From assembly GCA_944386605.1 (NCBI GenBank), contig CALXBS010000006.1, forward strand, positions 1 through 54,794: DNA of 54,794 nt, read 5' to 3'. This document shows, in pieces, positions 1 to 54,794 of the stretch. A model generated the notes under the pieces. That model was given only the letters and a program-made list of their open reading frames with translations. It was not told the DNA's origin and did not search any database. The translations under genes and the position numbers were made by a program. Position 1 is the stretch's first letter, and each line of letters starts with the position of its first letter. Origin of the DNA: an uncultured Clostridia bacterium (lineage in GTDB: Bacteria; Bacillota; Clostridia; TANB77; CAG-465).

Positions 1-78
1 TTTTCATTTCTTTCACCTATTCTATTTTATCATATTTTCTTTTGTTACAAAATTATTTCTTTTTGTTTTTAACGTGAT

Positions 79-107
79 TTGATGTTTTCTTAAAAATATG
101 GTATAAT
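79..107 (+). promoter_or_regulatory. Predicted sigma-A promoter of the membrane gene at 144
   Basis: TTGATG at 79-84 and TATAAT at 102-107 are separated by 17 bp. The start codon follows about 37 bp after the -10 box, with AAAGGAGGA at 126-134 as ribosome binding site. Confidence 0.7.
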
Positions 108-143
108 AATATTAGAATTTTTTTTAAAGGAGGACAAATAATT

Positions 144-668
144 ATGTCTAGGAGAAACGTGAGTAACTTGTTAATGGGAACCTTATGGTTCTTGATGTTT
201 GTGGGCATGTCCTACATGGCACTCGTTATGGTGTCTGTTGGAGTTTTGTCAATGCTCCATGATAGCACCAGCGAAGTGGTAAGAGCGCTCTATAGAAGCA
301 CCAATCCTTTGGTCAGCGCTTATGCGCATGATTACAAAGCGTTTGGGAAGCTTTTCATAGCAGCTATCACCACTGCTCTTGCAGTATATTCCGGTGCTTG
401 CACTTGGGTGTATCGTAAGAGAACCTGCCGGGCAATCAAGGCGCTTTGTATTTCCTTAGCAAAGTTTGTGAAAGCAAGCTTTTGGCTTATGGTAAGATTT
501 AGCAAAAGATTGCTGGTAGCGCTGGTAAGGTTCATATGTCTTGTATCTTTGTTCATTGCTGGTGAGATTACTGGTAAAACCAGAATTTATATCCGCAAAA
601 AGAACAGACGGATCCGGACGGAAAAAGTCCAGTATCTGGACGAGTACAAAACTCGAAAAAAGGCATGA
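144..668 (+). CDS. Hypothetical multi-span membrane protein, 174 aa
   Basis: I do not recognise the family. The protein has hydrophobic segments at about residues 11-35, 70-90 and 120-142 and a very basic C-terminal tail (RKKNRR and TRKKA), so a small inner-membrane protein with a cytoplasmic tail is likely. The ATG lies 9 nt after a strong AAAGGAGGA site and follows a good promoter; a G+C-rich hairpin terminator follows directly. The coding sequence is clearly richer in G+C (one 60-nt line is 47%) than its neighbours (about 20-35%) and uses codons such as GCG and CGG that are rare nearby. This suggests either recent transfer or a highly expressed gene. Function unknown. Confidence 0.7.
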   Translation: MSRRNVSNLLMGTLWFLMFVGMSYMALVMVSVGVLSMLHDSTSEVVRALYRSTNPLVSAYAHDYKAFGKLFIAAITTALAVYSGACTWVYRKRTCRAIKALCISLAKFVKASFWLMVRFSKRLLVALVRFICLVSLFIAGEITGKTRIYIRKKNRRIRTEKVQYLDEYKTRKKA

Positions 669-671
669 CAC

Positions 672-709
672 AAAAAAGTCCCCGGGGGTATTTCCCCGGG
701 GCTTTTTTT
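672..709. terminator. G+C-rich rho-independent terminator
   Basis: CCCCGGGG repeats itself as an inverted repeat around a short GTATTT loop, flanked by A6 on the left and T7 on the right. It therefore works in both directions, for the plus-strand membrane gene and for gerW on the minus strand, whose TAA stop (708-710) lies inside the T run. Confidence 0.9.
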
Positions 710-1196
710 ATTCCATATCATCAGGACTTTTTTCTTCCTCTACTTGCACCATCTGTGGCGCAGAATTTTGTGTTTTTGAAGTTGCTTCATTTTGATTTTT
801 CTTCTCTAGCGCTTCTTTTAATAAATCATTTGCTTTATTCATCAAATCTGGTATAACATCTACCAAACGATCTACTGGACTAGAACCATTTAGTGTTAAT
901 AATTTTGTATTTCCATCTTTTACTACTAAAAATCCCATTGGTAAAATATTAACACCTGCTCCACTACCACCACCAAATGGTAATTTCGCATTTTCAGAAA
1001 ATTTATTTAGTTTATTAGTATTAAATTCACTTCCTCCTGCTGCAAAACCAAAGCATACTTTGGATACAGGAATAATAATTGTTCCATCAGGACTTGTTAC
1101 CATGTCCCCTACTACGGTATTTACATCAATCATGTTTTCAATAGATGTCATTGCTGTAAGCATTAAAGAATCTATTGGATGTTCTGTTTTTTCCAT
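708..1196 (-). CDS. gerW: GerW family sporulation protein (YtfJ)
   Basis: The 162-residue protein has the GerW/YtfJ family pattern: an N-terminal PIDSLMLTAMTSIENMIDVNTVVGD stretch, the VSKVCFGFAAGGSEF segment, a glycine-rich FGGGSGAGVNILPMGFLVV core, and an amphipathic C-terminal helix rich in Lys and Gln. In Bacillus the family is made in the forespore and is needed for normal spore germination; the biochemical role is unclear. I start at 1196 rather than the upstream ATG at 1220, because AGGTGG lies 9 nt before 1196 and would itself be inside the longer reading. It overlaps the DUF2953 gene, which is also its neighbour in Bacillus (ytfI-ytfJ). Confidence 0.88.
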   Translation of the reverse strand: MEKTEHPIDSLMLTAMTSIENMIDVNTVVGDMVTSPDGTIIIPVSKVCFGFAAGGSEFNTNKLNKFSENAKLPFGGGSGAGVNILPMGFLVVKDGNTKLLTLNGSSPVDRLVDVIPDLMNKANDLLKEALEKKNQNEATSKTQNSAPQMVQVEEEKSPDDME

Positions 1197-1716
1197 TTTC
1201 TTTTTCCACCTTTCTATCATGATATAACATTTTTAAAATGATACTAATAGTATTTACCAATCGAAACTGAATTATACAATCAATTTCTAATTTATATAAA
1301 CTATTTGAAAGATAGGTTTCATAAAAGACATTTTCTTTTTTTAATCGATCATATTTATATGTTAAAAATAAATGGATTAACGTATTAATAAAAACGATAC
1401 TGTAGGCATTTAAGATAACATCTCCTGTATTAATTCCTAAACGCAAATTTAATTTTCTTATATCAAATATTTTTATCATTTCGATTATATTTTTTAATTC
1501 TATCTTTATTTTTGGCTTCTTTTTCTTCTTGTTTTTATTTTCACTTTTACTTTTATTTTTATTATTTTTTCCGAAAGAAAATGTTTTTATTTTTATCCTT
1601 CCAATATATAATTTCCAAGCTTTTTCATGATCTCCATAAATAAGATTTATACGAATCGGTAGTATCAAAAGAAAAAGCAAAAGCATAAGAAATAGAAAAA
1701 TGTAATCAAGAACCAT
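1138..1716 (-). CDS. DUF2953 domain protein (YtfI-like)
   Basis: The 192-residue protein begins with one membrane segment (about residues 5-22) followed by a short beta-rich stretch, a long Lys/Asn linker (about residues 47-70) and the DUF2953 core with LRLGINTGDVILNAYS. DUF2953 proteins sit beside gerW in many spore formers; their function is not known. The ATG at 1716 is preceded by AGGTG at proper distance; the GTG nine bases upstream is part of that site. The last 59 bp overlap the start of gerW in another frame, so the two are probably translationally coupled. Confidence 0.75.
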   Translation of the reverse strand: MVLDYIFLFLMLLLFLLILPIRINLIYGDHEKAWKLYIGRIKIKTFSFGKNNKNKSKSENKNKKKKKPKIKIELKNIIEMIKIFDIRKLNLRLGINTGDVILNAYSIVFINTLIHLFLTYKYDRLKKENVFYETYLSNSLYKLEIDCIIQFRLVNTISIILKMLYHDRKVEKENGKNRTSNRFFNAYSNDIY

Positions 1717-1765
1717 ATTTTTCACCTAAATATATTATTTTCCATTATTTTGAAATTATAACTTT

Positions 1766-1794
1766 TTGACAAAAAACAAGAATTATTGTATAAT
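1766..1794 (+). promoter_or_regulatory. Consensus sigma-A promoter of the DUF212 gene
   Basis: Perfect TTGACA (1766-1771) and TATAAT (1789-1794) boxes with 17-bp spacing. The -10 box lies over an apparent upstream ATG (1786), which rules that codon out as the translation start. Confidence 0.9.
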
Positions 1795-1842
1795 GAAGTG
1801 ACCAAAAACACAAAAACAAACCACATAATTGGAGGAATGGTA

Positions 1843-2541
1843 ATGAAACTAATTATTTTTAGCGACACCTATTTTAACTTGATAGCCTTTGTGGTACTAG
1901 CACTTGTTATCACATGGACTTCTACTCAGGGCTTTAAAGTTTTACTAAAGCTCTACCTTGGACAATCTTTCGAGGCTAGAATGTTAGTAGCAGACGGAGA
2001 TTTTCCTTCAACACACACTTCGATTGTTGTCAGTAGCTTGTGCCTTGTTCTTTTTCTTACCTTTTTTGGTAGAAAACTAGATATTGATACCTGGCGAGCT
2101 TATTCAGACGCAAAAAACATTTTGATTATGGGTACACTTGCAGGGATAGCGATTCGTGACGCAGTTGGCCAAAGGCATCGGCAAGACAACACCAACAACA
2201 ACTTAAAACGGTTAAAGGATTTGATTGCACACTATCACACAGATGACACCATTATCCCACTGGAGGCGGTTGAAGAAAAGGAAATTATCGTTTCTACTAT
2301 TTCCGAGACTTTTGCTTCTATTGATAACGAAGCTCTAAAAAGAGTCGGTCATTTAAAACATGAAGTTGTGGGTGGTATTTTATCGGGTTTTTTAGGAGCG
2401 GCTTATACTATATGTATCTTTTTTGGATACCTCTATTATCTTCCCATACTAGTTATCATTTCTTTAGTTTACTTTTTTGGGATGGCCTCTTTCTTAAAAA
2501 TAAAACCCATTTTCATCCGACTGTATGACAATTTCAAGTAA
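1843..2541 (+). CDS. Divergent PAP2 family membrane protein (DUF212, YuiD-like)
   Basis: The 232-residue protein has the DUF212 signature: DGDFPSTHTS near residue 50 (the PAP2-like PSxHT motif), followed by a membrane segment and RDAVGQRHRQ, the second conserved motif. Two more membrane spans close the protein (GGILSGFLGAAYTICIFFG and the LPILVIISLVYFFG region). Family members resemble lipid phosphatases of the phosphatidic acid phosphatase 2 group; the real substrate is unknown. Between the motifs sits a longer hydrophilic insert (about residues 120-170) than in compact family members. The start at 1843 has GGAGG 8 nt upstream and lies about 50 nt from a consensus promoter. Confidence 0.85.
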   Translation: MKLIIFSDTYFNLIAFVVLALVITWTSTQGFKVLLKLYLGQSFEARMLVADGDFPSTHTSIVVSSLCLVLFLTFFGRKLDIDTWRAYSDAKNILIMGTLAGIAIRDAVGQRHRQDNTNNNLKRLKDLIAHYHTDDTIIPLEAVEEKEIIVSTISETFASIDNEALKRVGHLKHEVVGGILSGFLGAAYTICIFFGYLYYLPILVIISLVYFFGMASFLKIKPIFIRLYDNFK

Positions 2542-2551
2542 AACTTAATAG

Positions 2552-2589
2552 AAAAAGCTTTCACTTAAAAATATGGTGAAAGCTTTTTT
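2552..2589. terminator. Bidirectional terminator between DUF212 and obgE
   Basis: AAAAAGCTTTCAC (2552-2564) pairs with GTGAAAGCTTTTTT (2576-2589). A and T runs flank both sides, so it can serve both convergent genes. Confidence 0.9.
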
Positions 2590-2590
2590 C

Positions 2591-3865
2591 TTATTCTGTA
2601 TATTCCATTTGATATCCTAAAATATCGATTGTATCCCCAGAACTAAGACCTAGTTCCTTTAAACGATCCATGACTCCCATACGAATCAAACTTCTTTGCA
2701 TATACTGTCTAGATTCTACATCAAAAATATTTACTTTACTCATCAAACGCTCAATTGGTGCACCTGTTACGGTATAATAGTCTTCTCCTGTCCTTTCTAT
2801 ATGAATTTCTTGATCTAATTCTTCTTCCAGATCATAAAATTCATCCACAGAAACAATATCTTCTTTTGGAATTTTTTGTAATTCCAAAGCAATATAGTCA
2901 ATTAACTCTTCTAAACCTTGTCTTGTAACCGCAGAAATGCAAAAGAAAGTTAAGTTTTCTTTTTTGCAAATTTCTTCTAATTCTTTTAATACTACTTGAT
3001 CACTAATGGCATCTATTTTATTAGCTACTACAATTTGTTTCTTTTGAGCTAATTTCTCACTATATTTTTTTAGTTCCTGATTGATTTTATAAAAATCATC
3101 TAGTGGATTTCGTCCATCTGCCCCAGACACATCAATCACATGTAACAAAATTCTAGTTCGCTCAATGTGTTTTAAAAAAGTAATACCTAGTCCAATTCCT
3201 TCACTAGCTCCTTCAATAATTCCAGGAATATCAGCCATTACAAAAGAATCTCCACTTTTTGTTTTCACTACTCCAAGAATTGGTTCTAAGGTTGTAAAAG
3301 GATAATTGGCTACCTTAGGACGAGCTGCTGAAACAGAAGAAATAATGGTAGATTTTCCTACATTTGGAAAGCCTAATAACCCAACATCTGCAATCATTTT
3401 TAATTCTAATTCAATATTTTTTTCCATTCCTTTGGCACCTTGTTCTGCAAAATTTGGAACTTGTCTTGTTGGAGTTGCAAAGTGTTGATTTCCTCTTCCA
3501 CCTCTTCCACCTTTAGCAATTAAGAAAGTATCTCCTTCTTTAGAAAGATCTGCTACTACTACATCCTTATCTATATCTTTTACAATAGTTCCTTTTGGCA
3601 CTTTTAAGTATAAATCTTCTCCGGATTTTCCTGAACGTCTTGCCCCTTCTCCTTTTTTTCCATCTTGTGCTTTAAAATCTTTTTTATATTTATAATCTAA
3701 TAGTGTACTGGTGTTATTATCTACTATAAAATAGACATTACCGCCATTTCCACCATCTCCGCCATCAGGGCCACCATTTGCAACATATTTTTCTCTTCTA
3801 AAGCTTACAGCACCATTTCCGCCATCGCCTGCTTTAATTTTTATCTTTACATTGTCTACAATCAT
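2591..3865 (-). CDS. obgE: Obg family GTPase
   Basis: This 424-residue GTPase has the three Obg parts. Residues 1-158 form the glycine-rich Obg fold (GDGGNGAVSFRREK, GGPDGGDGGNGG). A Ras-like G domain follows with GFPNVGKST at 165-173, the DIPG switch and NKID. The C-terminal OCT domain contains DYYTVTGAPIERL. Obg GTPases act in late 50S subunit assembly and link ribosome state to (p)ppGpp and growth. The start is set at 3865 because GAAGGAG lies just upstream; the apparent TTG start at 3880 is inside that site. It follows trpS by 18 bp, so the two share a transcript. Confidence 0.97.
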   Translation of the reverse strand: MIVDNVKIKIKAGDGGNGAVSFRREKYVANGGPDGGDGGNGGNVYFIVDNNTSTLLDYKYKKDFKAQDGKKGEGARRSGKSGEDLYLKVPKGTIVKDIDKDVVVADLSKEGDTFLIAKGGRGGRGNQHFATPTRQVPNFAEQGAKGMEKNIELELKMIADVGLLGFPNVGKSTIISSVSAARPKVANYPFTTLEPILGVVKTKSGDSFVMADIPGIIEGASEGIGLGITFLKHIERTRILLHVIDVSGADGRNPLDDFYKINQELKKYSEKLAQKKQIVVANKIDAISDQVVLKELEEICKKENLTFFCISAVTRQGLEELIDYIALELQKIPKEDIVSVDEFYDLEEELDQEIHIERTGEDYYTVTGAPIERLMSKVNIFDVESRQYMQRSLIRMGVMDRLKELGLSSGDTIDILGYQMEYTE

Positions 3866-3883
3866 ATTTTTCTCCTTCAATAT

Positions 3884-4897
3884 CTAGTCAAAATAATCAA
3901 TTTTCATAGCTTTTCGAACATTTTTCATTGTTTCTTTGGCTTTTAACCTTGCTTGAACAGTCCCCTGTTTTAAAATTTCATCTATTTTTTCAGGTCTTTC
4001 TTCATAATATCTTCTGCGTTCTTGTATCTTTCCTAAAAAGATATTCATATTTTTAGCAAGTTCTTTTTTGCAATCAATACATCCTCTTTTACCCTTTTTA
4101 CATTCCTCACAAATGGTTTCTAGAGAATCTTTACTTACTAATTTATGGTAATAGTACACCATACAAACCTCTGGATCTGCCGGATCATCTTTTCGAATCT
4201 TATTTTTATCTGTAATGGCTCCCATTACTTTCTTACGAACAGTTTCCTCATCATCTACTAAAAAAATGGCATTTCCAAGGCTTTTACCCATTTTTTCATT
4301 TCCATCTAATCCTTTTAAACGTTTGATCTCAGAAAGTAGTGCTTTTGGTTCTACTAGTGTTTCACCATAAATAGTATTAAATTTACGAACAATTTCATGC
4401 GTTTGCTCAATTAATGGCAACTGATCTTCTCCAACTGGAACCAAAGCACCACTAAGAGCAGTAATATCTGCAGCTTGACTAACAGGATATCCTAAAAATC
4501 CATAAGTAACACTTTCTCCATCATTTCCAAATAATTCTTTTTTCTGTGCAATTTCTGTTTTGATGGTTGGATTTCTCTGTAATCTTGAAATAGTAACAAG
4601 ATTAGAATAATAAATGGTAAGCTCTGCAATTTCTGGTACCATTGATTGTATAAATATGGTCGCCTTATTTTCATCAATTCCACAAGCTAGTAAATCTAAT
4701 GTTAATTCTCTTACATTTTTCCTTACTTTATCTGGATTATTGAAATTATCAGTTAATGCTTGCACATCTGCTATTTCAATATAGGTAGTATATTCCTCTT
4801 GAAGTTTTATCCAATTTTCTACTGCTCCAAATAAATGGCCTAAATGTAAATTCCCTGTAGGTCTTATACCTGTTAAAATTGTTTTCTTTTCTGACAT
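3884..4897 (-). CDS. trpS: Tryptophan--tRNA ligase, with a probable iron-sulfur cysteine motif
   Basis: Class I synthetase of 337 residues that charges tRNA-Trp. HLGH (18-21) is the HIGH motif and KMGKS (202-206) the KMSKS motif, and the GEDQ loop of the active site is present (156-159). Cys245, Cys266, Cys273 and Cys276 form C-x20-C-x6-C-x2-C. This closely matches the C-x22-C-x6-C-x2-C set that binds a [4Fe-4S] cluster in the Thermotoga maritima enzyme and is thought to help anticodon recognition. AAGGTGAG stands just before the ATG. No T-box leader is visible upstream, and obgE follows directly. Confidence 0.96.
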   Translation of the reverse strand: MSEKKTILTGIRPTGNLHLGHLFGAVENWIKLQEEYTTYIEIADVQALTDNFNNPDKVRKNVRELTLDLLACGIDENKATIFIQSMVPEIAELTIYYSNLVTISRLQRNPTIKTEIAQKKELFGNDGESVTYGFLGYPVSQAADITALSGALVPVGEDQLPLIEQTHEIVRKFNTIYGETLVEPKALLSEIKRLKGLDGNEKMGKSLGNAIFLVDDEETVRKKVMGAITDKNKIRKDDPADPEVCMVYYYHKLVSKDSLETICEECKKGKRGCIDCKKELAKNMNIFLGKIQERRRYYEERPEKIDEILKQGTVQARLKAKETMKNVRKAMKIDYFD

Positions 4898-4928
4898 AAT
4901 CTCACCTTTTTCCCTTTTGATCTTTTCT

Positions 4929-4934
4929 ATTATA
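4929..4934 (-). promoter_or_regulatory. Likely -10 box for trpS-obgE
   Basis: On the minus strand TATAAT stands about 32 bp before the trpS ATG and after the terminator of the HD gene. No good -35 box is seen at 16-18 bp, so the call is tentative. Confidence 0.45.
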
Positions 4935-4969
4935 CCCTATTTTATGTAAAAAAGCTAGACAATTAGCAC

Positions 4970-5003
4970 AATTTAAGAAAAGATTCAGAACATTCTGAAT
5001 CTT
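4970..5003 (-). terminator. Terminator after the HD-domain gene
   Basis: Perfect 11-bp inverted repeat AAGATTCAGAA (4980-4990) / TTCTGAATCTT (4993-5003), followed on the minus strand by a weak T-rich stretch. It overlaps the TAA stop of the HD gene. Confidence 0.75.
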
Positions 5004-5775
5004 AAGACATTTTTATATTTTTTTCAATTTCATTTTCCATAAAACCATTAGCATACTTTTTCATATCTTCAATAATGATTTTATTATCTCCTGTTAAATC
5101 AAGATTTTCTATATATTTATCTAAGTAATTTTTTTGTTTCACTCTTTCAAAACTATATTCATAATTTAAATCATATACCAGTGCAAGTCTTGTCACTACT
5201 TGATCCATTTTATTTTTTTGCAAAGAAAATGGAATAGATTTTTCTTCATAAAAGCGTTCTTTTACTTCCTCAGAAATTTGATCATTTTTATCAAATTCAT
5301 AATCATAAGTATAGCTTTTATCATTTAATCTTCTTAAAATATCAATTTTATCTGCATCTCTTAAAATTTTACAAAACAAAGCTTCACGTTTGGTAAGACT
5401 CTTATTTAATTTTTCTTTATTGTGTTGTCTTACTGCCGTTAGAATAATGTCATCATAATAACGTACATTAATAAACTTTTGTAAAAGACCATTTTTTAAC
5501 AACTGATATCCATGATCACCATGATCAAACTTACTATTATCTTTTAATTCATTTTCCTCTTCAATTTGATCAAATCTTCCTATATCATGTAATATTCCTA
5601 TTAAATAAGCAACTTTAATATCTTCATTAGAAAGATTTAAACTTTTTGCAATTTCCATACAATTATTTGCAACATTATATATATGATCTTTTTTTGCATT
5701 GACAATATATAAATTTTTCCTATAATTGCTTACAAATTCCTCAAATTTTCTTTGAATTTCCTCAATTTCATACAT
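5002..5775 (-). CDS. HD-domain phosphohydrolase-like protein
   Basis: 257 residues with a complete HD signature: His31 (KKDHIYNV), His63-Asp64 (ILHDIGRFDQ), His85 and His88 (FDHGDHGY), and a late RDADKID. These are the metal ligands of the HD superfamily, which hydrolyses phosphoesters, often of nucleotides. The substrate cannot be read from the sequence. AGAGGTG stands before the ATG. The gene lies between rpmA and trpS and is flanked by its own terminators, so it is probably a single transcription unit or reads through from rpmA. Confidence 0.85.
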   Translation of the reverse strand: MYEIEEIQRKFEEFVSNYRKNLYIVNAKKDHIYNVANNCMEIAKSLNLSNEDIKVAYLIGILHDIGRFDQIEEENELKDNSKFDHGDHGYQLLKNGLLQKFINVRYYDDIILTAVRQHNKEKLNKSLTKREALFCKILRDADKIDILRRLNDKSYTYDYEFDKNDQISEEVKERFYEEKSIPFSLQKNKMDQVVTRLALVYDLNYEYSFERVKQKNYLDKYIENLDLTGDNKIIIEDMKKYANGFMENEIEKNIKMS

Positions 5776-5794
5776 AATTTATCACCTCTTACAA

Positions 5795-5829
5795 CAAAAA
5801 AGCAGATAATCTATCCACAGATTACCCAC
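5795..5829 (-). terminator. Terminator after rpmA
   Basis: On the minus strand an 11-bp stem (5819-5829 with 5802-5812, including G-U pairs) with a 6-nt loop is followed by TTTTTT (5796-5801). Confidence 0.75.
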
Positions 5830-5837
5830 TTTTCAAA

Positions 5838-6098
5838 TTACTTTTCTATTGGGTAAACACTTACTTTTTTATCGTCTCTACCCTTTCTTTCAAACTTAAC
5901 TACACCGTCTACTAATGCAAATAAAGTATCATCTTTACCAATTCCAACATTTGTACCTGGGTGTATTTTAGTTCCTCTTTGTCTATATAATATATTTCCG
6001 GCTAAAACAAATTGTCCATCTGCTCTTTTAGCTCCAAGTCTTTTTGATTCACTGTCTCTACCATTTCGAGTAGAACCCATACCTTTTTTATGTGCCAA
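5838..6098 (-). CDS. rpmA: 50S ribosomal protein L27, without the usual Firmicute N-terminal extension
   Basis: 86 residues with the L27 signature [20 protein letters not shown] and the [15 protein letters not shown] core. L27 reaches into the peptidyl transferase centre by its N-terminus. In most Firmicutes this protein carries a short extension ending in FFA that the Prp cysteine protease removes, and prp lies between rplU and rpmA. Here the protein starts directly at the mature end, and only 38 bp separate the two genes, with no prp. Both absences agree with each other. Confidence 0.97.
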
Positions 6099-6136
6099 TT
6101 TTATTCACTCCTTTACTAAAACGATTTCATTTAAGC

Positions 6137-6538
6137 TTAAGCTTTTTCTACTTTTTCAGCTTTTTTAGTAGCTTTTACTGTTTTTTCAGCTTCTTCTGTT
6201 TCTGCTTTTTTAGCTCTTGAAGCTGTAACTGTAATTTTTTCAATTTGTAATTTTGTATATGGTTGTCTATGACCTTTCATTTTTCTTTCATTTTTCTTAG
6301 CTTTGTACTTAAATACAAGTACTTTTTTAGACTTACCATGTCCGATTACAGTAGCTTTTACTTTAGCACCTTTTACAGTATCTTCACCAATAGATACTTT
6401 TTGACCATCAGATACAAATAATACTTTATCAAAAGTAACTGATTTTCCTTCTTCAAGCTCTTCTAGTCTGTCTACGAAAACAATATCTCCTTCTTGTACT
6501 TTATATTGTTTTCCACTAATTTCAACAATTGCGTACAT
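6137..6538 (-). CDS. rplU: 50S ribosomal protein L21
   Basis: 133 residues. [18 protein letters not shown] and the later [13 protein letters not shown] are hallmark L21 segments. L21 binds 23S rRNA early in 50S assembly. The last 30 residues or so are an Ala/Glu/Lys-rich tail ([10 protein letters not shown] and [12 protein letters not shown]) that is longer than in compact L21 proteins and is probably disordered. AGGAGG stands just before the ATG. The gene starts the rplU-rpmA operon, from a consensus promoter 110 bp upstream through a structured leader. Confidence 0.97.
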
Positions 6539-6620
6539 AAATTTTCCTCCTCATTTCTTACTTTCTCTCGCCAATTAAGGTGTGTTGCCACTTTATAAAC
6601 CTGTTCTGAGCGGAATACAT
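6539..6620 (-). ncRNA. Probable ribosomal protein L21 leader
   Basis: The roughly 80-nt leader between the rplU promoter and its ribosome binding site contains ordered structure: a GTG-GCAA-CAC hairpin with a GNRA loop nested inside AGGT/ACCT, preceded by CCGCTCAGAACAGG and followed by GGCGAGAG. Firmicutes commonly carry an L21 leader with a conserved stem at this place, which is thought to bind L21 and repress the operon. My assignment rests on position, length and structure, not on a covariance model match. Confidence 0.55.
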
Positions 6621-6625
6621 GCATT

Positions 6626-6654
6626 ATTTTAACACAATCCCATTCATTTGTCAA
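6626..6654 (-). promoter_or_regulatory. Sigma-A promoter of rplU-rpmA
   Basis: On the minus strand TTGACA (6649-6654) and TAAAAT (6626-6631) are 17 bp apart. Transcription would begin near 6619. Confidence 0.88.
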
Positions 6655-6684
6655 CTTATTTTAAAGGATTTCAAAAGAATTTTG

Positions 6685-6718
6685 CTAAAAAAAGAGTTGC
6701 CATGATCCTCAACTCTTT
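6685..6718 (-). terminator. Terminator after pth
   Basis: AAAGAGTTG (6691-6699) pairs with CAACTCTTT (6710-6718). On the minus strand a T run follows. The pth stop codon lies inside the stem. Confidence 0.85.
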
Positions 6719-7245
6719 CTTAAAAACTCTAATAATTTTTCTTCTGCTTTTACAAAAACTTCATTTTCTAAAATTTCCAATTGTTCTTTTGTAAATTTTT
6801 GTAATACAAAATCTGCTAAATCCTGTTTTTCGTGTTTTAATCCACCAATTCCAATTCTAATACGTGCAATTTCATTTGTTCCAAGCATTTGTATAATATG
6901 CTTCATTCCATTATGAGTTCCACCACTTCCATTTTCCTTATACCTTATTTCTCCAAAAGGAATATCAATATCATCAAAAATAACAATCATATCTTTTGGT
7001 GCAACCTTATACCAATTTTTTACTTTTGTAACTGCATTACCACTTAAATTCATATAGGTTTGTGGTTTTACAAAAACAACTTTTTCTCCTTCTAAATTTA
7101 CTTCTGCAATTTTACTTTCTAATGTCTTTTTCTGAATATTAAATGTATGTTTTTTTTCTAAATAGTCTAAAAAAATCCATCCAGAATTATGTTTAGTTAG
7201 CTTATAACTTTCCCCTGGATTTCCAAGACCGATTACAATTTTCAT
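6709..7245 (-). CDS. pth: Peptidyl-tRNA hydrolase
   Basis: 178 residues, the usual bacterial Pth length. It cleaves peptidyl-tRNAs that drop off ribosomes. The N-terminus IGLGNPGESYKLTKHNSGW holds Asn9 and the catalytic His19 (His20 in E. coli); PQTYMNLSGNAV holds the conserved Asn, DDIDIPFGEIR the conserved Asp, and GSGGTHNGMKHI the Asn of the peptide-binding site. AAAGGTG stands 10 nt before the ATG. A consensus promoter lies about 100 bp upstream, divergent from the VirD4-like gene. Confidence 0.96.
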   Translation of the reverse strand: MKIVIGLGNPGESYKLTKHNSGWIFLDYLEKKHTFNIQKKTLESKIAEVNLEGEKVVFVKPQTYMNLSGNAVTKVKNWYKVAPKDMIVIFDDIDIPFGEIRYKENGSGGTHNGMKHIIQMLGTNEIARIRIGIGGLKHEKQDLADFVLQKFTKEQLEILENEVFVKAEEKLLEFLRKS

Positions 7246-7343
7246 ATTGTTTTTTCACCTTTATCTTTCTTTTCTTCGTTTTTTCTTAATTTCTCTTATT
7301 GTTTTATCAAAAATACTTGAATTTTTCCTCTTTTTATAGTATC

Positions 7344-7372
7344 ATTATATATGAATTTGTGTAATATGTCAA
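7344..7372 (-). promoter_or_regulatory. Consensus sigma-A promoter of pth
   Basis: On the minus strand TTGACA (7367-7372) and TATAAT (7344-7349) are exactly 17 bp apart. The 5' untranslated leader would be about 90 nt. Confidence 0.88.
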
Positions 7373-7424
7373 TTATACTACGTAGACATATTCATACGAC
7401 TGACTTTGAAAGTGGTGATTTTAT

Positions 7425-9941
7425 TTGGTAGAACAATTTTTAAAACGTTATAATATAAAAGTTAAACCAGAAAAAATTTTAACATATATTTTCTATATAT
7501 TAACTATATTAGTTGCTTTTTACTCTATAGCAAAGATGTTAAGTTTCTGGGTAGGAAATATTAGAATTGATAATAATATTTCACCTTATTTATATGCAGT
7601 GCTACTAACATTTGCTCCTTTAGCATTTTCTTTTTACGTAAATTCCGGTTTACCTAAAAATGATATGCAAAAAGTGCAAATGTACATTGTTACATGTAGT
7701 TTAATGGCAATTATAGTAGGAACAATGGTTTGTACATGGATCAATGAAATTGCATGGTATGTATTAGAAAAAATACCAGGATATCAAAGTGTATTAAAAT
7801 ATTATCCTGAATTATTCGCACCAGCTGTTACTACCGTATGTTCCGTTGTTCCTTTTATCAGTCTTTTTAAAATTATCGATTATTTCTTACTTGTTTTTAG
7901 AGAGGAAGATTATTTTAAAGGGGTAGCAGGATTTGTAGGAATCAGTCTAAAAAGCAATAAAAAAGACAATGGTGCATTTAGTTGCGATAATGTCATTTGT
8001 TTAGCCAAAGGAACTTCTGTTCCTGTAGTGGTACCTGAAAAGAAACGTTACGAAGCTACTTTAGTACAAGGTGCTACAGGTACAGGTAAAACTGCTACAG
8101 TTTTACTACCTATGAGTGCAAGAGATTTGGAAAAGAAATATTTCTTTAGAGAATATGCTAAAAAAATCGGATATTCTTTATTAAAAAGAGGCATTGCTTA
8201 TATGAATGGTCCTTTTAATAATGAATATATTAATAGAAATTTTACTTTAGATTTTATTAGACCAAAACGTGGTATGGAAGAACAATTTATGGAAGAGGTA
8301 AAACCCCTTGTTCAGTATATTGATAATTCTACTGGAAAAATCTCTTATCGAAATGTTGGTATTACTGTTGTAGAAAATGATGGTAAATTTATTTCTGATT
8401 TTATTGGAGTTGCTAAAAATTTTGATATTGATGTATTATCAATTGACCCAGCTTCTCCTGAAACAACATTAAGTATTAACCCATTTGCTATTCCAGATCC
8501 TGCAAAAGTAGCTTCTATTGTAGCGGATGTTTTAAATACCATGTATGAAAGTACAGGCGGCGGAAGTGCAGGAGACCCATTCTTTACACAGGTTACAATT
8601 GACGCTTTCCAAAACTTATCTATTCTTTTAAAAGAAATGTATCCTATTCTTCACAATGGAGAAATTGCTAGTCTAGAAGATATGCTAGAATTATTATATA
8701 ATTTTGACGCTGTTGAAGAAATGACAGAGGAAATGAAAAAAATACCAGAATTAGAGCAAAAATACAAACTATTAATTAAGTATTTTGAGAAAAACTTCTA
8801 TAAACCAGCTTTAAATATCAATGGATTTGAAATTCCAGGTACACGTGGTAGTGGTAGAAAAGATACTGAAAAATTCTTGTATGGTGCTATTACCCAATTA
8901 AATAACTTAGTAAGACATCCTGGTCTTAAAGCTGCACTTTGTGGAAAAAATAATATCATTGATTTTGATAAAGCATTAGAGGATGGTAGTATCATTACTG
9001 CATGTTCTCGTAAAGGTGAACTAGGTATATTACAAGCAAAAGCTTTTGGTATGTTCTTTATTCTACAATTCCAAGACGCCGTATTAAGACGTAAAGGTGT
9101 AGAAGATTCTAGAACTCCACATTTCTTATACATCGACGAATTTCCTGAATATATTACAAAAGATATGGAAGTTATGTTTACATTATTTAGAAAATATAGA
9201 TGTGGTGTTACCATTGCAATTCAAAACTTATCACAACTTGAAAAAAGCGGACATGGTTATTACAGACAAACTGTACTTGCCAATACGAAAACTCAAATTA
9301 TCTTTGGTGATACTGTTCCTGAAGATAGTGCTTATTGGGAAAAAGCTTTCGGTAAAGAGAAAGTGCCAGATGTTACTAGTAAATACAACTTATCTACTGG
9401 TGAACTTGTAAAAACAACCGTCCTTGAAACTAGAAAGAAAGAAAGAGCTGAATGGTTTAAAATTGCTGATCAAGGTTTCGGAGCAGTTTATTACAAAACT
9501 AAAAATGCAAGTGGAAAAACAATTTATGGTCAAGGTAAAACATCATTCTTGGATTCAAAATATAATGAAAAATCTAGAACCCTTATGTTTAACTTTGAAA
9601 AATATATGATGACAAAACCTGAATCACCAACCATTACAATTAATGACAGTGATTCTGATCCAGATTCTAATCCAGATGTATTATTTGGTACCAATACCAT
9701 TTCTAAATTAAATTCTGAACTAAATAAAATGTCATCTACTTCATCTGCACCAATTAAAGATGATGATTTAAATGATAGTATTTTTGCAAACAATCAATCA
9801 ACTATTGGTAAAGTACCTAAAACGGATGATGATATTGAAATTTTATTCGAAGATTTAGAACCAACTTTAGAAGATAGTTCAACAGATGGTGGTGCTATTA
9901 CAGAAACTTACGAATCACCAAGTATTAAACATAATAAGTAA
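7425..9941 (+). CDS. VirD4/TraG-like coupling ATPase, orphan
   Basis: 838 residues. About four membrane segments fill residues 20-160. The ATPase domain then has Walker A GATGTGKT (216-223) and Walker B FLYIDEF with Asp571-Glu572, inside a TraM-recognition-like region typical of TraG/TraD/VirD4. The last 120 residues or so are Asp/Ser/Asn-rich and look disordered. Coupling proteins pump DNA or protein through type IV secretion channels, but no relaxase, VirB4 or other channel gene is in this window, so the substrate is unknown. Translation starts at TTG, 6 nt after GGTGA; the next in-frame ATG would remove the first membrane span. A strong terminator follows. Confidence 0.85.
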   Translation: MVEQFLKRYNIKVKPEKILTYIFYILTILVAFYSIAKMLSFWVGNIRIDNNISPYLYAVLLTFAPLAFSFYVNSGLPKNDMQKVQMYIVTCSLMAIIVGTMVCTWINEIAWYVLEKIPGYQSVLKYYPELFAPAVTTVCSVVPFISLFKIIDYFLLVFREEDYFKGVAGFVGISLKSNKKDNGAFSCDNVICLAKGTSVPVVVPEKKRYEATLVQGATGTGKTATVLLPMSARDLEKKYFFREYAKKIGYSLLKRGIAYMNGPFNNEYINRNFTLDFIRPKRGMEEQFMEEVKPLVQYIDNSTGKISYRNVGITVVENDGKFISDFIGVAKNFDIDVLSIDPASPETTLSINPFAIPDPAKVASIVADVLNTMYESTGGGSAGDPFFTQVTIDAFQNLSILLKEMYPILHNGEIASLEDMLELLYNFDAVEEMTEEMKKIPELEQKYKLLIKYFEKNFYKPALNINGFEIPGTRGSGRKDTEKFLYGAITQLNNLVRHPGLKAALCGKNNIIDFDKALEDGSIITACSRKGELGILQAKAFGMFFILQFQDAVLRRKGVEDSRTPHFLYIDEFPEYITKDMEVMFTLFRKYRCGVTIAIQNLSQLEKSGHGYYRQTVLANTKTQIIFGDTVPEDSAYWEKAFGKEKVPDVTSKYNLSTGELVKTTVLETRKKERAEWFKIADQGFGAVYYKTKNASGKTIYGQGKTSFLDSKYNEKSRTLMFNFEKYMMTKPESPTITINDSDSDPDSNPDVLFGTNTISKLNSELNKMSSTSSAPIKDDDLNDSIFANNQSTIGKVPKTDDDIEILFEDLEPTLEDSSTDGGAITETYESPSIKHNK

Positions 9942-9944
9942 AGC

Positions 9945-9979
9945 AAAGGAATGGACTTCAAAAATCCATTCCTTTTTCT
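9945..9979. terminator. Terminator between convergent genes
   Basis: AAAGGAATGGA (9945-9955) pairs with TCCATTCCTTT (9965-9975), followed by T-rich sequence on the plus strand. It lies just before the stop of the Cna-B surface gene on the other strand. Confidence 0.85.
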
Positions 9980-12900
9980 TTAACTATTTTTGTGTTTATT
10001 TTGAAATATTACAAATACACCAATTCCACAAATAGCAACAACTATAACAACAATATATATCCAAACTGGTATATCTGATGTATCTGTTGGTGGCGTATAG
10101 GTACAAGTGTTGATAACAGTATTTCCTTCAATACGTTTTTCGTAATACTCAACACTTTCTTTTTCATCTACGGTATAATTTATTTCATTGCCAAGCTCAT
10201 CATATTTTACAAGTTCAAATTTATGTTTCCAATTATTTTCTTCACTTACTTCACATTCTTCTACAACAGTATCTCCATTTTTTATTTGTAATATCACACT
10301 TTCTGGGCGTTTTCCATATTTGTTATCTTCATCTTCCCACTTTTTATCTACCCATATTTCTATTTTTTCATCTGGTACTACAAAACGGTTAATAACTACA
10401 TTTCCTTCTACTCCTACCTTTTCATAAAATTTACTTCCTACTTCTTTTTCATCTATCGTATATACTATTTCATTTCCACTTTCATCATATTTTGCAAGTT
10501 CAAATTCATAGCTCCAATTCTCTTTTTCTGTTACCACTTGTTCTGTTACTACTTTTTCTCCATTTTTTACTTGTAATACTACACTTTCAGGACGCTTTCC
10601 AGCCAAGTTATTGTTGTCATCCCATCTTTTACTTCCAATGATTTTTACTCTTTCATCTGGTACTACAAATTTGTTGGTTATTTTTCCTCCTACAATTTCT
10701 TTTACATACCACTCGTCATTTGAAAAAGATTGTTCGTCTACACTATATACAATTTCTTCTCCTAACGCATTATATTTTTCTAAAGCTTTAAAGGTATATT
10801 TCCAATTATTAGCTTCATTTAAGGTAATTTTTCTTATGACTCTTCCTTCTCTTTTTAATTCTACTACAATACTTTCTGGACGTTTTTGTTTTTCATTATT
10901 GTTATCTTCCCATATTTTTTCTACTTCAAATTCCGTTAGATTTACTTCATTAATGATATTATTTCCATCATATCTTGTTATATAACCATTTACCGGTTCT
11001 TCTTCTATACTATATTCATACTGATCTCCTGCATTATTTCGATATACTGGTACATTTTCAAAAGTATAACTCCAATTGTCACTTTCAGTTACACTTTTGA
11101 CTGCATATTCTACCCCATCTTGCATTAATTTTACAACAATGCTTTCAGGTCTTGTCTTATTTTTATTTTCTCCATCTCCCCATATTTTTTGTCCGCTAAT
11201 ACTTGTTGTTATTCCTTTTTTACTCATTTCTACATTTACTTGATTAGAATAGATTCCTTCTACATTATCAATAATTCCTCCTAATGGATCAATTGCTCTC
11301 CAATTTGTCCAAAACATATTATTTGCGGATGTCATTAAGTTTTCATCATCTGGTGCTTGCATTTTTACTAGAACAAATACAACATTATTTGGACTAAGTT
11401 CCATTTCTGTTCCATCTGCATTATATCTTAGATCCACACAAATCGATTTTACAGTACTTTTATCTACACTATCATCTAATAAATTCCACTTATCTGGTAC
11501 TTCTGTTAATTTTCCTGGATATAACTCAGTAGAATAATATACTTTTGGAGCATATCCTTTTCTTTCTGCATAACTAGTATCTACGCCTAAGAAACTTCCC
11601 TTCCATCCGGTACTTACATCTGCTCCAGAGTCATTTGTAATTGTCTCTATATTGTCATATAATATTAAATCTTTAATACTATTTGCTCCTGTAGTTACAC
11701 GTAGTTTGTAATCATATTCTTCTCTTGGACTTACCTCTGCTGTTCCCTCTACATATCTTCCTTGCGTTAAATCGGTTCTTACTTGCTTGATAACTGCTTG
11801 TTGTGAGGATACTGCATGGACTATATTTAAAGTATAATCATCATATGCCAACTTTTCTTCTGTATCTCCATCTTGATCAATATCACTTGCTAAACTATCA
11901 TATTGTCCATTATCAGTTGTAGAGCCAGCAAAACCATATTCTTGATTATTCCACATAGTATATACATAATTTGTATAGCTTGTTCCATATTCTAGGATAC
12001 TTTCATACGGTATTTCTACTTGTATATTATACCTTATATAGAAAAAAGTAGAAACAAGCCAATCATTTACATAATGACTCCAATCTATGTCTTTTAAATT
12101 GGTTGTCATGCTTATTTTAGTTCTTCCACTATCTTGATAATTATAATTTATTTCTACTTCTGTATTCTCTTTTATATAGTTTTCTAAATCTTTTTTACTT
12201 GCAAAGCTTGTTCCATCTTTTAATTTTAAGTTTTTATATTCATCGTGGGGACTATCATATAATTTTATATTATTAATTATCTCTTCTTTATTATAACTTA
12301 AATTTATTCCTTCTGGTAAAATATCATATATTTTTATAATGACATCCTTATTTACTTCATAATACTCCACATTCAACTTGCTTCTTAATTCATATATATA
12401 TATATATTTTTCTTCTGATGCATTATTTTGTAAACTATTTCCTAATTTTGCTACACTTAAGTTAATCTTACCCCCATTTATATATATACTCCAGTAGGCT
12501 CTTTGCATATAAGTTCCATAGGTCGCTTGATCATATTCTGCCACCTTTAATTGAGTAGAAGTTGTTGTATAACTATCTAATGTTGGTTCATTCACTAATA
12601 TTCTATTTCCTTCTTCATCCTTATGATATACTTGTAAATAACTAAAATTATATAAATTATGCCATCCCGCAACACAGTCTTGTGTATGTATATTCGTATC
12701 CATATATATTCGTGCTTTATATAAAGTCTTGTCTAAATTTTTGATGACAAACTTTACTGCTACTATATTATCTTTCTCAAATTTAATTTCATACTCATTA
12801 TCACTCGTTACTCCTGTTTCATAACTTACATATTCATCTGTATCTTTATATCTTACTTGCAATTCCCATTCATATCCTATTAATTTATCTCCTTGACTTC

Positions 12901-14338
12901 CACTATATTTATTATATGTATAAAATGCTGGTATACCTACACTTGTAAAATGATATTCATCATCTTTTAACTTAGTTATCTCTCCGTTTTCTCTCCTAAT
13001 ATATAATAAATCATCTCCTATTTCTACGTCCATTGTACTATCTGTATAAAATGCTACTGAATCCATATACCATGTTATGTTACTTCCTTTTTCTGATTTT
13101 ATTGAACTTAAATAGGCTGAATAACCAGAGCTTTTCGTTATACCGTATAAATTTCCTTTATAATCAAAATCAAATTCTACTAGACTTACTGTTCTTGTTG
13201 CTTCTGCTAACTTTTGCATTTCCCCTTCATCTTCATATCTTCCATATAATTCGGCTGTATTTGTTACACTATCTCCTTCTTGATATTTATCTTTTGGATA
13301 CCCTACATAATAAAGATAAGAAGAAGCTATAGACGCAGTAGGATGACTTGATGACAAATAATAATATGTATTACCTTCTTGTGGTTCTATTTTATTTAAA
13401 TTTTCATCATACATTACACATCCTTCAGGTAATTCTTCTTTTATACACTTAGGGCCTCCAGTATTCACAAAATAATTATTTTCTCCATATGCTCCTATAA
13501 TACCATCATCATTATTTCTAGCTTGAAAATAATATCCTACCCAATAATAATCATCTAATATATCTTCTATTTTCGTGTAATCTTCTTTAGGCGCAACTGT
13601 TGCATATTTTGATAATATATAAGTCTTTTTGGTAGTTATATAATGAAATTTACATACATTTGATTCCATTGCTATTATCTCATCAGTCTCTATATTTTCT
13701 TTCATCTTTGCTTGATATTCTAGGTCCGTTTGTATTTTAAATCTTGGATATAAATTATACACTATTTGTATAGTTCCTTCAAAATGTTCATTCTCTGCTA
13801 TTACCATATTATTACTAAATGTGTATGTATTACTATTTTTATTATATACATAACTCCAATCATATTGTTTTGTACTACTACTTTTTCTATCTGCTGCTAT
13901 TACTACATTATTTGTTAACCATTTTTCATAAGAATTTACATCTGATTGTGATAAACTTCTCCAATATTCACTAAAACTATCCTTTGCTATTCCTGGTATT
14001 TCTATCACAATTTCTCCAGGCTGATATTCTTTTCCCGTTGTACAGGCATAAGTAATTTGCATTACTAATTGTTTTGTTTCATTTTCATTAATTGCATTCC
14101 ATGTAAAATCTGTAATTGCTTGATCTGGTGTGTCACTTCTATCATACATCACTAGTTGTATATTCCAGTTATTATCCGTTACTTCTATTGCATTCTTTTT
14201 TGTAAGTGATCCTACTACTATAGTAGACATCGTTGTAATTAAAAATAGCCACAAAAATATCGTAAATATAGAGACTTTTCTTTTATGTTTCTTCTTGTTT
14301 TCTTTTTGCTTTTTTATTTCCTTCTCTTGCTTTTCCAT
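9980..14338 (-). CDS. Large surface protein with four Cna-B domains and terminal membrane anchors
   Basis: 1452 residues. A lysine-rich head is followed by a membrane segment (VSIFTIFLWLFLITTMSTIVVG, about residues 21-44), then roughly 1000 residues of beta-rich adhesin-like sequence. Four Cna-B repeats follow (from about residue 1045), each opening with a K.W.D..N...RPESIV-like pattern. A C-terminal segment IPVWIYIVVIVVAICGIGVF ends in a short basic tail. Cna-B domains are stalks of Gram-positive adhesins. No LPxTG is present; the anchor is preceded by PPTDTSDI, also seen in the two surface proteins at 48-54.6 kb. AAAGGAGAG directly precedes the chosen ATG at 14338. The gene is alone, behind a TG-repeat upstream element. 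Confidence 0.85.
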   Translation of the reverse strand: MEKQEKEIKKQKENKKKHKRKVSIFTIFLWLFLITTMSTIVVGSLTKKNAIEVTDNNWNIQLVMYDRSDTPDQAITDFTWNAINENETKQLVMQITYACTTGKEYQPGEIVIEIPGIAKDSFSEYWRSLSQSDVNSYEKWLTNNVVIAADRKSSSTKQYDWSYVYNKNSNTYTFSNNMVIAENEHFEGTIQIVYNLYPRFKIQTDLEYQAKMKENIETDEIIAMESNVCKFHYITTKKTYILSKYATVAPKEDYTKIEDILDDYYWVGYYFQARNNDDGIIGAYGENNYFVNTGGPKCIKEELPEGCVMYDENLNKIEPQEGNTYYYLSSSHPTASIASSYLYYVGYPKDKYQEGDSVTNTAELYGRYEDEGEMQKLAEATRTVSLVEFDFDYKGNLYGITKSSGYSAYLSSIKSEKGSNITWYMDSVAFYTDSTMDVEIGDDLLYIRRENGEITKLKDDEYHFTSVGIPAFYTYNKYSGSQGDKLIGYEWELQVRYKDTDEYVSYETGVTSDNEYEIKFEKDNIVAVKFVIKNLDKTLYKARIYMDTNIHTQDCVAGWHNLYNFSYLQVYHKDEEGNRILVNEPTLDSYTTTSTQLKVAEYDQATYGTYMQRAYWSIYINGGKINLSVAKLGNSLQNNASEEKYIYIYELRSKLNVEYYEVNKDVIIKIYDILPEGINLSYNKEEIINNIKLYDSPHDEYKNLKLKDGTSFASKKDLENYIKENTEVEINYNYQDSGRTKISMTTNLKDIDWSHYVNDWLVSTFFYIRYNIQVEIPYESILEYGTSYTNYVYTMWNNQEYGFAGSTTDNGQYDSLASDIDQDGDTEEKLAYDDYTLNIVHAVSSQQAVIKQVRTDLTQGRYVEGTAEVSPREEYDYKLRVTTGANSIKDLILYDNIETITNDSGADVSTGWKGSFLGVDTSYAERKGYAPKVYYSTELYPGKLTEVPDKWNLLDDSVDKSTVKSICVDLRYNADGTEMELSPNNVVFVLVKMQAPDDENLMTSANNMFWTNWRAIDPLGGIIDNVEGIYSNQVNVEMSKKGITTSISGQKIWGDGENKNKTRPESIVVKLMQDGVEYAVKSVTESDNWSYTFENVPVYRNNAGDQYEYSIEEEPVNGYITRYDGNNIINEVNLTEFEVEKIWEDNNNEKQKRPESIVVELKREGRVIRKITLNEANNWKYTFKALEKYNALGEEIVYSVDEQSFSNDEWYVKEIVGGKITNKFVVPDERVKIIGSKRWDDNNNLAGKRPESVVLQVKNGEKVVTEQVVTEKENWSYEFELAKYDESGNEIVYTIDEKEVGSKFYEKVGVEGNVVINRFVVPDEKIEIWVDKKWEDEDNKYGKRPESVILQIKNGDTVVEECEVSEENNWKHKFELVKYDELGNEINYTVDEKESVEYYEKRIEGNTVINTCTYTPPTDTSDIPVWIYIVVIVVAICGIGVFVIFQNKHKNS

Positions 14339-14343
14339 ACTTA

Positions 14344-14572
<229 letters not shown>

Positions 14573-14584
14573 TTTTTCAATAAG

Positions 14585-14618
14585 GCAAAAAAAATAAGAT
14601 GAAAACTCACCTTATTTT
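14585..14618 (-). terminator. Terminator of the eight-gene operon
   Basis: On the minus strand AAAATAAGGTG pairs with CATCTTATTTT (one G-U pair) and a run of T follows (A run at 14585-14594 on the plus strand). Confidence 0.85.
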
Positions 14619-16740
14619 ATATCTTTATTTCTCCTGAAATGATATGACATGCAGATTTAATTTCTGCTACATCATTTGATATTTCAATATATTCAAATTC
14701 ATCTTTTAATTGATTTAAAAATGCATGTATTTCTGAAAACTCTTTCTTTTGCAAAATTGTTTTATATTTGGTTATAAGAAGCTCTTTATCCTGTAAAATA
14801 TTTTTAGAAATGGTTAGCCTATCTGCTTCTATTGCAATTTCTAAAATATACAACACAGGCTCATTAATCTCATGACAAATTTCAATTGCTTTATCATAGT
14901 ATGAACTTGCTAGTTCCTTATTGCTATTTTTTAAATACTTAGCGATATTCCAATAAATAATTTCAAAAGGATGAATGGCTATATTTTGAATTGTATTAGT
15001 AAACAATGCGTTATCTTCTAAAGATCTCAAAGAATATTCCTGATAAATTGTTTTATTTTCTTCAAAAGCTTGATACATCTTTTTAGCAATGTCTATCTGA
15101 TCATGATGAATTGCATATTGCATGACTTCTAAATAATTGACCATGATAAAATTCCTAGAAAAATCTGAAATATTTGCAAGCTGTTCCATAAACTTAGGAA
15201 AATTTAGTTCATTTAACCCTACTACTTTCATCAAATATTTTAATGCATTATCTAAATAACCACAGGAAATTTCAAGCATACATCGGTACTGATACTGTCT
15301 TCTTTTATCTGTTTGAGATACAAATTGACTAATAGCATATTCTGAATCCTTTACTCCATTTTGATAATATGTTTTTTTCGTCTCTTCGTCTAAATTAGGA
15401 GTTATTAAATTCGTATATGCTTGTAATCTTGTTCCAACTGCCTTTGCAAGCGTATCTGACTTCATGCTCTCAAATTCTTTGATTCCTTCCATTGCATGTA
15501 ATACTTGTTCATATTTTTCAATTGCTTCTGTTAAAACTTCCACTGTTTTATCATGACGAAAACAAGTATTATAATAAATGGCTTCCCTTATTTTTAAAAT
15601 ATAATAATACTCAAAGAATTCCCAAGAACCACTAATTTGCCCCAACTCTTGTGTACTAATATCAATTTGTTCTTTACTTTTTATATTATTTCCTAAATGG
15701 GTATAAATGGTAAGTAAATATAACGAAACGTCTAGTTTTAACTTATAAATGATAAAGTCTTTTACCTTTATCTTTCCAATAATATCTTTTTGAAGACTTA
15801 ATAAAAATTTCTCACAAAGTAGCAAGTTTCTTTGTACATCAATCATACTTCTAATTTTTAAAGATAATAGTTCTAACTGAATCCTTAAATTAGTAGTAGA
15901 TATTGTATTAATGTTATTTACTATTAAACGTATTAATTCTTCTTTGTCTTTTAAGTTATCTACTTCATTCATTAAAAAAATAGCGTCTACAATATTATTT
16001 TGTAACAAATACTCTGATAATTTCTTTTGAATATTGGTGCGAAAAACATTAAAAATATACCTACTATTTTGGAAATTTTTTTCTAAAACTAGCTTTTGAT
16101 CTTCTGAAAATTTTTGACTATTTCTTGTAAGTCTTGTATTACATACCACATCAGCAAGCATTAATTTTGGATTCTTTCTAGCAGAAGAAAGCGAAAAATG
16201 GATTTTACAATTTCTAGATAGAAAAATATTTTTCTCAGCGATTTTCATATAGATTCTTTCTTTTATCCTTTGACTATATTCTTCTAACTCAATAATTGCC
16301 TTATCATCCTCTACTTCCAAATCTCTTCTTACCGCTGCAACTACATTTAATTCAATTTCATCTGCTCTTTCTAAAGATAATTTTTCGAGTAAATTGACAA
16401 TTCCTTCCGTAACAATATTTAAATATAATATTTTATCATCCTTAAAATCCAGCAACTCATTATTTTCAAAAATAACGAAATAAGCGGGTATATCTTTAAT
16501 AGCTTGCATAATTTTAAAGGCAACCATTCCAGCAAGAATTGGATCTTCTTTTGAGATATCATTAATGTGTACATACTTTCCGGCTACTTTTTCAACTGCC
16601 TCTTTCATTATTTTTTGAGCTTGTTCTACTAAAAGATCACCTTTTTTTACAAGTATTCCACCAATTAAAGAAGGAGAAATTGCCTTCTCCTCATGAATAA
16701 ACTTTCCACTTTCATCTAAATACAATTCATAACTTCTCAT
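14617..16740 (-). CDS. DUF3800 nuclease-like protein with helical-repeat C-terminus
   Basis: 707 residues. The N-terminal 240 or so are a DUF3800 domain: YLDESG at 7-12 (Asp9, Glu10) and the late LMLADVVCN with Asp197. Those acidic residues are the presumed metal-binding site of an RNase H-like fold. The rest is alpha-helical, with repeats of about 35-40 residues that look TPR-like (for example SNKELASSYYDKAIEICHEI). DUF3800 proteins are predicted nucleases; a substrate has not been assigned here. The ATG overlaps the stop of the preceding gene by 4 bp (ATGA), with GAGGGG upstream. It is the last gene of the operon and the likely effector. Confidence 0.75.
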   Translation of the reverse strand: MRSYELYLDESGKFIHEEKAISPSLIGGILVKKGDLLVEQAQKIMKEAVEKVAGKYVHINDISKEDPILAGMVAFKIMQAIKDIPAYFVIFENNELLDFKDDKILYLNIVTEGIVNLLEKLSLERADEIELNVVAAVRRDLEVEDDKAIIELEEYSQRIKERIYMKIAEKNIFLSRNCKIHFSLSSARKNPKLMLADVVCNTRLTRNSQKFSEDQKLVLEKNFQNSRYIFNVFRTNIQKKLSEYLLQNNIVDAIFLMNEVDNLKDKEELIRLIVNNINTISTTNLRIQLELLSLKIRSMIDVQRNLLLCEKFLLSLQKDIIGKIKVKDFIIYKLKLDVSLYLLTIYTHLGNNIKSKEQIDISTQELGQISGSWEFFEYYYILKIREAIYYNTCFRHDKTVEVLTEAIEKYEQVLHAMEGIKEFESMKSDTLAKAVGTRLQAYTNLITPNLDEETKKTYYQNGVKDSEYAISQFVSQTDKRRQYQYRCMLEISCGYLDNALKYLMKVVGLNELNFPKFMEQLANISDFSRNFIMVNYLEVMQYAIHHDQIDIAKKMYQAFEENKTIYQEYSLRSLEDNALFTNTIQNIAIHPFEIIYWNIAKYLKNSNKELASSYYDKAIEICHEINEPVLYILEIAIEADRLTISKNILQDKELLITKYKTILQKKEFSEIHAFLNQLKDEFEYIEISNDVAEIKSACHIISGEIKI

Positions 16741-18410
16741 AAATTCCCCTCATTTTTACTAATCATATTTCCTGTCATATAATCTATATACTGTCCCTGA
16801 TTTTTAACAAAATAAAGCTCATCCTCTTTTCCTTTTATAATATATTGCCCTACTTTTACTTTTGCCTCTTTAGCATACCCTATCATAACCATCTTAGAAC
16901 GAGGATCGATAACACACTCTAACTCTTCTATTTTAAAAATTCTACTAAATATATTAACAAAAAACTTAGTTAAATTCCAAACCGCATATACATTTGCATC
17001 ACTAATAATGCCATGAGCTTCTACTTTATTACGAAATAATGTAAAAATTTCCTGTAAACCATTAAAAGTAATTTCATTTCCTAAAATATCCATATTCAGT
17101 AAAGAACTTAAATATTGCATTAGAATTTGTTCCTCTGGTGAAAGTAAAAACTTTTTCTCTCTAATATTTTTATACAACCCATCTTGTGTTTGTTGATATA
17201 TATTTAACAAAATTTGATTTGTCCAAACAGAAGGTCTATCTCCAATAATATCCTTATCTATCTTTTGCACATCAAATCTTTTATTGTATTTTGCATATAA
17301 ATAATATTCTACCATTTTCCCCATCACGGTAATATAATGAAACATAGCAAGTGTTGACTGATAAGCAGAAGTATGTAAATAAGCATTTCTATATAATTCA
17401 AACAAAAGTTTTTGCTTAGGAACAAATATGATTTCTTCCTCTAATTTGTGATTAAACTGATACTCATAAATGGTATTTAAATGTTTAATATCCTTATCTT
17501 TTAATGACTTACCATAACTTACTCCTAACTTAACACTTATTTTTGCTATACCATGCTCTAGTTTACTAACATTTTCTTTCTCACTTGTAATAAAAAGATT
17601 TTCTGTAAATTCAATTGCTGAATCAATAGAGCATACTTTTACTGCATTTAATCTTTTGATACTTTCTGGAATTTCTTTTATGCTATTATTTTTTACCGCC
17701 ATAATGTGATACAACCCGATTTTATGGAAGTTTATCTTTTGATAAGATAAAATCATTTGATCCACATTTTTTACTTCATGAATGACTGCAATGACATTTT
17801 CTTTTACAAATTTCTCGTGATGTATTTTAGGCAAATCTTGATAACGAACATATAAATGATTGTTATTTACTTTATATGAAGTATTCTTTTCTATATCAAA
17901 TGAACTTTTAAGCATGTCCCCATCAATTATAATGATTTTTAAATGTGGATCCTCTTTACATAGTTTTTTTATTTTTTTTCCAAGATTTTCTCTTTTAGGC
18001 ATGATTTGATATAACAAATAATAACTTACGATAACAACTAAGAAAATACTAAAAAACATAACATATCTATCTTCATAATATTTCAGGGATTTTTGCAAAG
18101 AAAGAATTAAGCCTGTCATTTTAAATATTTCAAGCAAGAAAAAGGATCTAACCATTTTAAAATTAACATCTACTTTTCCAAGTTTTAAAATAGAAGGATT
18201 CTTTTTCCCATTTTTAGCATAATCTAACATATACAAAACAAAAATCACATCAAATCCAATCATAACTACCATTGCTTTTACTAAGTTATATCCCTCATTA
18301 TAGATAGAAATACCTAACTCTGTTACCAAAAAGATATTAAAAAGAATGATTTCTAAAAGAAACGTAAATATCAAAATTCCCATATTAATTTTTGTTATTT
18401 GCTGTCTCAT
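16737..18410 (-). CDS. Membrane protein with C-terminal HEPN-like domain (paralogue of the next gene upstream)
   Basis: 557 residues. Four membrane segments lie within about residues 9-140. A soluble middle of alternating strands and helices follows (KIIIIDGD..., VIAVIHEVKN..., IGLYHIMAVKN), then a helical C-terminal region with RNKVEAHG at 460-467. R-N-x3-x-H fits the Rx4-6H signature of HEPN ribonucleases, with Arg460 and His466. The same order of parts and the same motif recur in the 640-residue protein encoded just upstream, which overlaps this gene by 26 bp. Activity is inferred, not known; it could also be a non-catalytic HEPN fold. GGGTGATG precedes the ATG. Confidence 0.65.
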   Translation of the reverse strand: MRQQITKINMGILIFTFLLEIILFNIFLVTELGISIYNEGYNLVKAMVVMIGFDVIFVLYMLDYAKNGKKNPSILKLGKVDVNFKMVRSFFLLEIFKMTGLILSLQKSLKYYEDRYVMFFSIFLVVIVSYYLLYQIMPKRENLGKKIKKLCKEDPHLKIIIIDGDMLKSSFDIEKNTSYKVNNNHLYVRYQDLPKIHHEKFVKENVIAVIHEVKNVDQMILSYQKINFHKIGLYHIMAVKNNSIKEIPESIKRLNAVKVCSIDSAIEFTENLFITSEKENVSKLEHGIAKISVKLGVSYGKSLKDKDIKHLNTIYEYQFNHKLEEEIIFVPKQKLLFELYRNAYLHTSAYQSTLAMFHYITVMGKMVEYYLYAKYNKRFDVQKIDKDIIGDRPSVWTNQILLNIYQQTQDGLYKNIREKKFLLSPEEQILMQYLSSLLNMDILGNEITFNGLQEIFTLFRNKVEAHGIISDANVYAVWNLTKFFVNIFSRIFKIEELECVIDPRSKMVMIGYAKEAKVKVGQYIIKGKEDELYFVKNQGQYIDYMTGNMISKNEGNL

Positions 18411-20307
18411 TTTTCATCACCCTTTTCCTTAATTCTCTTTCAATATCTTCTACACTATAGATCACATCCATATGGGTCGATACTTTCTGATCAATTACTT
18501 TTTTTCTACCAGATTCATAGTTTAAACACTCATTATAGATAATTTTTTGATTTTTCATAACAGGATTAGAATACAAAAATACTTTATCTGAAAAACGGTA
18601 TTTGGCATGTAAATCTTTTTCAAAAATATTTTTTATCTTTTCATCATCGGTTATAGTAATATTTAATTCTTCAAATTCTTTTACTAGAATAAAAAGAATA
18701 TAAAACAAGTCATTTACATAATTTTCAGCAATTTCCTGGGACAAAACACCATGTGCTACAATCTCATTTCGAATATCTGCTACTACTTGACAAACATCTT
18801 CTTTAAATGCATAAACTTCTTTTTCTACTCTTTCTTCCTTCTTATAGCTAGAAATTAACTGATTAAGATTTATCATAGCAAGACAAATATCTTTTTGACT
18901 AGCAATCTTGTCCATCTTTGGATCTTTATTTTTATCATAATATTTCTCTAAATGAATCAAAAATCTCCAGGAAGCCTGATTGATCGCTTTTATTTCTTCT
19001 TTTGTAAACTCTGTTTTTTCTAATATATTTTTAAGTCCCATATAATGAATAATGTATTCGCACATTTTTAATAAGGTATAAAAATATTCAATATAATTAA
19101 ACGATTGTAATATCAAATTTAGCCCATATTTTAAATAGATATTTTTTTCTTCATCTTTTGTTTCAATAGAATCTAATAATTTTTTAGCATTCTTTTTTAA
19201 TACATCTGCACTTGGTTTTAAGGACGTCATATCCAAAATATTTTTTAAATCTAATTTTTCCTGCACCCTATAATGATATTTTTCTTTCATATGTAGATAT
19301 GTAGTTTTAAGATAAAAGTTTAATTTACTGTTATAAATCATAAAATGATTATTTTCGTAAATGATGTTTTCTATTTTCTTTTCAAAATCTACTTGATCTT
19401 TTAAACGCTCATCATTTAAAAGAATTAAATAGGCCACATTTTGATATTTTGTAACATCGATTAAAGAATATCTTAAAGCCTCATATAACACAAAACAATA
19501 TTTTTTGCCACTAACGAGTAAGGACTTCACTAAATTCTTGTTATCATAACGATAAAACATCGTAATAGGATTAAAAACATAGTCTATCAAACGAAATTTA
19601 TAATTTTCTGGGGTCAAAACAACAATTAAATTTTCTTTTCCATATTCTTCTTTTTCCTTTGTTTTGCAACATCGTAAAGCTAAATAATTTTTAAGGATCG
19701 TTAAGACTAAAAATATAGCCATTACACCCGTCATAGCATATTTCCAAGTTCTTACCACCAACAAATTACTTGGAATGGTTAATAAAAATATATAAAATAG
19801 GATGAGCAAACGATATCTAAATATCCATTTTAATGCTCTTTCTAAAATATATCCCATTTCTTCTTTTAAAAATTTCTCACGCATATAGGCTATATATACA
19901 AAAACACTGGAAAGAAGAAATTCTAATACCATCATCTTCTCTAAAGAAAGAGAATCAAAAAATCGTGGCAAAAAAGCAAAATCAAGGATACTTTCTTCTA
20001 TACTCATATAACTTGTTTCATACCAGTTATGAATCAAATGATATTTTGGATAAACTTGATAAAACACATTGATTAACACAAAAATACCCAAAATGCATAA
20101 CATGCATTTTAAAAATTTTCTTTTTTGCTTACTTTCAATATAGTGTTTTAAAATATCATACTGAAAACTCATGATGATAGCAAACAATAAAACATATATG
20201 ATATGCATTTTAGATAACGCAAATCCTGTGTCTAACCAAGCTGCTTTTCCATAAAATACGACAACTAAAAATAGCAATCTTATACCAATAGATAACAATG
20301 TATACAT
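18385..20307 (-). CDS. Membrane protein with C-terminal HEPN-like domain
   Basis: 640 residues. Six or so hydrophobic segments fill the first 210 residues, followed by a soluble part beginning NLIVVLTPENYK, a long helical stretch, and RNEIVAHG at 513-520 (Arg513, His519). It then continues with a helix pair and a beta-rich tail. It is a paralogue of the 557-residue protein. Both combine a membrane region, an alpha/beta middle and an RNxxxAHG helical domain, which suggests a heteromeric complex in the membrane with its ribonuclease-like part in the cytoplasm. AAGGAGATAG precedes the ATG and the previous gene ends 13 bp upstream. Confidence 0.65.
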   Translation of the reverse strand: MYTLLSIGIRLLFLVVVFYGKAAWLDTGFALSKMHIIYVLLFAIIMSFQYDILKHYIESKQKRKFLKCMLCILGIFVLINVFYQVYPKYHLIHNWYETSYMSIEESILDFAFLPRFFDSLSLEKMMVLEFLLSSVFVYIAYMREKFLKEEMGYILERALKWIFRYRLLILFYIFLLTIPSNLLVVRTWKYAMTGVMAIFLVLTILKNYLALRCCKTKEKEEYGKENLIVVLTPENYKFRLIDYVFNPITMFYRYDNKNLVKSLLVSGKKYCFVLYEALRYSLIDVTKYQNVAYLILLNDERLKDQVDFEKKIENIIYENNHFMIYNSKLNFYLKTTYLHMKEKYHYRVQEKLDLKNILDMTSLKPSADVLKKNAKKLLDSIETKDEEKNIYLKYGLNLILQSFNYIEYFYTLLKMCEYIIHYMGLKNILEKTEFTKEEIKAINQASWRFLIHLEKYYDKNKDPKMDKIASQKDICLAMINLNQLISSYKKEERVEKEVYAFKEDVCQVVADIRNEIVAHGVLSQEIAENYVNDLFYILFILVKEFEELNITITDDEKIKNIFEKDLHAKYRFSDKVFLYSNPVMKNQKIIYNECLNYESGRKKVIDQKVSTHMDVIYSVEDIERELRKRVMKNETANNKN

Positions 20308-20320
20308 AGCCTATCTCCTT

Positions 20321-21541
20321 TTAAAAATCAACCAGTGTTGTTTCTCCTTTTTTTACTTCAAATACCTCTGATGAAACTTCTTTTCCATCCACTAATCTAG
20401 TAAATGTATATCTTCCAACAGGCACATTATAAAATTTAATTTTTCCATCCGTACCAGATTCAACAGAACCATTTTTTATTTTTTCTCCTGTTTGATGTAC
20501 CACACTATCCAGTCTAATTCTTTCACCAACTGCAATTTCCCCTGTTGCAGGATCATAAAAAGTAGCTTCTATAGAACCAAGTCCTACATCCCCTATAATT
20601 GCACTAAAATATACTTCTTTTGAAATTTTATAAATTTGATCTTGATACTTAAAAGTAATGGTAAATAAATATTTGGTATACCCAGTATAATCTTCAACCG
20701 TTTTGATGTAAAATTCTTCTCCTTGATAAAATGTATTTGTAACCTCACCTTTTGCATTTAAAATTGTTACATTTTCATCCATAGCTTCCACTTGATATTC
20801 TAAGATATAGGCATCTGTAATTCTTACTGCATAGCGTGTATAATAATACTGATCTTTAAATTTTTGCTCACTTGTAACAAAAGAAAGTTTGTTTTCTTTT
20901 AAATCCTCTTTTAGCAATACATATTGATAAGTACGCGTTAAAGAAACGTTTTCTTCTTTCTTTTGCTGATCACTATATAATCTACCATAATCTTCTTCTG
21001 GATTCTTTTTAATCCCCTCTTGATATTTTTGTTTAATTTCTTCTCTTTCTTCCTCTGATAATTCCCTATCTGCATTCACAAAAAGAGTGTTAGATGTATA
21101 AATTGTATCCTCTATTTCCATTCGATATAAAGTGTCATCTAGTACCAATCCATCTCTTGTTTTTATTTGACTAAAATAATACGTGGTATTCTCTTCAAAC
21201 TCACTTAATGCAATTTCTCCTTGTTCATTAGCAGAGGCTCTCATAATGATATATCCTTCTTCATCATAAAATTCTACTTCTGCCTCTTTCACTGGTTGTA
21301 AATTTTCATCAATACATTTAATACAAATTCTATTCGAATCATTTTGTTTACTACTTTCAAATTGGTAACCTGTGTCTAAATAAGAAAATACTTCTGAAAT
21401 TTGTTGATAATACATCTCTTCATCTGGACAGTTTGTATAATCTTTTATTTCTTCTTTATTTAACATATATAGGCAAGTAGCTATAGCTGCTATCATGACA
21501 ATTAAAACTAGCAAAAGAACGATCCAGTATTTCTTTTTCAT
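20321..21541 (-). CDS. Membrane-anchored protein with SpaA/Cna-B-like domains
   Basis: 406 residues: one N-terminal membrane segment (about residues 5-27) and an extracellular part. The part from about residue 70 (IRICIKCIDENLQPVKEAEVEFYDEEG and so on) and the C-terminal 85 residues (EATFYDPATGEIAVGERIRL, GKIKFYNVPVGRYTFTR) have the pattern of SpaA/Cna-B or carboxypeptidase-regulatory-like beta-sandwiches. A helical charged region lies between. There is no C-terminal anchor, so the protein is held by its N-terminus. It belongs to the eight-gene operon and may be a sensor or ligand-binding subunit. AAGGAGATG precedes the ATG. Confidence 0.7.
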   Translation of the reverse strand: MKKKYWIVLLLVLIVMIAAIATCLYMLNKEEIKDYTNCPDEEMYYQQISEVFSYLDTGYQFESSKQNDSNRICIKCIDENLQPVKEAEVEFYDEEGYIIMRASANEQGEIALSEFEENTTYYFSQIKTRDGLVLDDTLYRMEIEDTIYTSNTLFVNADRELSEEEREEIKQKYQEGIKKNPEEDYGRLYSDQQKKEENVSLTRTYQYVLLKEDLKENKLSFVTSEQKFKDQYYYTRYAVRITDAYILEYQVEAMDENVTILNAKGEVTNTFYQGEEFYIKTVEDYTGYTKYLFTITFKYQDQIYKISKEVYFSAIIGDVGLGSIEATFYDPATGEIAVGERIRLDSVVHQTGEKIKNGSVESGTDGKIKFYNVPVGRYTFTRLVDGKEVSSEVFEVKKGETTLVDF

Positions 21542-21553
21542 AATTTCATCTCC

Positions 21554-22537
21554 TTATATTTTTTCTATTTCAATTTCTAAGTCAGATTCTAACGTTTCAT
21601 TTGTATAAGTATTTGCTATATAATCTTTGTTATCTTTTTCATAAATGGTCGGAGATAATCGTTTATAATCTACCTTTACTATAAATTTTACATATTCACG
21701 TTCATTAGAAACTCGAATATAAAATTCCTGGTTGGGAGAAAGATTTTTGATTTCTTTTCCGTTAATATTGGTTATGGTACCATCGATTAACTGATTATTT
21801 TGATCCATTAAAATAATTTGTGCATTTGTAAAAATTCCTGCTTCTAATTCAAAATAATAAGGTCCCATTAACATATCATCATCTACAGAAATGGTGCGTT
21901 CACTAATCTCATCATTATGAATAATTAAAGTCGGTACTAAACGAATCTCTTCACTTGCTAGATGATTATAGTCTTCTACAAAAGTAACCATATCCTTAGC
22001 TCTTTTAAATATCTTAGGATTTACATTTTTTAAGCCTACCGTTTCTTTTACAGAATCTACTTTGCTTAATTCTGTATATTGATTTGCTTCACCTGTTCTT
22101 GCAGAAATCTCCCAAATAGCAAGTTGCATTGCCATATATGCTTCTTCAGGAGTATCCAGTCCCATCTCTTCCAAAGAAACATTCGGATAAGATTCTCTAA
22201 ATATTAAATAAAGTGCGTCAGAAGCAGATTTTCTTTGTGTTAAAACATCTCCTACTTTTAACTCATCAGTATCAAATGATAAAGAAAATAAATTTGCTTT
22301 TTCTTCACCCACTTTATACATTCTATCTAGTGGCTCTTTTACATCGGTAGATACTACCTCTAATATTTCTAAATTATCTTTTAATTCTGTCATTTCTCTT
22401 CCATCCGCTAAATAGATATTTCCCTGTGAAGTCATACTTGTTTCTAATTCATATCGCAAAGCAGATATATAAATAATGCCTCCCAATATAACCGTTAAAA
22501 TGATTAAATAAATATATATCATTTTTCTCATCTTCAT
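21554..22537 (-). CDS. TQXA-like extracellular protein lacking the thioester cysteine
   Basis: 327 residues: an N-terminal membrane segment (about residues 6-26), then a domain whose SDALYLIFRESYPNVSL...EEAYMAMQLAIWEI stretch matches the second half of TQXA (thioester) domains, where the motif is TQxAIW. Known TQXA domains form a bond between that Gln and an upstream Cys and can attach covalently to host targets. This protein has no Cys at all, so it cannot do so. A beta-rich C-terminal half follows. It sits between two SpaA-like genes in the operon, and AGGAGG precedes the ATG. Confidence 0.65.
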   Translation of the reverse strand: MKMRKMIYIYLIILTVILGGIIYISALRYELETSMTSQGNIYLADGREMTELKDNLEILEVVSTDVKEPLDRMYKVGEEKANLFSLSFDTDELKVGDVLTQRKSASDALYLIFRESYPNVSLEEMGLDTPEEAYMAMQLAIWEISARTGEANQYTELSKVDSVKETVGLKNVNPKIFKRAKDMVTFVEDYNHLASEEIRLVPTLIIHNDEISERTISVDDDMLMGPYYFELEAGIFTNAQIILMDQNNQLIDGTITNINGKEIKNLSPNQEFYIRVSNEREYVKFIVKVDYKRLSPTIYEKDNKDYIANTYTNETLESDLEIEIEKI

Positions 22538-22545
22538 GGCACCTC

Positions 22546-22983
22546 CTAGTTGCTAGCTGTTAAAGTATAACTGGTATCATAAGCAGATATGATAAATTTA
22601 TACTTGTCAGTAATTCTTGTCACATTTTCTGGTGTAGAAATTTCTTCTATATAATATTCTCCATATGGTAAGCCAACAAGCCCTCCATTTCCTTCTTCAT
22701 TTGTTTCAAAAGTTCCTATCTCTTCTTGAGACACTGTAGTAACTCTCCATTTTGAACCTGCAACCTTTCCGGTATTTTCGCTTATCCTTGAAAGATAAAT
22801 ATAACAATTGGTTGTTCCTACAACAACACATTCTTTTTGCTTTTCATTGTATTGTGTTTGTGCCTGTTTTAAATCTTTGGCATATTCATATTTGCAAAAC
22901 TCAACAATACCAATTGCAATTGCAGCAACTAATAAAAGATTTAAAACAACAACAATGATGATTTTTTTTACTTTCCTATTCAC
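22546..22983 (-). CDS. Small membrane-anchored SpaA-like protein
   Basis: About 145 residues: basic start, one membrane segment (about residues 8-29) and a single prealbumin-like (SpaA) domain, seen from CYIYLSRISENTGKVAGSKW to GGLVGLPYGEYYIEEISTP. I prefer the GTG at 22983, which overlaps the TGA of the preceding gene as GTGA and lies 9 nt after AAAGGGAG. The ATG at 22992 is nearly touching that site, but would also be in frame. The protein probably displays its domain outside the membrane beside its two larger operon partners. Confidence 0.7.
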   Translation of the reverse strand: MNRKVKKIIIVVVLNLLLVAAIAIGIVEFCKYEYAKDLKQAQTQYNEKQKECVVVGTTNCYIYLSRISENTGKVAGSKWRVTTVSQEEIGTFETNEEGNGGLVGLPYGEYYIEEISTPENVTRITDKYKFIISAYDTSYTLTASN

Positions 22984-23978
22984 TTTTTCCATCTCCCTTT
23001 TTTTATTTTTTCTAATTCCTCATATGCCATTTTCATAAGATCTAATTTTTGAATATAGGTCATAGAAGGAGAAAAAAAACACACTTGCAAAGAAAATAAA
23101 ATTTCTCCATAATCAGGATATTCTTTTTTTACTAATATTAATAAAGATAGAAAATCCTGTGTTTTCCATTTTACCCCTTTTATCTTTAACAATTCTTGAA
23201 ACAAAATGACAAACTTATCTATTTCTAACTGATAAAATTCTTCATAAGTTTGCCCCTCTTTTAAATCAAAATCTGGATAAAAATAGGCATTTTGTTTATA
23301 ACCATCCTCTTCATCTTCTAATACTTCATACAAAGAATTTAAAGTTTCAATGATTTCTACCTCATCTAAAAAGACAATTTCCTCCGAATCATCTTCTATT
23401 TCCACTAAACGATAATGAGAATTTACGGCGTCTATTGTGTCTTTAAAAAAATCATGAAAAAAATGATATTTTTCATCTACTTGAGCTATCCATTCTTCAA
23501 AACTCCAATCAAGATGATATGATTTATTTTTAAAGCGAAACATTTCTTCAAACAAAGTAATGAGTTTTTCTATTTTTTCCTTTTTTAAAGCCTCGTATCC
23601 CTTTTCTTGAATCTCTTTCTTAATACTTTCATATAACTCTAATTCTTTCACAATCCTATTATACAAATTAACATAAAGTTTTATTTTCTCTTTCTTTGAA
23701 AGAGCAAATATATCTTCTGGATCTTCCTCCCATAATTCTAATTGCCTAAATAATATCGAAACGGTTTTAAAAGCTATGCTATTTCTTTCAAAACAAGAAG
23801 CAATATCATAAAAATTAGAATGTAAATCTTGTAAGTCCACACACTTTTCTAGCTCTTGTTCTATATTTCTTTTACAAGCAACTTCTTTTATTAAAACAAA
23901 AGATCTTTGTACAATTTCTTCATAGGAAGCTTCAAGATTTTCTAAAGAAAACTCTTTTATATCCAAATATTTCTTCAT
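22980..23978 (-). CDS. Hypothetical helical protein, 332 aa
   Basis: I do not recognise the family. The protein is soluble, acidic (runs such as LEDEEDGY and DDSEEIVFLDEVEII) and almost wholly alpha-helical by composition, with no membrane segment and no catalytic motif I can name. It overlaps the upstream 113-residue gene by ATGA and ends inside the start of the SpaA-like gene, so it is firmly part of the operon. A cytoplasmic regulator or adaptor is possible, but that is a guess from context. Confidence 0.6.
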   Translation of the reverse strand: MKKYLDIKEFSLENLEASYEEIVQRSFVLIKEVACKRNIEQELEKCVDLQDLHSNFYDIASCFERNSIAFKTVSILFRQLELWEEDPEDIFALSKKEKIKLYVNLYNRIVKELELYESIKKEIQEKGYEALKKEKIEKLITLFEEMFRFKNKSYHLDWSFEEWIAQVDEKYHFFHDFFKDTIDAVNSHYRLVEIEDDSEEIVFLDEVEIIETLNSLYEVLEDEEDGYKQNAYFYPDFDLKEGQTYEEFYQLEIDKFVILFQELLKIKGVKWKTQDFLSLLILVKKEYPDYGEILFSLQVCFFSPSMTYIQKLDLMKMAYEELEKIKKGRWKK

Positions 23979-24316
23979 TCCTTTTCCCCTTTATCCAAAA
24001 AAGATTTTGTAATTTTTTGTCTAATCAATTGCTGAACCTGATTATCCTTCATATTTTCTTTCATAATAAGGCTCATTTCTTTGGTTAAGTTCATATACAA
24101 AATCTCTTTTCTTTTGTGTTTTTTTGCCATAGATACAATCAATGCTAAAACTGATTTTTCCTTTTCTTGATTTATAATTTCCTGATTTAATTTTCTTGCA
24201 AATAATAACCTATCTTGATTTTCAATCATTTCATATCCCTGCATAGCAAGAGATTTTTCATAAAACTTTTTTAATTCTTCTGTTACATTTCCTATTAAAA
24301 TATACTCATTTTCCAA
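23975..24316 (-). CDS. Hypothetical small protein, 113 aa, first gene of the operon
   Basis: No family recognised. The protein is charged and helical, with a Lys-rich middle (MAKKHKRKE). It starts at TTG 24316; AAGGATGG stands about 7 nt upstream, and no in-frame ATG is better placed. It overlaps the next gene by four bases. As first gene of the operon it could be a regulator, but no DNA-binding motif is visible. Confidence 0.55.
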   Translation of the reverse strand: MENEYILIGNVTEELKKFYEKSLAMQGYEMIENQDRLLFARKLNQEIINQEKEKSVLALIVSMAKKHKRKEILYMNLTKEMSLIMKENMKDNQVQQLIRQKITKSFLDKGEKE

Positions 24317-24471
24317 AAGACATCCATCCTTTTAAATTTTGTTCTATATATTTTATCATACATTTCCACTCCCATCAAGGATTTGAAGTTGTTAATTATT
24401 ACATAAATCGTGTTAAATTTGCATAAAACAATTTTATTATACTTTTAAATCGAAAATAACGAAATTAAAAA

Positions 24472-24546
24472 CAAAAAGTGCCTACTTAACAAGTAGACAC
24501 GCACTTTTTTAGCTTATTATAAAATTTTATCTGCTAAAGAATATTG
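24472..24546. repeat. 75-bp direct repeat, left copy
   Basis: This stretch matches 26048-26122 at 72 of 75 positions. Both copies hold the hairpin AGTGCCTACTT..AAGTAGACACGCACT and the sequence encoding the last codons of the ABC permease (the right copy is the permease's real 3' end). The two copies bracket the AAA_14 ATPase gene and its upstream repeats, so the left copy appears to be a duplicated or hijacked gene end and terminator. Confidence 0.92.
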
Positions 24547-24566
24547 TAATGAAATAATAATAAACG

Positions 24567-25865
24567 TTATATTAAAAAAGCTGCATATAATGGTATAGAT
24601 TTTATGTTATTTTCGAACCCGAAATTTTTGCTAGATATCCTAATAGAATATTTTGGTTTATTTTCTCTTATATATATATTAAGACTTGTTGATTTTACAT
24701 TTTCTCCACTCTTTACTTCCACTGGTATAATTCCATCTTCGTTATATATGACAAAATCTACTTCTGCATTTTTTCCATATGTCCAATAATATAATGAAGA
24801 ACTTTTTACTGCAAACTCTTGTGCTATATAGTTTTCAGTAATGGCACCTTTAAATTCGAAATTTCTTTCCAACATAATATCTGGATATTTTATTTCAGAT
24901 ATAGAAGTTAATAATCCTACATCACTTAAGTATAATTTAAACATGTCTTCATCTATATACACTTTTAAAGGTATTTCAGGCTTTTTAATTTTATAACTTG
25001 CCAAAATCATTCCTGCTGAAACTAACCATTCTATTGGTGTTTCATATTTTCTCTTTCTTCCATCTTCATCTATTAAATTATATTTAAACGTTTTCTTATC
25101 CTTTGCCAACTGACTAGGTATATTTTTATATACTTTTTCAATTTTTACAGATTCGATATTACTTTTTATATATTTTTTCATATCCGCAATATACATCTCA
25201 ACAATATTAGAAATAATCTTAGAATCATATTTTAAAATATCCAAATCATTTTCCACAAAATTATTTACAGACTCTGGCATTCCACCAACACATAAATATT
25301 GTTTGTATAATGTAAGTGCCTGTTCATGAGCAAATGTAGGCATTGGCTCCATTTTAGCATAACAATCTTTTATTTTTTCTAATAATAATTCTTTCCCTGT
25401 TGCCATCAAAAATTCCTCAAAATTCATGGGATACATATATTCCATTCTTATTTTTCCAACGGGAAATGAACTATGAAACCTATTTATTTTTACTCCTAAT
25501 AAACTACCTGCACATACAATTTTATATGGCTTTTCTGATTCATTAAAGTATTTAAGAGAAACTATAAAATTTTCACTTACTTGAACTTCATCAAAAAATA
25601 ATAGCGTTTTATCCAAATCAATCTTCTTTCCAATATATAGTTCAATTTCTTCTATTATTTTCACTTCATTAATTGTTTTTTCAAATATATTTCTTATCTC
25701 TTCGTTTTGTTCTAAGTTAAAATATAGATATTGTTCAAAATTTTCTCTTCCAAATTTATCAATTGTATATGTTTTTCCAATTTGTCTTGCTCCAATCACC
25801 ATAAGAGGTTTTTTCATTCCAGATTCTTTCCAATCTAATAATTTTTTTTCAAATAATCTAATCAT
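24567..25865 (-). CDS. AAA_14/DUF4143 ATPase (cassette between direct repeats)
   Basis: About 432 residues. An N-terminal AAA_14 ATPase has Walker A GARQIGKT and Walker B LLFFDEVQ. A C-terminal DUF4143 domain of PD-(D/E)xK type has AEVDFVIYNEDGIIPVEVKSG, in which the acidic residues and Lys of the fold are kept. The family is common and often transferred, but its function is not known; links to toxin-like or defence roles are unproven. The start at 25865 has AAAGGATGG at proper distance; the ATG 12 bases upstream touches that site. The gene stands inside a 75-bp duplication and behind four 33-bp-spaced motifs, which suggests an inserted unit. Confidence 0.8.
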   Translation of the reverse strand: MIRLFEKKLLDWKESGMKKPLMVIGARQIGKTYTIDKFGRENFEQYLYFNLEQNEEIRNIFEKTINEVKIIEEIELYIGKKIDLDKTLLFFDEVQVSENFIVSLKYFNESEKPYKIVCAGSLLGVKINRFHSSFPVGKIRMEYMYPMNFEEFLMATGKELLLEKIKDCYAKMEPMPTFAHEQALTLYKQYLCVGGMPESVNNFVENDLDILKYDSKIISNIVEMYIADMKKYIKSNIESVKIEKVYKNIPSQLAKDKKTFKYNLIDEDGRKRKYETPIEWLVSAGMILASYKIKKPEIPLKVYIDEDMFKLYLSDVGLLTSISEIKYPDIMLERNFEFKGAITENYIAQEFAVKSSSLYYWTYGKNAEVDFVIYNEDGIIPVEVKSGENVKSTSLNIYIRENKPKYSIRISSKNFGFENNIKSIPLYAAFLI

Positions 25866-25918
25866 TCCAAATACCATCCTTTATTATATTATTATCATAA
25901 TAACAGGTTTAAGTCAAT

Positions 25919-26050
25919 ATTTTTGCCACTTTTTTCTCATTTTTTAAATGAATTTTTGCCACTTTTTGACTATTTTAGGAATGTATTTTTGCCACTTTTG
26001 GGCATATTTTTAACTTTATTTTTGCCTCTTACGGTTCTACCATGTAGCAA
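25919..26050. repeat. Four motifs at exact 33-bp spacing upstream of the ATPase
   Basis: ATTTTTGCCACTTTT occurs at 25919, 25952 and 25985, with a weaker fourth copy (ATTTTTGCCTCTT) at 26018; the GCC cores stand at 25925, 25958, 25991 and 26024. The rest of each unit is only loosely similar. Exact 33-bp phasing puts the motifs on one face of the helix, about three turns apart, as expected of an array of protein-binding sites; it may also be a decayed tandem repeat. Confidence 0.85.
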
Positions 26051-26086
26051 AAAGTGCCTACTTAACAAGTAGACACGCATTTTTTT
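26048..26086 (-). terminator. Terminator of the ABC exporter operon
   Basis: On the minus strand GTGTCTACTT pairs with AAGTAGGCAC around a GTT loop, and TTTTT follows. The same hairpin is present in the left copy of the repeat. Confidence 0.8.
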
Positions 26087-26122
26087 AGTTTATTATAAAA
26101 TTTTATCTGCTAAGGAATATTG
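26048..26122. repeat. 75-bp direct repeat, right copy (original permease 3' end)
   Basis: Partner of 24472-24546. This copy contains the true stop codon and last codons of the ABC permease and its terminator, so it is the ancestral one. Confidence 0.92.
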
Positions 26123-27754
26123 ATTACGATATAAATAATTATTAGCTATCATCGTTATTATACTATATATTATTCCTACTATTATGATTCCAGCATACAC
26201 ATTGATATCTTTTAATAATACATACAATATAATGATTACAAAAATATTGATCATACTAAATAATACAGGAAATATTAAATTTAGATTTTGTTTTACTACT
26301 ACATATTCAGAATCCCAATTTAATTTTGGCTTTTTTAAATCAATGATGAACATTAATATACTTTGTAATATTCCTATAATAGTAGCAACTAGTAATAACA
26401 ACAAAAAAGTAACAATTGGTAAGCGTAATATATACTCCGCTATTAAAAGCGTTATTAGTATGGTAATGACATTCATGATAACATTTGGTACGATTTTATA
26501 AAGATACTGTTTATATAAAGAAATTGGAACATATTTTATAAATACTGCATTTTCTCCATCTCTTGAAATTGCCGTTATTGAAACATAAATAAACATACTA
26601 AAAAACTGAATAACTCCTAAAATCACACATGCAACCGTAAATGTATTAGATGGTAGTTGTTCAAACATTTGCATCATCTCACCCATTTGATCACCACTAC
26701 TTTGCATTCCCATATAGCTAATGACTATCATCAAAACAGGCATTAAAATAGCTGGTAATAGACATTGCATGAAAAAGATAGGATTTCTTAGTAAAGTCTT
26801 GAATTCTTTTCCAATATAACTTTTATATAACTTATTATTCTGATATGCTTTTTGACTAAGTTTTTTGATACTTTTTTTACTATTTCCACCAAATAAATTT
26901 CCTACTAATCCTTTCAAATAGATTTTTTGAGAAAGAAATATATATACTATAAAACCAACTATTGTAATTGCCAAAGCCTTTAAAACTTCCAGTGCTGCAA
27001 TTCCTATAGAACTAGTCGTTAAAGCTTCTATAAAAAAGTCTACTGTAGGAATATATCCTTTTAATACTTCAATCATTCCATTTGCTTGAACAAGCATTTG
27101 TACCATTTCTTCATTTGTTAAATCTCCTCTTGTTCCACTAATAGCAAGAGAAAAAACAATAACAATTGCTAAAACTAATAATGACGCAATGAATTGAAAA
27201 CGATTTCTATTTTTCGTAAGTCTTGCAAAACTCATAATGCACATGACAATTATATTAATGATTAGTACTGGTAATATCGGTATTAGTATTACTGCCAACA
27301 ACATGATAAAATAGTAAGCAATACCTGCTCCAGTAAAAATTCCATACATAATCAAAGGAATCAAGCCTACTAAAAATATTAACATATACTGCGTTAATAA
27401 AATAACATTAGTTCTTGCAAGTATAATTTGATATGGCTTTAATGGTAAAGGCAACAAATATTCATTATCTTTTGTAAAATAAAGAACATTGACACTTGAA
27501 AAAATCGTTTGAGCAAGCGCAACTCCAAAAGTGATCATTAGAATCAGCGCTATAAAAATCGCTTCTTGTTGAATGGCAATCAGTCCAGTCAAAATGTTAT
27601 AAGCAAAAAAGATAATTAGTCCTGCAAAATATAATCCTAAAAATCCATATAATAAAAATTTCATTTTAGATTTCATAGAAACGCCCATTCTTGTATCCAT
27701 ATCAGAAAGAGAATTCCTAAGAAATACTTTGGTTAATTTCATTACTTTATCCAT
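26093..27754 (-). CDS. ABC transporter permease (ABC-2/exporter type)
   Basis: 553 residues with ten to twelve membrane segments, arranged as two halves around a hydrophilic linker near residue 290-310 (GGNSKKSIKKLSQKAYQNNK). This is the layout of large exporter permeases of YthQ-like kind that pair with a single ATPase. GGAAGG precedes the ATG. It follows the ATPase gene by 15 bp, forming a two-gene exporter; the substrate is unknown. Its last codons are part of a 75-bp sequence duplicated downstream. Confidence 0.85.
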   Translation of the reverse strand: MDKVMKLTKVFLRNSLSDMDTRMGVSMKSKMKFLLYGFLGLYFAGLIIFFAYNILTGLIAIQQEAIFIALILMITFGVALAQTIFSSVNVLYFTKDNEYLLPLPLKPYQIILARTNVILLTQYMLIFLVGLIPLIMYGIFTGAGIAYYFIMLLAVILIPILPVLIINIIVMCIMSFARLTKNRNRFQFIASLLVLAIVIVFSLAISGTRGDLTNEEMVQMLVQANGMIEVLKGYIPTVDFFIEALTTSSIGIAALEVLKALAITIVGFIVYIFLSQKIYLKGLVGNLFGGNSKKSIKKLSQKAYQNNKLYKSYIGKEFKTLLRNPIFFMQCLLPAILMPVLMIVISYMGMQSSGDQMGEMMQMFEQLPSNTFTVACVILGVIQFFSMFIYVSITAISRDGENAVFIKYVPISLYKQYLYKIVPNVIMNVITILITLLIAEYILRLPIVTFLLLLLVATIIGILQSILMFIIDLKKPKLNWDSEYVVVKQNLNLIFPVLFSMINIFVIIILYVLLKDINVYAGIIIVGIIYSIITMIANNYLYRNQYSLADKIL

Positions 27755-27769
27755 ACTACTACTACCTTC

Positions 27770-28498
27770 CTAATCCTCTTTCTCTGTGATTTCTAAGAAC
27801 AATTTTTCTAATGAAGTTTCCTCTTTAAATCTTTGTTTCATCTCATCAAAAGTTCCTACAAACACTAATTTTCCTTTATGAATAATTCCTACTCTATCGC
27901 ATAATTTTTCAGCCACTTCCAATATATGTGTTGAAAAAAATACTGCCTTTCCAGACTTAGCATGCTTTTTCATCATTTCTTTTAAATCATATGAAGATTT
28001 TGGATCTAATCCTGTCATTGGTTCATCTAATATCCAATTTTTAGGTTCTGACAGCAAAGCACCACATATCACAATTTTTTGTCTCATACCGTGTGAATAA
28101 CTTTGAATCTGATTATTTAGTTCTTCATAAATTTCAAACTTTTTCGTTAATTCTTCAATTTTTTCTTTGCGCTTCTCTTGTGGGATATCATATACATCTG
28201 CCATAAACATCAAATACTCAATTCCCTTTAATTTTAAAAACATATCTGGACTATCTGGTACAAAACCAAAATTTCTTTTAGCCTCTAATGGTTCACTCTT
28301 AATACTTTTTCCATCAATTAAGATATCCCCTTCATCTATATTTAATATTCCTGTAATCATTCTAATAGTAGTTGTTTTTCCTGCCCCATTGGGTCCTAAA
28401 AAACCAAATATCTCTCCATCTTTAATTTCTAAATTGAGAGAGTCTACAGATTTTTTTCCTTTCACGTAAGATTTAGATACATTTTTTATTTCAATCAT
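27770..28498 (-). CDS. ABC transporter ATP-binding protein
   Basis: 242 residues with a full ABC ATPase set: Walker A GPNGAGKTTT (about 35-44), signature SYSHGMRQK in place of LSGGQ, Walker B WILDEPMTGLDP, and the switch His in FFSTHILE. It energises the permease encoded 15 bp downstream and is most like single-domain exporters. Note that Walker B reads NWILDEP. GGGAGGAG precedes the ATG. The XRE regulator gene lies upstream in the same direction, but a terminator separates them. Confidence 0.93.
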   Translation of the reverse strand: MIEIKNVSKSYVKGKKSVDSLNLEIKDGEIFGFLGPNGAGKTTTIRMITGILNIDEGDILIDGKSIKSEPLEAKRNFGFVPDSPDMFLKLKGIEYLMFMADVYDIPQEKRKEKIEELTKKFEIYEELNNQIQSYSHGMRQKIVICGALLSEPKNWILDEPMTGLDPKSSYDLKEMMKKHAKSGKAVFFSTHILEVAEKLCDRVGIIHKGKLVFVGTFDEMKQRFKEETSLEKLFLEITEKED

Positions 28499-28573
28499 AA
28501 TTAACTCCTCCCGTTAATAACTATATTTTAACACATAACAATGATAAAATAAACATATTTCTCTAATATATAC

Positions 28574-28611
28574 GAAAAAAGAAGTTGTCATTAGAACTAA
28601 CAACAACTTCT
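28574..28611 (-). terminator. Terminator after the XRE gene
   Basis: AGAAGTTGT (28580-28588) pairs with ACAACTTCT (28603-28611); on the minus strand TTTTTTC follows. Confidence 0.85.
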
Positions 28612-28618
28612 ATTACAA

Positions 28619-28846
28619 CTATAAACTACTGACTCCAATGAAAAAGCATATTAATTCGATATCCAACATTCTAGATATTTCCAACAAAACTGTTACTGTT
28701 GGCAAATACTTTCCTGTTTCCATTTTAGAAATTAGCGATCGATTGATCCCTATCTCTTCTGCAACTCTTGCTTGTGTATACTTTCTTAATTTCCGATACT
28801 TTTTTACATTTTCCCCTATCTTCTTAGCTACTTCTTCGTTTGTCAT
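28619..28846 (-). CDS. XRE family helix-turn-helix regulator
   Basis: 75 residues, nearly all one HTH_3 domain: KIGENVKKYRKLRKYTQARVAEEIGINRSLISKMETGKYLPTV. Proteins of this size act as dimeric repressors of nearby genes or as antitoxins. The promoter of the ABC exporter lies 120 bp downstream, but a terminator intervenes, so any control of it would be in trans. AAAGGG is about 11 nt before the ATG. No partner toxin gene is adjacent. Confidence 0.88.
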   Translation of the reverse strand: MTNEEVAKKIGENVKKYRKLRKYTQARVAEEIGINRSLISKMETGKYLPTVTVLLEISRMLDIELICFFIGVSSL

Positions 28847-28956
28847 AGTCTTAAATTCCCTTTCTTTTTACTTCTTTATAATCTTAAAGAAAACTCTCAA
28901 AAAAATCTGTTTTATTATACTATATTTTACATAAAAAGTCAAATTATCTCTTGATA

Positions 28957-29094
28957 CTAATGTTGTGGAAAGAAAAATCCAGCAGTCATATCTAAATAAT
29001 TAAGTCCACTATATTGAGGATATTTTTCTTTTACTTTTTCTATAAATTGATCCCTTTGACTACTTTCCTTCGCAATCAGTTTTAAAAGTTTCAT
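28957..29094 (-). other. Short open frame overlapping the phospholipase-like gene, possible frameshift tail
   Basis: An open frame of 45 codons starts at ATG 29094, inside the 3' end of the phospholipase-like gene in another frame, and runs to a TAG at 28957. Its peptide (KLLKLIAKESSQ... then KYPQYSGLNYLDMTAGFF) has a protein-like composition that is hard to explain as noise. No ribosome binding site is visible. It may be the original C-terminus of the overlapping gene displaced by a frameshift, or a remnant of another gene. Confidence 0.35.
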
Positions 29095-29680
29095 TTTCTG
29101 GGAAAACATTCTTTTTATTTTTTATAATATTATCCCTATATGCTTCTAATGAAATATCCGATACATACTCAATAAACTGATCTAATTCTAACTGTGGTAA
29201 AATGTTTTTTCTAGATTCTTTTGTGATATTTTTTTCTTTCTTATCTTTTGCAATCTGCAATTTGATTTCTTCTAAAATCCCTGTTAAAGAAAGTTTATAT
29301 TGTTTTTCTAAATAGTCATTTATAAAATCATAACTAACATATAAATCTTTACAAAACTCTTCATAAGAAATATTTTTTAAATAGGTTTTATCAAAAAAAC
29401 AATTGAAAAATAAATAATCTGTAATTAAATGCAAAAATACACCTTTTTGATAATCTGAATGTATCTCATTCTTTTTTAAATATTCATAAAGATCAACTTT
29501 ATTTGCTAAATACTCTAATATATTATTTTTATCTTGTATTCCAGAATAATGAGATTTGGCTTTATCTTCTACTAAATCAGGAGCTATAATTCCTCTAAAA
29601 AAGTCTTCTTCATGATCAATTTTATTTCCTTTTTCTATATATCTTTTCCCTATTGCTAAATGAATATTAAAACTTGCCAT
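29060..29680 (-). CDS. Zinc-dependent phospholipase C-like protein
   Basis: 206 residues. The sequence opens MASFNIHLAIG, then FFRGIIAPDLVEDKAKSHYSG and KGVFLHLITDYLFFNCFF. This arrangement of early His, APD...SH and HLITD resembles the metal-binding core of the zinc-dependent phospholipase C family and is common in uncharacterised Firmicute proteins. Enzymatic activity is unproven. GAAGGAG stands 5 nt before the ATG at 29680; the upstream ATG at 29698 lies before that site. It follows the second AAA_14 ATPase by 18 bp, and its 3' end overlaps another protein-like frame. Confidence 0.6.
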   Translation of the reverse strand: MASFNIHLAIGKRYIEKGNKIDHEEDFFRGIIAPDLVEDKAKSHYSGIQDKNNILEYLANKVDLYEYLKKNEIHSDYQKGVFLHLITDYLFFNCFFDKTYLKNISYEEFCKDLYVSYDFINDYLEKQYKLSLTGILEEIKLQIAKDKKEKNITKESRKNILPQLELDQFIEYVSDISLEAYRDNIIKNKKNVFPENETFKTDCEGK

Positions 29681-29698
29681 AGTTCTCCTTCTTTCCAT

Positions 29699-30988
29699 CT
29701 AAATATATTCGATTGGTACCATATAATTATTTTCATCTAACGGGTGTATATCTTTTGTTAAGCATATTACAATTCCATTTGGTGAATTCATTTCGAATTT
29801 TTTAATTATATCAAAGTTTTTAATAGCCTCTTTTCCTGGATTCGAATTTTTCTTTATTTCAACTGGATAAATATTATCTTCATATATTACCAATAAATCA
29901 ATTTCTTTTCCGTTATTATCTCTATAATAATATAAATGCTTTTTAGGATCTCTTTGTTGATTCGTATAGCTTTTTATAATTTCTGAAATAATATATGTTT
30001 CAAAGATTTGACCGCTATATGCACTTCTTTGCAATGTTTCACTACTTACATATCCTGTTAGATAGCACGCCAACCCCGTATCCATAAAATATATCTTAGG
30101 TCTTTTAATGATTCTTCCAACATTATTGTTCATATGTGGTTGCAATAAATATATAACATATGTATTGCTCAAAATTCCCGTCCATTTACTAACAGTTTCT
30201 GAATCTACCCCAACATCTTTTGCTATATCAGAAGCATTAAATTCCTGACTTGTTCTTGCAGCTAAACTAGATATAAATTTTAAAAACTTAGACTCATCCT
30301 GAATATTGATAATCTTTCTAACATCTCTTTCAATGTAGGTTCTTAAATAAGAAGAAAAATATGCTTCAATACTAATATTTTTATTCTTATACAATTCTGG
30401 ATAGCTTCCTCTAAAAATTCTATCAAATACATTGTTTAAATATTCATATTTTAACGGTACTTTATTTCTTAAAATATGTATATCTGGAATAAAAAGTTCT
30501 TCTTTAACATTATATATTTCTCTTGTTGACAACGGATATAAATCTATAATTCCCACTCTTCCAGCTAATGATTCTGTAATATTTTCCATTGTTTCAAATA
30601 TTTGTGAACCTGTTAAATAATATAATGTACCTACTTCTTTTCCATCTCCAAACATTTCATTTTTTCTTGCTTCATCAATTATAATCTTTATATAGGATAA
30701 TAAATTCGGTGCATATTGAAACTCATCAATAATTAAAGGAACTTCATGTGTTCTTAAAAATGTTTCAGGATCCTCTATTGCCATTGTTCTTTCATTTAAA
30801 TCATCTAAACTTACTTCATTTATTTTCTGACTTTTACTATTTACTAAATATTGCAATACTGTACTTTTTCCTGACTGTCTTGAACCTGTAACTAATATAG
30901 CGGGAAAATTTCCATACATTTCATTTAACTTATTTTCTATTGTTCTATGAATATAATTACTTGCTATTATGCCCCTCCTTTTATACAA
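29699..30988 (-). CDS. AAA_14/DUF4143 ATPase with no clear start codon
   Basis: About 420 residues. The N-terminal ATPase has TGSRQSGKST (Walker A) and PLIIDEFQ (Walker B); the C-terminal DUF4143 nuclease-like fold has GKEIDLLVIYEDNIYPVEIKK. The open frame extends to 30988, but its TTG there is inside a perfect palindrome and upstream of AAAGGAGG. At the right distance after that site the codons are ATA ATA (30970 and 30967). The family normally starts just before the NYIHRTIE segment, so an ATA start, or a mutated ATG, is likely. The first in-frame ATG is 23 codons in and lacks a binding site. Confidence 0.7.
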   Translation of the reverse strand: MYKRRGIIASNYIHRTIENKLNEMYGNFPAILVTGSRQSGKSTVLQYLVNSKSQKINEVSLDDLNERTMAIEDPETFLRTHEVPLIIDEFQYAPNLLSYIKIIIDEARKNEMFGDGKEVGTLYYLTGSQIFETMENITESLAGRVGIIDLYPLSTREIYNVKEELFIPDIHILRNKVPLKYEYLNNVFDRIFRGSYPELYKNKNISIEAYFSSYLRTYIERDVRKIINIQDESKFLKFISSLAARTSQEFNASDIAKDVGVDSETVSKWTGILSNTYVIYLLQPHMNNNVGRIIKRPKIYFMDTGLACYLTGYVSSETLQRSAYSGQIFETYIISEIIKSYTNQQRDPKKHLYYYRDNNGKEIDLLVIYEDNIYPVEIKKNSNPGKEAIKNFDIIKKFEMNSPNGIVICLTKDIHPLDENNYMVPIEYI

Positions 30989-31017
30989 ATTCCGAATAGT
31001 AATCGGAATTTGTATAA
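30981..31017. repeat. Perfect 15-bp palindrome at the 5' end of the second ATPase gene
   Basis: TTATACAAATTCCGA (30981-30995) is followed after 7 bp by its exact reverse complement (31003-31017). It lies immediately upstream of the AAAGGAGG site of the ATPase gene. It could be an operator, or a hairpin in the mRNA leader that affects ribosome access. No T run follows, so it is not a normal terminator. Confidence 0.85.
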
Positions 31018-31401
31018 ATTATCTCATATTTTTTCTATTTTTTCAATTATATTTCTAGAATTATTATATCATTTTGTTTAGAATTTATGCTTTCTTTCAA
31101 CGTTTCCATTTTCTTTCGAGCTAGCAAGAATCTATTGACATTGAATTTTTAATTTATTCTTCTCCATCAAGATACTTTTTAGTTACTACAATAATCATAT
31201 TGTTTTATTAGAAGTTGTTCTATTATCTTTTTTTATTAAAATATTGTTTTAAAAAAGTATTGACAATAGTGCTTGCCAATACTTTTAAATTTATCTTTTA
31301 AATATTCATTTGTCTTCTTGACGAATTATTAAGTCTAACTAATCTTTCATTTTATGGTACTTTTGCTTCTCTGTAAGTACAGAAACTATGTAAGTCTTAA
31401 C
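31018..31401. other. AT-rich gap without a recognisable gene
   Basis: I see no gene with a start and a ribosome binding site. The stretch lies downstream of decayed KilA-N and RhuM genes and is probably degraded remains of the same unit. Confidence 0.5.
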
Positions 31402-31728
31402 TCATCTGTATGAACTATATAATTTAAGTTCTGGTGATAGCCAACTTGCAAACTCAAAAGCAATATCCGAATGAGCATAAGTTCCATATCTTCCACTTTT
31501 CGAGATAATCCCTATTGTATTTGTCCTTTTTATCCACTGTGTTGGTAACATTGCAAATGAATTTCTATCATACTCAGTTTTAATTTGATCGAATTCGACT
31601 AAATTAAAATCTTGATTATGGATTTCTTCCCATAAATCAATATAATCTATAGTACAACTCTTCTTAACCAGTTTTTTTACTGTAAAAGATGAATCACTTG
31701 AATTTTGATATCTTGCTAAATGTGTAAT
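31402..31728 (-). pseudogene. KilA-N domain protein remnant
   Basis: On the minus strand the frame right after the RhuM stop reads ITHLARYQ, DYIDLWEEIHNQDFNLVEFD, NSFAMLPTQWIKRTNTIGII, SKSGRYGTYAHSDIAFEFAS and WLSPELKLY. This is a nearly complete KilA-N domain. It lacks a start codon and ends early with SSYR and TGA (31402-31404) where the family normally continues LIKEFQRLK. KilA-N proteins are DNA-binding proteins of phages and mobile elements. The gene is broken at both ends. Confidence 0.85.
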
Positions 31729-32514
31729 TTATTTATTTTCAATTTCTTTTGTTTCGACTAATAATTTATCAAAGTCAGAAATATAATTTTTATCTTGAAT
31801 AACTTTATATTTTTCATATTCACTTTCAGCCTTATTTACTGCTTGCTTATGTGAAATTGTTCCTTTACCTTCCAATATTTCATAATGAAAAACCTTTAAA
31901 GCATTTTCAACTTCATTTTTCCAATCATTCATATACATTGGAATATTTCTTTCTGCATTATTTTCTGCAATATCTAAAAATAAGTTTATCAGATTATTCA
32001 AGTTCTTAATTTCTTTTTCATCTAAATAATTTTTTGATAAAACATTCTTTCACTTGTACGAATTAATTTAATTCTTTCAAGTAATCTTTTGAAATATTCC
32101 TGGTCAGATTTTTTAGCTTTCATAAATCTTTCATCATTTAAAGCAAATCCCTAAACCATATAATCTTTAATTATTTTTTTTGCCCAAGTTCTAAATTTAA
32201 TTGCTTTTTTAGAATTTACTCTAAATCCGACAGATATAATCAAGATTATAATATTTTGTATTATATGTTTGTTTACCATCATTACCCATATGTGCAATTT
32301 TTGCACATGTGCTATTCTCGTCTAACTCTTCATCTTTATAAATATTATTGATATGCCTTACTATCCCGCTTCTATCAATATTAAAAAGTGCAGATAAAGC
32401 TTCAGCATTTAACCAAACATCTTCATTTTCAAGTAATACTTCTACTTTAGTATTACCTTCTTCATCATTATAAAATAAAATATTTTTTTCATTTCCAATT
32501 AATTTATCATTCAT
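31729..32514 (-). pseudogene. rhuM: RhuM family virulence protein, decayed
   Basis: Pieces of one RhuM protein lie in order. 32514-32221 gives the N-terminus (KVEVLLENEDVWLNAEALSALF, the winged-helix part, to YYNLDY). A frame change near 32230 is followed by SVGFRVNSKKAIKFRTWAKK, an in-frame TAG after KDYMV, then GFALNDERFMKAKKSD and SERMFYQK. An internal deletion and a second frame change lead into NYLDEKEIKNLNNLINLFLD and the C-terminus (NIPMYMNDWKNEVENAL to YISDFDKLL). RhuM genes travel with mobile DNA and restriction modules. Several independent lesions make it a pseudogene. Confidence 0.88.
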
Positions 32515-32627
32515 TTTATTACACCTTCTTATTATATTCGTTTGGTAATTTTTTATAATCAGATAACACTAAATATAAAGTATCACAAATATATACTTCT
32601 TTTTACCTATTTTTATCTTTTCCTTTA

Positions 32628-32717
32628 TTATGTATTCTTACCGCAGCAATGCTTATATTTTTTTCCGCTTCCGGCATGGTTACCAATTTGGTAATATTCT
32701 ACTCTGTATTTTAGCAT
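32628..32717 (-). pseudogene. 29-codon open frame ending in a degenerate SEC-C motif
   Basis: Minus-strand ATG at 32717 with AGGGA 5 nt upstream, and TAA at 32628-32630. The peptide ends GSGKKYKHCCGKNT, the second half of the SEC-C zinc motif (CPCGSG-KxYKxCCG). The two leading cysteines are replaced by NHA, so zinc binding is lost. It is most likely the tail of a degraded SEC-C protein; an expressed micropeptide is possible. It is not a copy of the nearby secA end, whose bases differ. Confidence 0.5.
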
Positions 32718-32874
32718 TTTTCCCTGTAAAAGTGCCTATCTTTGCACCCTCTTACACTTGGCTACACTCGGCTTTTATAGCAGAAAGTATCTAAAAACGT
32801 ATCTAAAATTATCTACTTTCATGTTTAAATGTTCTTTTAATGTTTTCTTAATTTCTTTAATAGTGTATCATTTT

Positions 32875-34125
32875 TTAATAATTTAAACTATTTTCATCAA
32901 GTAGAAAATCAAATACATTCATAGTAATTACTCCATTATCATCTCTACCTCTTTTTACATAGTCTTTCACTATAATCATTTTCTTAAATGAATCATTAAC
33001 TTTTAATAATGATCTTTCTTCTTGTTCACGTTTTTCTTTTGTTGGCATTGAATATGCTGATTGAATATATATTCTGTTATTGCCTTTATTGGCTATAAAA
33101 TCAATTTCTAACTGCTTATAAAAATCTTTCCCATCTTCCTTTCCTCTATATTCAACTAATCCAACATCAACATTATATCCTCTTCTTCTTAATTCGTTGT
33201 AGATTACATTTTCCATAATATGAGTTTCTTCATCTTGTCTGAAGTTTATAAACGAATTTCTAATCCCAATATCACTAAAATAATATTTTAATGGAGTATT
33301 TATATATTTTTTGCCTTTTACATCATATCTATTAGCCTTTTCAATTATAAATGCTTCTTCTAAATATTTTAAATATAGTCCTATTGTATTTTGTGATATA
33401 TCAATATTTTCTTCACTCTTAAATGTATCTGATAATTTTTTAGGATTAGTTAGCGATCCAATACTAGATGAAATAATTTTAACTAATGTTTCAAGTTCAT
33501 TATCACTTTTTAAATTATTCCTTTCAATAACATCATTTATATACACGTTTTCCTGTTGTTCCTTTAAATATTTCATCTTTCTATCATCTGTATTCATAAG
33601 TACCACTAATGGTAGTCCTCCATAAGTGATATACTCACTCCAACCTTTCAATTCATTTTCCTTATATACAGACATGAATTCAGAAAAGCTTAATGGATAT
33701 ACTTTTATTTCTTCACCACGACCTCTAAATTCTGTAATAATATCTGATGATAAAAATTTAGAATTACTTCCTGTCACATAAATATCTACATTTTTAATTC
33801 TCAAAAATCCATTTAATACATATTCAAATTTATCTACCAATTGAATTTCATCTAAAAGTATATAATATAAATTATCATCAATTATTTTACTTCTTATATA
33901 TTCGTCTAACCTATCTGCATCTAAAAGATTAGAATTGCTTTTATCATCTAGAGCTATCTTTATTATATGATTTTCTGCAACTTTATTTTGAATAAGATAA
34001 TCATAGAAAATTGTATTTAGTAGATATGATTTACCACATCTTCTTATCCCTGTTATTACTTTTATTAAATTATCTTCTCTAGCTTCAATAAGTTGATTTA
34101 AATAAAAATCTCTTTTAATTTCCAT
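32875..34125 (-). CDS. AAA_14/DUF4143 ATPase
   Basis: 416 residues. Walker A is TGIRRCGKSYLL and Walker B YYILLDEIQ, with sensor ITG/VTGSNSKFL. The C-terminal DUF4143-like region has LEIDFIANKGNNRIYIQSAY, in which the usual catalytic Lys of the PD-(D/E)xK fold is replaced, so nuclease activity is unlikely in this copy. GGAGGTAAG lies just before the ATG at 34125; the ATG at 34140 overlaps that site. The 50.7-kb ATPase is of the same IRRCGKS subtype. Function unknown. Confidence 0.8.
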   Translation of the reverse strand: MEIKRDFYLNQLIEAREDNLIKVITGIRRCGKSYLLNTIFYDYLIQNKVAENHIIKIALDDKSNSNLLDADRLDEYIRSKIIDDNLYYILLDEIQLVDKFEYVLNGFLRIKNVDIYVTGSNSKFLSSDIITEFRGRGEEIKVYPLSFSEFMSVYKENELKGWSEYITYGGLPLVVLMNTDDRKMKYLKEQQENVYINDVIERNNLKSDNELETLVKIISSSIGSLTNPKKLSDTFKSEENIDISQNTIGLYLKYLEEAFIIEKANRYDVKGKKYINTPLKYYFSDIGIRNSFINFRQDEETHIMENVIYNELRRRGYNVDVGLVEYRGKEDGKDFYKQLEIDFIANKGNNRIYIQSAYSMPTKEKREQEERSLLKVNDSFKKMIIVKDYVKRGRDDNGVITMNVFDFLLDENSLNY

Positions 34126-34307
34126 GATGCTTACCTCCATATTTATATTTTACTCCTTTTTTATAATTTTATCAAGTTTTTTACTGAATATATATTTCAT
34201 TTTCGTAGTTTTTTTTCAGTTATAAATATTGTATTTTATTTTTATAAAATTTTCCTACTAATTACTTGACTTTTAGCAGATAATAAGTGATTAATATAAC
34301 AACTTTG

Positions 34308-34353
34308 AAAGACTAACTATCAATTGTCAATAAAAAATTGATAGTTAGTCTTT
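34308..34353. repeat. Perfect 18-bp inverted repeat
   Basis: AAAGACTAACTATCAATT (34308-34325) and its exact reverse complement (34336-34353) around a 10-nt loop. It lies between the lipoprotein and ATPase genes. No T run follows on either strand, so a simple terminator is doubtful; it could be the remnant of a small mobile palindrome. Confidence 0.85.
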
Positions 34354-34450
34354 CACATCTTATTATATAATGTAAAAGATATTTTTCACACGAACTAAAA
34401 GTAGAATTAGTAATTTTTCACAGACAATCTATTTTTCAACTTATAATTGA

Positions 34451-35023
34451 TTATTTTAATTTACCTGTAATTTTAATATATTCAACATTATTTGTACTTA
34501 AATTTTGACTGGTTTGATATTCTATATCGTTATAGTTATTTATGCCTCCAGACTCCTTTTGAGTATTCCAATAAATTTCTATTTCTTCATTTGTTAAAGA
34601 ATCATCAAAAAACCTTGTAAACATTATAGTTAAATTTTTAATTACATCATCTTCATCTGATTTTAAATTATCTATATAAACACTCATTTTATTAGAATAT
34701 TCATTAGTTAAAGTTATTTGTTTATCTTTAACATAAAATTGAACTTGATTTGTATGATTGCGACCATGATGGTGATAAACATTTATCATGTCACTTGAAA
34801 TTTGATTATCAATATATAATTGATTAAATGTATTGATAAATTTATTAATCATCTCATTATCTTTATAATATTCTATATCTGATTGCTTTTCTTCATTAAT
34901 ATTTGAATTGTCAATTATACCTTTATCATCATTAAAAATTTGATTTTTATTCGTACATCCTGCTATAACAAAAACTATAATTATTATAATAAATAACAAA
35001 CAATATTTTACTCTTTTTTTCAT
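34451..35023 (-). CDS. Lipoprotein of unknown function
   Basis: 190 residues. A lipoprotein signal peptide is clear: KKRVKYC, a hydrophobic run, then VIAGC with the lipidated Cys near residue 23, followed by an Asn/Asp-rich linker. The mature part (NKFINTFNQLY, QVQFYVKDKQITLTNEY, LTNEEIEIYW) suggests a small alpha/beta domain but no family I can name. The ATG at 35023 is preceded by AGGAGG; the open frame further upstream has no site. The secA terminator stands upstream, so this gene has its own transcript. Confidence 0.75.
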   Translation of the reverse strand: MKKRVKYCLLFIIIIIVFVIAGCTNKNQIFNDDKGIIDNSNINEEKQSDIEYYKDNEMINKFINTFNQLYIDNQISSDMINVYHHHGRNHTNQVQFYVKDKQITLTNEYSNKMSVYIDNLKSDEDDVIKNLTIMFTRFFDDSLTNEEIEIYWNTQKESGGINNYNDIEYQTSQNLSTNNVEYIKITGKLK

Positions 35024-35082
35024 TTTGTTCCTCCTACAAAATACTACTTTCACTTTTAAATTCTTTCGTATATCATTATATA

Positions 35083-35114
35083 ACAAAAGGAGTAGATTTT
35101 GTAGTTCTACTCCT
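35083..35114 (-). terminator. Terminator of secA
   Basis: AGGAGTAGA (35088-35096) pairs with TCTACTCCT (35106-35114); on the minus strand TTTTGTT follows. Confidence 0.8.
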
Positions 35115-35212
35115 AAATTTCTTATTATATTTTTCAAATCAAGTATAAAACGTATCTAAAGGTAATTTTTTACCATTTTTGCAATTTCTGAAAACGCTTA
35201 AAGCCCTTGTAA

Positions 35213-37972
35213 TTACTGGATTTTACCACAACACTGCTTATACTTGCGACCACTTCCACATGGACACAAATCATTCCTACCCACTTTTTTCTCTGCTTTT
35301 ACAGGTTCTTTTTTCCCTTTAGAATCATCCTTATTCATTTTTAAATTAGAAATTTGATTTTCATTTCCTAACTTTTTCTCATTATATTTTTCATTTTTAT
35401 TCACACGAATAGAAAATACAATTTTTACTGCGTCTTCTTGAATAGAAGCAACCAATTCTTCAAACATATTATATCCTTCAATTTTATATGCTTCTAATGG
35501 ATTTACTTGTGCAATTCCTCTTAATTTAATACCTTCTTTTAAAGCAGTCATTGCATCAATATGATCCATCCATTTTTGTGTAATAGTATTTAAGATATAA
35601 TAACGTTCAAAACGATTTAAATCCTCTTCTACTTTTAATTCTTTTGCTTTATCATGATTTGCTTCATAAAAATCATTTGCCTTTGAACAAATTACTTCTA
35701 CAATTTTTTCTTCATCTAAAATTTCAATATCTTGCTTTTGAAGCATATTTGGAATGGTAAATAAATTATGTAGTACCGCATTTAAAGAATCAAATTCTAC
35801 CTCTTCTATATTAGATACTTTTGAAAAATAGTTATTTACTAGCTTTACAATCAATGGTCTATATAATTGTTTTACGACTTCTCCAATATTTTCAGTATCT
35901 AAAACGACTCTTCTTTGCTCATAAATAATGCCTCTTTGTTGGTTCATTACATCATCATATTCCAAGACATCTTTTCTGGCAGAATAATGAATTCCCTCTA
36001 TTTTTCTTTGTGCAGTTTCGATAGTACCACTTAACATTTTATGCTCAATTGGCATGTCATCTGGTAAGCCTAAAGAGCCCATAATTGCTAAAACTTTATC
36101 TGGAGCAAACAACTTCATTAAATCATCTTCAAAAGAAATATAGAAACGGCTAGAACCAGGATCCCCCTGACGACCTGAACGTCCTCTTAACTGATTATCA
36201 ATTCTTCTAGATTCATGACGTTCACTACCAATTACTCGAAGTCCACCAGCACTTAACACTTTCTTCCTATCTTCTTCAATGATTGGTTTTAATTTTGCCT
36301 CTATTTCCTGAATATCTTGTCTTGCCTTCAGTACTTCTGATGTTTCATTATGAATAGGTGTTACTGCAAGCTCTATTACCTCTTCTGTATAGCCTTTTGC
36401 AGCAAGTTCTTTTCTTACCATATTTTCTAAGTTTCCACCTAGCATGATATCCGTTCCACGTCCTGCCATGTTGGTTGCAATCGTTACACTTTTATACTTA
36501 CCTGCTTGTGCAATAATTTCTGCTTCCTTTGCATGATATTTTGCATTTAATACTTGATGAGGTATATTTTTCTTCTTCAAAAGATTACTAATAATTTCTG
36601 ATTTATCAATTGAAACGGTACCTACTAGAACCGGTTGACCTCTTTGATAACAATCTTCTACATCTGCTACAATAGCGTTATATTTTGCAGCTTTTGTTTT
36701 ATACACCAAATCATTTTGGTCATCACGAATTACAGGTTTATTCGTAGGAATTTCAATAACATCCAATTTATAGATTCCTTTAAATTCAGCTTCCTCTGTT
36801 TTGGCTGTACCTGTCATACCAGCTAGTTTATGATATAGTCTAAAATAGTTTTGATAAGTAATGGTAGCAAGTGTTTGGCTTTCAGACTCGATTTTTACTC
36901 TTTCTTTTGCTTCAATTGCCTGATGTAGTCCATCGCTATATCTTCTTCCCTCCAAAACACGTCCTGTAAATTCATCTACAATCATTACTTTTCCATCTTT
37001 TACAATGTAATCTTTATCTTTTTTCATTAATCCGTAAGCTCTAATTGCCTGATTTACATGATGAGAAATTGCGACATTATTTACATCGGATAAATTATCA
37101 ATTTTAAAATATTCTTCTACCTTTTTATTTCCCGTATCCGTTAAAGCAACTGTATGTGCTTTTAAATCTACGATATAGTCATACTCATTATCTGTTTCAT
37201 CAAATTCTTTGTCATTGTGTTCTACGATTACTTTTGCTTTCAAACTTTTTGCAATTTTGTCAGCCATTAAATACAAATCTGTTTGCTTATTTACCACACC
37301 TGAAATAATAAGAGGGGTTCTTGCCTCATCAATTAAAATACTATCAATCTCATCGACAATCGCATAATTTAAATCACGTTGTACCATATCTTGCTTTGCC
37401 ATTGCCATATTATCTCTTAAATAATCAAATCCAAACTCAGAATTGGTACCATAAGTAATATCCGCATTATATGCCTCTCTTTTTTCTTGACTGGTCATTC
37501 CACTCATAACTAGACCCACAGATAGTCCTAAAAATTTATACAATTTTCCCATCCATACACTACCAAGTTTTGCTAGATATTCGTTAACTGTAACAAGATG
37601 TGCGCCTTTTCCTTCTAATGCATTTAAATATAACGGTAAAGTAGCTACTAAAGTTTTTCCTTCTCCCGTTTTCATTTCAGCAATTCTACCTTGATGTAAA
37701 ATAATACCACCAATTAGCTGCACTCTAAAAGGTCTCATTCCAAGCACTCTACTACTTGCTTCTGCAACAGTAGCATATGCCTCTGGTAAAATATCCTCCA
37801 AAGTTTCTCCATTTTGTAATCTATTCTTAAATTTAATTGTATTTCCAGCTAATTCTTCATCGCTTAATTTTTTATATTCTTCCTCATAAGATTCAATTTT
37901 ATCTACAAGAGGTAATATTTTCCTTATTTCTTTTTTGCTATAAGAGCCAAAAATTTTCTCTAAAAAACTCAT
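35213..37972 (-). CDS. secA: Preprotein translocase ATPase SecA
   Basis: 919 residues, complete. It drives protein export through SecYEG. Walker A MKTGEGKT is at 100-107, the DEAD-like VDEIDSILIDEARTPLI follows, and MAGRGTDIMLGG, RRIDNQLRGRSGRQGDPG and the long helical scaffold are present. The C-terminus is a Lys-rich linker and a full SEC-C zinc motif, CPCGSGRKYKQCCG, for SecB or ribosome contact. GGAGG precedes the ATG. The promoter has an extended -10 box about 26 bp upstream. A single-gene unit with its own terminator. Confidence 0.98.
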   Translation of the reverse strand: MSFLEKIFGSYSKKEIRKILPLVDKIESYEEEYKKLSDEELAGNTIKFKNRLQNGETLEDILPEAYATVAEASSRVLGMRPFRVQLIGGIILHQGRIAEMKTGEGKTLVATLPLYLNALEGKGAHLVTVNEYLAKLGSVWMGKLYKFLGLSVGLVMSGMTSQEKREAYNADITYGTNSEFGFDYLRDNMAMAKQDMVQRDLNYAIVDEIDSILIDEARTPLIISGVVNKQTDLYLMADKIAKSLKAKVIVEHNDKEFDETDNEYDYIVDLKAHTVALTDTGNKKVEEYFKIDNLSDVNNVAISHHVNQAIRAYGLMKKDKDYIVKDGKVMIVDEFTGRVLEGRRYSDGLHQAIEAKERVKIESESQTLATITYQNYFRLYHKLAGMTGTAKTEEAEFKGIYKLDVIEIPTNKPVIRDDQNDLVYKTKAAKYNAIVADVEDCYQRGQPVLVGTVSIDKSEIISNLLKKKNIPHQVLNAKYHAKEAEIIAQAGKYKSVTIATNMAGRGTDIMLGGNLENMVRKELAAKGYTEEVIELAVTPIHNETSEVLKARQDIQEIEAKLKPIIEEDRKKVLSAGGLRVIGSERHESRRIDNQLRGRSGRQGDPGSSRFYISFEDDLMKLFAPDKVLAIMGSLGLPDDMPIEHKMLSGTIETAQRKIEGIHYSARKDVLEYDDVMNQQRGIIYEQRRVVLDTENIGEVVKQLYRPLIVKLVNNYFSKVSNIEEVEFDSLNAVLHNLFTIPNMLQKQDIEILDEEKIVEVICSKANDFYEANHDKAKELKVEEDLNRFERYYILNTITQKWMDHIDAMTALKEGIKLRGIAQVNPLEAYKIEGYNMFEELVASIQEDAVKIVFSIRVNKNEKYNEKKLGNENQISNLKMNKDDSKGKKEPVKAEKKVGRNDLCPCGSGRKYKQCCGKIQ

Positions 37973-37997
37973 GTTAAAACCTCCAATTATAACAAGG

Positions 37998-38006
37998 CTA
38001 TTATAC
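37998..38006 (-). promoter_or_regulatory. Extended -10 promoter of secA
   Basis: On the minus strand TGGTATAAT (TGn plus TATAAT) lies about 26 bp before the secA ATG. The -35 region is weak, as is usual for extended -10 promoters. Confidence 0.7.
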
Positions 38007-38141
38007 CATAAAAAGAATAAAAAAGAAAGACTATTCTTTGAGTATTCAAATATTTAAAAATCCATTTGAAAAAATAGAAAAACTGTACTAAAAATAAAAA
38101 TTTTGAATATATATATATTAGAGTTAAGGTTAGGTGTTCGT

Positions 38142-38621
38142 ATGTTTGTTTTAAACTTTAAGCTTGATATAAAAAAAATTGTATTTGGTTGTATATTAAT
38201 AGCACTTGCACTTGCTACGATTATAAAATTTGGAAATGATTCTACCAATACCGTCAGTTCAAAGACAACTAATACCTTTGATTATACATTAACAGAAGAA
38301 AATTATGTCGATACATTAAAAACCATTCATGAAAATCTTGACGAAAATATAGGAAAAACTGTTCAAATGAACGGATATGTTTATCGCATGCCCGATTTTA
38401 AAGACAATTATTTTGTCTGCGGAAGAGATTATTTGGTCAATAATGAAAATAATGTAGCTGGATTTTTATGTTATGAGGATCAAGGAGATAATCTACTAGA
38501 CAACGAATGGATCGAAATTACAGGTGTGATAGCAAAAGGAGAATATAACGGAGAGACTCCTGTTTTAAAAGTAAATCATATCACAAAAATTACAGCACCT
38601 GCAAATACCTATGTTCAGTAA
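38142..38621 (+). CDS. Membrane-anchored protein with a DUF1980-like C-terminal domain
   Basis: 159 residues. One membrane segment (about residues 9-27) is followed by a Ser/Thr linker and a beta-rich domain: GKTVQMNGYVYRMPDFKDNYFVCGRDYL, VAGFLCYEDQGD, NEWIEITGVIAKG and PVLKVNHITKI. This resembles the C-terminal OB-like domain of the TIGR03943/DUF1980 family, without the usual multi-span N-terminus and permease partner. The ATG at 38142 follows AGGTG by 5 nt; the in-frame TTG upstream is not supported. It stands alone between secA and the pilus operon, with a terminator behind it. Confidence 0.65.
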   Translation: MFVLNFKLDIKKIVFGCILIALALATIIKFGNDSTNTVSSKTTNTFDYTLTEENYVDTLKTIHENLDENIGKTVQMNGYVYRMPDFKDNYFVCGRDYLVNNENNVAGFLCYEDQGDNLLDNEWIEITGVIAKGEYNGETPVLKVNHITKITAPANTYVQ

Positions 38622-38631
38622 CCCATATTTT

Positions 38632-38656
38632 GAAGTGAATTTTCACTTCTTTTTTT
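38632..38656 (+). terminator. Terminator of the DUF1980-like gene
   Basis: GAAGTGAA (38632-38639) pairs with TTCACTTC (38642-38649), followed by T7. Confidence 0.88.
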
Positions 38657-38660
38657 GTTT

Positions 38661-38702
38661 AAAAAAACCTAAATGATAAAGCTGATTCTACCATTTAGGT
38701 TT
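38661..38702 (-). terminator. Terminator of the pilus operon
   Basis: AAACCTAAATG (38665-38675) pairs with CATTTAGGTTT (38692-38702); on the minus strand a T run follows. It also has T-rich sequence on its plus side. Confidence 0.85.
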
Positions 38703-38730
38703 CTTTTTATCTTTTTTTAGTTTTACTATC

Positions 38731-39108
38731 TTAAATAAAGAAAATATCAAATAAGATAATGATTACTCCACCAATCATACATGGATAGCTTAAATAATCG
38801 GTTTCTGCAAAAATTTCTAGTGGTTTATCGGGATTACAGTAGATCATTTTTTTCTTTCCAATGATGTTTTCTTTCTTTTGAAGTCCTTCTTTAAAAATAT
38901 AACTATTTAAAGAAGACTTATATTTTTTTCCATGAATGGTATATTCGTAAATATACTTAATATAATTATTCTCTAATGTCTCTATTTTAACGATTCTTGC
39001 TGGGATTTTTACCGCTTTTTCTAGTTTTTTCCTTCGAGATTTATAATGATAGTACCCATATCCTATTAATATCACTGCTAAAAATAAAATTGATAATTTA
39101 TTAAACAT
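38731..39108 (-). CDS. DUF3592-like membrane protein
   Basis: 125 residues with a membrane segment at each end (about residues 5-22 and 106-124) and between them a beta-rich domain (ARIVKIETLENNYIKYIYEYTIHGKKYKS...CNPDKPLEI), the layout of DUF3592 proteins. Role unknown. It is the last gene of the pilus operon, 20 bp after pilC, and so may be co-transcribed without being part of the machine. AAGGAAAGAAGGAT precedes the ATG. Confidence 0.7.
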   Translation of the reverse strand: MFNKLSILFLAVILIGYGYYHYKSRRKKLEKAVKIPARIVKIETLENNYIKYIYEYTIHGKKYKSSLNSYIFKEGLQKKENIIGKKKMIYCNPDKPLEIFAETDYLSYPCMIGGVIIILFDIFFI

Positions 39109-39128
39109 ATCCTTCTTTCCTTTCTTTT

Positions 39129-40463
39129 TTAAGCGGGTATCTCAATAAATCCACCCATATACAAATTAATTAATGGAACTAGTACTACTATAGTAAAGAT
39201 CACTAACATAATTCCAACGATAAGATAAGTAATCTCTGGTAATAATTTTGTAAATCTTTTTAGATAAGTATTTACTTCCATTGCAATATATTCATTTACC
39301 TTTTCTAAAATCTCTGCTAAATTAGATTTCATCCCCACTTCAATCATTTGAGTCATCATTTTATTAAAGATTTTCTTTTCAACAAAAGGTTTGTACCACA
39401 TCTCTCCATTTGCGATACATGCTCTACTTTTTTCAACGATAGAAGCAAAATAATAGTTTTTGGTAATATTTCTAGATACTTCTAAACTTTCCTGGATTCT
39501 CATACCATTTTTTAAATTTAGTAACATTGCTTGAAAAAAGTTATTTAACAAAATATTGGTGTTTAACTTTCCAAATATTGGCATTTTTAATTTTAGCTTA
39601 TCCTTAAAGAATCTTCCTTTAGGAGTACTGGTATAAACTTTCCAAACAATCAGTACAAGAACGATTGCAATCACAAAAAAGTACCAATATTGCATTAAAA
39701 ATTTTGCACAAGAAAGTGCTACTAATGTTGCTTGTGGAATTTCCTGACTAGATCCAAACATTTGATAAACATTTTCTAGTAATGGAACTCCTACAATAAG
39801 TGCTACAAACATAGAAAGCAAGATAAATACAAATTGTAATAATCTTGGAACAAGGTTTTCTCTAACGGTTTTCTTTAATTTATCAGATTTTTCAATATAT
39901 TCTCTTACATAAAGTAAAGATTCTTCTAATGTTCCTGCCTCTTCTCCTACTTTGATAAAATTAATAAACATTTCTGGAAAAACTTCTGAATATACCTCTA
40001 AGGAAGTATATAATTTTTCTCCTGCAATCACTCTTTTTAAAACATCTTCTAATATTTCTTTAAAATAACTATTTTCAATTCCTTCACAAATAGAAGATAA
40101 TGCATCTACATTATTAAATTTTGCTTTTTTTAAAATATAAAAATCATTTACAAAAACAAGCAAATCCTTAGAAGAGATTTTTTTAGAAAAATTAACATCC
40201 ATTGTTAATATTTCTTTTACACTCATCTGTTTAATGCTTCTTTTTTTCATGCCGTTTTTCTTTTCTTGTTTTCTTTCTTGTTCAATTTTTTTAAAGTTTA
40301 CTTTCCTATACTTTCTTAAACCACTTTTTTGTTCTTTTATCATAAGAGGTTGCATATGATCTTCTTTTAAGCTAGTTAAAACTGCATTTTTATCGGTTGC
40401 AAGTATTCTTCCCGTTGTGACTTTTCCATTTTCTAATACCGCCTTATATCGATAACTTGGCAA
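39129..40463 (-). CDS. pilC: Type IV pilus/type II secretion inner-membrane protein PilC (GspF)
   Basis: 444 residues. The family start pattern PSYRYKAVLENGKVTTGRI and two T2SSF domains are visible: the first around SSKDLLVFVNDFYILKKA...FPEMFINFIKVGEEAGTLEESL, the second around NTNILLNNFFQAMLLNLKNGMRIQESLE...MIEVGMKSNLAEIL. Three membrane spans are seen. A basic linker of about 45 residues (KYRKVNFKKIEQERKQEKK) sits after the N-terminal part. PilC is the platform on which PilB acts. I start at TTG 40463, 7 nt after AGGAGG; the GTG at 40472 is inside that site. Confidence 0.92.
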   Translation of the reverse strand: MPSYRYKAVLENGKVTTGRILATDKNAVLTSLKEDHMQPLMIKEQKSGLRKYRKVNFKKIEQERKQEKKNGMKKRSIKQMSVKEILTMDVNFSKKISSKDLLVFVNDFYILKKAKFNNVDALSSICEGIENSYFKEILEDVLKRVIAGEKLYTSLEVYSEVFPEMFINFIKVGEEAGTLEESLLYVREYIEKSDKLKKTVRENLVPRLLQFVFILLSMFVALIVGVPLLENVYQMFGSSQEIPQATLVALSCAKFLMQYWYFFVIAIVLVLIVWKVYTSTPKGRFFKDKLKLKMPIFGKLNTNILLNNFFQAMLLNLKNGMRIQESLEVSRNITKNYYFASIVEKSRACIANGEMWYKPFVEKKIFNKMMTQMIEVGMKSNLAEILEKVNEYIAMEVNTYLKRFTKLLPEITYLIVGIMLVIFTIVVLVPLINLYMGGFIEIPA

Positions 40464-40478
40464 AATATACACCTCCTA

Positions 40479-42116
40479 TTAAATTAAAATATTTCTTTTT
40501 AATTCTTCTACAGTTGTAATTCCATTTAATACTTTTTTAACACCATCTACAATGAGAGGCTTATAGTCTGTTTTTTCCATCGCATATTTACGAATATCAA
40601 TACTAGATTTTCCATCTGAAATCATATCTTTTAAATATTCATCTAAACATAACACTTCATAAAGAGCAATTCTTTCATAATACCCGGTATAGTTACAAGT
40701 TGCACATCCAACAGGCTCATAAGTTTCACATGCTTTTAAGTCAAAGTTTACTTTGGTTAATTTTTCTACTCTTTCAATATACTTTTTCTCTTCATCATTT
40801 AAAACATGTTGTTTTTTACAATGTGGGCATAATCTTCTTACCAATCTTTGCGAAATAGAAGTAATGAGAGTTGCAGATACATCATAATCAGAAATCCCCA
40901 TTTTTCTTAATCTAGTAATTGCCTCAATTGCGTCTATGGTATGAATGGTACTTAACACCAAATGACCGGTTTGTCCTGCTTCTATTGCAATTTTTGCTGT
41001 ATCTAAATCTCGTATTTCTCCGACTAAAATAATATCAGGGTCTTGTCTTACAACCGTTCTTAAAGCAGATTCAAACGTAATAGATTTTCCAATTTCTATT
41101 TGATTAATTCCAGGAATTCTACGCTCTACAGGATTTTCAATAGAAATAATATTAATTTCTGGTCGATCCAAATATTCTAATACACTATATAACGTTGTGG
41201 TTTTACCTCCACCCGTAGGGGCACAAACAAGTACCATACTATTTTTTTGCTGAAAAGCTCTTTCAATTAATTCCGGATTATTTGGAAATCCTAATTCAAA
41301 TAAATTCTTTGCTTCTGTATTCTTTTTTAATAATCTTAATACAAATTTTTCTCCGTTTACATTTTTTTGACTGGAAACACGAATGCTATAATTTTCATAA
41401 GTGTTAATACTTCCATCTTGATCAGAAGTAAGCTCTTGGTGCATATTAGAAATGGCTTTTATTCTTCCAGCGATTACTCCTTGACGGTATTTTGATATTT
41501 CACTTACAGTAATTAATATTCCATCAATACGATAACGAATTCTTACCTTGTCTTCCATAGGTTCTATATGAATATCAGAAGCTCTTTTTTCAATAGCAGT
41601 CATAATAATATTATCAATTAACTTCGTAACATCTTTTTCTTCACTATTGATAAAAGTGGTTTCTACAGTTTTAACGGTTTCAATTTGCCTCATAATAGAA
41701 GTATAAAGTGTAATATATACTTCCATTGTATATCCTTCGTTTAATAACAAAAGCTCTATTTCTTTTACTTTTTCGGTATCTAAAGGATCTGCAAAAGCTA
41801 CTTTTAACGTGGTTCCTTCAATTGCAAAAGGAATCACTTTATAATTAATAATCATATCCCTTGGTAAATATTTCACAGGATTAATTTCTAATTTTTGTGT
41901 TAACATAACAGGAGTCACTTGGATTTTGTATGCTAATGTATCCAGCAATTCATTCTTATCACACATATCTAGTACATCTACAATTTCACCAAATTTTAAA
42001 TCCTTATGATCATTTTGATAGCTTACAACCTTTTCAATTTGTTCTTCTGTTAATAAACCTCTTTTTAAAAATTCTGCACCAATTGGATTTTTTCTTGCCT
42101 TAACATTTTCAAACAT
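40479..42116 (-). CDS. pilB: Type IV pilus assembly ATPase PilB (GspE)
   Basis: 545 residues. An N-terminal MshEN-like domain (GAEFLKRGLLTEEQIEKVV) comes first. The secretion ATPase core has CAPTGGGKTTTLYSVL (Walker A, about residue 300), the Asp box, RQDPDIILVGEIRD (Walker B) and LVLSTIHTID (His box). The tetracysteine zinc motif is made by LCPHC (about 429) and CATC (about 472). It powers pilus extension. No PilT retraction ATPase is in the operon. AGGAGGG precedes the ATG. Confidence 0.95.
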   Translation of the reverse strand: MFENVKARKNPIGAEFLKRGLLTEEQIEKVVSYQNDHKDLKFGEIVDVLDMCDKNELLDTLAYKIQVTPVMLTQKLEINPVKYLPRDMIINYKVIPFAIEGTTLKVAFADPLDTEKVKEIELLLLNEGYTMEVYITLYTSIMRQIETVKTVETTFINSEEKDVTKLIDNIIMTAIEKRASDIHIEPMEDKVRIRYRIDGILITVSEISKYRQGVIAGRIKAISNMHQELTSDQDGSINTYENYSIRVSSQKNVNGEKFVLRLLKKNTEAKNLFELGFPNNPELIERAFQQKNSMVLVCAPTGGGKTTTLYSVLEYLDRPEINIISIENPVERRIPGINQIEIGKSITFESALRTVVRQDPDIILVGEIRDLDTAKIAIEAGQTGHLVLSTIHTIDAIEAITRLRKMGISDYDVSATLITSISQRLVRRLCPHCKKQHVLNDEEKKYIERVEKLTKVNFDLKACETYEPVGCATCNYTGYYERIALYEVLCLDEYLKDMISDGKSSIDIRKYAMEKTDYKPLIVDGVKKVLNGITTVEELKRNILI

Positions 42117-42126
42117 CTTATCCCTC

Positions 42127-42345
42127 CTATTTTTGTTTTTCTAACTGTTTCTGATAATATTCTTCTATATTATTATAATCTTTTTCATATAATTGTACAA
42201 TGCTTTTTTCGTATTTATCTTGTAGAATATAGAAGTGCTCCTCTTCTGCAAAAGTAGAGGTTACATAGACTGTAAATATCACTGCAGATAACACCACTAC
42301 TAAAATTCCCGATCCCATCCATTTATTTTTAAAAATCTTACTCAT
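42127..42345 (-). CDS. Small single-span membrane protein of the pilus operon
   Basis: 72 residues: basic start, one membrane segment (GILVVVLSAVIFTVYVTSTF, about residues 11-31) and a charged helical tail (DKYEKSIVQLYEKDYNNIEEYYQKQLEKQ). No family recognised. The ATG at 42345 follows AGGTG; the GTG at 42354 is inside that site. It overlaps the end of the preceding pilin-like gene, so a part in the same machine is likely. Confidence 0.65.
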   Translation of the reverse strand: MSKIFKNKWMGSGILVVVLSAVIFTVYVTSTFAEEEHFYILQDKYEKSIVQLYEKDYNNIEEYYQKQLEKQK

Positions 42346-42760
42346 TTGATTCACCTACTGAAAAAAGAATATTTTTTTGGAGTGTCTTTCCATACTTTTC
42401 TACTACTATTTCTATTTGATACAAGCGCTCACTTTTTAGCTCTAAATGAAACTCTTCTACATTACTTAAAAGTAAAATGTCATTTTTTAAAATGCTTTTT
42501 GTTTGTGTATCATAAACATACTCATCCTGATTAGAAAAGACAAATTTATCTCCAATTTGATCTAAATAGGTACTTTGACTTGCACTATTTAAAATATTAA
42601 ATTGCAGTTTTTGCACTGCTTCATAATTGATAATTTCTCCTTTTCGATTTAATGCCATATAATTCATATTGGTACCAAAAGCAATCGCAATGGAAGTAAA
42701 TATAAAAAATAATACGACATAAATTAAAATAGATGTCATGGTAATTCCTTTTTTATACAA
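42338..42760 (-). CDS. Prepilin-like protein (minor pilin)
   Basis: 140 residues. MYKKG-ITMTSILIYVVLFFIFTSIAIAFG has the form of a short basic class III leader ending in Gly and a long hydrophobic helix, as in type IV prepilins. It lacks Glu at mature position 5. A globular domain follows with PulJ/GspJ-like pattern (NRKGEIINYEAVQKLQFNILNSAS...VEEFHLEL). I keep the TTG start at 42760, which has GGGAGT upstream and keeps the leader; an ATG seven codons later has AAAGGA and would delete the leader. Confidence 0.7.
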   Translation of the reverse strand: MYKKGITMTSILIYVVLFFIFTSIAIAFGTNMNYMALNRKGEIINYEAVQKLQFNILNSASQSTYLDQIGDKFVFSNQDEYVYDTQTKSILKNDILLLSNVEEFHLELKSERLYQIEIVVEKYGKTLQKNILFSVGESNE

Positions 42761-42761
42761 C

Positions 42762-43535
42762 TTACTCCCTACCTTTCACTGTATGTATTTTTAATTCATA
42801 TGGTTTTTCTAAAACCTCATATGTTACCGTCATTTCAACAATCTTTACCAAATCTTGTTTGGTGGTATCTTGTTCTGATAATTTGGTTACTTGCGATTTA
42901 ATATGATAGTCAATTTGATGAATCCTTTCTTCTTTTTCATAGCTTACTACCTCTTCATAAGGGTTTGCTTTTATGGTCTCTAATTGCTCAATTGCTAAAT
43001 TTAAAGCTTCACTCTTTGCACGTGTTAAAAGAAAACGATTGCTGGTATTTCTAGTAACAAGATACATGGTGGTAAGTACAAAACAAAAGATAATCATAGC
43101 GACTAATAGTTCACTTACAAATACACCCTTTTTTGCCTCTTTTAAAGCTTTTCCATTTTTTTTAACAGATACAATAACCCCTATTGCAAAGAAAAGTATA
43201 ACATAAAGAATTAACACAAGCGCAAGTTTTACAGTATATCCTAGTAAAAGGTACGCTATTAAAAACACAAATGCATTGACAAGCTCTAGTATAAAATAGG
43301 AATTGCTAATTTTATGAGAACAATACTTACATTTTCCTTTTCTTATAAGAAAGCTTATCAAAGGGATTAAATCCCAAAATGCAAGTTTATGCTTACAATT
43401 TGGGCAATAGGAATGTTTGATAATAATATCTTCTCCTCTTGGAATCCTATAAAAAGCAAGTGAGAAAAAGCTTCCAAACAAACTTCCCATGATCCACATT
43501 AAAGCCCCTATTACTCCACTAATGATTATTTCCAT
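42762..43535 (-). CDS. Fusion of the prepilin peptidase N-terminal domain with a prepilin
   Basis: 257 residues. The first 110 or so match the N-terminal domain of prepilin peptidases: GSLFGSFFSLAFYRIPRGEDII, then CPNCKHKLAFWDLIPLISFLI and CKYCSHKI, which supply the four zinc cysteines, and a membrane span. Where the Asp-protease half should follow there is instead a prepilin: KEAKKG-VFVSELLVAMIIFCFVL, with Glu at mature position 5 and a GspI-like body (SEALNLAIEQLETIKANPYEEV). The catalytic aspartates are absent. The ATG at 43535 has CGGAG upstream. A frame-true fusion without stop codons, placed among pilin genes. Confidence 0.8.
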   Translation of the reverse strand: MEIIISGVIGALMWIMGSLFGSFFSLAFYRIPRGEDIIIKHSYCPNCKHKLAFWDLIPLISFLIRKGKCKYCSHKISNSYFILELVNAFVFLIAYLLLGYTVKLALVLILYVILFFAIGVIVSVKKNGKALKEAKKGVFVSELLVAMIIFCFVLTTMYLVTRNTSNRFLLTRAKSEALNLAIEQLETIKANPYEEVVSYEKEERIHQIDYHIKSQVTKLSEQDTTKQDLVKIVEMTVTYEVLEKPYELKIHTVKGRE

Positions 43536-43603
43536 GCTTTCATCTCCGTCTAGCTTAAATACGACAAAGACATATATACTCCATGGCATATATGTCCTTT
43601 ATT

Positions 43604-44056
43604 TTATTCTGGATTAGATACTACTAATGAAACAATACCATTTGTATCTACCATGAAATCTTTCAATCTTTCAGCTGAAATTCCTAGGTCTTCTGCTTTT
43701 AAAGTATATGGTGTATCTGATTCTTCAGCAATAGCAAATTGCTCTACGCCATTGATTTTCTTTTTGGTAATCATTTTGGAACTATCATTTGTGACACAAA
43801 ATGTTAGTGTTCCATCTTCTAAAACACCGCCATCTTTAAAAGAAACAGGTTCTTTTGTATTATACATCATTTTGGTTAATAATGTATTGACAGCCGTTTG
43901 AACTGTTAGCTTATCTGTTGCATCTACACTTGTTTTACTTTCTCCTATCACATCCATTCCATCTTTTAAAGAAAGAACTACTGCAGAAGCAAGTATAATC
44001 ATAACGATTACAGTAATGGCAAGAACTATTAAAGAAACACCTTTTTTTGATCCCAT
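43604..44056 (-). CDS. Prepilin-like protein
   Basis: 150 residues. MGSKKG-VSLIVLAITVIVMIILASAVVLSLKDG is a short basic leader ending in Gly plus a pilin-type helix of the kind common in uncultured Firmicutes; Glu at mature position 5 is missing. A small globular domain follows (SVDATDKLTVQTAVNTLLTKM...). The ATG at 44056 has AGGAGG right upstream; the longer open frame to 44113 has none. It may be the main pilin or a minor one. Confidence 0.75.
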   Translation of the reverse strand: MGSKKGVSLIVLAITVIVMIILASAVVLSLKDGMDVIGESKTSVDATDKLTVQTAVNTLLTKMMYNTKEPVSFKDGGVLEDGTLTFCVTNDSSKMITKKKINGVEQFAIAEESDTPYTLKAEDLGISAERLKDFMVDTNGIVSLVVSNPE

Positions 44057-44067
44057 ATTTTTTCCTC

Positions 44068-44568
44068 CTATCTCACACCTAATTTTAAGCCATTCATTTC
44101 TGAGCCCCACCAATTTGGTGTTTCCTCAAAATTAACTTTTATCATTCCTTCTTCTGTAACATACCAAGAAATATCTGAATAAGAAGATATATCTACATTA
44201 AATAATGTTTTTACATTATCATTTACCAATTTATAATAACTTACTTCATTTTCTTCTACTTTATCATTTGTATCAATCACAGAAACTAATACATTATCTT
44301 CATTATCTTTAATATCTACTAAATTCCCTTCACTATCCTCTGATTTTGCAGAAAGAATTTCTAATTTTGTATATGCTCCAAAAGTATCTGAATAGGTAGA
44401 GCCAAGATAATAAGATAAACCAGATTGTAAATCTTGTACATCATTTAGAAAACTTGCTTTCTTTTCTACATTTCCTACTCCATTTTTTCCAAATAAAACA
44501 TATGCTCCTAATAATAGTAACAATGCTATTAATACAAATATAACTACGGTTTTACTTTTTTCTGACAT
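44068..44568 (-). CDS. Single-span membrane protein of the pilus operon
   Basis: 166 residues: SEKSK, a membrane segment (VVIFVLIALLLLLGAYVLF), then a mostly beta extracellular domain (DLQSGLSYYLGSTYSDTFGAYTKLEILSA...SDISWYVTEEGMIKVNFEE). Resembles a pilin-like or assembly accessory protein without a processing site. AAGGAGTG precedes the ATG at 44568. Its place between pilO-like and pilin genes supports a pilus role. Confidence 0.6.
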   Translation of the reverse strand: MSEKSKTVVIFVLIALLLLLGAYVLFGKNGVGNVEKKASFLNDVQDLQSGLSYYLGSTYSDTFGAYTKLEILSAKSEDSEGNLVDIKDNEDNVLVSVIDTNDKVEENEVSYYKLVNDNVKTLFNVDISSYSDISWYVTEEGMIKVNFEETPNWWGSEMNGLKLGVR

Positions 44569-44627
44569 TTTTTTCACTCCTTAAATTATCTTAATCTATA
44601 CTAACTATTATTTCTAATAGATTAGAA

Positions 44628-44909
44628 CTAATTTTCATTATAAAAAGGATTTTCATTTCCTGCTATATATTGATTCTTGATTTTAAATTCTTCTATATCC
44701 TCGGCAGTTACTTGATATTCATAAGATAAAGCTTCTTCTGAAATATCTTTAGTTGGAACAAACTGATAATCTTCTTTTTCAATATCCTCATAAGAATCCA
44801 TTTGTGTTACAGAAACACTTTGTGGTAATATGAGCATAAAGACGATAACAGAAAATAAAGAAATCATACTAAATACGCCACTCATTAAAATTATATTTCT
44901 TTTATTCAT
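44628..44909 (-). CDS. Small single-span protein, PilP-like in position
   Basis: 93 residues: membrane segment at about 6-29 and an acidic tail ending GNENPFYNEN. The Asn-Pro-Phe ending and its place after the PilO-like gene recall PilP, but it is too short for a confident match. AAGGAGG precedes the ATG. Confidence 0.55.
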   Translation of the reverse strand: MNKRNIILMSGVFSMISLFSVIVFMLILPQSVSVTQMDSYEDIEKEDYQFVPTKDISEEALSYEYQVTAEDIEEFKIKNQYIAGNENPFYNEN

Positions 44910-44919
44910 GTGTTCCTCC

Positions 44920-45522
44920 TTATTTTAGAATAACAATATCTTTTACATCAAATGTAGCTTTAATTTGTGTTCCAGATACATATTCCATTTCTATGTTATC
45001 TAACTTAAAAGAAAGCTCACTATCACTTTCTAAATGAAAAATAAATTCAGCTACATCTGTATAACTACCTTCTACTTGAATTGTAAAAATAGAATCTTCT
45101 TTTGTTTCTTCAGAATTTAAAGAATTTCCTGGTTCTGCTACAACAATTTCTAAATGATTTGCTGAAGCATAATTTCCAAGTTTGATCCAAATATATTCTA
45201 TGCTATATTTATCTTTTGCATTTAGCTCATTAATCATTGTGACTGTTTCAGGACTAATTGCCTCATATTTTGCTTTTTCTTGTTCAAATTCCTTTTTTAA
45301 GCTATTTAATTTATTTTCTAAAATGCTATACTTTGTACTTTCTAATTCTAAACTAGTTTCTGCAACTTTTACTTGCTCTTTCTTCTCTGCAATTTGTTTT
45401 AAGGAAAGAATAGACACATTTCCAAATTGTATTCCCTTCCATCCTGCAATTACCAAAAGACTTGTGATAAGAACAAATGTTACTAACACAACGCAATTTT
45501 TTATCTTATATGATTTGATCAT
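44920..45522 (-). CDS. pilO: PilO-like pilus assembly protein
   Basis: 200 residues with the PilO plan: short cytoplasmic start, a membrane segment (NCVVLVTFVLITSLLVIAGW), a coiled coil of about 60 residues (EKKEQVKVAETSLELESTKYS onward), then a ferredoxin-like domain with FTIQVEGSYTDVAEFIFHLES, the most typical PilO stretch. PilO pairs with PilN in the inner membrane. The ATG overlaps the stop of pilMN by ATGA, with GGTGGTGAG upstream. Confidence 0.82.
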   Translation of the reverse strand: MIKSYKIKNCVVLVTFVLITSLLVIAGWKGIQFGNVSILSLKQIAEKKEQVKVAETSLELESTKYSILENKLNSLKKEFEQEKAKYEAISPETVTMINELNAKDKYSIEYIWIKLGNYASANHLEIVVAEPGNSLNSEETKEDSIFTIQVEGSYTDVAEFIFHLESDSELSFKLDNIEMEYVSGTQIKATFDVKDIVILK

Positions 45523-47036
45523 GGCAACTCACCACCAATTTCTATTACGGTAACATTTCCATTTTTGACATCTTGAATGGTAACATTTTGTAAAGTGTTT
45601 TGTAATTTTATTTCAGATACAAAATATCCTAAATCCGCATAATCATCTGCTTGCGCTACAATTGTAATATGTTTATTATCATCTGAGCGAATAGAAATTA
45701 ATGTTACCTTTTCTGGTATGATTTTCATAATATTTTGCAAGAATGAAGCCACATGATAAGTGGAAGCATTTTCTTTGGAATCTTGCATGATAGCATCTAC
45801 TTTTTGATTGACCGCTGCATACTGATCTTTATTTTCTGTTATATAGTCAATATCGGAATGAATATTTGTAATATTTTCCCCAATGATTTCTAAGTTTTCA
45901 TTTACATCTTTTACAATTTTATCTACCTGCTGGTTATAAAAAAAGCCAAAGACAGTATATACTACAAATACAAAAGAAACGAGTACACAAGCATAACTTA
46001 AAAATTTCGTATTTTTATTTAATTGTTTTACATTTTGATGTTCCAATGATCTTTTCTCATTTAACAAAAAATTATTTTTTCTATTCCCTAAAAGATGTTC
46101 ATAAGAAAGTGTCATTGCCTCTAGTACTTCTACAATTTCAGCAAGATTTTTTTCTTCTCTTTTTACATCAACAAAAAATGGAAATAAATATTCACAAGAT
46201 AGATCAAAGTAATCTTTGAGTAAAAGATCAAAGTTTCTAAACAAATTAATATTTCCTGCTAGATAAAGTTTTTGAACTTGGGTTTTATGTTTGGTTACAA
46301 AAGTAGAAATTTCTTTTAAAATATCTTGTAATACAGGTTCTATAATTCTTTCGATTTCTTCATCATTTACTTTTTGTTCATCCGCATAAACATTGATCTG
46401 CTTACAAGTTTCATATGCTTTTTGATAAGAGCCTAACTTTTCTTTTAACCTTTCAAAAATAGGAGTTAAGCCTTTTGAAAAAGAACGAATATCTACTATT
46501 TTCCCATCTACTACGGTAGTTGCAGTTGTATTTTCACCTATATCTAGCAATATATAATTTTCATCATTCTTTTTAATTAGATTAGACATTAACAAACTAG
46601 TTGGATAAATCCCCTCTATTTTATATGTCTTCTCTTTTATATTTTCTTGTATTTCTTCTTTTTTTATGATATCAATAACACCATTATTTTTCACCTTTGT
46701 GTCCGCTAACACATAAGTATACATATATTTTTCAGGTGATTTTGCATTTTTTTCACACCATGCTTCTAGTTCCGTATTTAATACTTGTTTTAGATAGCCT
46801 GGTTTTAAATGGTTTTCTAAAATATTAAAATTAAGATAATGATTATGGCAAGAATTGATAACAATAGGAATATTTTCAGAAGAAGTTTCTGAAATAATAT
46901 TTGAAATTGCAATGTCTGTACTTATTTTTGCAAATCGAATACCATAATCCATTAGTGTTATATTTCCATTACTTACAGAAAGCTTAGCATATTTTAGTAT
47001 ACTATTTTCTAAATAAATTCCCAAACACTCAGCCAT
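45519..47036 (-). CDS. PilM-PilN fusion protein
   Basis: 505 residues. Residues 1 to about 320 are PilM-like, an actin-type ATPase fold (LGIYLENSILKYAKLSV, YILLDIGENTTATTVVDGK). A membrane segment at about 345-367 (LSYACVLVSFVFVVYTVFGFF), a coiled coil and a small domain (ASFLQNIMKIIPEKVTLISI...) then form PilN. In other species PilM binds the short cytoplasmic PilN peptide; here the two are one chain, which fixes their 1:1 ratio. First gene of the operon; AGAGGAAAT precedes the ATG. Confidence 0.85.
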   Translation of the reverse strand: MAECLGIYLENSILKYAKLSVSNGNITLMDYGIRFAKISTDIAISNIISETSSENIPIVINSCHNHYLNFNILENHLKPGYLKQVLNTELEAWCEKNAKSPEKYMYTYVLADTKVKNNGVIDIIKKEEIQENIKEKTYKIEGIYPTSLLMSNLIKKNDENYILLDIGENTTATTVVDGKIVDIRSFSKGLTPIFERLKEKLGSYQKAYETCKQINVYADEQKVNDEEIERIIEPVLQDILKEISTFVTKHKTQVQKLYLAGNINLFRNFDLLLKDYFDLSCEYLFPFFVDVKREEKNLAEIVEVLEAMTLSYEHLLGNRKNNFLLNEKRSLEHQNVKQLNKNTKFLSYACVLVSFVFVVYTVFGFFYNQQVDKIVKDVNENLEIIGENITNIHSDIDYITENKDQYAAVNQKVDAIMQDSKENASTYHVASFLQNIMKIIPEKVTLISIRSDDNKHITIVAQADDYADLGYFVSEIKLQNTLQNVTIQDVKNGNVTVIEIGGELP

Positions 47037-47093
47037 ATATTTCCTCTTTTCCTCTTATGTACTACCACTAATATTGCTTATTAATGTGACTAT

Positions 47094-47122
47094 AATATAT
47101 CATAGATATGGCTTTTTTTCAA
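47094..47122 (-). promoter_or_regulatory. Predicted promoter of the pilus operon
   Basis: On the minus strand TTGAAA (47117-47122) and TATATT (47094-47099) are 17 bp apart, about 58 bp before the pilMN ATG. Confidence 0.6.
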
Positions 47123-47167
47123 TAGAAGATCAAATTGTCATACAAATGTAACATATTTGTAACTAAT

Positions 47168-47863
47168 TTATAACGATAGACGTAAAGAAAGGGCTTTTAA
47201 CTTTTGATCAATCTTTTCATAATCGGGTATATATGTTTTGACTAAGTTATAAAAAGCAGGACTATGATTTGGATAAACAATATGACATAGCTCATGAACA
47301 ATAACTGCCTCTATCATAGAGTCCTCTAACATAGCAAGACGTAAGTTAAAATTTAATTTTTTAGTTTGGCTATTGCAAGAACCAAATCTTGTATAACTAT
47401 CTCTAATACAAAAGGAGTCATAAGAAATACCTGTTTTTTGACTTAACTTTTCTAATTTTTCTCCTACTATTTTCTTTGTTTCCTGTTTCAAAAACTTTTT
47501 TAGTAAAAAAAGAATGTATTCTTCTCTTGATTCTATTTCATACCACTCTTTGGTAAGAAAAATATATAAAACATTATTTTCAATCTTTACCATATTTTTC
47601 ATTCCTTCTGTTATTACCATATTATGTTCGATTCCATGGTATAGAAATGTTTCTTGGTGAAAAGCTTGATATTTTTGATAAAGCATTTCTTCATTTTTTT
47701 GAATCCATTCCAAAGCTTTTCTTTTACTTACATAGTAAGGTATCGTTACTTTTAAAACATGATCACGAAAAAATACCTTTAAACTCTTTGCATTTTTATA
47801 TTTACAAATTACAATTGGAATCTTCTTTTCCTTTAATTTTATATATTCATATTCTTTTACCAT
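47168..47863 (-). CDS. YgjP-like metallopeptidase domain protein (DUF45)
   Basis: 231 residues. The zinc motif HELCH (VIVHELCHIVYPNHSPAFY) and the conserved DSYTRFGSCNSQTKKLNFNLRLA mark the YgjP/DUF45 family of predicted zinc hydrolases; the third ligand is the His in YPNHSP. The physiological substrate is not settled. The ATG at 47863 has no clear ribosome binding site, and TATAAT stands only 7 nt before it, so a leaderless message is possible. The in-frame GTG at 47887 is also without a site. Confidence 0.85.
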   Translation of the reverse strand: MVKEYEYIKLKEKKIPIVICKYKNAKSLKVFFRDHVLKVTIPYYVSKRKALEWIQKNEEMLYQKYQAFHQETFLYHGIEHNMVITEGMKNMVKIENNVLYIFLTKEWYEIESREEYILFLLKKFLKQETKKIVGEKLEKLSQKTGISYDSFCIRDSYTRFGSCNSQTKKLNFNLRLAMLEDSMIEAVIVHELCHIVYPNHSPAFYNLVKTYIPDYEKIDQKLKALSLRLSL

Positions 47864-47902
47864 GATCCAAATTATATCATAAAACACTCGTTTTTGCTAG
47901 AA

Positions 47903-47937
47903 TAAAAAAGAAAAATCATGGATAAAAATATCCACGA
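47903..47937 (-). terminator. Terminator downstream of the split surface gene
   Basis: TCATGGATA (47916-47924) pairs with TATCCACGA (47929-47937) with one G-U pair; on the minus strand a T-rich run follows. Similar ATCATGGA hairpins end the units at 50.69 and 52.09 kb. Confidence 0.8.
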
Positions 47938-47998
47938 CTTTTCAGCATATTGTTTCAAAATATTATTTCAAATATTATTTCAAACATTATTTCAAATA

Positions 47999-50433
47999 TT
48001 ATTTCTTTTTATTTTTTCTAACAATTAGCACAACTATAACAATTCCAACTACTGCAACTATTGCAACGACTACATATACCCATACTTGTATATCCGATGT
48101 ATCTATATCTACAACTTTATCTATTTTCTTAAATTTTGCTATAAATGTAATATCTTTAGTAACTACATACTCATTTGGATCTACTTCAACTTCTTCTCCA
48201 TTTTCTACAATTACCCATTTATCAAATTCATATCCTTCATCTGGTACTGGTGTTGGTACTTTTTCTGGTGTTTCTCTATTCTTTACATATTCTTCTGTTT
48301 CTCCTTCTAGTTTTCCTCCTTCTTCTGTTTCATAGGTTACTTTATGCACTTTTTCTTCTCCTATTACTACTTTTGCTTGATAAATATCCGTTACAGACAA
48401 CATATTATCTATATAGTCAGCTTCTCCTGTTCCTTCACTTTCTTCTATAGTTGCTACATATTTATCTTCATCCATATTTACAATCCCTGATTTTACAGAG
48501 GATACTATTGTTCTATCAGATGTAATTTCTGCATTTCTTATATCATAATGATCTGTAAAACTTACTGAATATGTCTCATTATTAAGTTTATTTCCATTTT
48601 CATCTACCTCATATATAGTATAATTTTTATTTTCATCATCATTTTCTACATTTATTTGTACACTTCCACTGCCATTTATCACTTCCAATTTTTCTACTTT
48701 AATAAGAGTATCATCTTCAAATAATCCTATATAATAGATTCCATCTATTCCTATTTTATCGACAATAATATTTTTTTCCTCTAAATGTTCAAAACCTAAA
48801 TTTGGAGACTTTAACATAGCTATACTTCTCATATCTTCCACATAGCTCATAAATGGTAAAAATGACGTATATATCCCGCTACTTTTATGAGAATTTAATA
48901 TTTCTTTCTGATGATTTATTACTTCATAATTTTTATAATATACATAAATTGGTTCTCCTTGATTTATAAAGCCTGATATATTATATTTCCAATAAATTGT
49001 ATTTGTATCTTTTACATAAACATATTTTAAATTAACATTTTCAATAAATATTTTTATAATTTCTAACATATCATTTGGTGCATTTTCTATAATCTGCCAT
49101 CTATCATTATTTTCATATTCTGATGAGAGCATAAATTCATCACTTAATTTTTGAGCATAAAGAGCCTCATCTCCAATATAAAAGGATGTAAAAGTTAATT
49201 GATTAACTCCAGTATTTCCTAATAAAATTTCTGCTTTTCCTGTATTTTGATCAATCCACTTTATTTTTTCTGTTGCATATGTATTAGGATTTCTATTTAC
49301 ATAATCTTCTTCTGAATATATTTTGTATACCATATTAATCTCATTATATTCATTTGGCTTTACTAAACCACTTAAATTTAAAATCTCAAAAGAAGTTAAC
49401 TCGTCATTTCGTTCTATTAGATATATTCCACGAACCGCTCGATCATCTAAATTACAGAACATCCAAATATCCTCTTGCTTTAAATACTCAGGAAATATAA
49501 CTTGAATTTGCTGATTTTCTATTAAATCAATGATCTGATAAGATTCTCCTAAATCAATTTGCTCTTCTTCTAAAGAAATAAAAGAAAATTTAATTTCTAC
49601 ATTTTGTAAAAGATCTTGTAAATATGCTAAATATTCTGTTGTCCCTTCTACTTTTATATTTATTACTGTACCTTTTGGAATCTTTAAGTCAAAATAATAC
49701 TCATTACTTTCTTCTAAATCCTTAAAATATACTTCTTCTACCTGTGGCAACAATGTATTTCCTTCATAAATTCCATAATTGGGATAATAAAATCCTATAG
49801 ATTTAGCTTGACTGGAACGTATTCCCATATATTTTATAATATTATTTTCATAACTTACTGCATATAACTGTATAGTCATAGCTAGATCCTCGTTAAAAAG
49901 AATAATTGATGGTTTTTCTTCTACAGGATTTTCTACTCTTAAGTTAATTTCTATTTTTTCCCTCTTACCTCAAATAAATATTCAGATTGTAAATCTTCTA
50001 TTTTTATTTCTTTATAATATACAAATTCTCCATATCGAATTTCACTCTGTAATAAATTTTCATTTTCATAATAGTCAAAATACTTCATATATAGCTTTAT
50101 ATCTTCTGTTGGCACTTTTTCTAATTCATAGGTATAAATTTTATTTTCTTTTTGTATAAATTTTAGATATATATATTCATTTGAATTAGTTTTACCTGCC
50201 ATAATAGAATCATCTTGTTCAAACATTAAAGAATATTCATTTAAAAATTCCTCATCTAATTGACTTATATCTAGTTTTATCGTTACTTTATCTATTGTAT
50301 CTTCTATGGCATTTTGCTTATATATACTTCCAATGGTAATTACGGACATTGTTACAATTAAAAGTAACCATAGAAAAACAGTAATAATGGATACTTTTCG
50401 TTTTTTATTATCCTTCTTTTTCTCCTCGTCCAT
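47999..50433 (-). pseudogene. Surface protein of the DTSDI family, split by a frameshift at an A6 tract
   Basis: Two open frames join into one protein of about 810 residues. 50433-49951 encodes the Lys-rich head, the membrane segment (VSIITVFLWLLLIVTMSVITIG) and the first domain to LFEVRGKK. After a run of six A (49954-49959) TAG follows. One more A would continue IEINLRVENP..., matching the intact paralogue at 52153-54627. The rest (down to 47999) holds the ectodomain, a Listeria-Bacteroides-type repeat (DEGYEFDKW...ITFIAKFKK) and the C-terminal anchor after DIDTSDIQ. It could be a pseudogene, a contingency locus or a sequencing error. Confidence 0.8.
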
Positions 50434-50439
50434 ATATCT

Positions 50440-50655
50440 TTCTCCTTCCATTTATCTTTAGTTTTTGCATTTTTATGTTATTTATTCTTTTTTAACATAA
50501 TTAGACTAAAACATAGTTTTGGGGATGTTTTTAAAACTATGTTGTGTGTGTGTGTGTGTGTGTGTAGTCCAATCATACTTTCAAAGTTTTTTGTTAACAT
50601 AAACTTTTATACTTTTCTGCAATATTTCTATTACATCCGCATACTACCATTTTTA
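50440..50655. repeat. Surface-gene upstream element, copy 2
   Basis: Same element as at 14344-14572, with (TG)11 at 50543-50565 and the inverted repeat ACATAGTTTT/AAAACTATGT beside it. It precedes the split surface gene. Confidence 0.85.
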
Positions 50656-50682
50656 TTTTATTTTTACAATGGACTTTTCAGC

Positions 50683-50713
50683 AAAAAATCATGGACTTTT
50701 ATATATCCATGAT
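50683..50713 (-). terminator. Terminator of the fourth AAA_14 ATPase
   Basis: ATCATGGA (50688-50695) pairs with TCCATGAT (50706-50713); on the minus strand TTTTTTGC follows. Confidence 0.85.
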
Positions 50714-50725
50714 TCTATTTTTTTA

Positions 50726-51925
50726 TTATTGATTGTTTTCCAATAACCAGCTAATAATATTTTTATGAATAATTCCATTTTGAGAAAAATCTGTCTTATC
50801 TAAAGAAAGAACATATTTTGGATAATTATCATTTATTTCATCAAAAGCGCCAAATTCTCTATCAACTACTTTAGAATCTGATAGCAAGTATGTTACTTGA
50901 ATATATATTTTTTCATTTGTTTTAGTAGCTATAAAGTCTATTTCTCCGTTTTTTAATTTTCCTATATAAACATTATATCCTCTTTCTAATAATTCATTAT
51001 AAACAATATTTTCCAGTGCATAACATTTATTCATTTCATAATTATTATTCTTAATTTGTGCAATTCCTAAATCTGTCATATAGTATTTATTTAAAGTCTT
51101 TAATACACTTCTTCCATGAACATCATACCTATATATTTTTTTGATAATTAAAGCCTTACATAAAGCGTCTAGATAAAGATATAACGTACCTGTTGATATA
51201 AATTTCCCTTTATTCTTTAAAAAATTAATTATATTTTCTGCTGAAAATTCTCGACCAGTTGTATCTACTACATATTGTAACAAAAGATCAAATAAAATCG
51301 TATCTTTTAATCCTAATCTTTCTACAACATCTCTTAATATTATGGAATCAAATACGCTATAAAGATAATCTTTAATATTGTTTTCATCTTCAAACTGAGT
51401 TCTATTTGGAAGTCCACCCCACTTAACAAAATCCCAAAAAGTTTCTTCATTCATAGGATCTTTTTTTGTTAATTCTACAAATTCTTTATAACTTAATGGA
51501 TAAATATGAAATAATACATATCTTCCAGATAAAACCGTAGATAATTCATTTGACAATAGTTTACTATTAGATCCTGTAATAAATATACTAATATTTTCTA
51601 TGGAAGCTCTAAGTGAATTAATAACTTCCTCAAATTTTTCTACTTTTTGAATTTCATCTAAAAATATATAATATTTCTTCTGGTCTTTTATTTTTTCTTT
51701 TATGTATTGATTTAAAACTTTATAATCCTGCAAATTTTCGTATTCTATAAATTCAAAATTTATATAAATAATATGTTCCTCATCTACACCCTTTTCAGTT
51801 ATTTCACTCATAATTTGTTTTAATATAACAGATTTTCCACATCTTCTAATTCCTACTAAAATTTTTACTAAATCACTATCATAAAATCCTCTAATTCTTG
51901 ATAAATACATCTCTCTTTTTAACAT
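50726..51925 (-). CDS. AAA_14/DUF4143 ATPase
   Basis: 399 residues. Walker A GIRRCGKSVIL, Walker B YYIFLDEIQ, sensor FITGSNSKLL. The C-terminal region GEIDFIATKTNEKIYIQVTYLL keeps the acidic residues but not the Lys of the nuclease-like fold, as in the 32.9-kb copy. AGGTGG precedes the ATG at 51925; the GTG at 51934 is part of that site. It stands between two paralogous surface genes that share their upstream element, so it may have come in with, or moved between, those units. Confidence 0.82.
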   Translation of the reverse strand: MLKREMYLSRIRGFYDSDLVKILVGIRRCGKSVILKQIMSEITEKGVDEEHIIYINFEFIEYENLQDYKVLNQYIKEKIKDQKKYYIFLDEIQKVEKFEEVINSLRASIENISIFITGSNSKLLSNELSTVLSGRYVLFHIYPLSYKEFVELTKKDPMNEETFWDFVKWGGLPNRTQFEDENNIKDYLYSVFDSIILRDVVERLGLKDTILFDLLLQYVVDTTGREFSAENIINFLKNKGKFISTGTLYLYLDALCKALIIKKIYRYDVHGRSVLKTLNKYYMTDLGIAQIKNNNYEMNKCYALENIVYNELLERGYNVYIGKLKNGEIDFIATKTNEKIYIQVTYLLSDSKVVDREFGAFDEINDNYPKYVLSLDKTDFSQNGIIHKNIISWLLENNQ

Positions 51926-52080
51926 TTCTACCACCTATTATTATTATAATCCTTTTTAACAATTTTATCAAGTTATTTCTCAAACGAGAAATAACTTTTG
52001 AATTATTGCGTTATATTTTTTAAATAAGAAATTATTTTCTAACTACCTAGTATTATTTTTCTATTATCATATGTTATTTT

Positions 52081-52143
52081 ATAAAAAATATCATGGATTT
52101 TATTATAAAATTTACAAATGAACTTTACATATAAATCCATGAT
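52081..52143 (-). terminator. Terminator of the intact surface gene
   Basis: ATCATGGATTT (52090-52100) pairs with AAATCCATGAT (52133-52143), with a long AT-rich loop; on the minus strand ATTTTTTAT follows. Confidence 0.7.
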
Positions 52144-52152
52144 TCTTTTTTA

Positions 52153-54627
52153 TTATTTTCTTATTTTATTTTTTCTAACAATTAGCACTACTACAACAAT
52201 TCCAATTACTGCAACCATTACAACGACTACATATATCCATACTTGTATATCCGATGTATCTATATCTACGATTTTATCTATTTTCTTAAATTTTGCTATA
52301 AATGTAACATCCTTTGTTGGAACATAAGTGTTTGGATCTACTTCAATTTCTTCTCCATTTTCTACAATTATCCATTTATCAAATTCATATCCTTCATCTG
52401 GTACTGGTGTTGGTACTTTTTCTGGTGTTTCTCCATCTTTTACATATTCTTCTGTTTCTCCTTCTAGTTTTCCTCCTTCTTCTGTTTCATATGTTACTTT
52501 ATGCACTTTTTCTTCCCCTATGGTTACTTTTACTTGATAAATATCCGTTACAGATAATACATTATCTACATAGTCAGCTTCTCCTGTTCCTTCACTTTCT
52601 TCTATGCTTGCTGTATATTTAGCAATAAGCTCATTTACTATTCCAGACTTTACAGAAGAAATAACCTGGTTATTGGAAGTTATATCTGTATTTCTTATAT
52701 CATATTTATTTTCAAAATGTACAATATAACCTTCCTCTTCTATTTTGTTCCCGTTTTCATCTACTTCATATATTGTATAATTGATATTTTCATCATAATT
52801 TTCTAAATTTATTTGCACTGAACCAAATCCATTTACTATCTCTAATTTCTCCACTTTAGAAAGAACATTATCTTCAAATAGTCCTACATAATATACACCA
52901 TCTTCGCCATTTTTTTCTATAGAAATGTTTCTTTCTTCTAAATGCTGAAATCCTAAATTTGGTGATTTTAATTCTGCATAAAAATTCCATGAATTACTCA
53001 AATCAGAATATTCTAATGGATAGATACCTGTACGTAATACACTTTCTTGATGAATTTTTAATATTTTTTCTTGATTATAACCTTCATCAAGATCTTGATA
53101 ATATACATAAATTGGTTCACTTTGAGTTGTATAATCTGAAATATGATATCTCCAATAAATAGTATTTGTATTTTTTACATAAATATAATTTAAGTTTATA
53201 TCCCTCTGGAATAATCTTACAATTTCTAATGGGCATCCAAAACTATTTGTTTCAGCTGATACAAGATCAAGAATTTTCCAATTTAAATGATTCTCATATT
53301 CTGCTGAAAGAACAAATTGATCATTTAATTCTAAAGTATAGATTGCTTCTTCACCTAAAGCAAATGACTCTGGTAAAAAGCGTAAATATGCTTGATTGCC
53401 TAATATAATTTCTGCTTTCCCTGTATTTGAATCAACCCATCTTATTTGTTCCGTCGCATATGTATTAGGATCTAATTGCAAATATTGGTTTTCTGACATT
53501 AATTTCATTACTAAATTAATCTCATCATATTCCTCTGGCTGTTCTAAATCTCTTACATCTATTATCTGATCGACATTAATAAGTCCTCCATTTTTCTCTA
53601 AAAATAATTGATAAAATCCATTATATCTAGATTTCAATCGTAAAAAAAGACATGATGAAATAGATCCATCAAATACAAATTCTGCTTCGTTATTTTCTAA
53701 ATCAATATTTATTTCTTTTGGTTCTATAGGATATGAAGAATCAAAACCCTGATATATTTTTATATTTTCCGTATCTTTTTTTATTTCTTCTAACATCTCA
53801 TCAATGAAAACATCAGACATTCCTTCTAATTTTAAACGTACAAATGATTTATCTTTTCTTTTTTCTTTAAAGAAATATTCATTACTTTGCGTTAATTCTT
53901 TAACATAAGATTCAGCAAATTTTTCTAGTTCTGCCTCGTGTTCAGAAATAGCACCTAAACTACCTATCACCACTATTTTACTTTGATTTGTCCTAATTCC
54001 TATATATCTTGCATTTCCATTTTCATAACTTACATTTACCATTGGATATATCAAATCCATAAACATAAGATCTGAAATATTCATGTCATTTAATTCTTTA
54101 TTAAAAATAATTATATATGGTCTCTCTTCTTCTTTCTCTAAATTTTCTCCCTGTATAGTAATTTCTACTTTTTCACCTCTTGTCTCAAAGATATATTCTG
54201 CTTTTAATTCCTCTATCTTGATTTCTTTATAATAATAAAACATTTCATTATCTAATAGTACACCATTTTCATAATAATCAAAAGTTGGCAAATATAACTG
54301 AAAATCTTCGGCTGGTAATTCCTTTAACTCATAGGTATAAATCTTATCATTCTTTTCTATAAACTTCACATCATCCATTGTATCTCCAATAATTTGTCCT
54401 AAAAAATAATCTGACTCAATCACATCACTATATGCACTCAAAATTTCATCATCAATTTCACTCATATCTAATTTTATTGTTACTTTATCCACTGAATCTT
54501 CTACTGCATTTTGTCTTTGTATACTTCCAATGGTAATTACAGACATTGCTACAATTAATAATAACCATAAAAATACGGTTATAATAGATATTTTTCGCTT
54601 TTTCCTACTCTTTTTTTCTTCGTTCAT
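52153..54627 (-). CDS. Surface protein of the DTSDI family, intact
   Basis: 824 residues: Lys/Arg-rich head, a membrane segment (ISIITVFLWLLLIVAMSVITIG), a long extracellular region with no family I can name, then a Listeria-Bacteroides (InlB B-like) repeat (VTYETEEGGKLEGETEEYV, DEGYEFDKW, VTFIAKFKK). After DIDTSDIQ a second membrane segment (VWIYVVVVMVAVIGIVVVVL) and a basic tail follow. The same two ends occur in the 9980 and 47999 proteins although the middle of the former is different. AAGGAGAAAG stands before the ATG at 54627. No sortase motif of LPxTG type is present. Confidence 0.8.
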   Translation of the reverse strand: MNEEKKSRKKRKISIITVFLWLLLIVAMSVITIGSIQRQNAVEDSVDKVTIKLDMSEIDDEILSAYSDVIESDYFLGQIIGDTMDDVKFIEKNDKIYTYELKELPAEDFQLYLPTFDYYENGVLLDNEMFYYYKEIKIEELKAEYIFETRGEKVEITIQGENLEKEEERPYIIIFNKELNDMNISDLMFMDLIYPMVNVSYENGNARYIGIRTNQSKIVVIGSLGAISEHEAELEKFAESYVKELTQSNEYFFKEKRKDKSFVRLKLEGMSDVFIDEMLEEIKKDTENIKIYQGFDSSYPIEPKEINIDLENNEAEFVFDGSISSCLFLRLKSRYNGFYQLFLEKNGGLINVDQIIDVRDLEQPEEYDEINLVMKLMSENQYLQLDPNTYATEQIRWVDSNTGKAEIILGNQAYLRFLPESFALGEEAIYTLELNDQFVLSAEYENHLNWKILDLVSAETNSFGCPLEIVRLFQRDINLNYIYVKNTNTIYWRYHISDYTTQSEPIYVYYQDLDEGYNQEKILKIHQESVLRTGIYPLEYSDLSNSWNFYAELKSPNLGFQHLEERNISIEKNGEDGVYYVGLFEDNVLSKVEKLEIVNGFGSVQINLENYDENINYTIYEVDENGNKIEEEGYIVHFENKYDIRNTDITSNNQVISSVKSGIVNELIAKYTASIEESEGTGEADYVDNVLSVTDIYQVKVTIGEEKVHKVTYETEEGGKLEGETEEYVKDGETPEKVPTPVPDEGYEFDKWIIVENGEEIEVDPNTYVPTKDVTFIAKFKKIDKIVDIDTSDIQVWIYVVVVMVAVIGIVVVVLIVRKNKIRK

Positions 54628-54634
54628 ATTCTTT

Positions 54635-54794
54635 CTCCTTCCATTTATCTTTAGTTTTTGCATTTTTATGTTATTTATTCTTTTTTGCACAATTAGACTA
54701 CAACATAGTTTTTTGGAATGTTTTTAAAACTATGTTGTGTGTGTGTGTGTGTGTGTGTAGTCCAATCATACTTTCAAAGTTTTTTGTTAACATA
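54635..54794. repeat. Surface-gene upstream element, copy 3 (cut by the window end)
   Basis: Same element as at 14344 and 50440, with (TG)11 at 54736-54758. Here the inverted repeat is most complete: GACTACAACATAGTTTT on the plus strand faces AAAACTATGTTG-(TG)n-TAGTC, so the repeat tract interrupts one arm. Confidence 0.85.

Follow-up and report, generated by a model that had tools for sequence, protein, structure and literature searches.

What is the zinc domain of a prepilin peptidase doing at the front of a prepilin, and how would such a protein be cut if it lacks the peptidase half itself? The question is raised by one gene in the pilus operon of an uncultured Clostridia bacterium (GTDB lineage Bacteria; Bacillota; Clostridia; TANB77; CAG-465). 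PilD is one enzyme with two activities: as a peptidase it trims pilus proteins, and as an N-methylase it caps them. The window, that is, the whole stretch of 54,794 nt analyzed (assembly GCA_944386605.1, contig CALXBS010000006.1, positions 1-54,794), contains a gene in which one part of such an enzyme continues into a minor prepilin, with the following elements:

42762..43535, minus strand: fusion gene, A24_N zinc module (putative methylase) plus GspI/ComGE-class minor prepilin; 257 aa, ATG at 43535
43248..43493, minus strand: PF06750 A24_N domain, residues 15-96, taking in most of the first membrane helix; Pfam E=1.3e-28, second search E 1.6e-29 with the same coordinates
43320..43406, minus strand: zinc-ligand region C44xxC47...C69xxC72; the four Cys invariant in 18/18 fusions
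43155..43304, minus strand: predicted membrane helices 2 and 3 (model helices 78-98 and 102-127), from the AlphaFold model and sequence hydrophobicity
43125..43154, minus strand: variable, predicted cytoplasmic linker, residues 128-137, ending in KKG; end of the leader and putative cleavage site G137/V138; G137 invariant in 18/18, linker length varying
42765..43124, minus strand: mature minor pilin, residues 138-257, Glu5 = E142; in the model a long helix 138-190 and then four strands, a GspI-like fold

An in-frame ATG at 43589 is an alternative start and would lengthen the protein to 275 aa. The original prediction of a zinc domain fused to a prepilin was borne out, with PF06750 and the G137/V138 site in the single open reading frame 42762-43535, as were its two CxxC pairs, C44/C47 and C69/C72, and its missing protease half. 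The peptidase domain PF01478 had no match in the fusion protein (Pfam) nor anywhere in the window's own genome; this domain (PF01478 / IPR000045) and both catalytic Asp of PilD are lacking. A single membrane span had been proposed after the zinc domain; this has to be corrected to two. The AlphaFold model, built from 18 homologues with a mean pLDDT of 80 and poorest in the zinc loop (56-64), consists of helix 2-33, the zinc loop, the two further helices, a short linker, the 53-residue helix 138-190 and four strands. In terms of this model the fusion protein is TM1-zinc-TM2-TM3 followed by a complete pilin; a full A24 prepilin peptidase has eight membrane helices, whereas here three are predicted in addition to the helix of the pilin. 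Since two membrane helices lie between the zinc domain and the pilin, the KKG loop is placed on the same membrane side as the zinc domain, and the cut site would face the cytoplasm as a prepilin requires. The cytoplasm is the side where prepilin peptidases act (PMC10191384).

The C-terminal half is a minor pilin of the GspI/ComGE/PilV class. It begins, as originally proposed, at KKG with a complete prepilin site, KKG/VFVSELLVAMIIF (KKG/VFVSE), a class III Gly/x4Glu arrangement with E142 at +5 and a hydrophobic helix thereafter. Gly137 and Glu142 are invariant in 18/18 fusions, and the linker just before Gly137 is variable in both length and sequence. Comparison of the pilin part with known structures gave EpsI (Z 10.5, rmsd 2.6 over 81) and E. 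coli GspI (Z 10.3), ranks 1-7 being occupied by T2SS pseudopilin entries (EpsI, GspI and XcpV complexes; Z 8.5-10.5). In Foldseek these entries also come first, although their E is above 0.001. NCBIfam scores of the C-terminal half were below cut-off for both ComGE (19.3 bits, cut-off 49) and GspI (16.0, cut-off 44.35), and a sequence search of solved structures returned chance-level matches only. The leader of this pilin is not short and hydrophilic; it has 137 residues and three predicted membrane helices.

The gene is embedded in an operon whose other members are:

45519..47036, minus strand: PilM-PilN fused protein (PilN 3.5e-5; TIGR01175 9.6e-6, under cut-off)
44920..45522, minus strand: PilO-like protein (PilO E 0.041, weak)
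43604..44113, minus strand: pilin without Glu5 (MGSKKG/VSLIVLAI), presumed major pilin
42338..42760, minus strand: minor pilin without Glu5 (KKG/ITMTSILI)
42127..42354, minus strand: 75-aa pilin-like protein without Glu5 (GSG/ILVVVLSAVIF)
40479..42116, minus strand: PilB/GspE extension ATPase (T2SSE 9.5e-99, MshEN)
39129..40472, minus strand: PilC/GspF platform protein (T2SSF 2.7e-31)

The fused prepilin is the only one of the operon with Glu5, in agreement with the original prediction; the other three prepilin-like proteins read G/VSLIV, G/ITMTS and G/ILVVV. This pattern is opposite to the textbook one, as the presumed major and the other minor pilins are without Glu5 and only the GspI-class pilin has it (its counterpart in family f3, see below, has Asp5). 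A PilT-like ATPase between PilB and PilC (39129-42116) is absent from the window, from genome G002 and from the five f5 operons read; one of 361-370 aa occupies that position in f3, in complete f4 and in the other f1 operons read.

The recurrence of the fusion was followed in a set of 57 genomes made up of the window's own and those of 56 relatives; 39 of them contain a match to the fusion protein. Among the 36 genomes of the window's family (f1; f2-f5 are the other families compared), 18 carry it full-length in one open frame (17 relatives besides the window's own); in one more, G011, the halves occupy two frames. The full-length fusion is thus found in 18 of the 19 f1 genomes examined that bear A24_N and the pilus. 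These fusions come from five genera, and those of the relatives are 34-49% identical to the window protein. A profile of the 18 fusions (A1) gave 18 full-length matches in 238 genomes of the order, all of them in f1. Against 391 class-level genomes no full-length match outside f1 was present among the matches listed, in which five genomes were f1, four with the full-length protein and G011 with the split one; horizontal spread of the fusion was rejected on this result.

The origin of the fusion can be read from the gene order of the other families. In f5 the operon runs PilM, PilO-like, pilin(s) where seen, a complete PilD (A24_N + A24), a Glu5 minor pilin, a second minor pilin, a small pilin, PilB and PilC, and the second catalytic Asp of PilD is present in 9/11. 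The order is similar in f4; its PilD is without both Asp (3/3), and its Glu5 pilin, encoded separately, starts with a leader of ordinary kind. The second-Asp column of the f3 PilD is never Asp (0/83) and the first is Asp in 70/83; these columns were counted on the alignment because the GxGD pattern alone misses variants such as the GGAD form of L013. The gene after PilD in f3 encodes a Gly/x4Asp pilin in L119, L138 and the public record L011, and some f3 operons (L118, L137) are without it. In f1 the A24_N module runs straight into a homologue of the separate neighbour pilin of f3-f5: alignment by hhalign of 19 rows for the fused pilin, one of them from G011, against ten separate Glu5/Asp5 neighbours gave 98.9%, E 1.3e-16, and 97.8%, E 3.7e-12, when the first 30 residues were left out, versus 11% for the next pilin and 1.2% for the major pilin as controls. 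As f5 has a complete PilD with a separate pilin, and f3 and f4 have a PilD without the second Asp, the peptidase half therefore decayed first, and the surviving zinc half was then fused in f1 to the neighbouring gene.

Relaxed selection on the dead half of the f3 enzyme was considered and is not supported, the ratio of C-part to N-part identity being 0.55 in f3 (74 genes) and 0.57 in f5 (10 genes). Given these similar ratios and the retention of the first Asp, the C-half of the f3 PilD may still have some role. Truncations that keep the zinc module, as open frames of 129-161 aa, also occur inside f3: L171 (G088), L175 (G149), L212 (G189) and L223 (G104). Separately, a 441-aa protein at L120:1261-2583 has a pilin-like N-terminus (TSG/ISLVALIVTIIVLIILTAAVIVTF), which suggests that large non-pilin proteins of the order may use prepilin-type signals.

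In the split genome G011 the A24_N gene ends at the linker position and its stop overlaps the pilin start as ATGA. A PilB+PilC+PilM tree covering 21 genomes shows f1 as a clade (100/100); the fused genera g2, g4, g5 and g3 branch outside g1, and G011 lies inside g1 (100/100), the forks around it being weak (52-57% bootstrap). A tree of A24_N only could not tell an ancestral G011 from a derived one. Because G011 is nested within g1 among fused genera, the simplest history is a single fusion and a single later fission, and the split is probably secondary, favoured on parsimony rather than proved.

Whether the zinc half still does something can be judged from its conservation. The A24_N module is under strong purifying selection: in six pairs of f1 genomes the dN/dS ratio, rough since dS values are above 1, was 0.02-0.13 for the A24_N part, 0.13-0.34 for the pilin part and 0.15-1.86 for the linker (19-35 codons), and the A24_N value was lower than that of the pilin in 6/6 pairs. 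The four Cys are kept in all A24_N loci read, 19 in f1, 83 in f3, 11 in f5, 3 in f4 and 3 in f2 (80 of them were read with a pattern requiring Cys, and 0/80 were dropped). Within f1, A24_N is present in 19/19 genomes with a two-domain PilC and in 0/17 without it. Gly95 of PilD, two residues before the third Cys, presumably has a methylation-specific role. The equivalent residue is Gly in 17/19 f1 (2 Ala) and 82/83 f3 loci, Gly67 in the window, position 95 being located through the Cys numbering in PMC3584216.

The cut would then have to be provided by another protein, and the original prediction had proposed that the catalytic half be sought elsewhere. A second A24 gene of about 245 aa was found in 16/19 f1 pilus genomes; it is a different A24 protein, without the Cys motif and with both Asp, and could not be located in the window's own assembly. 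From 62 matches, the 30 genes listed with a locus, from f1-f5, were read, with GxGD in 30/30, the first-Asp motif in 29/30 and CxxC in 0/30. A HAD-phosphatase motif lies near 19/30 in the flank fetched, a YqeG-type gene where tested. The Cys-free A24 gene is also kept in 15/17 f1 genomes without the pilus operon (L045-L074), and is thus not dedicated to this pilus. Neither profile nor protein searches found an A24 peptidase in the window's own assembly, 92% complete, where the search for a divergent A24 gave only one weak match (G000:C4, E 1.2), which is no evidence, nor was one found in pilus-bearing G009, G027, G037 and G046. These five assemblies likewise have no above-cut-off match to YqeG, the usual neighbour of A24, and four other genomes searched have one. 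The missing pair may reflect a gap or a co-loss, which look alike when YqeG is also lacking. G037 and G046 are rated 99% complete and yet gave no A24, and the cleavage step is hence the weakest point of the reconstruction. On sequence grounds, a Cys-free A24 peptidase encoded elsewhere is the likely agent that cuts the fusion. Cleavage in two by a true peptidase after Gly, one of two fates proposed originally, would agree with the invariance of Gly137 and Glu142 behind a poorly conserved linker and with the two halves of G011, which are two proteins. The other, permanent docking of the zinc domain on its own pilin, is made less likely by the invariance of the cut site.

GspI-class minor pilins start pilus assembly. 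In the reading that we prefer, the fusion gene would be the remnant of the operon's own PilD merged with the gene that follows it, one for a minor prepilin of the GspI/ComGE class. The Cys-free A24 peptidase, acting in trans, would cut after Gly137 and release two products: the mature minor pilin, expected to initiate or cap the pilus, and an A24_N fragment that is set free within the membrane. This fragment would do the zinc-dependent job of PilD, S-adenosylmethionine-dependent N-methylation of the newly exposed pilin N-terminus. Thus the peptidase and methylase of PilD would now be two proteins, with the methylase half delivered as a pilin leader, and owing to the fusion each initiating minor pilin would come with one methylase module (1:1). 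That the zinc half is kept where the peptidase half is gone points to a retained methylase; in PilD, N-methylation depends on the zinc bound by the four-Cys motif, whereas cleavage does not (PMC3584216). An A24_N domain by itself, even that of PilD, is not known to act as a methylase (PMC4471445). As a whole, a methylase-only remnant of PilD that serves as leader of its own pilin and is freed by the cut after Gly137 is the best reading of these sequences, and its probability is put somewhat above even. The wider proposal, that peptidase and N-methylase have been separated across several families of one order and that the f1 methylase is a self-delivering leader of the initiating pilin freed at maturation, is more tentative and falls a little short of an even chance.

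Among other explanations, the one that survives best, which we nevertheless regard as unlikely, is a split peptidase in which A24_N binds the Cys-free A24 protein as a substrate adaptor, both together rebuilding PilD and methylation being secondary. The module retains the TM1-zinc-TM2-TM3 order of PilD and a catalytic A24 without the Cys motif accompanies it in 16/19 f1 pilus genomes. However, the Cys-free proteins have, in their sequences, a hydrophobic N-terminal region of their own and persist in 15/17 f1 genomes without A24_N, and are thus independent of it; besides, removal of zinc from PilD spares cleavage (PMC3584216). Less probable still is a fused pilin that escapes cleavage altogether and, anchored by A24_N, serves permanently in the membrane as base or priming platform. 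The five pilus-bearing assemblies in which no A24 peptidase was found, the window's own included, would fit this arrangement, and so would a three-helix domain unlike an ordinary leader, but G137 and E142 would hardly be invariant in 18/18 next to a varying linker, the G011 pilin is made with an ordinary short leader, and neighbouring pilins have the same kind of cut site. There is slight probability that A24_N is a non-catalytic relic retained merely as membrane-targeting leader: the cut site would accept any leader and the peptidase half is already gone, whereas the dN/dS of the module (below that of the pilin in every pair), its invariant zinc ligands and the persistence of the four Cys where A24_N lacks a working peptidase (all 83 f3, 3 f4 and 3 f2 loci read) argue for function. 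Finally, an assembly join or sequencing deletion merging two neighbouring genes, for which the original prediction had allowed, can be given practically no weight and chance or artefact is refuted, because, although separate genes do occur in f3, f4, f5 and G011, which is one half of what the original prediction had named as refuting it, the fused frame runs without a break in 18 genomes of five genera with relatives only 34-49% identical to the window.

If the wider proposal, separated activities with the f1 methylase delivered as pilin leader, is true, the operon would encode a self-delivering methylase-only enzyme, and pilin N-methylation would be selected on its own. The peptidase half has been removed or disabled in several families with the zinc half intact, either within an inactive full-length relative or by fusion to a minor pilin, and two activities that reside elsewhere in one enzyme would here have been separated by nature. 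An isolated A24_N would allow methylation to be tested without the confounding peptidase and could reveal the zinc half's own role. Moreover, a predicted prepilin whose leader is a three-helix membrane protein would widen the known substrates of prepilin peptidases.

In the literature searched (listings and passages), no description of a prepilin-peptidase/pilin fusion was recognised, and no account was found of several families that lost the peptidase half or of a methylase-only state. The domain and the pilin class are known; the architecture, this loss in several families and the methylase-only state are apparently new, as judged from that literature. With the N-terminal domain of PilD/ComC (PF06750 / IPR010627) the fusion shares TM1, the CxxC-x21-CxxC zinc loop and the following helices, the Gly two before the third Cys in most members and the location in a pilus operon, but it is without the peptidase domain (PF01478 / IPR000045) and both Asp, and its C-terminus is a pilin. 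With GspI/PilV/ComGE pilins it shares the class III cut site, Glu5, the long helix with a four-stranded sheet and the neighbour order seen in f3-f5, and differs in its leader, which is no short hydrophilic peptide but a zinc domain with three helices and 137 residues. In family f2, stand-alone A24_N genes (~130 aa) have pilin genes on one side and a PilM-like gene on the other (L115:7884-8264, L116:11348-11749, L131:26-325), and the separate A24 genes lie elsewhere; this is apparently an independent split of PilD. The first two of these loci resemble the fusion in lacking the peptidase half and in lying in a pilus operon, but they are unfused, 127-134 aa long, and their operons contain Glu5 pilins of the ordinary kind. 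Some A24 peptidases, TadV among them, are without the methylation domain (PMC10191384); this type resembles the Cys-free A24 genes described here and is the mirror image of the fusion, which keeps the opposite half.
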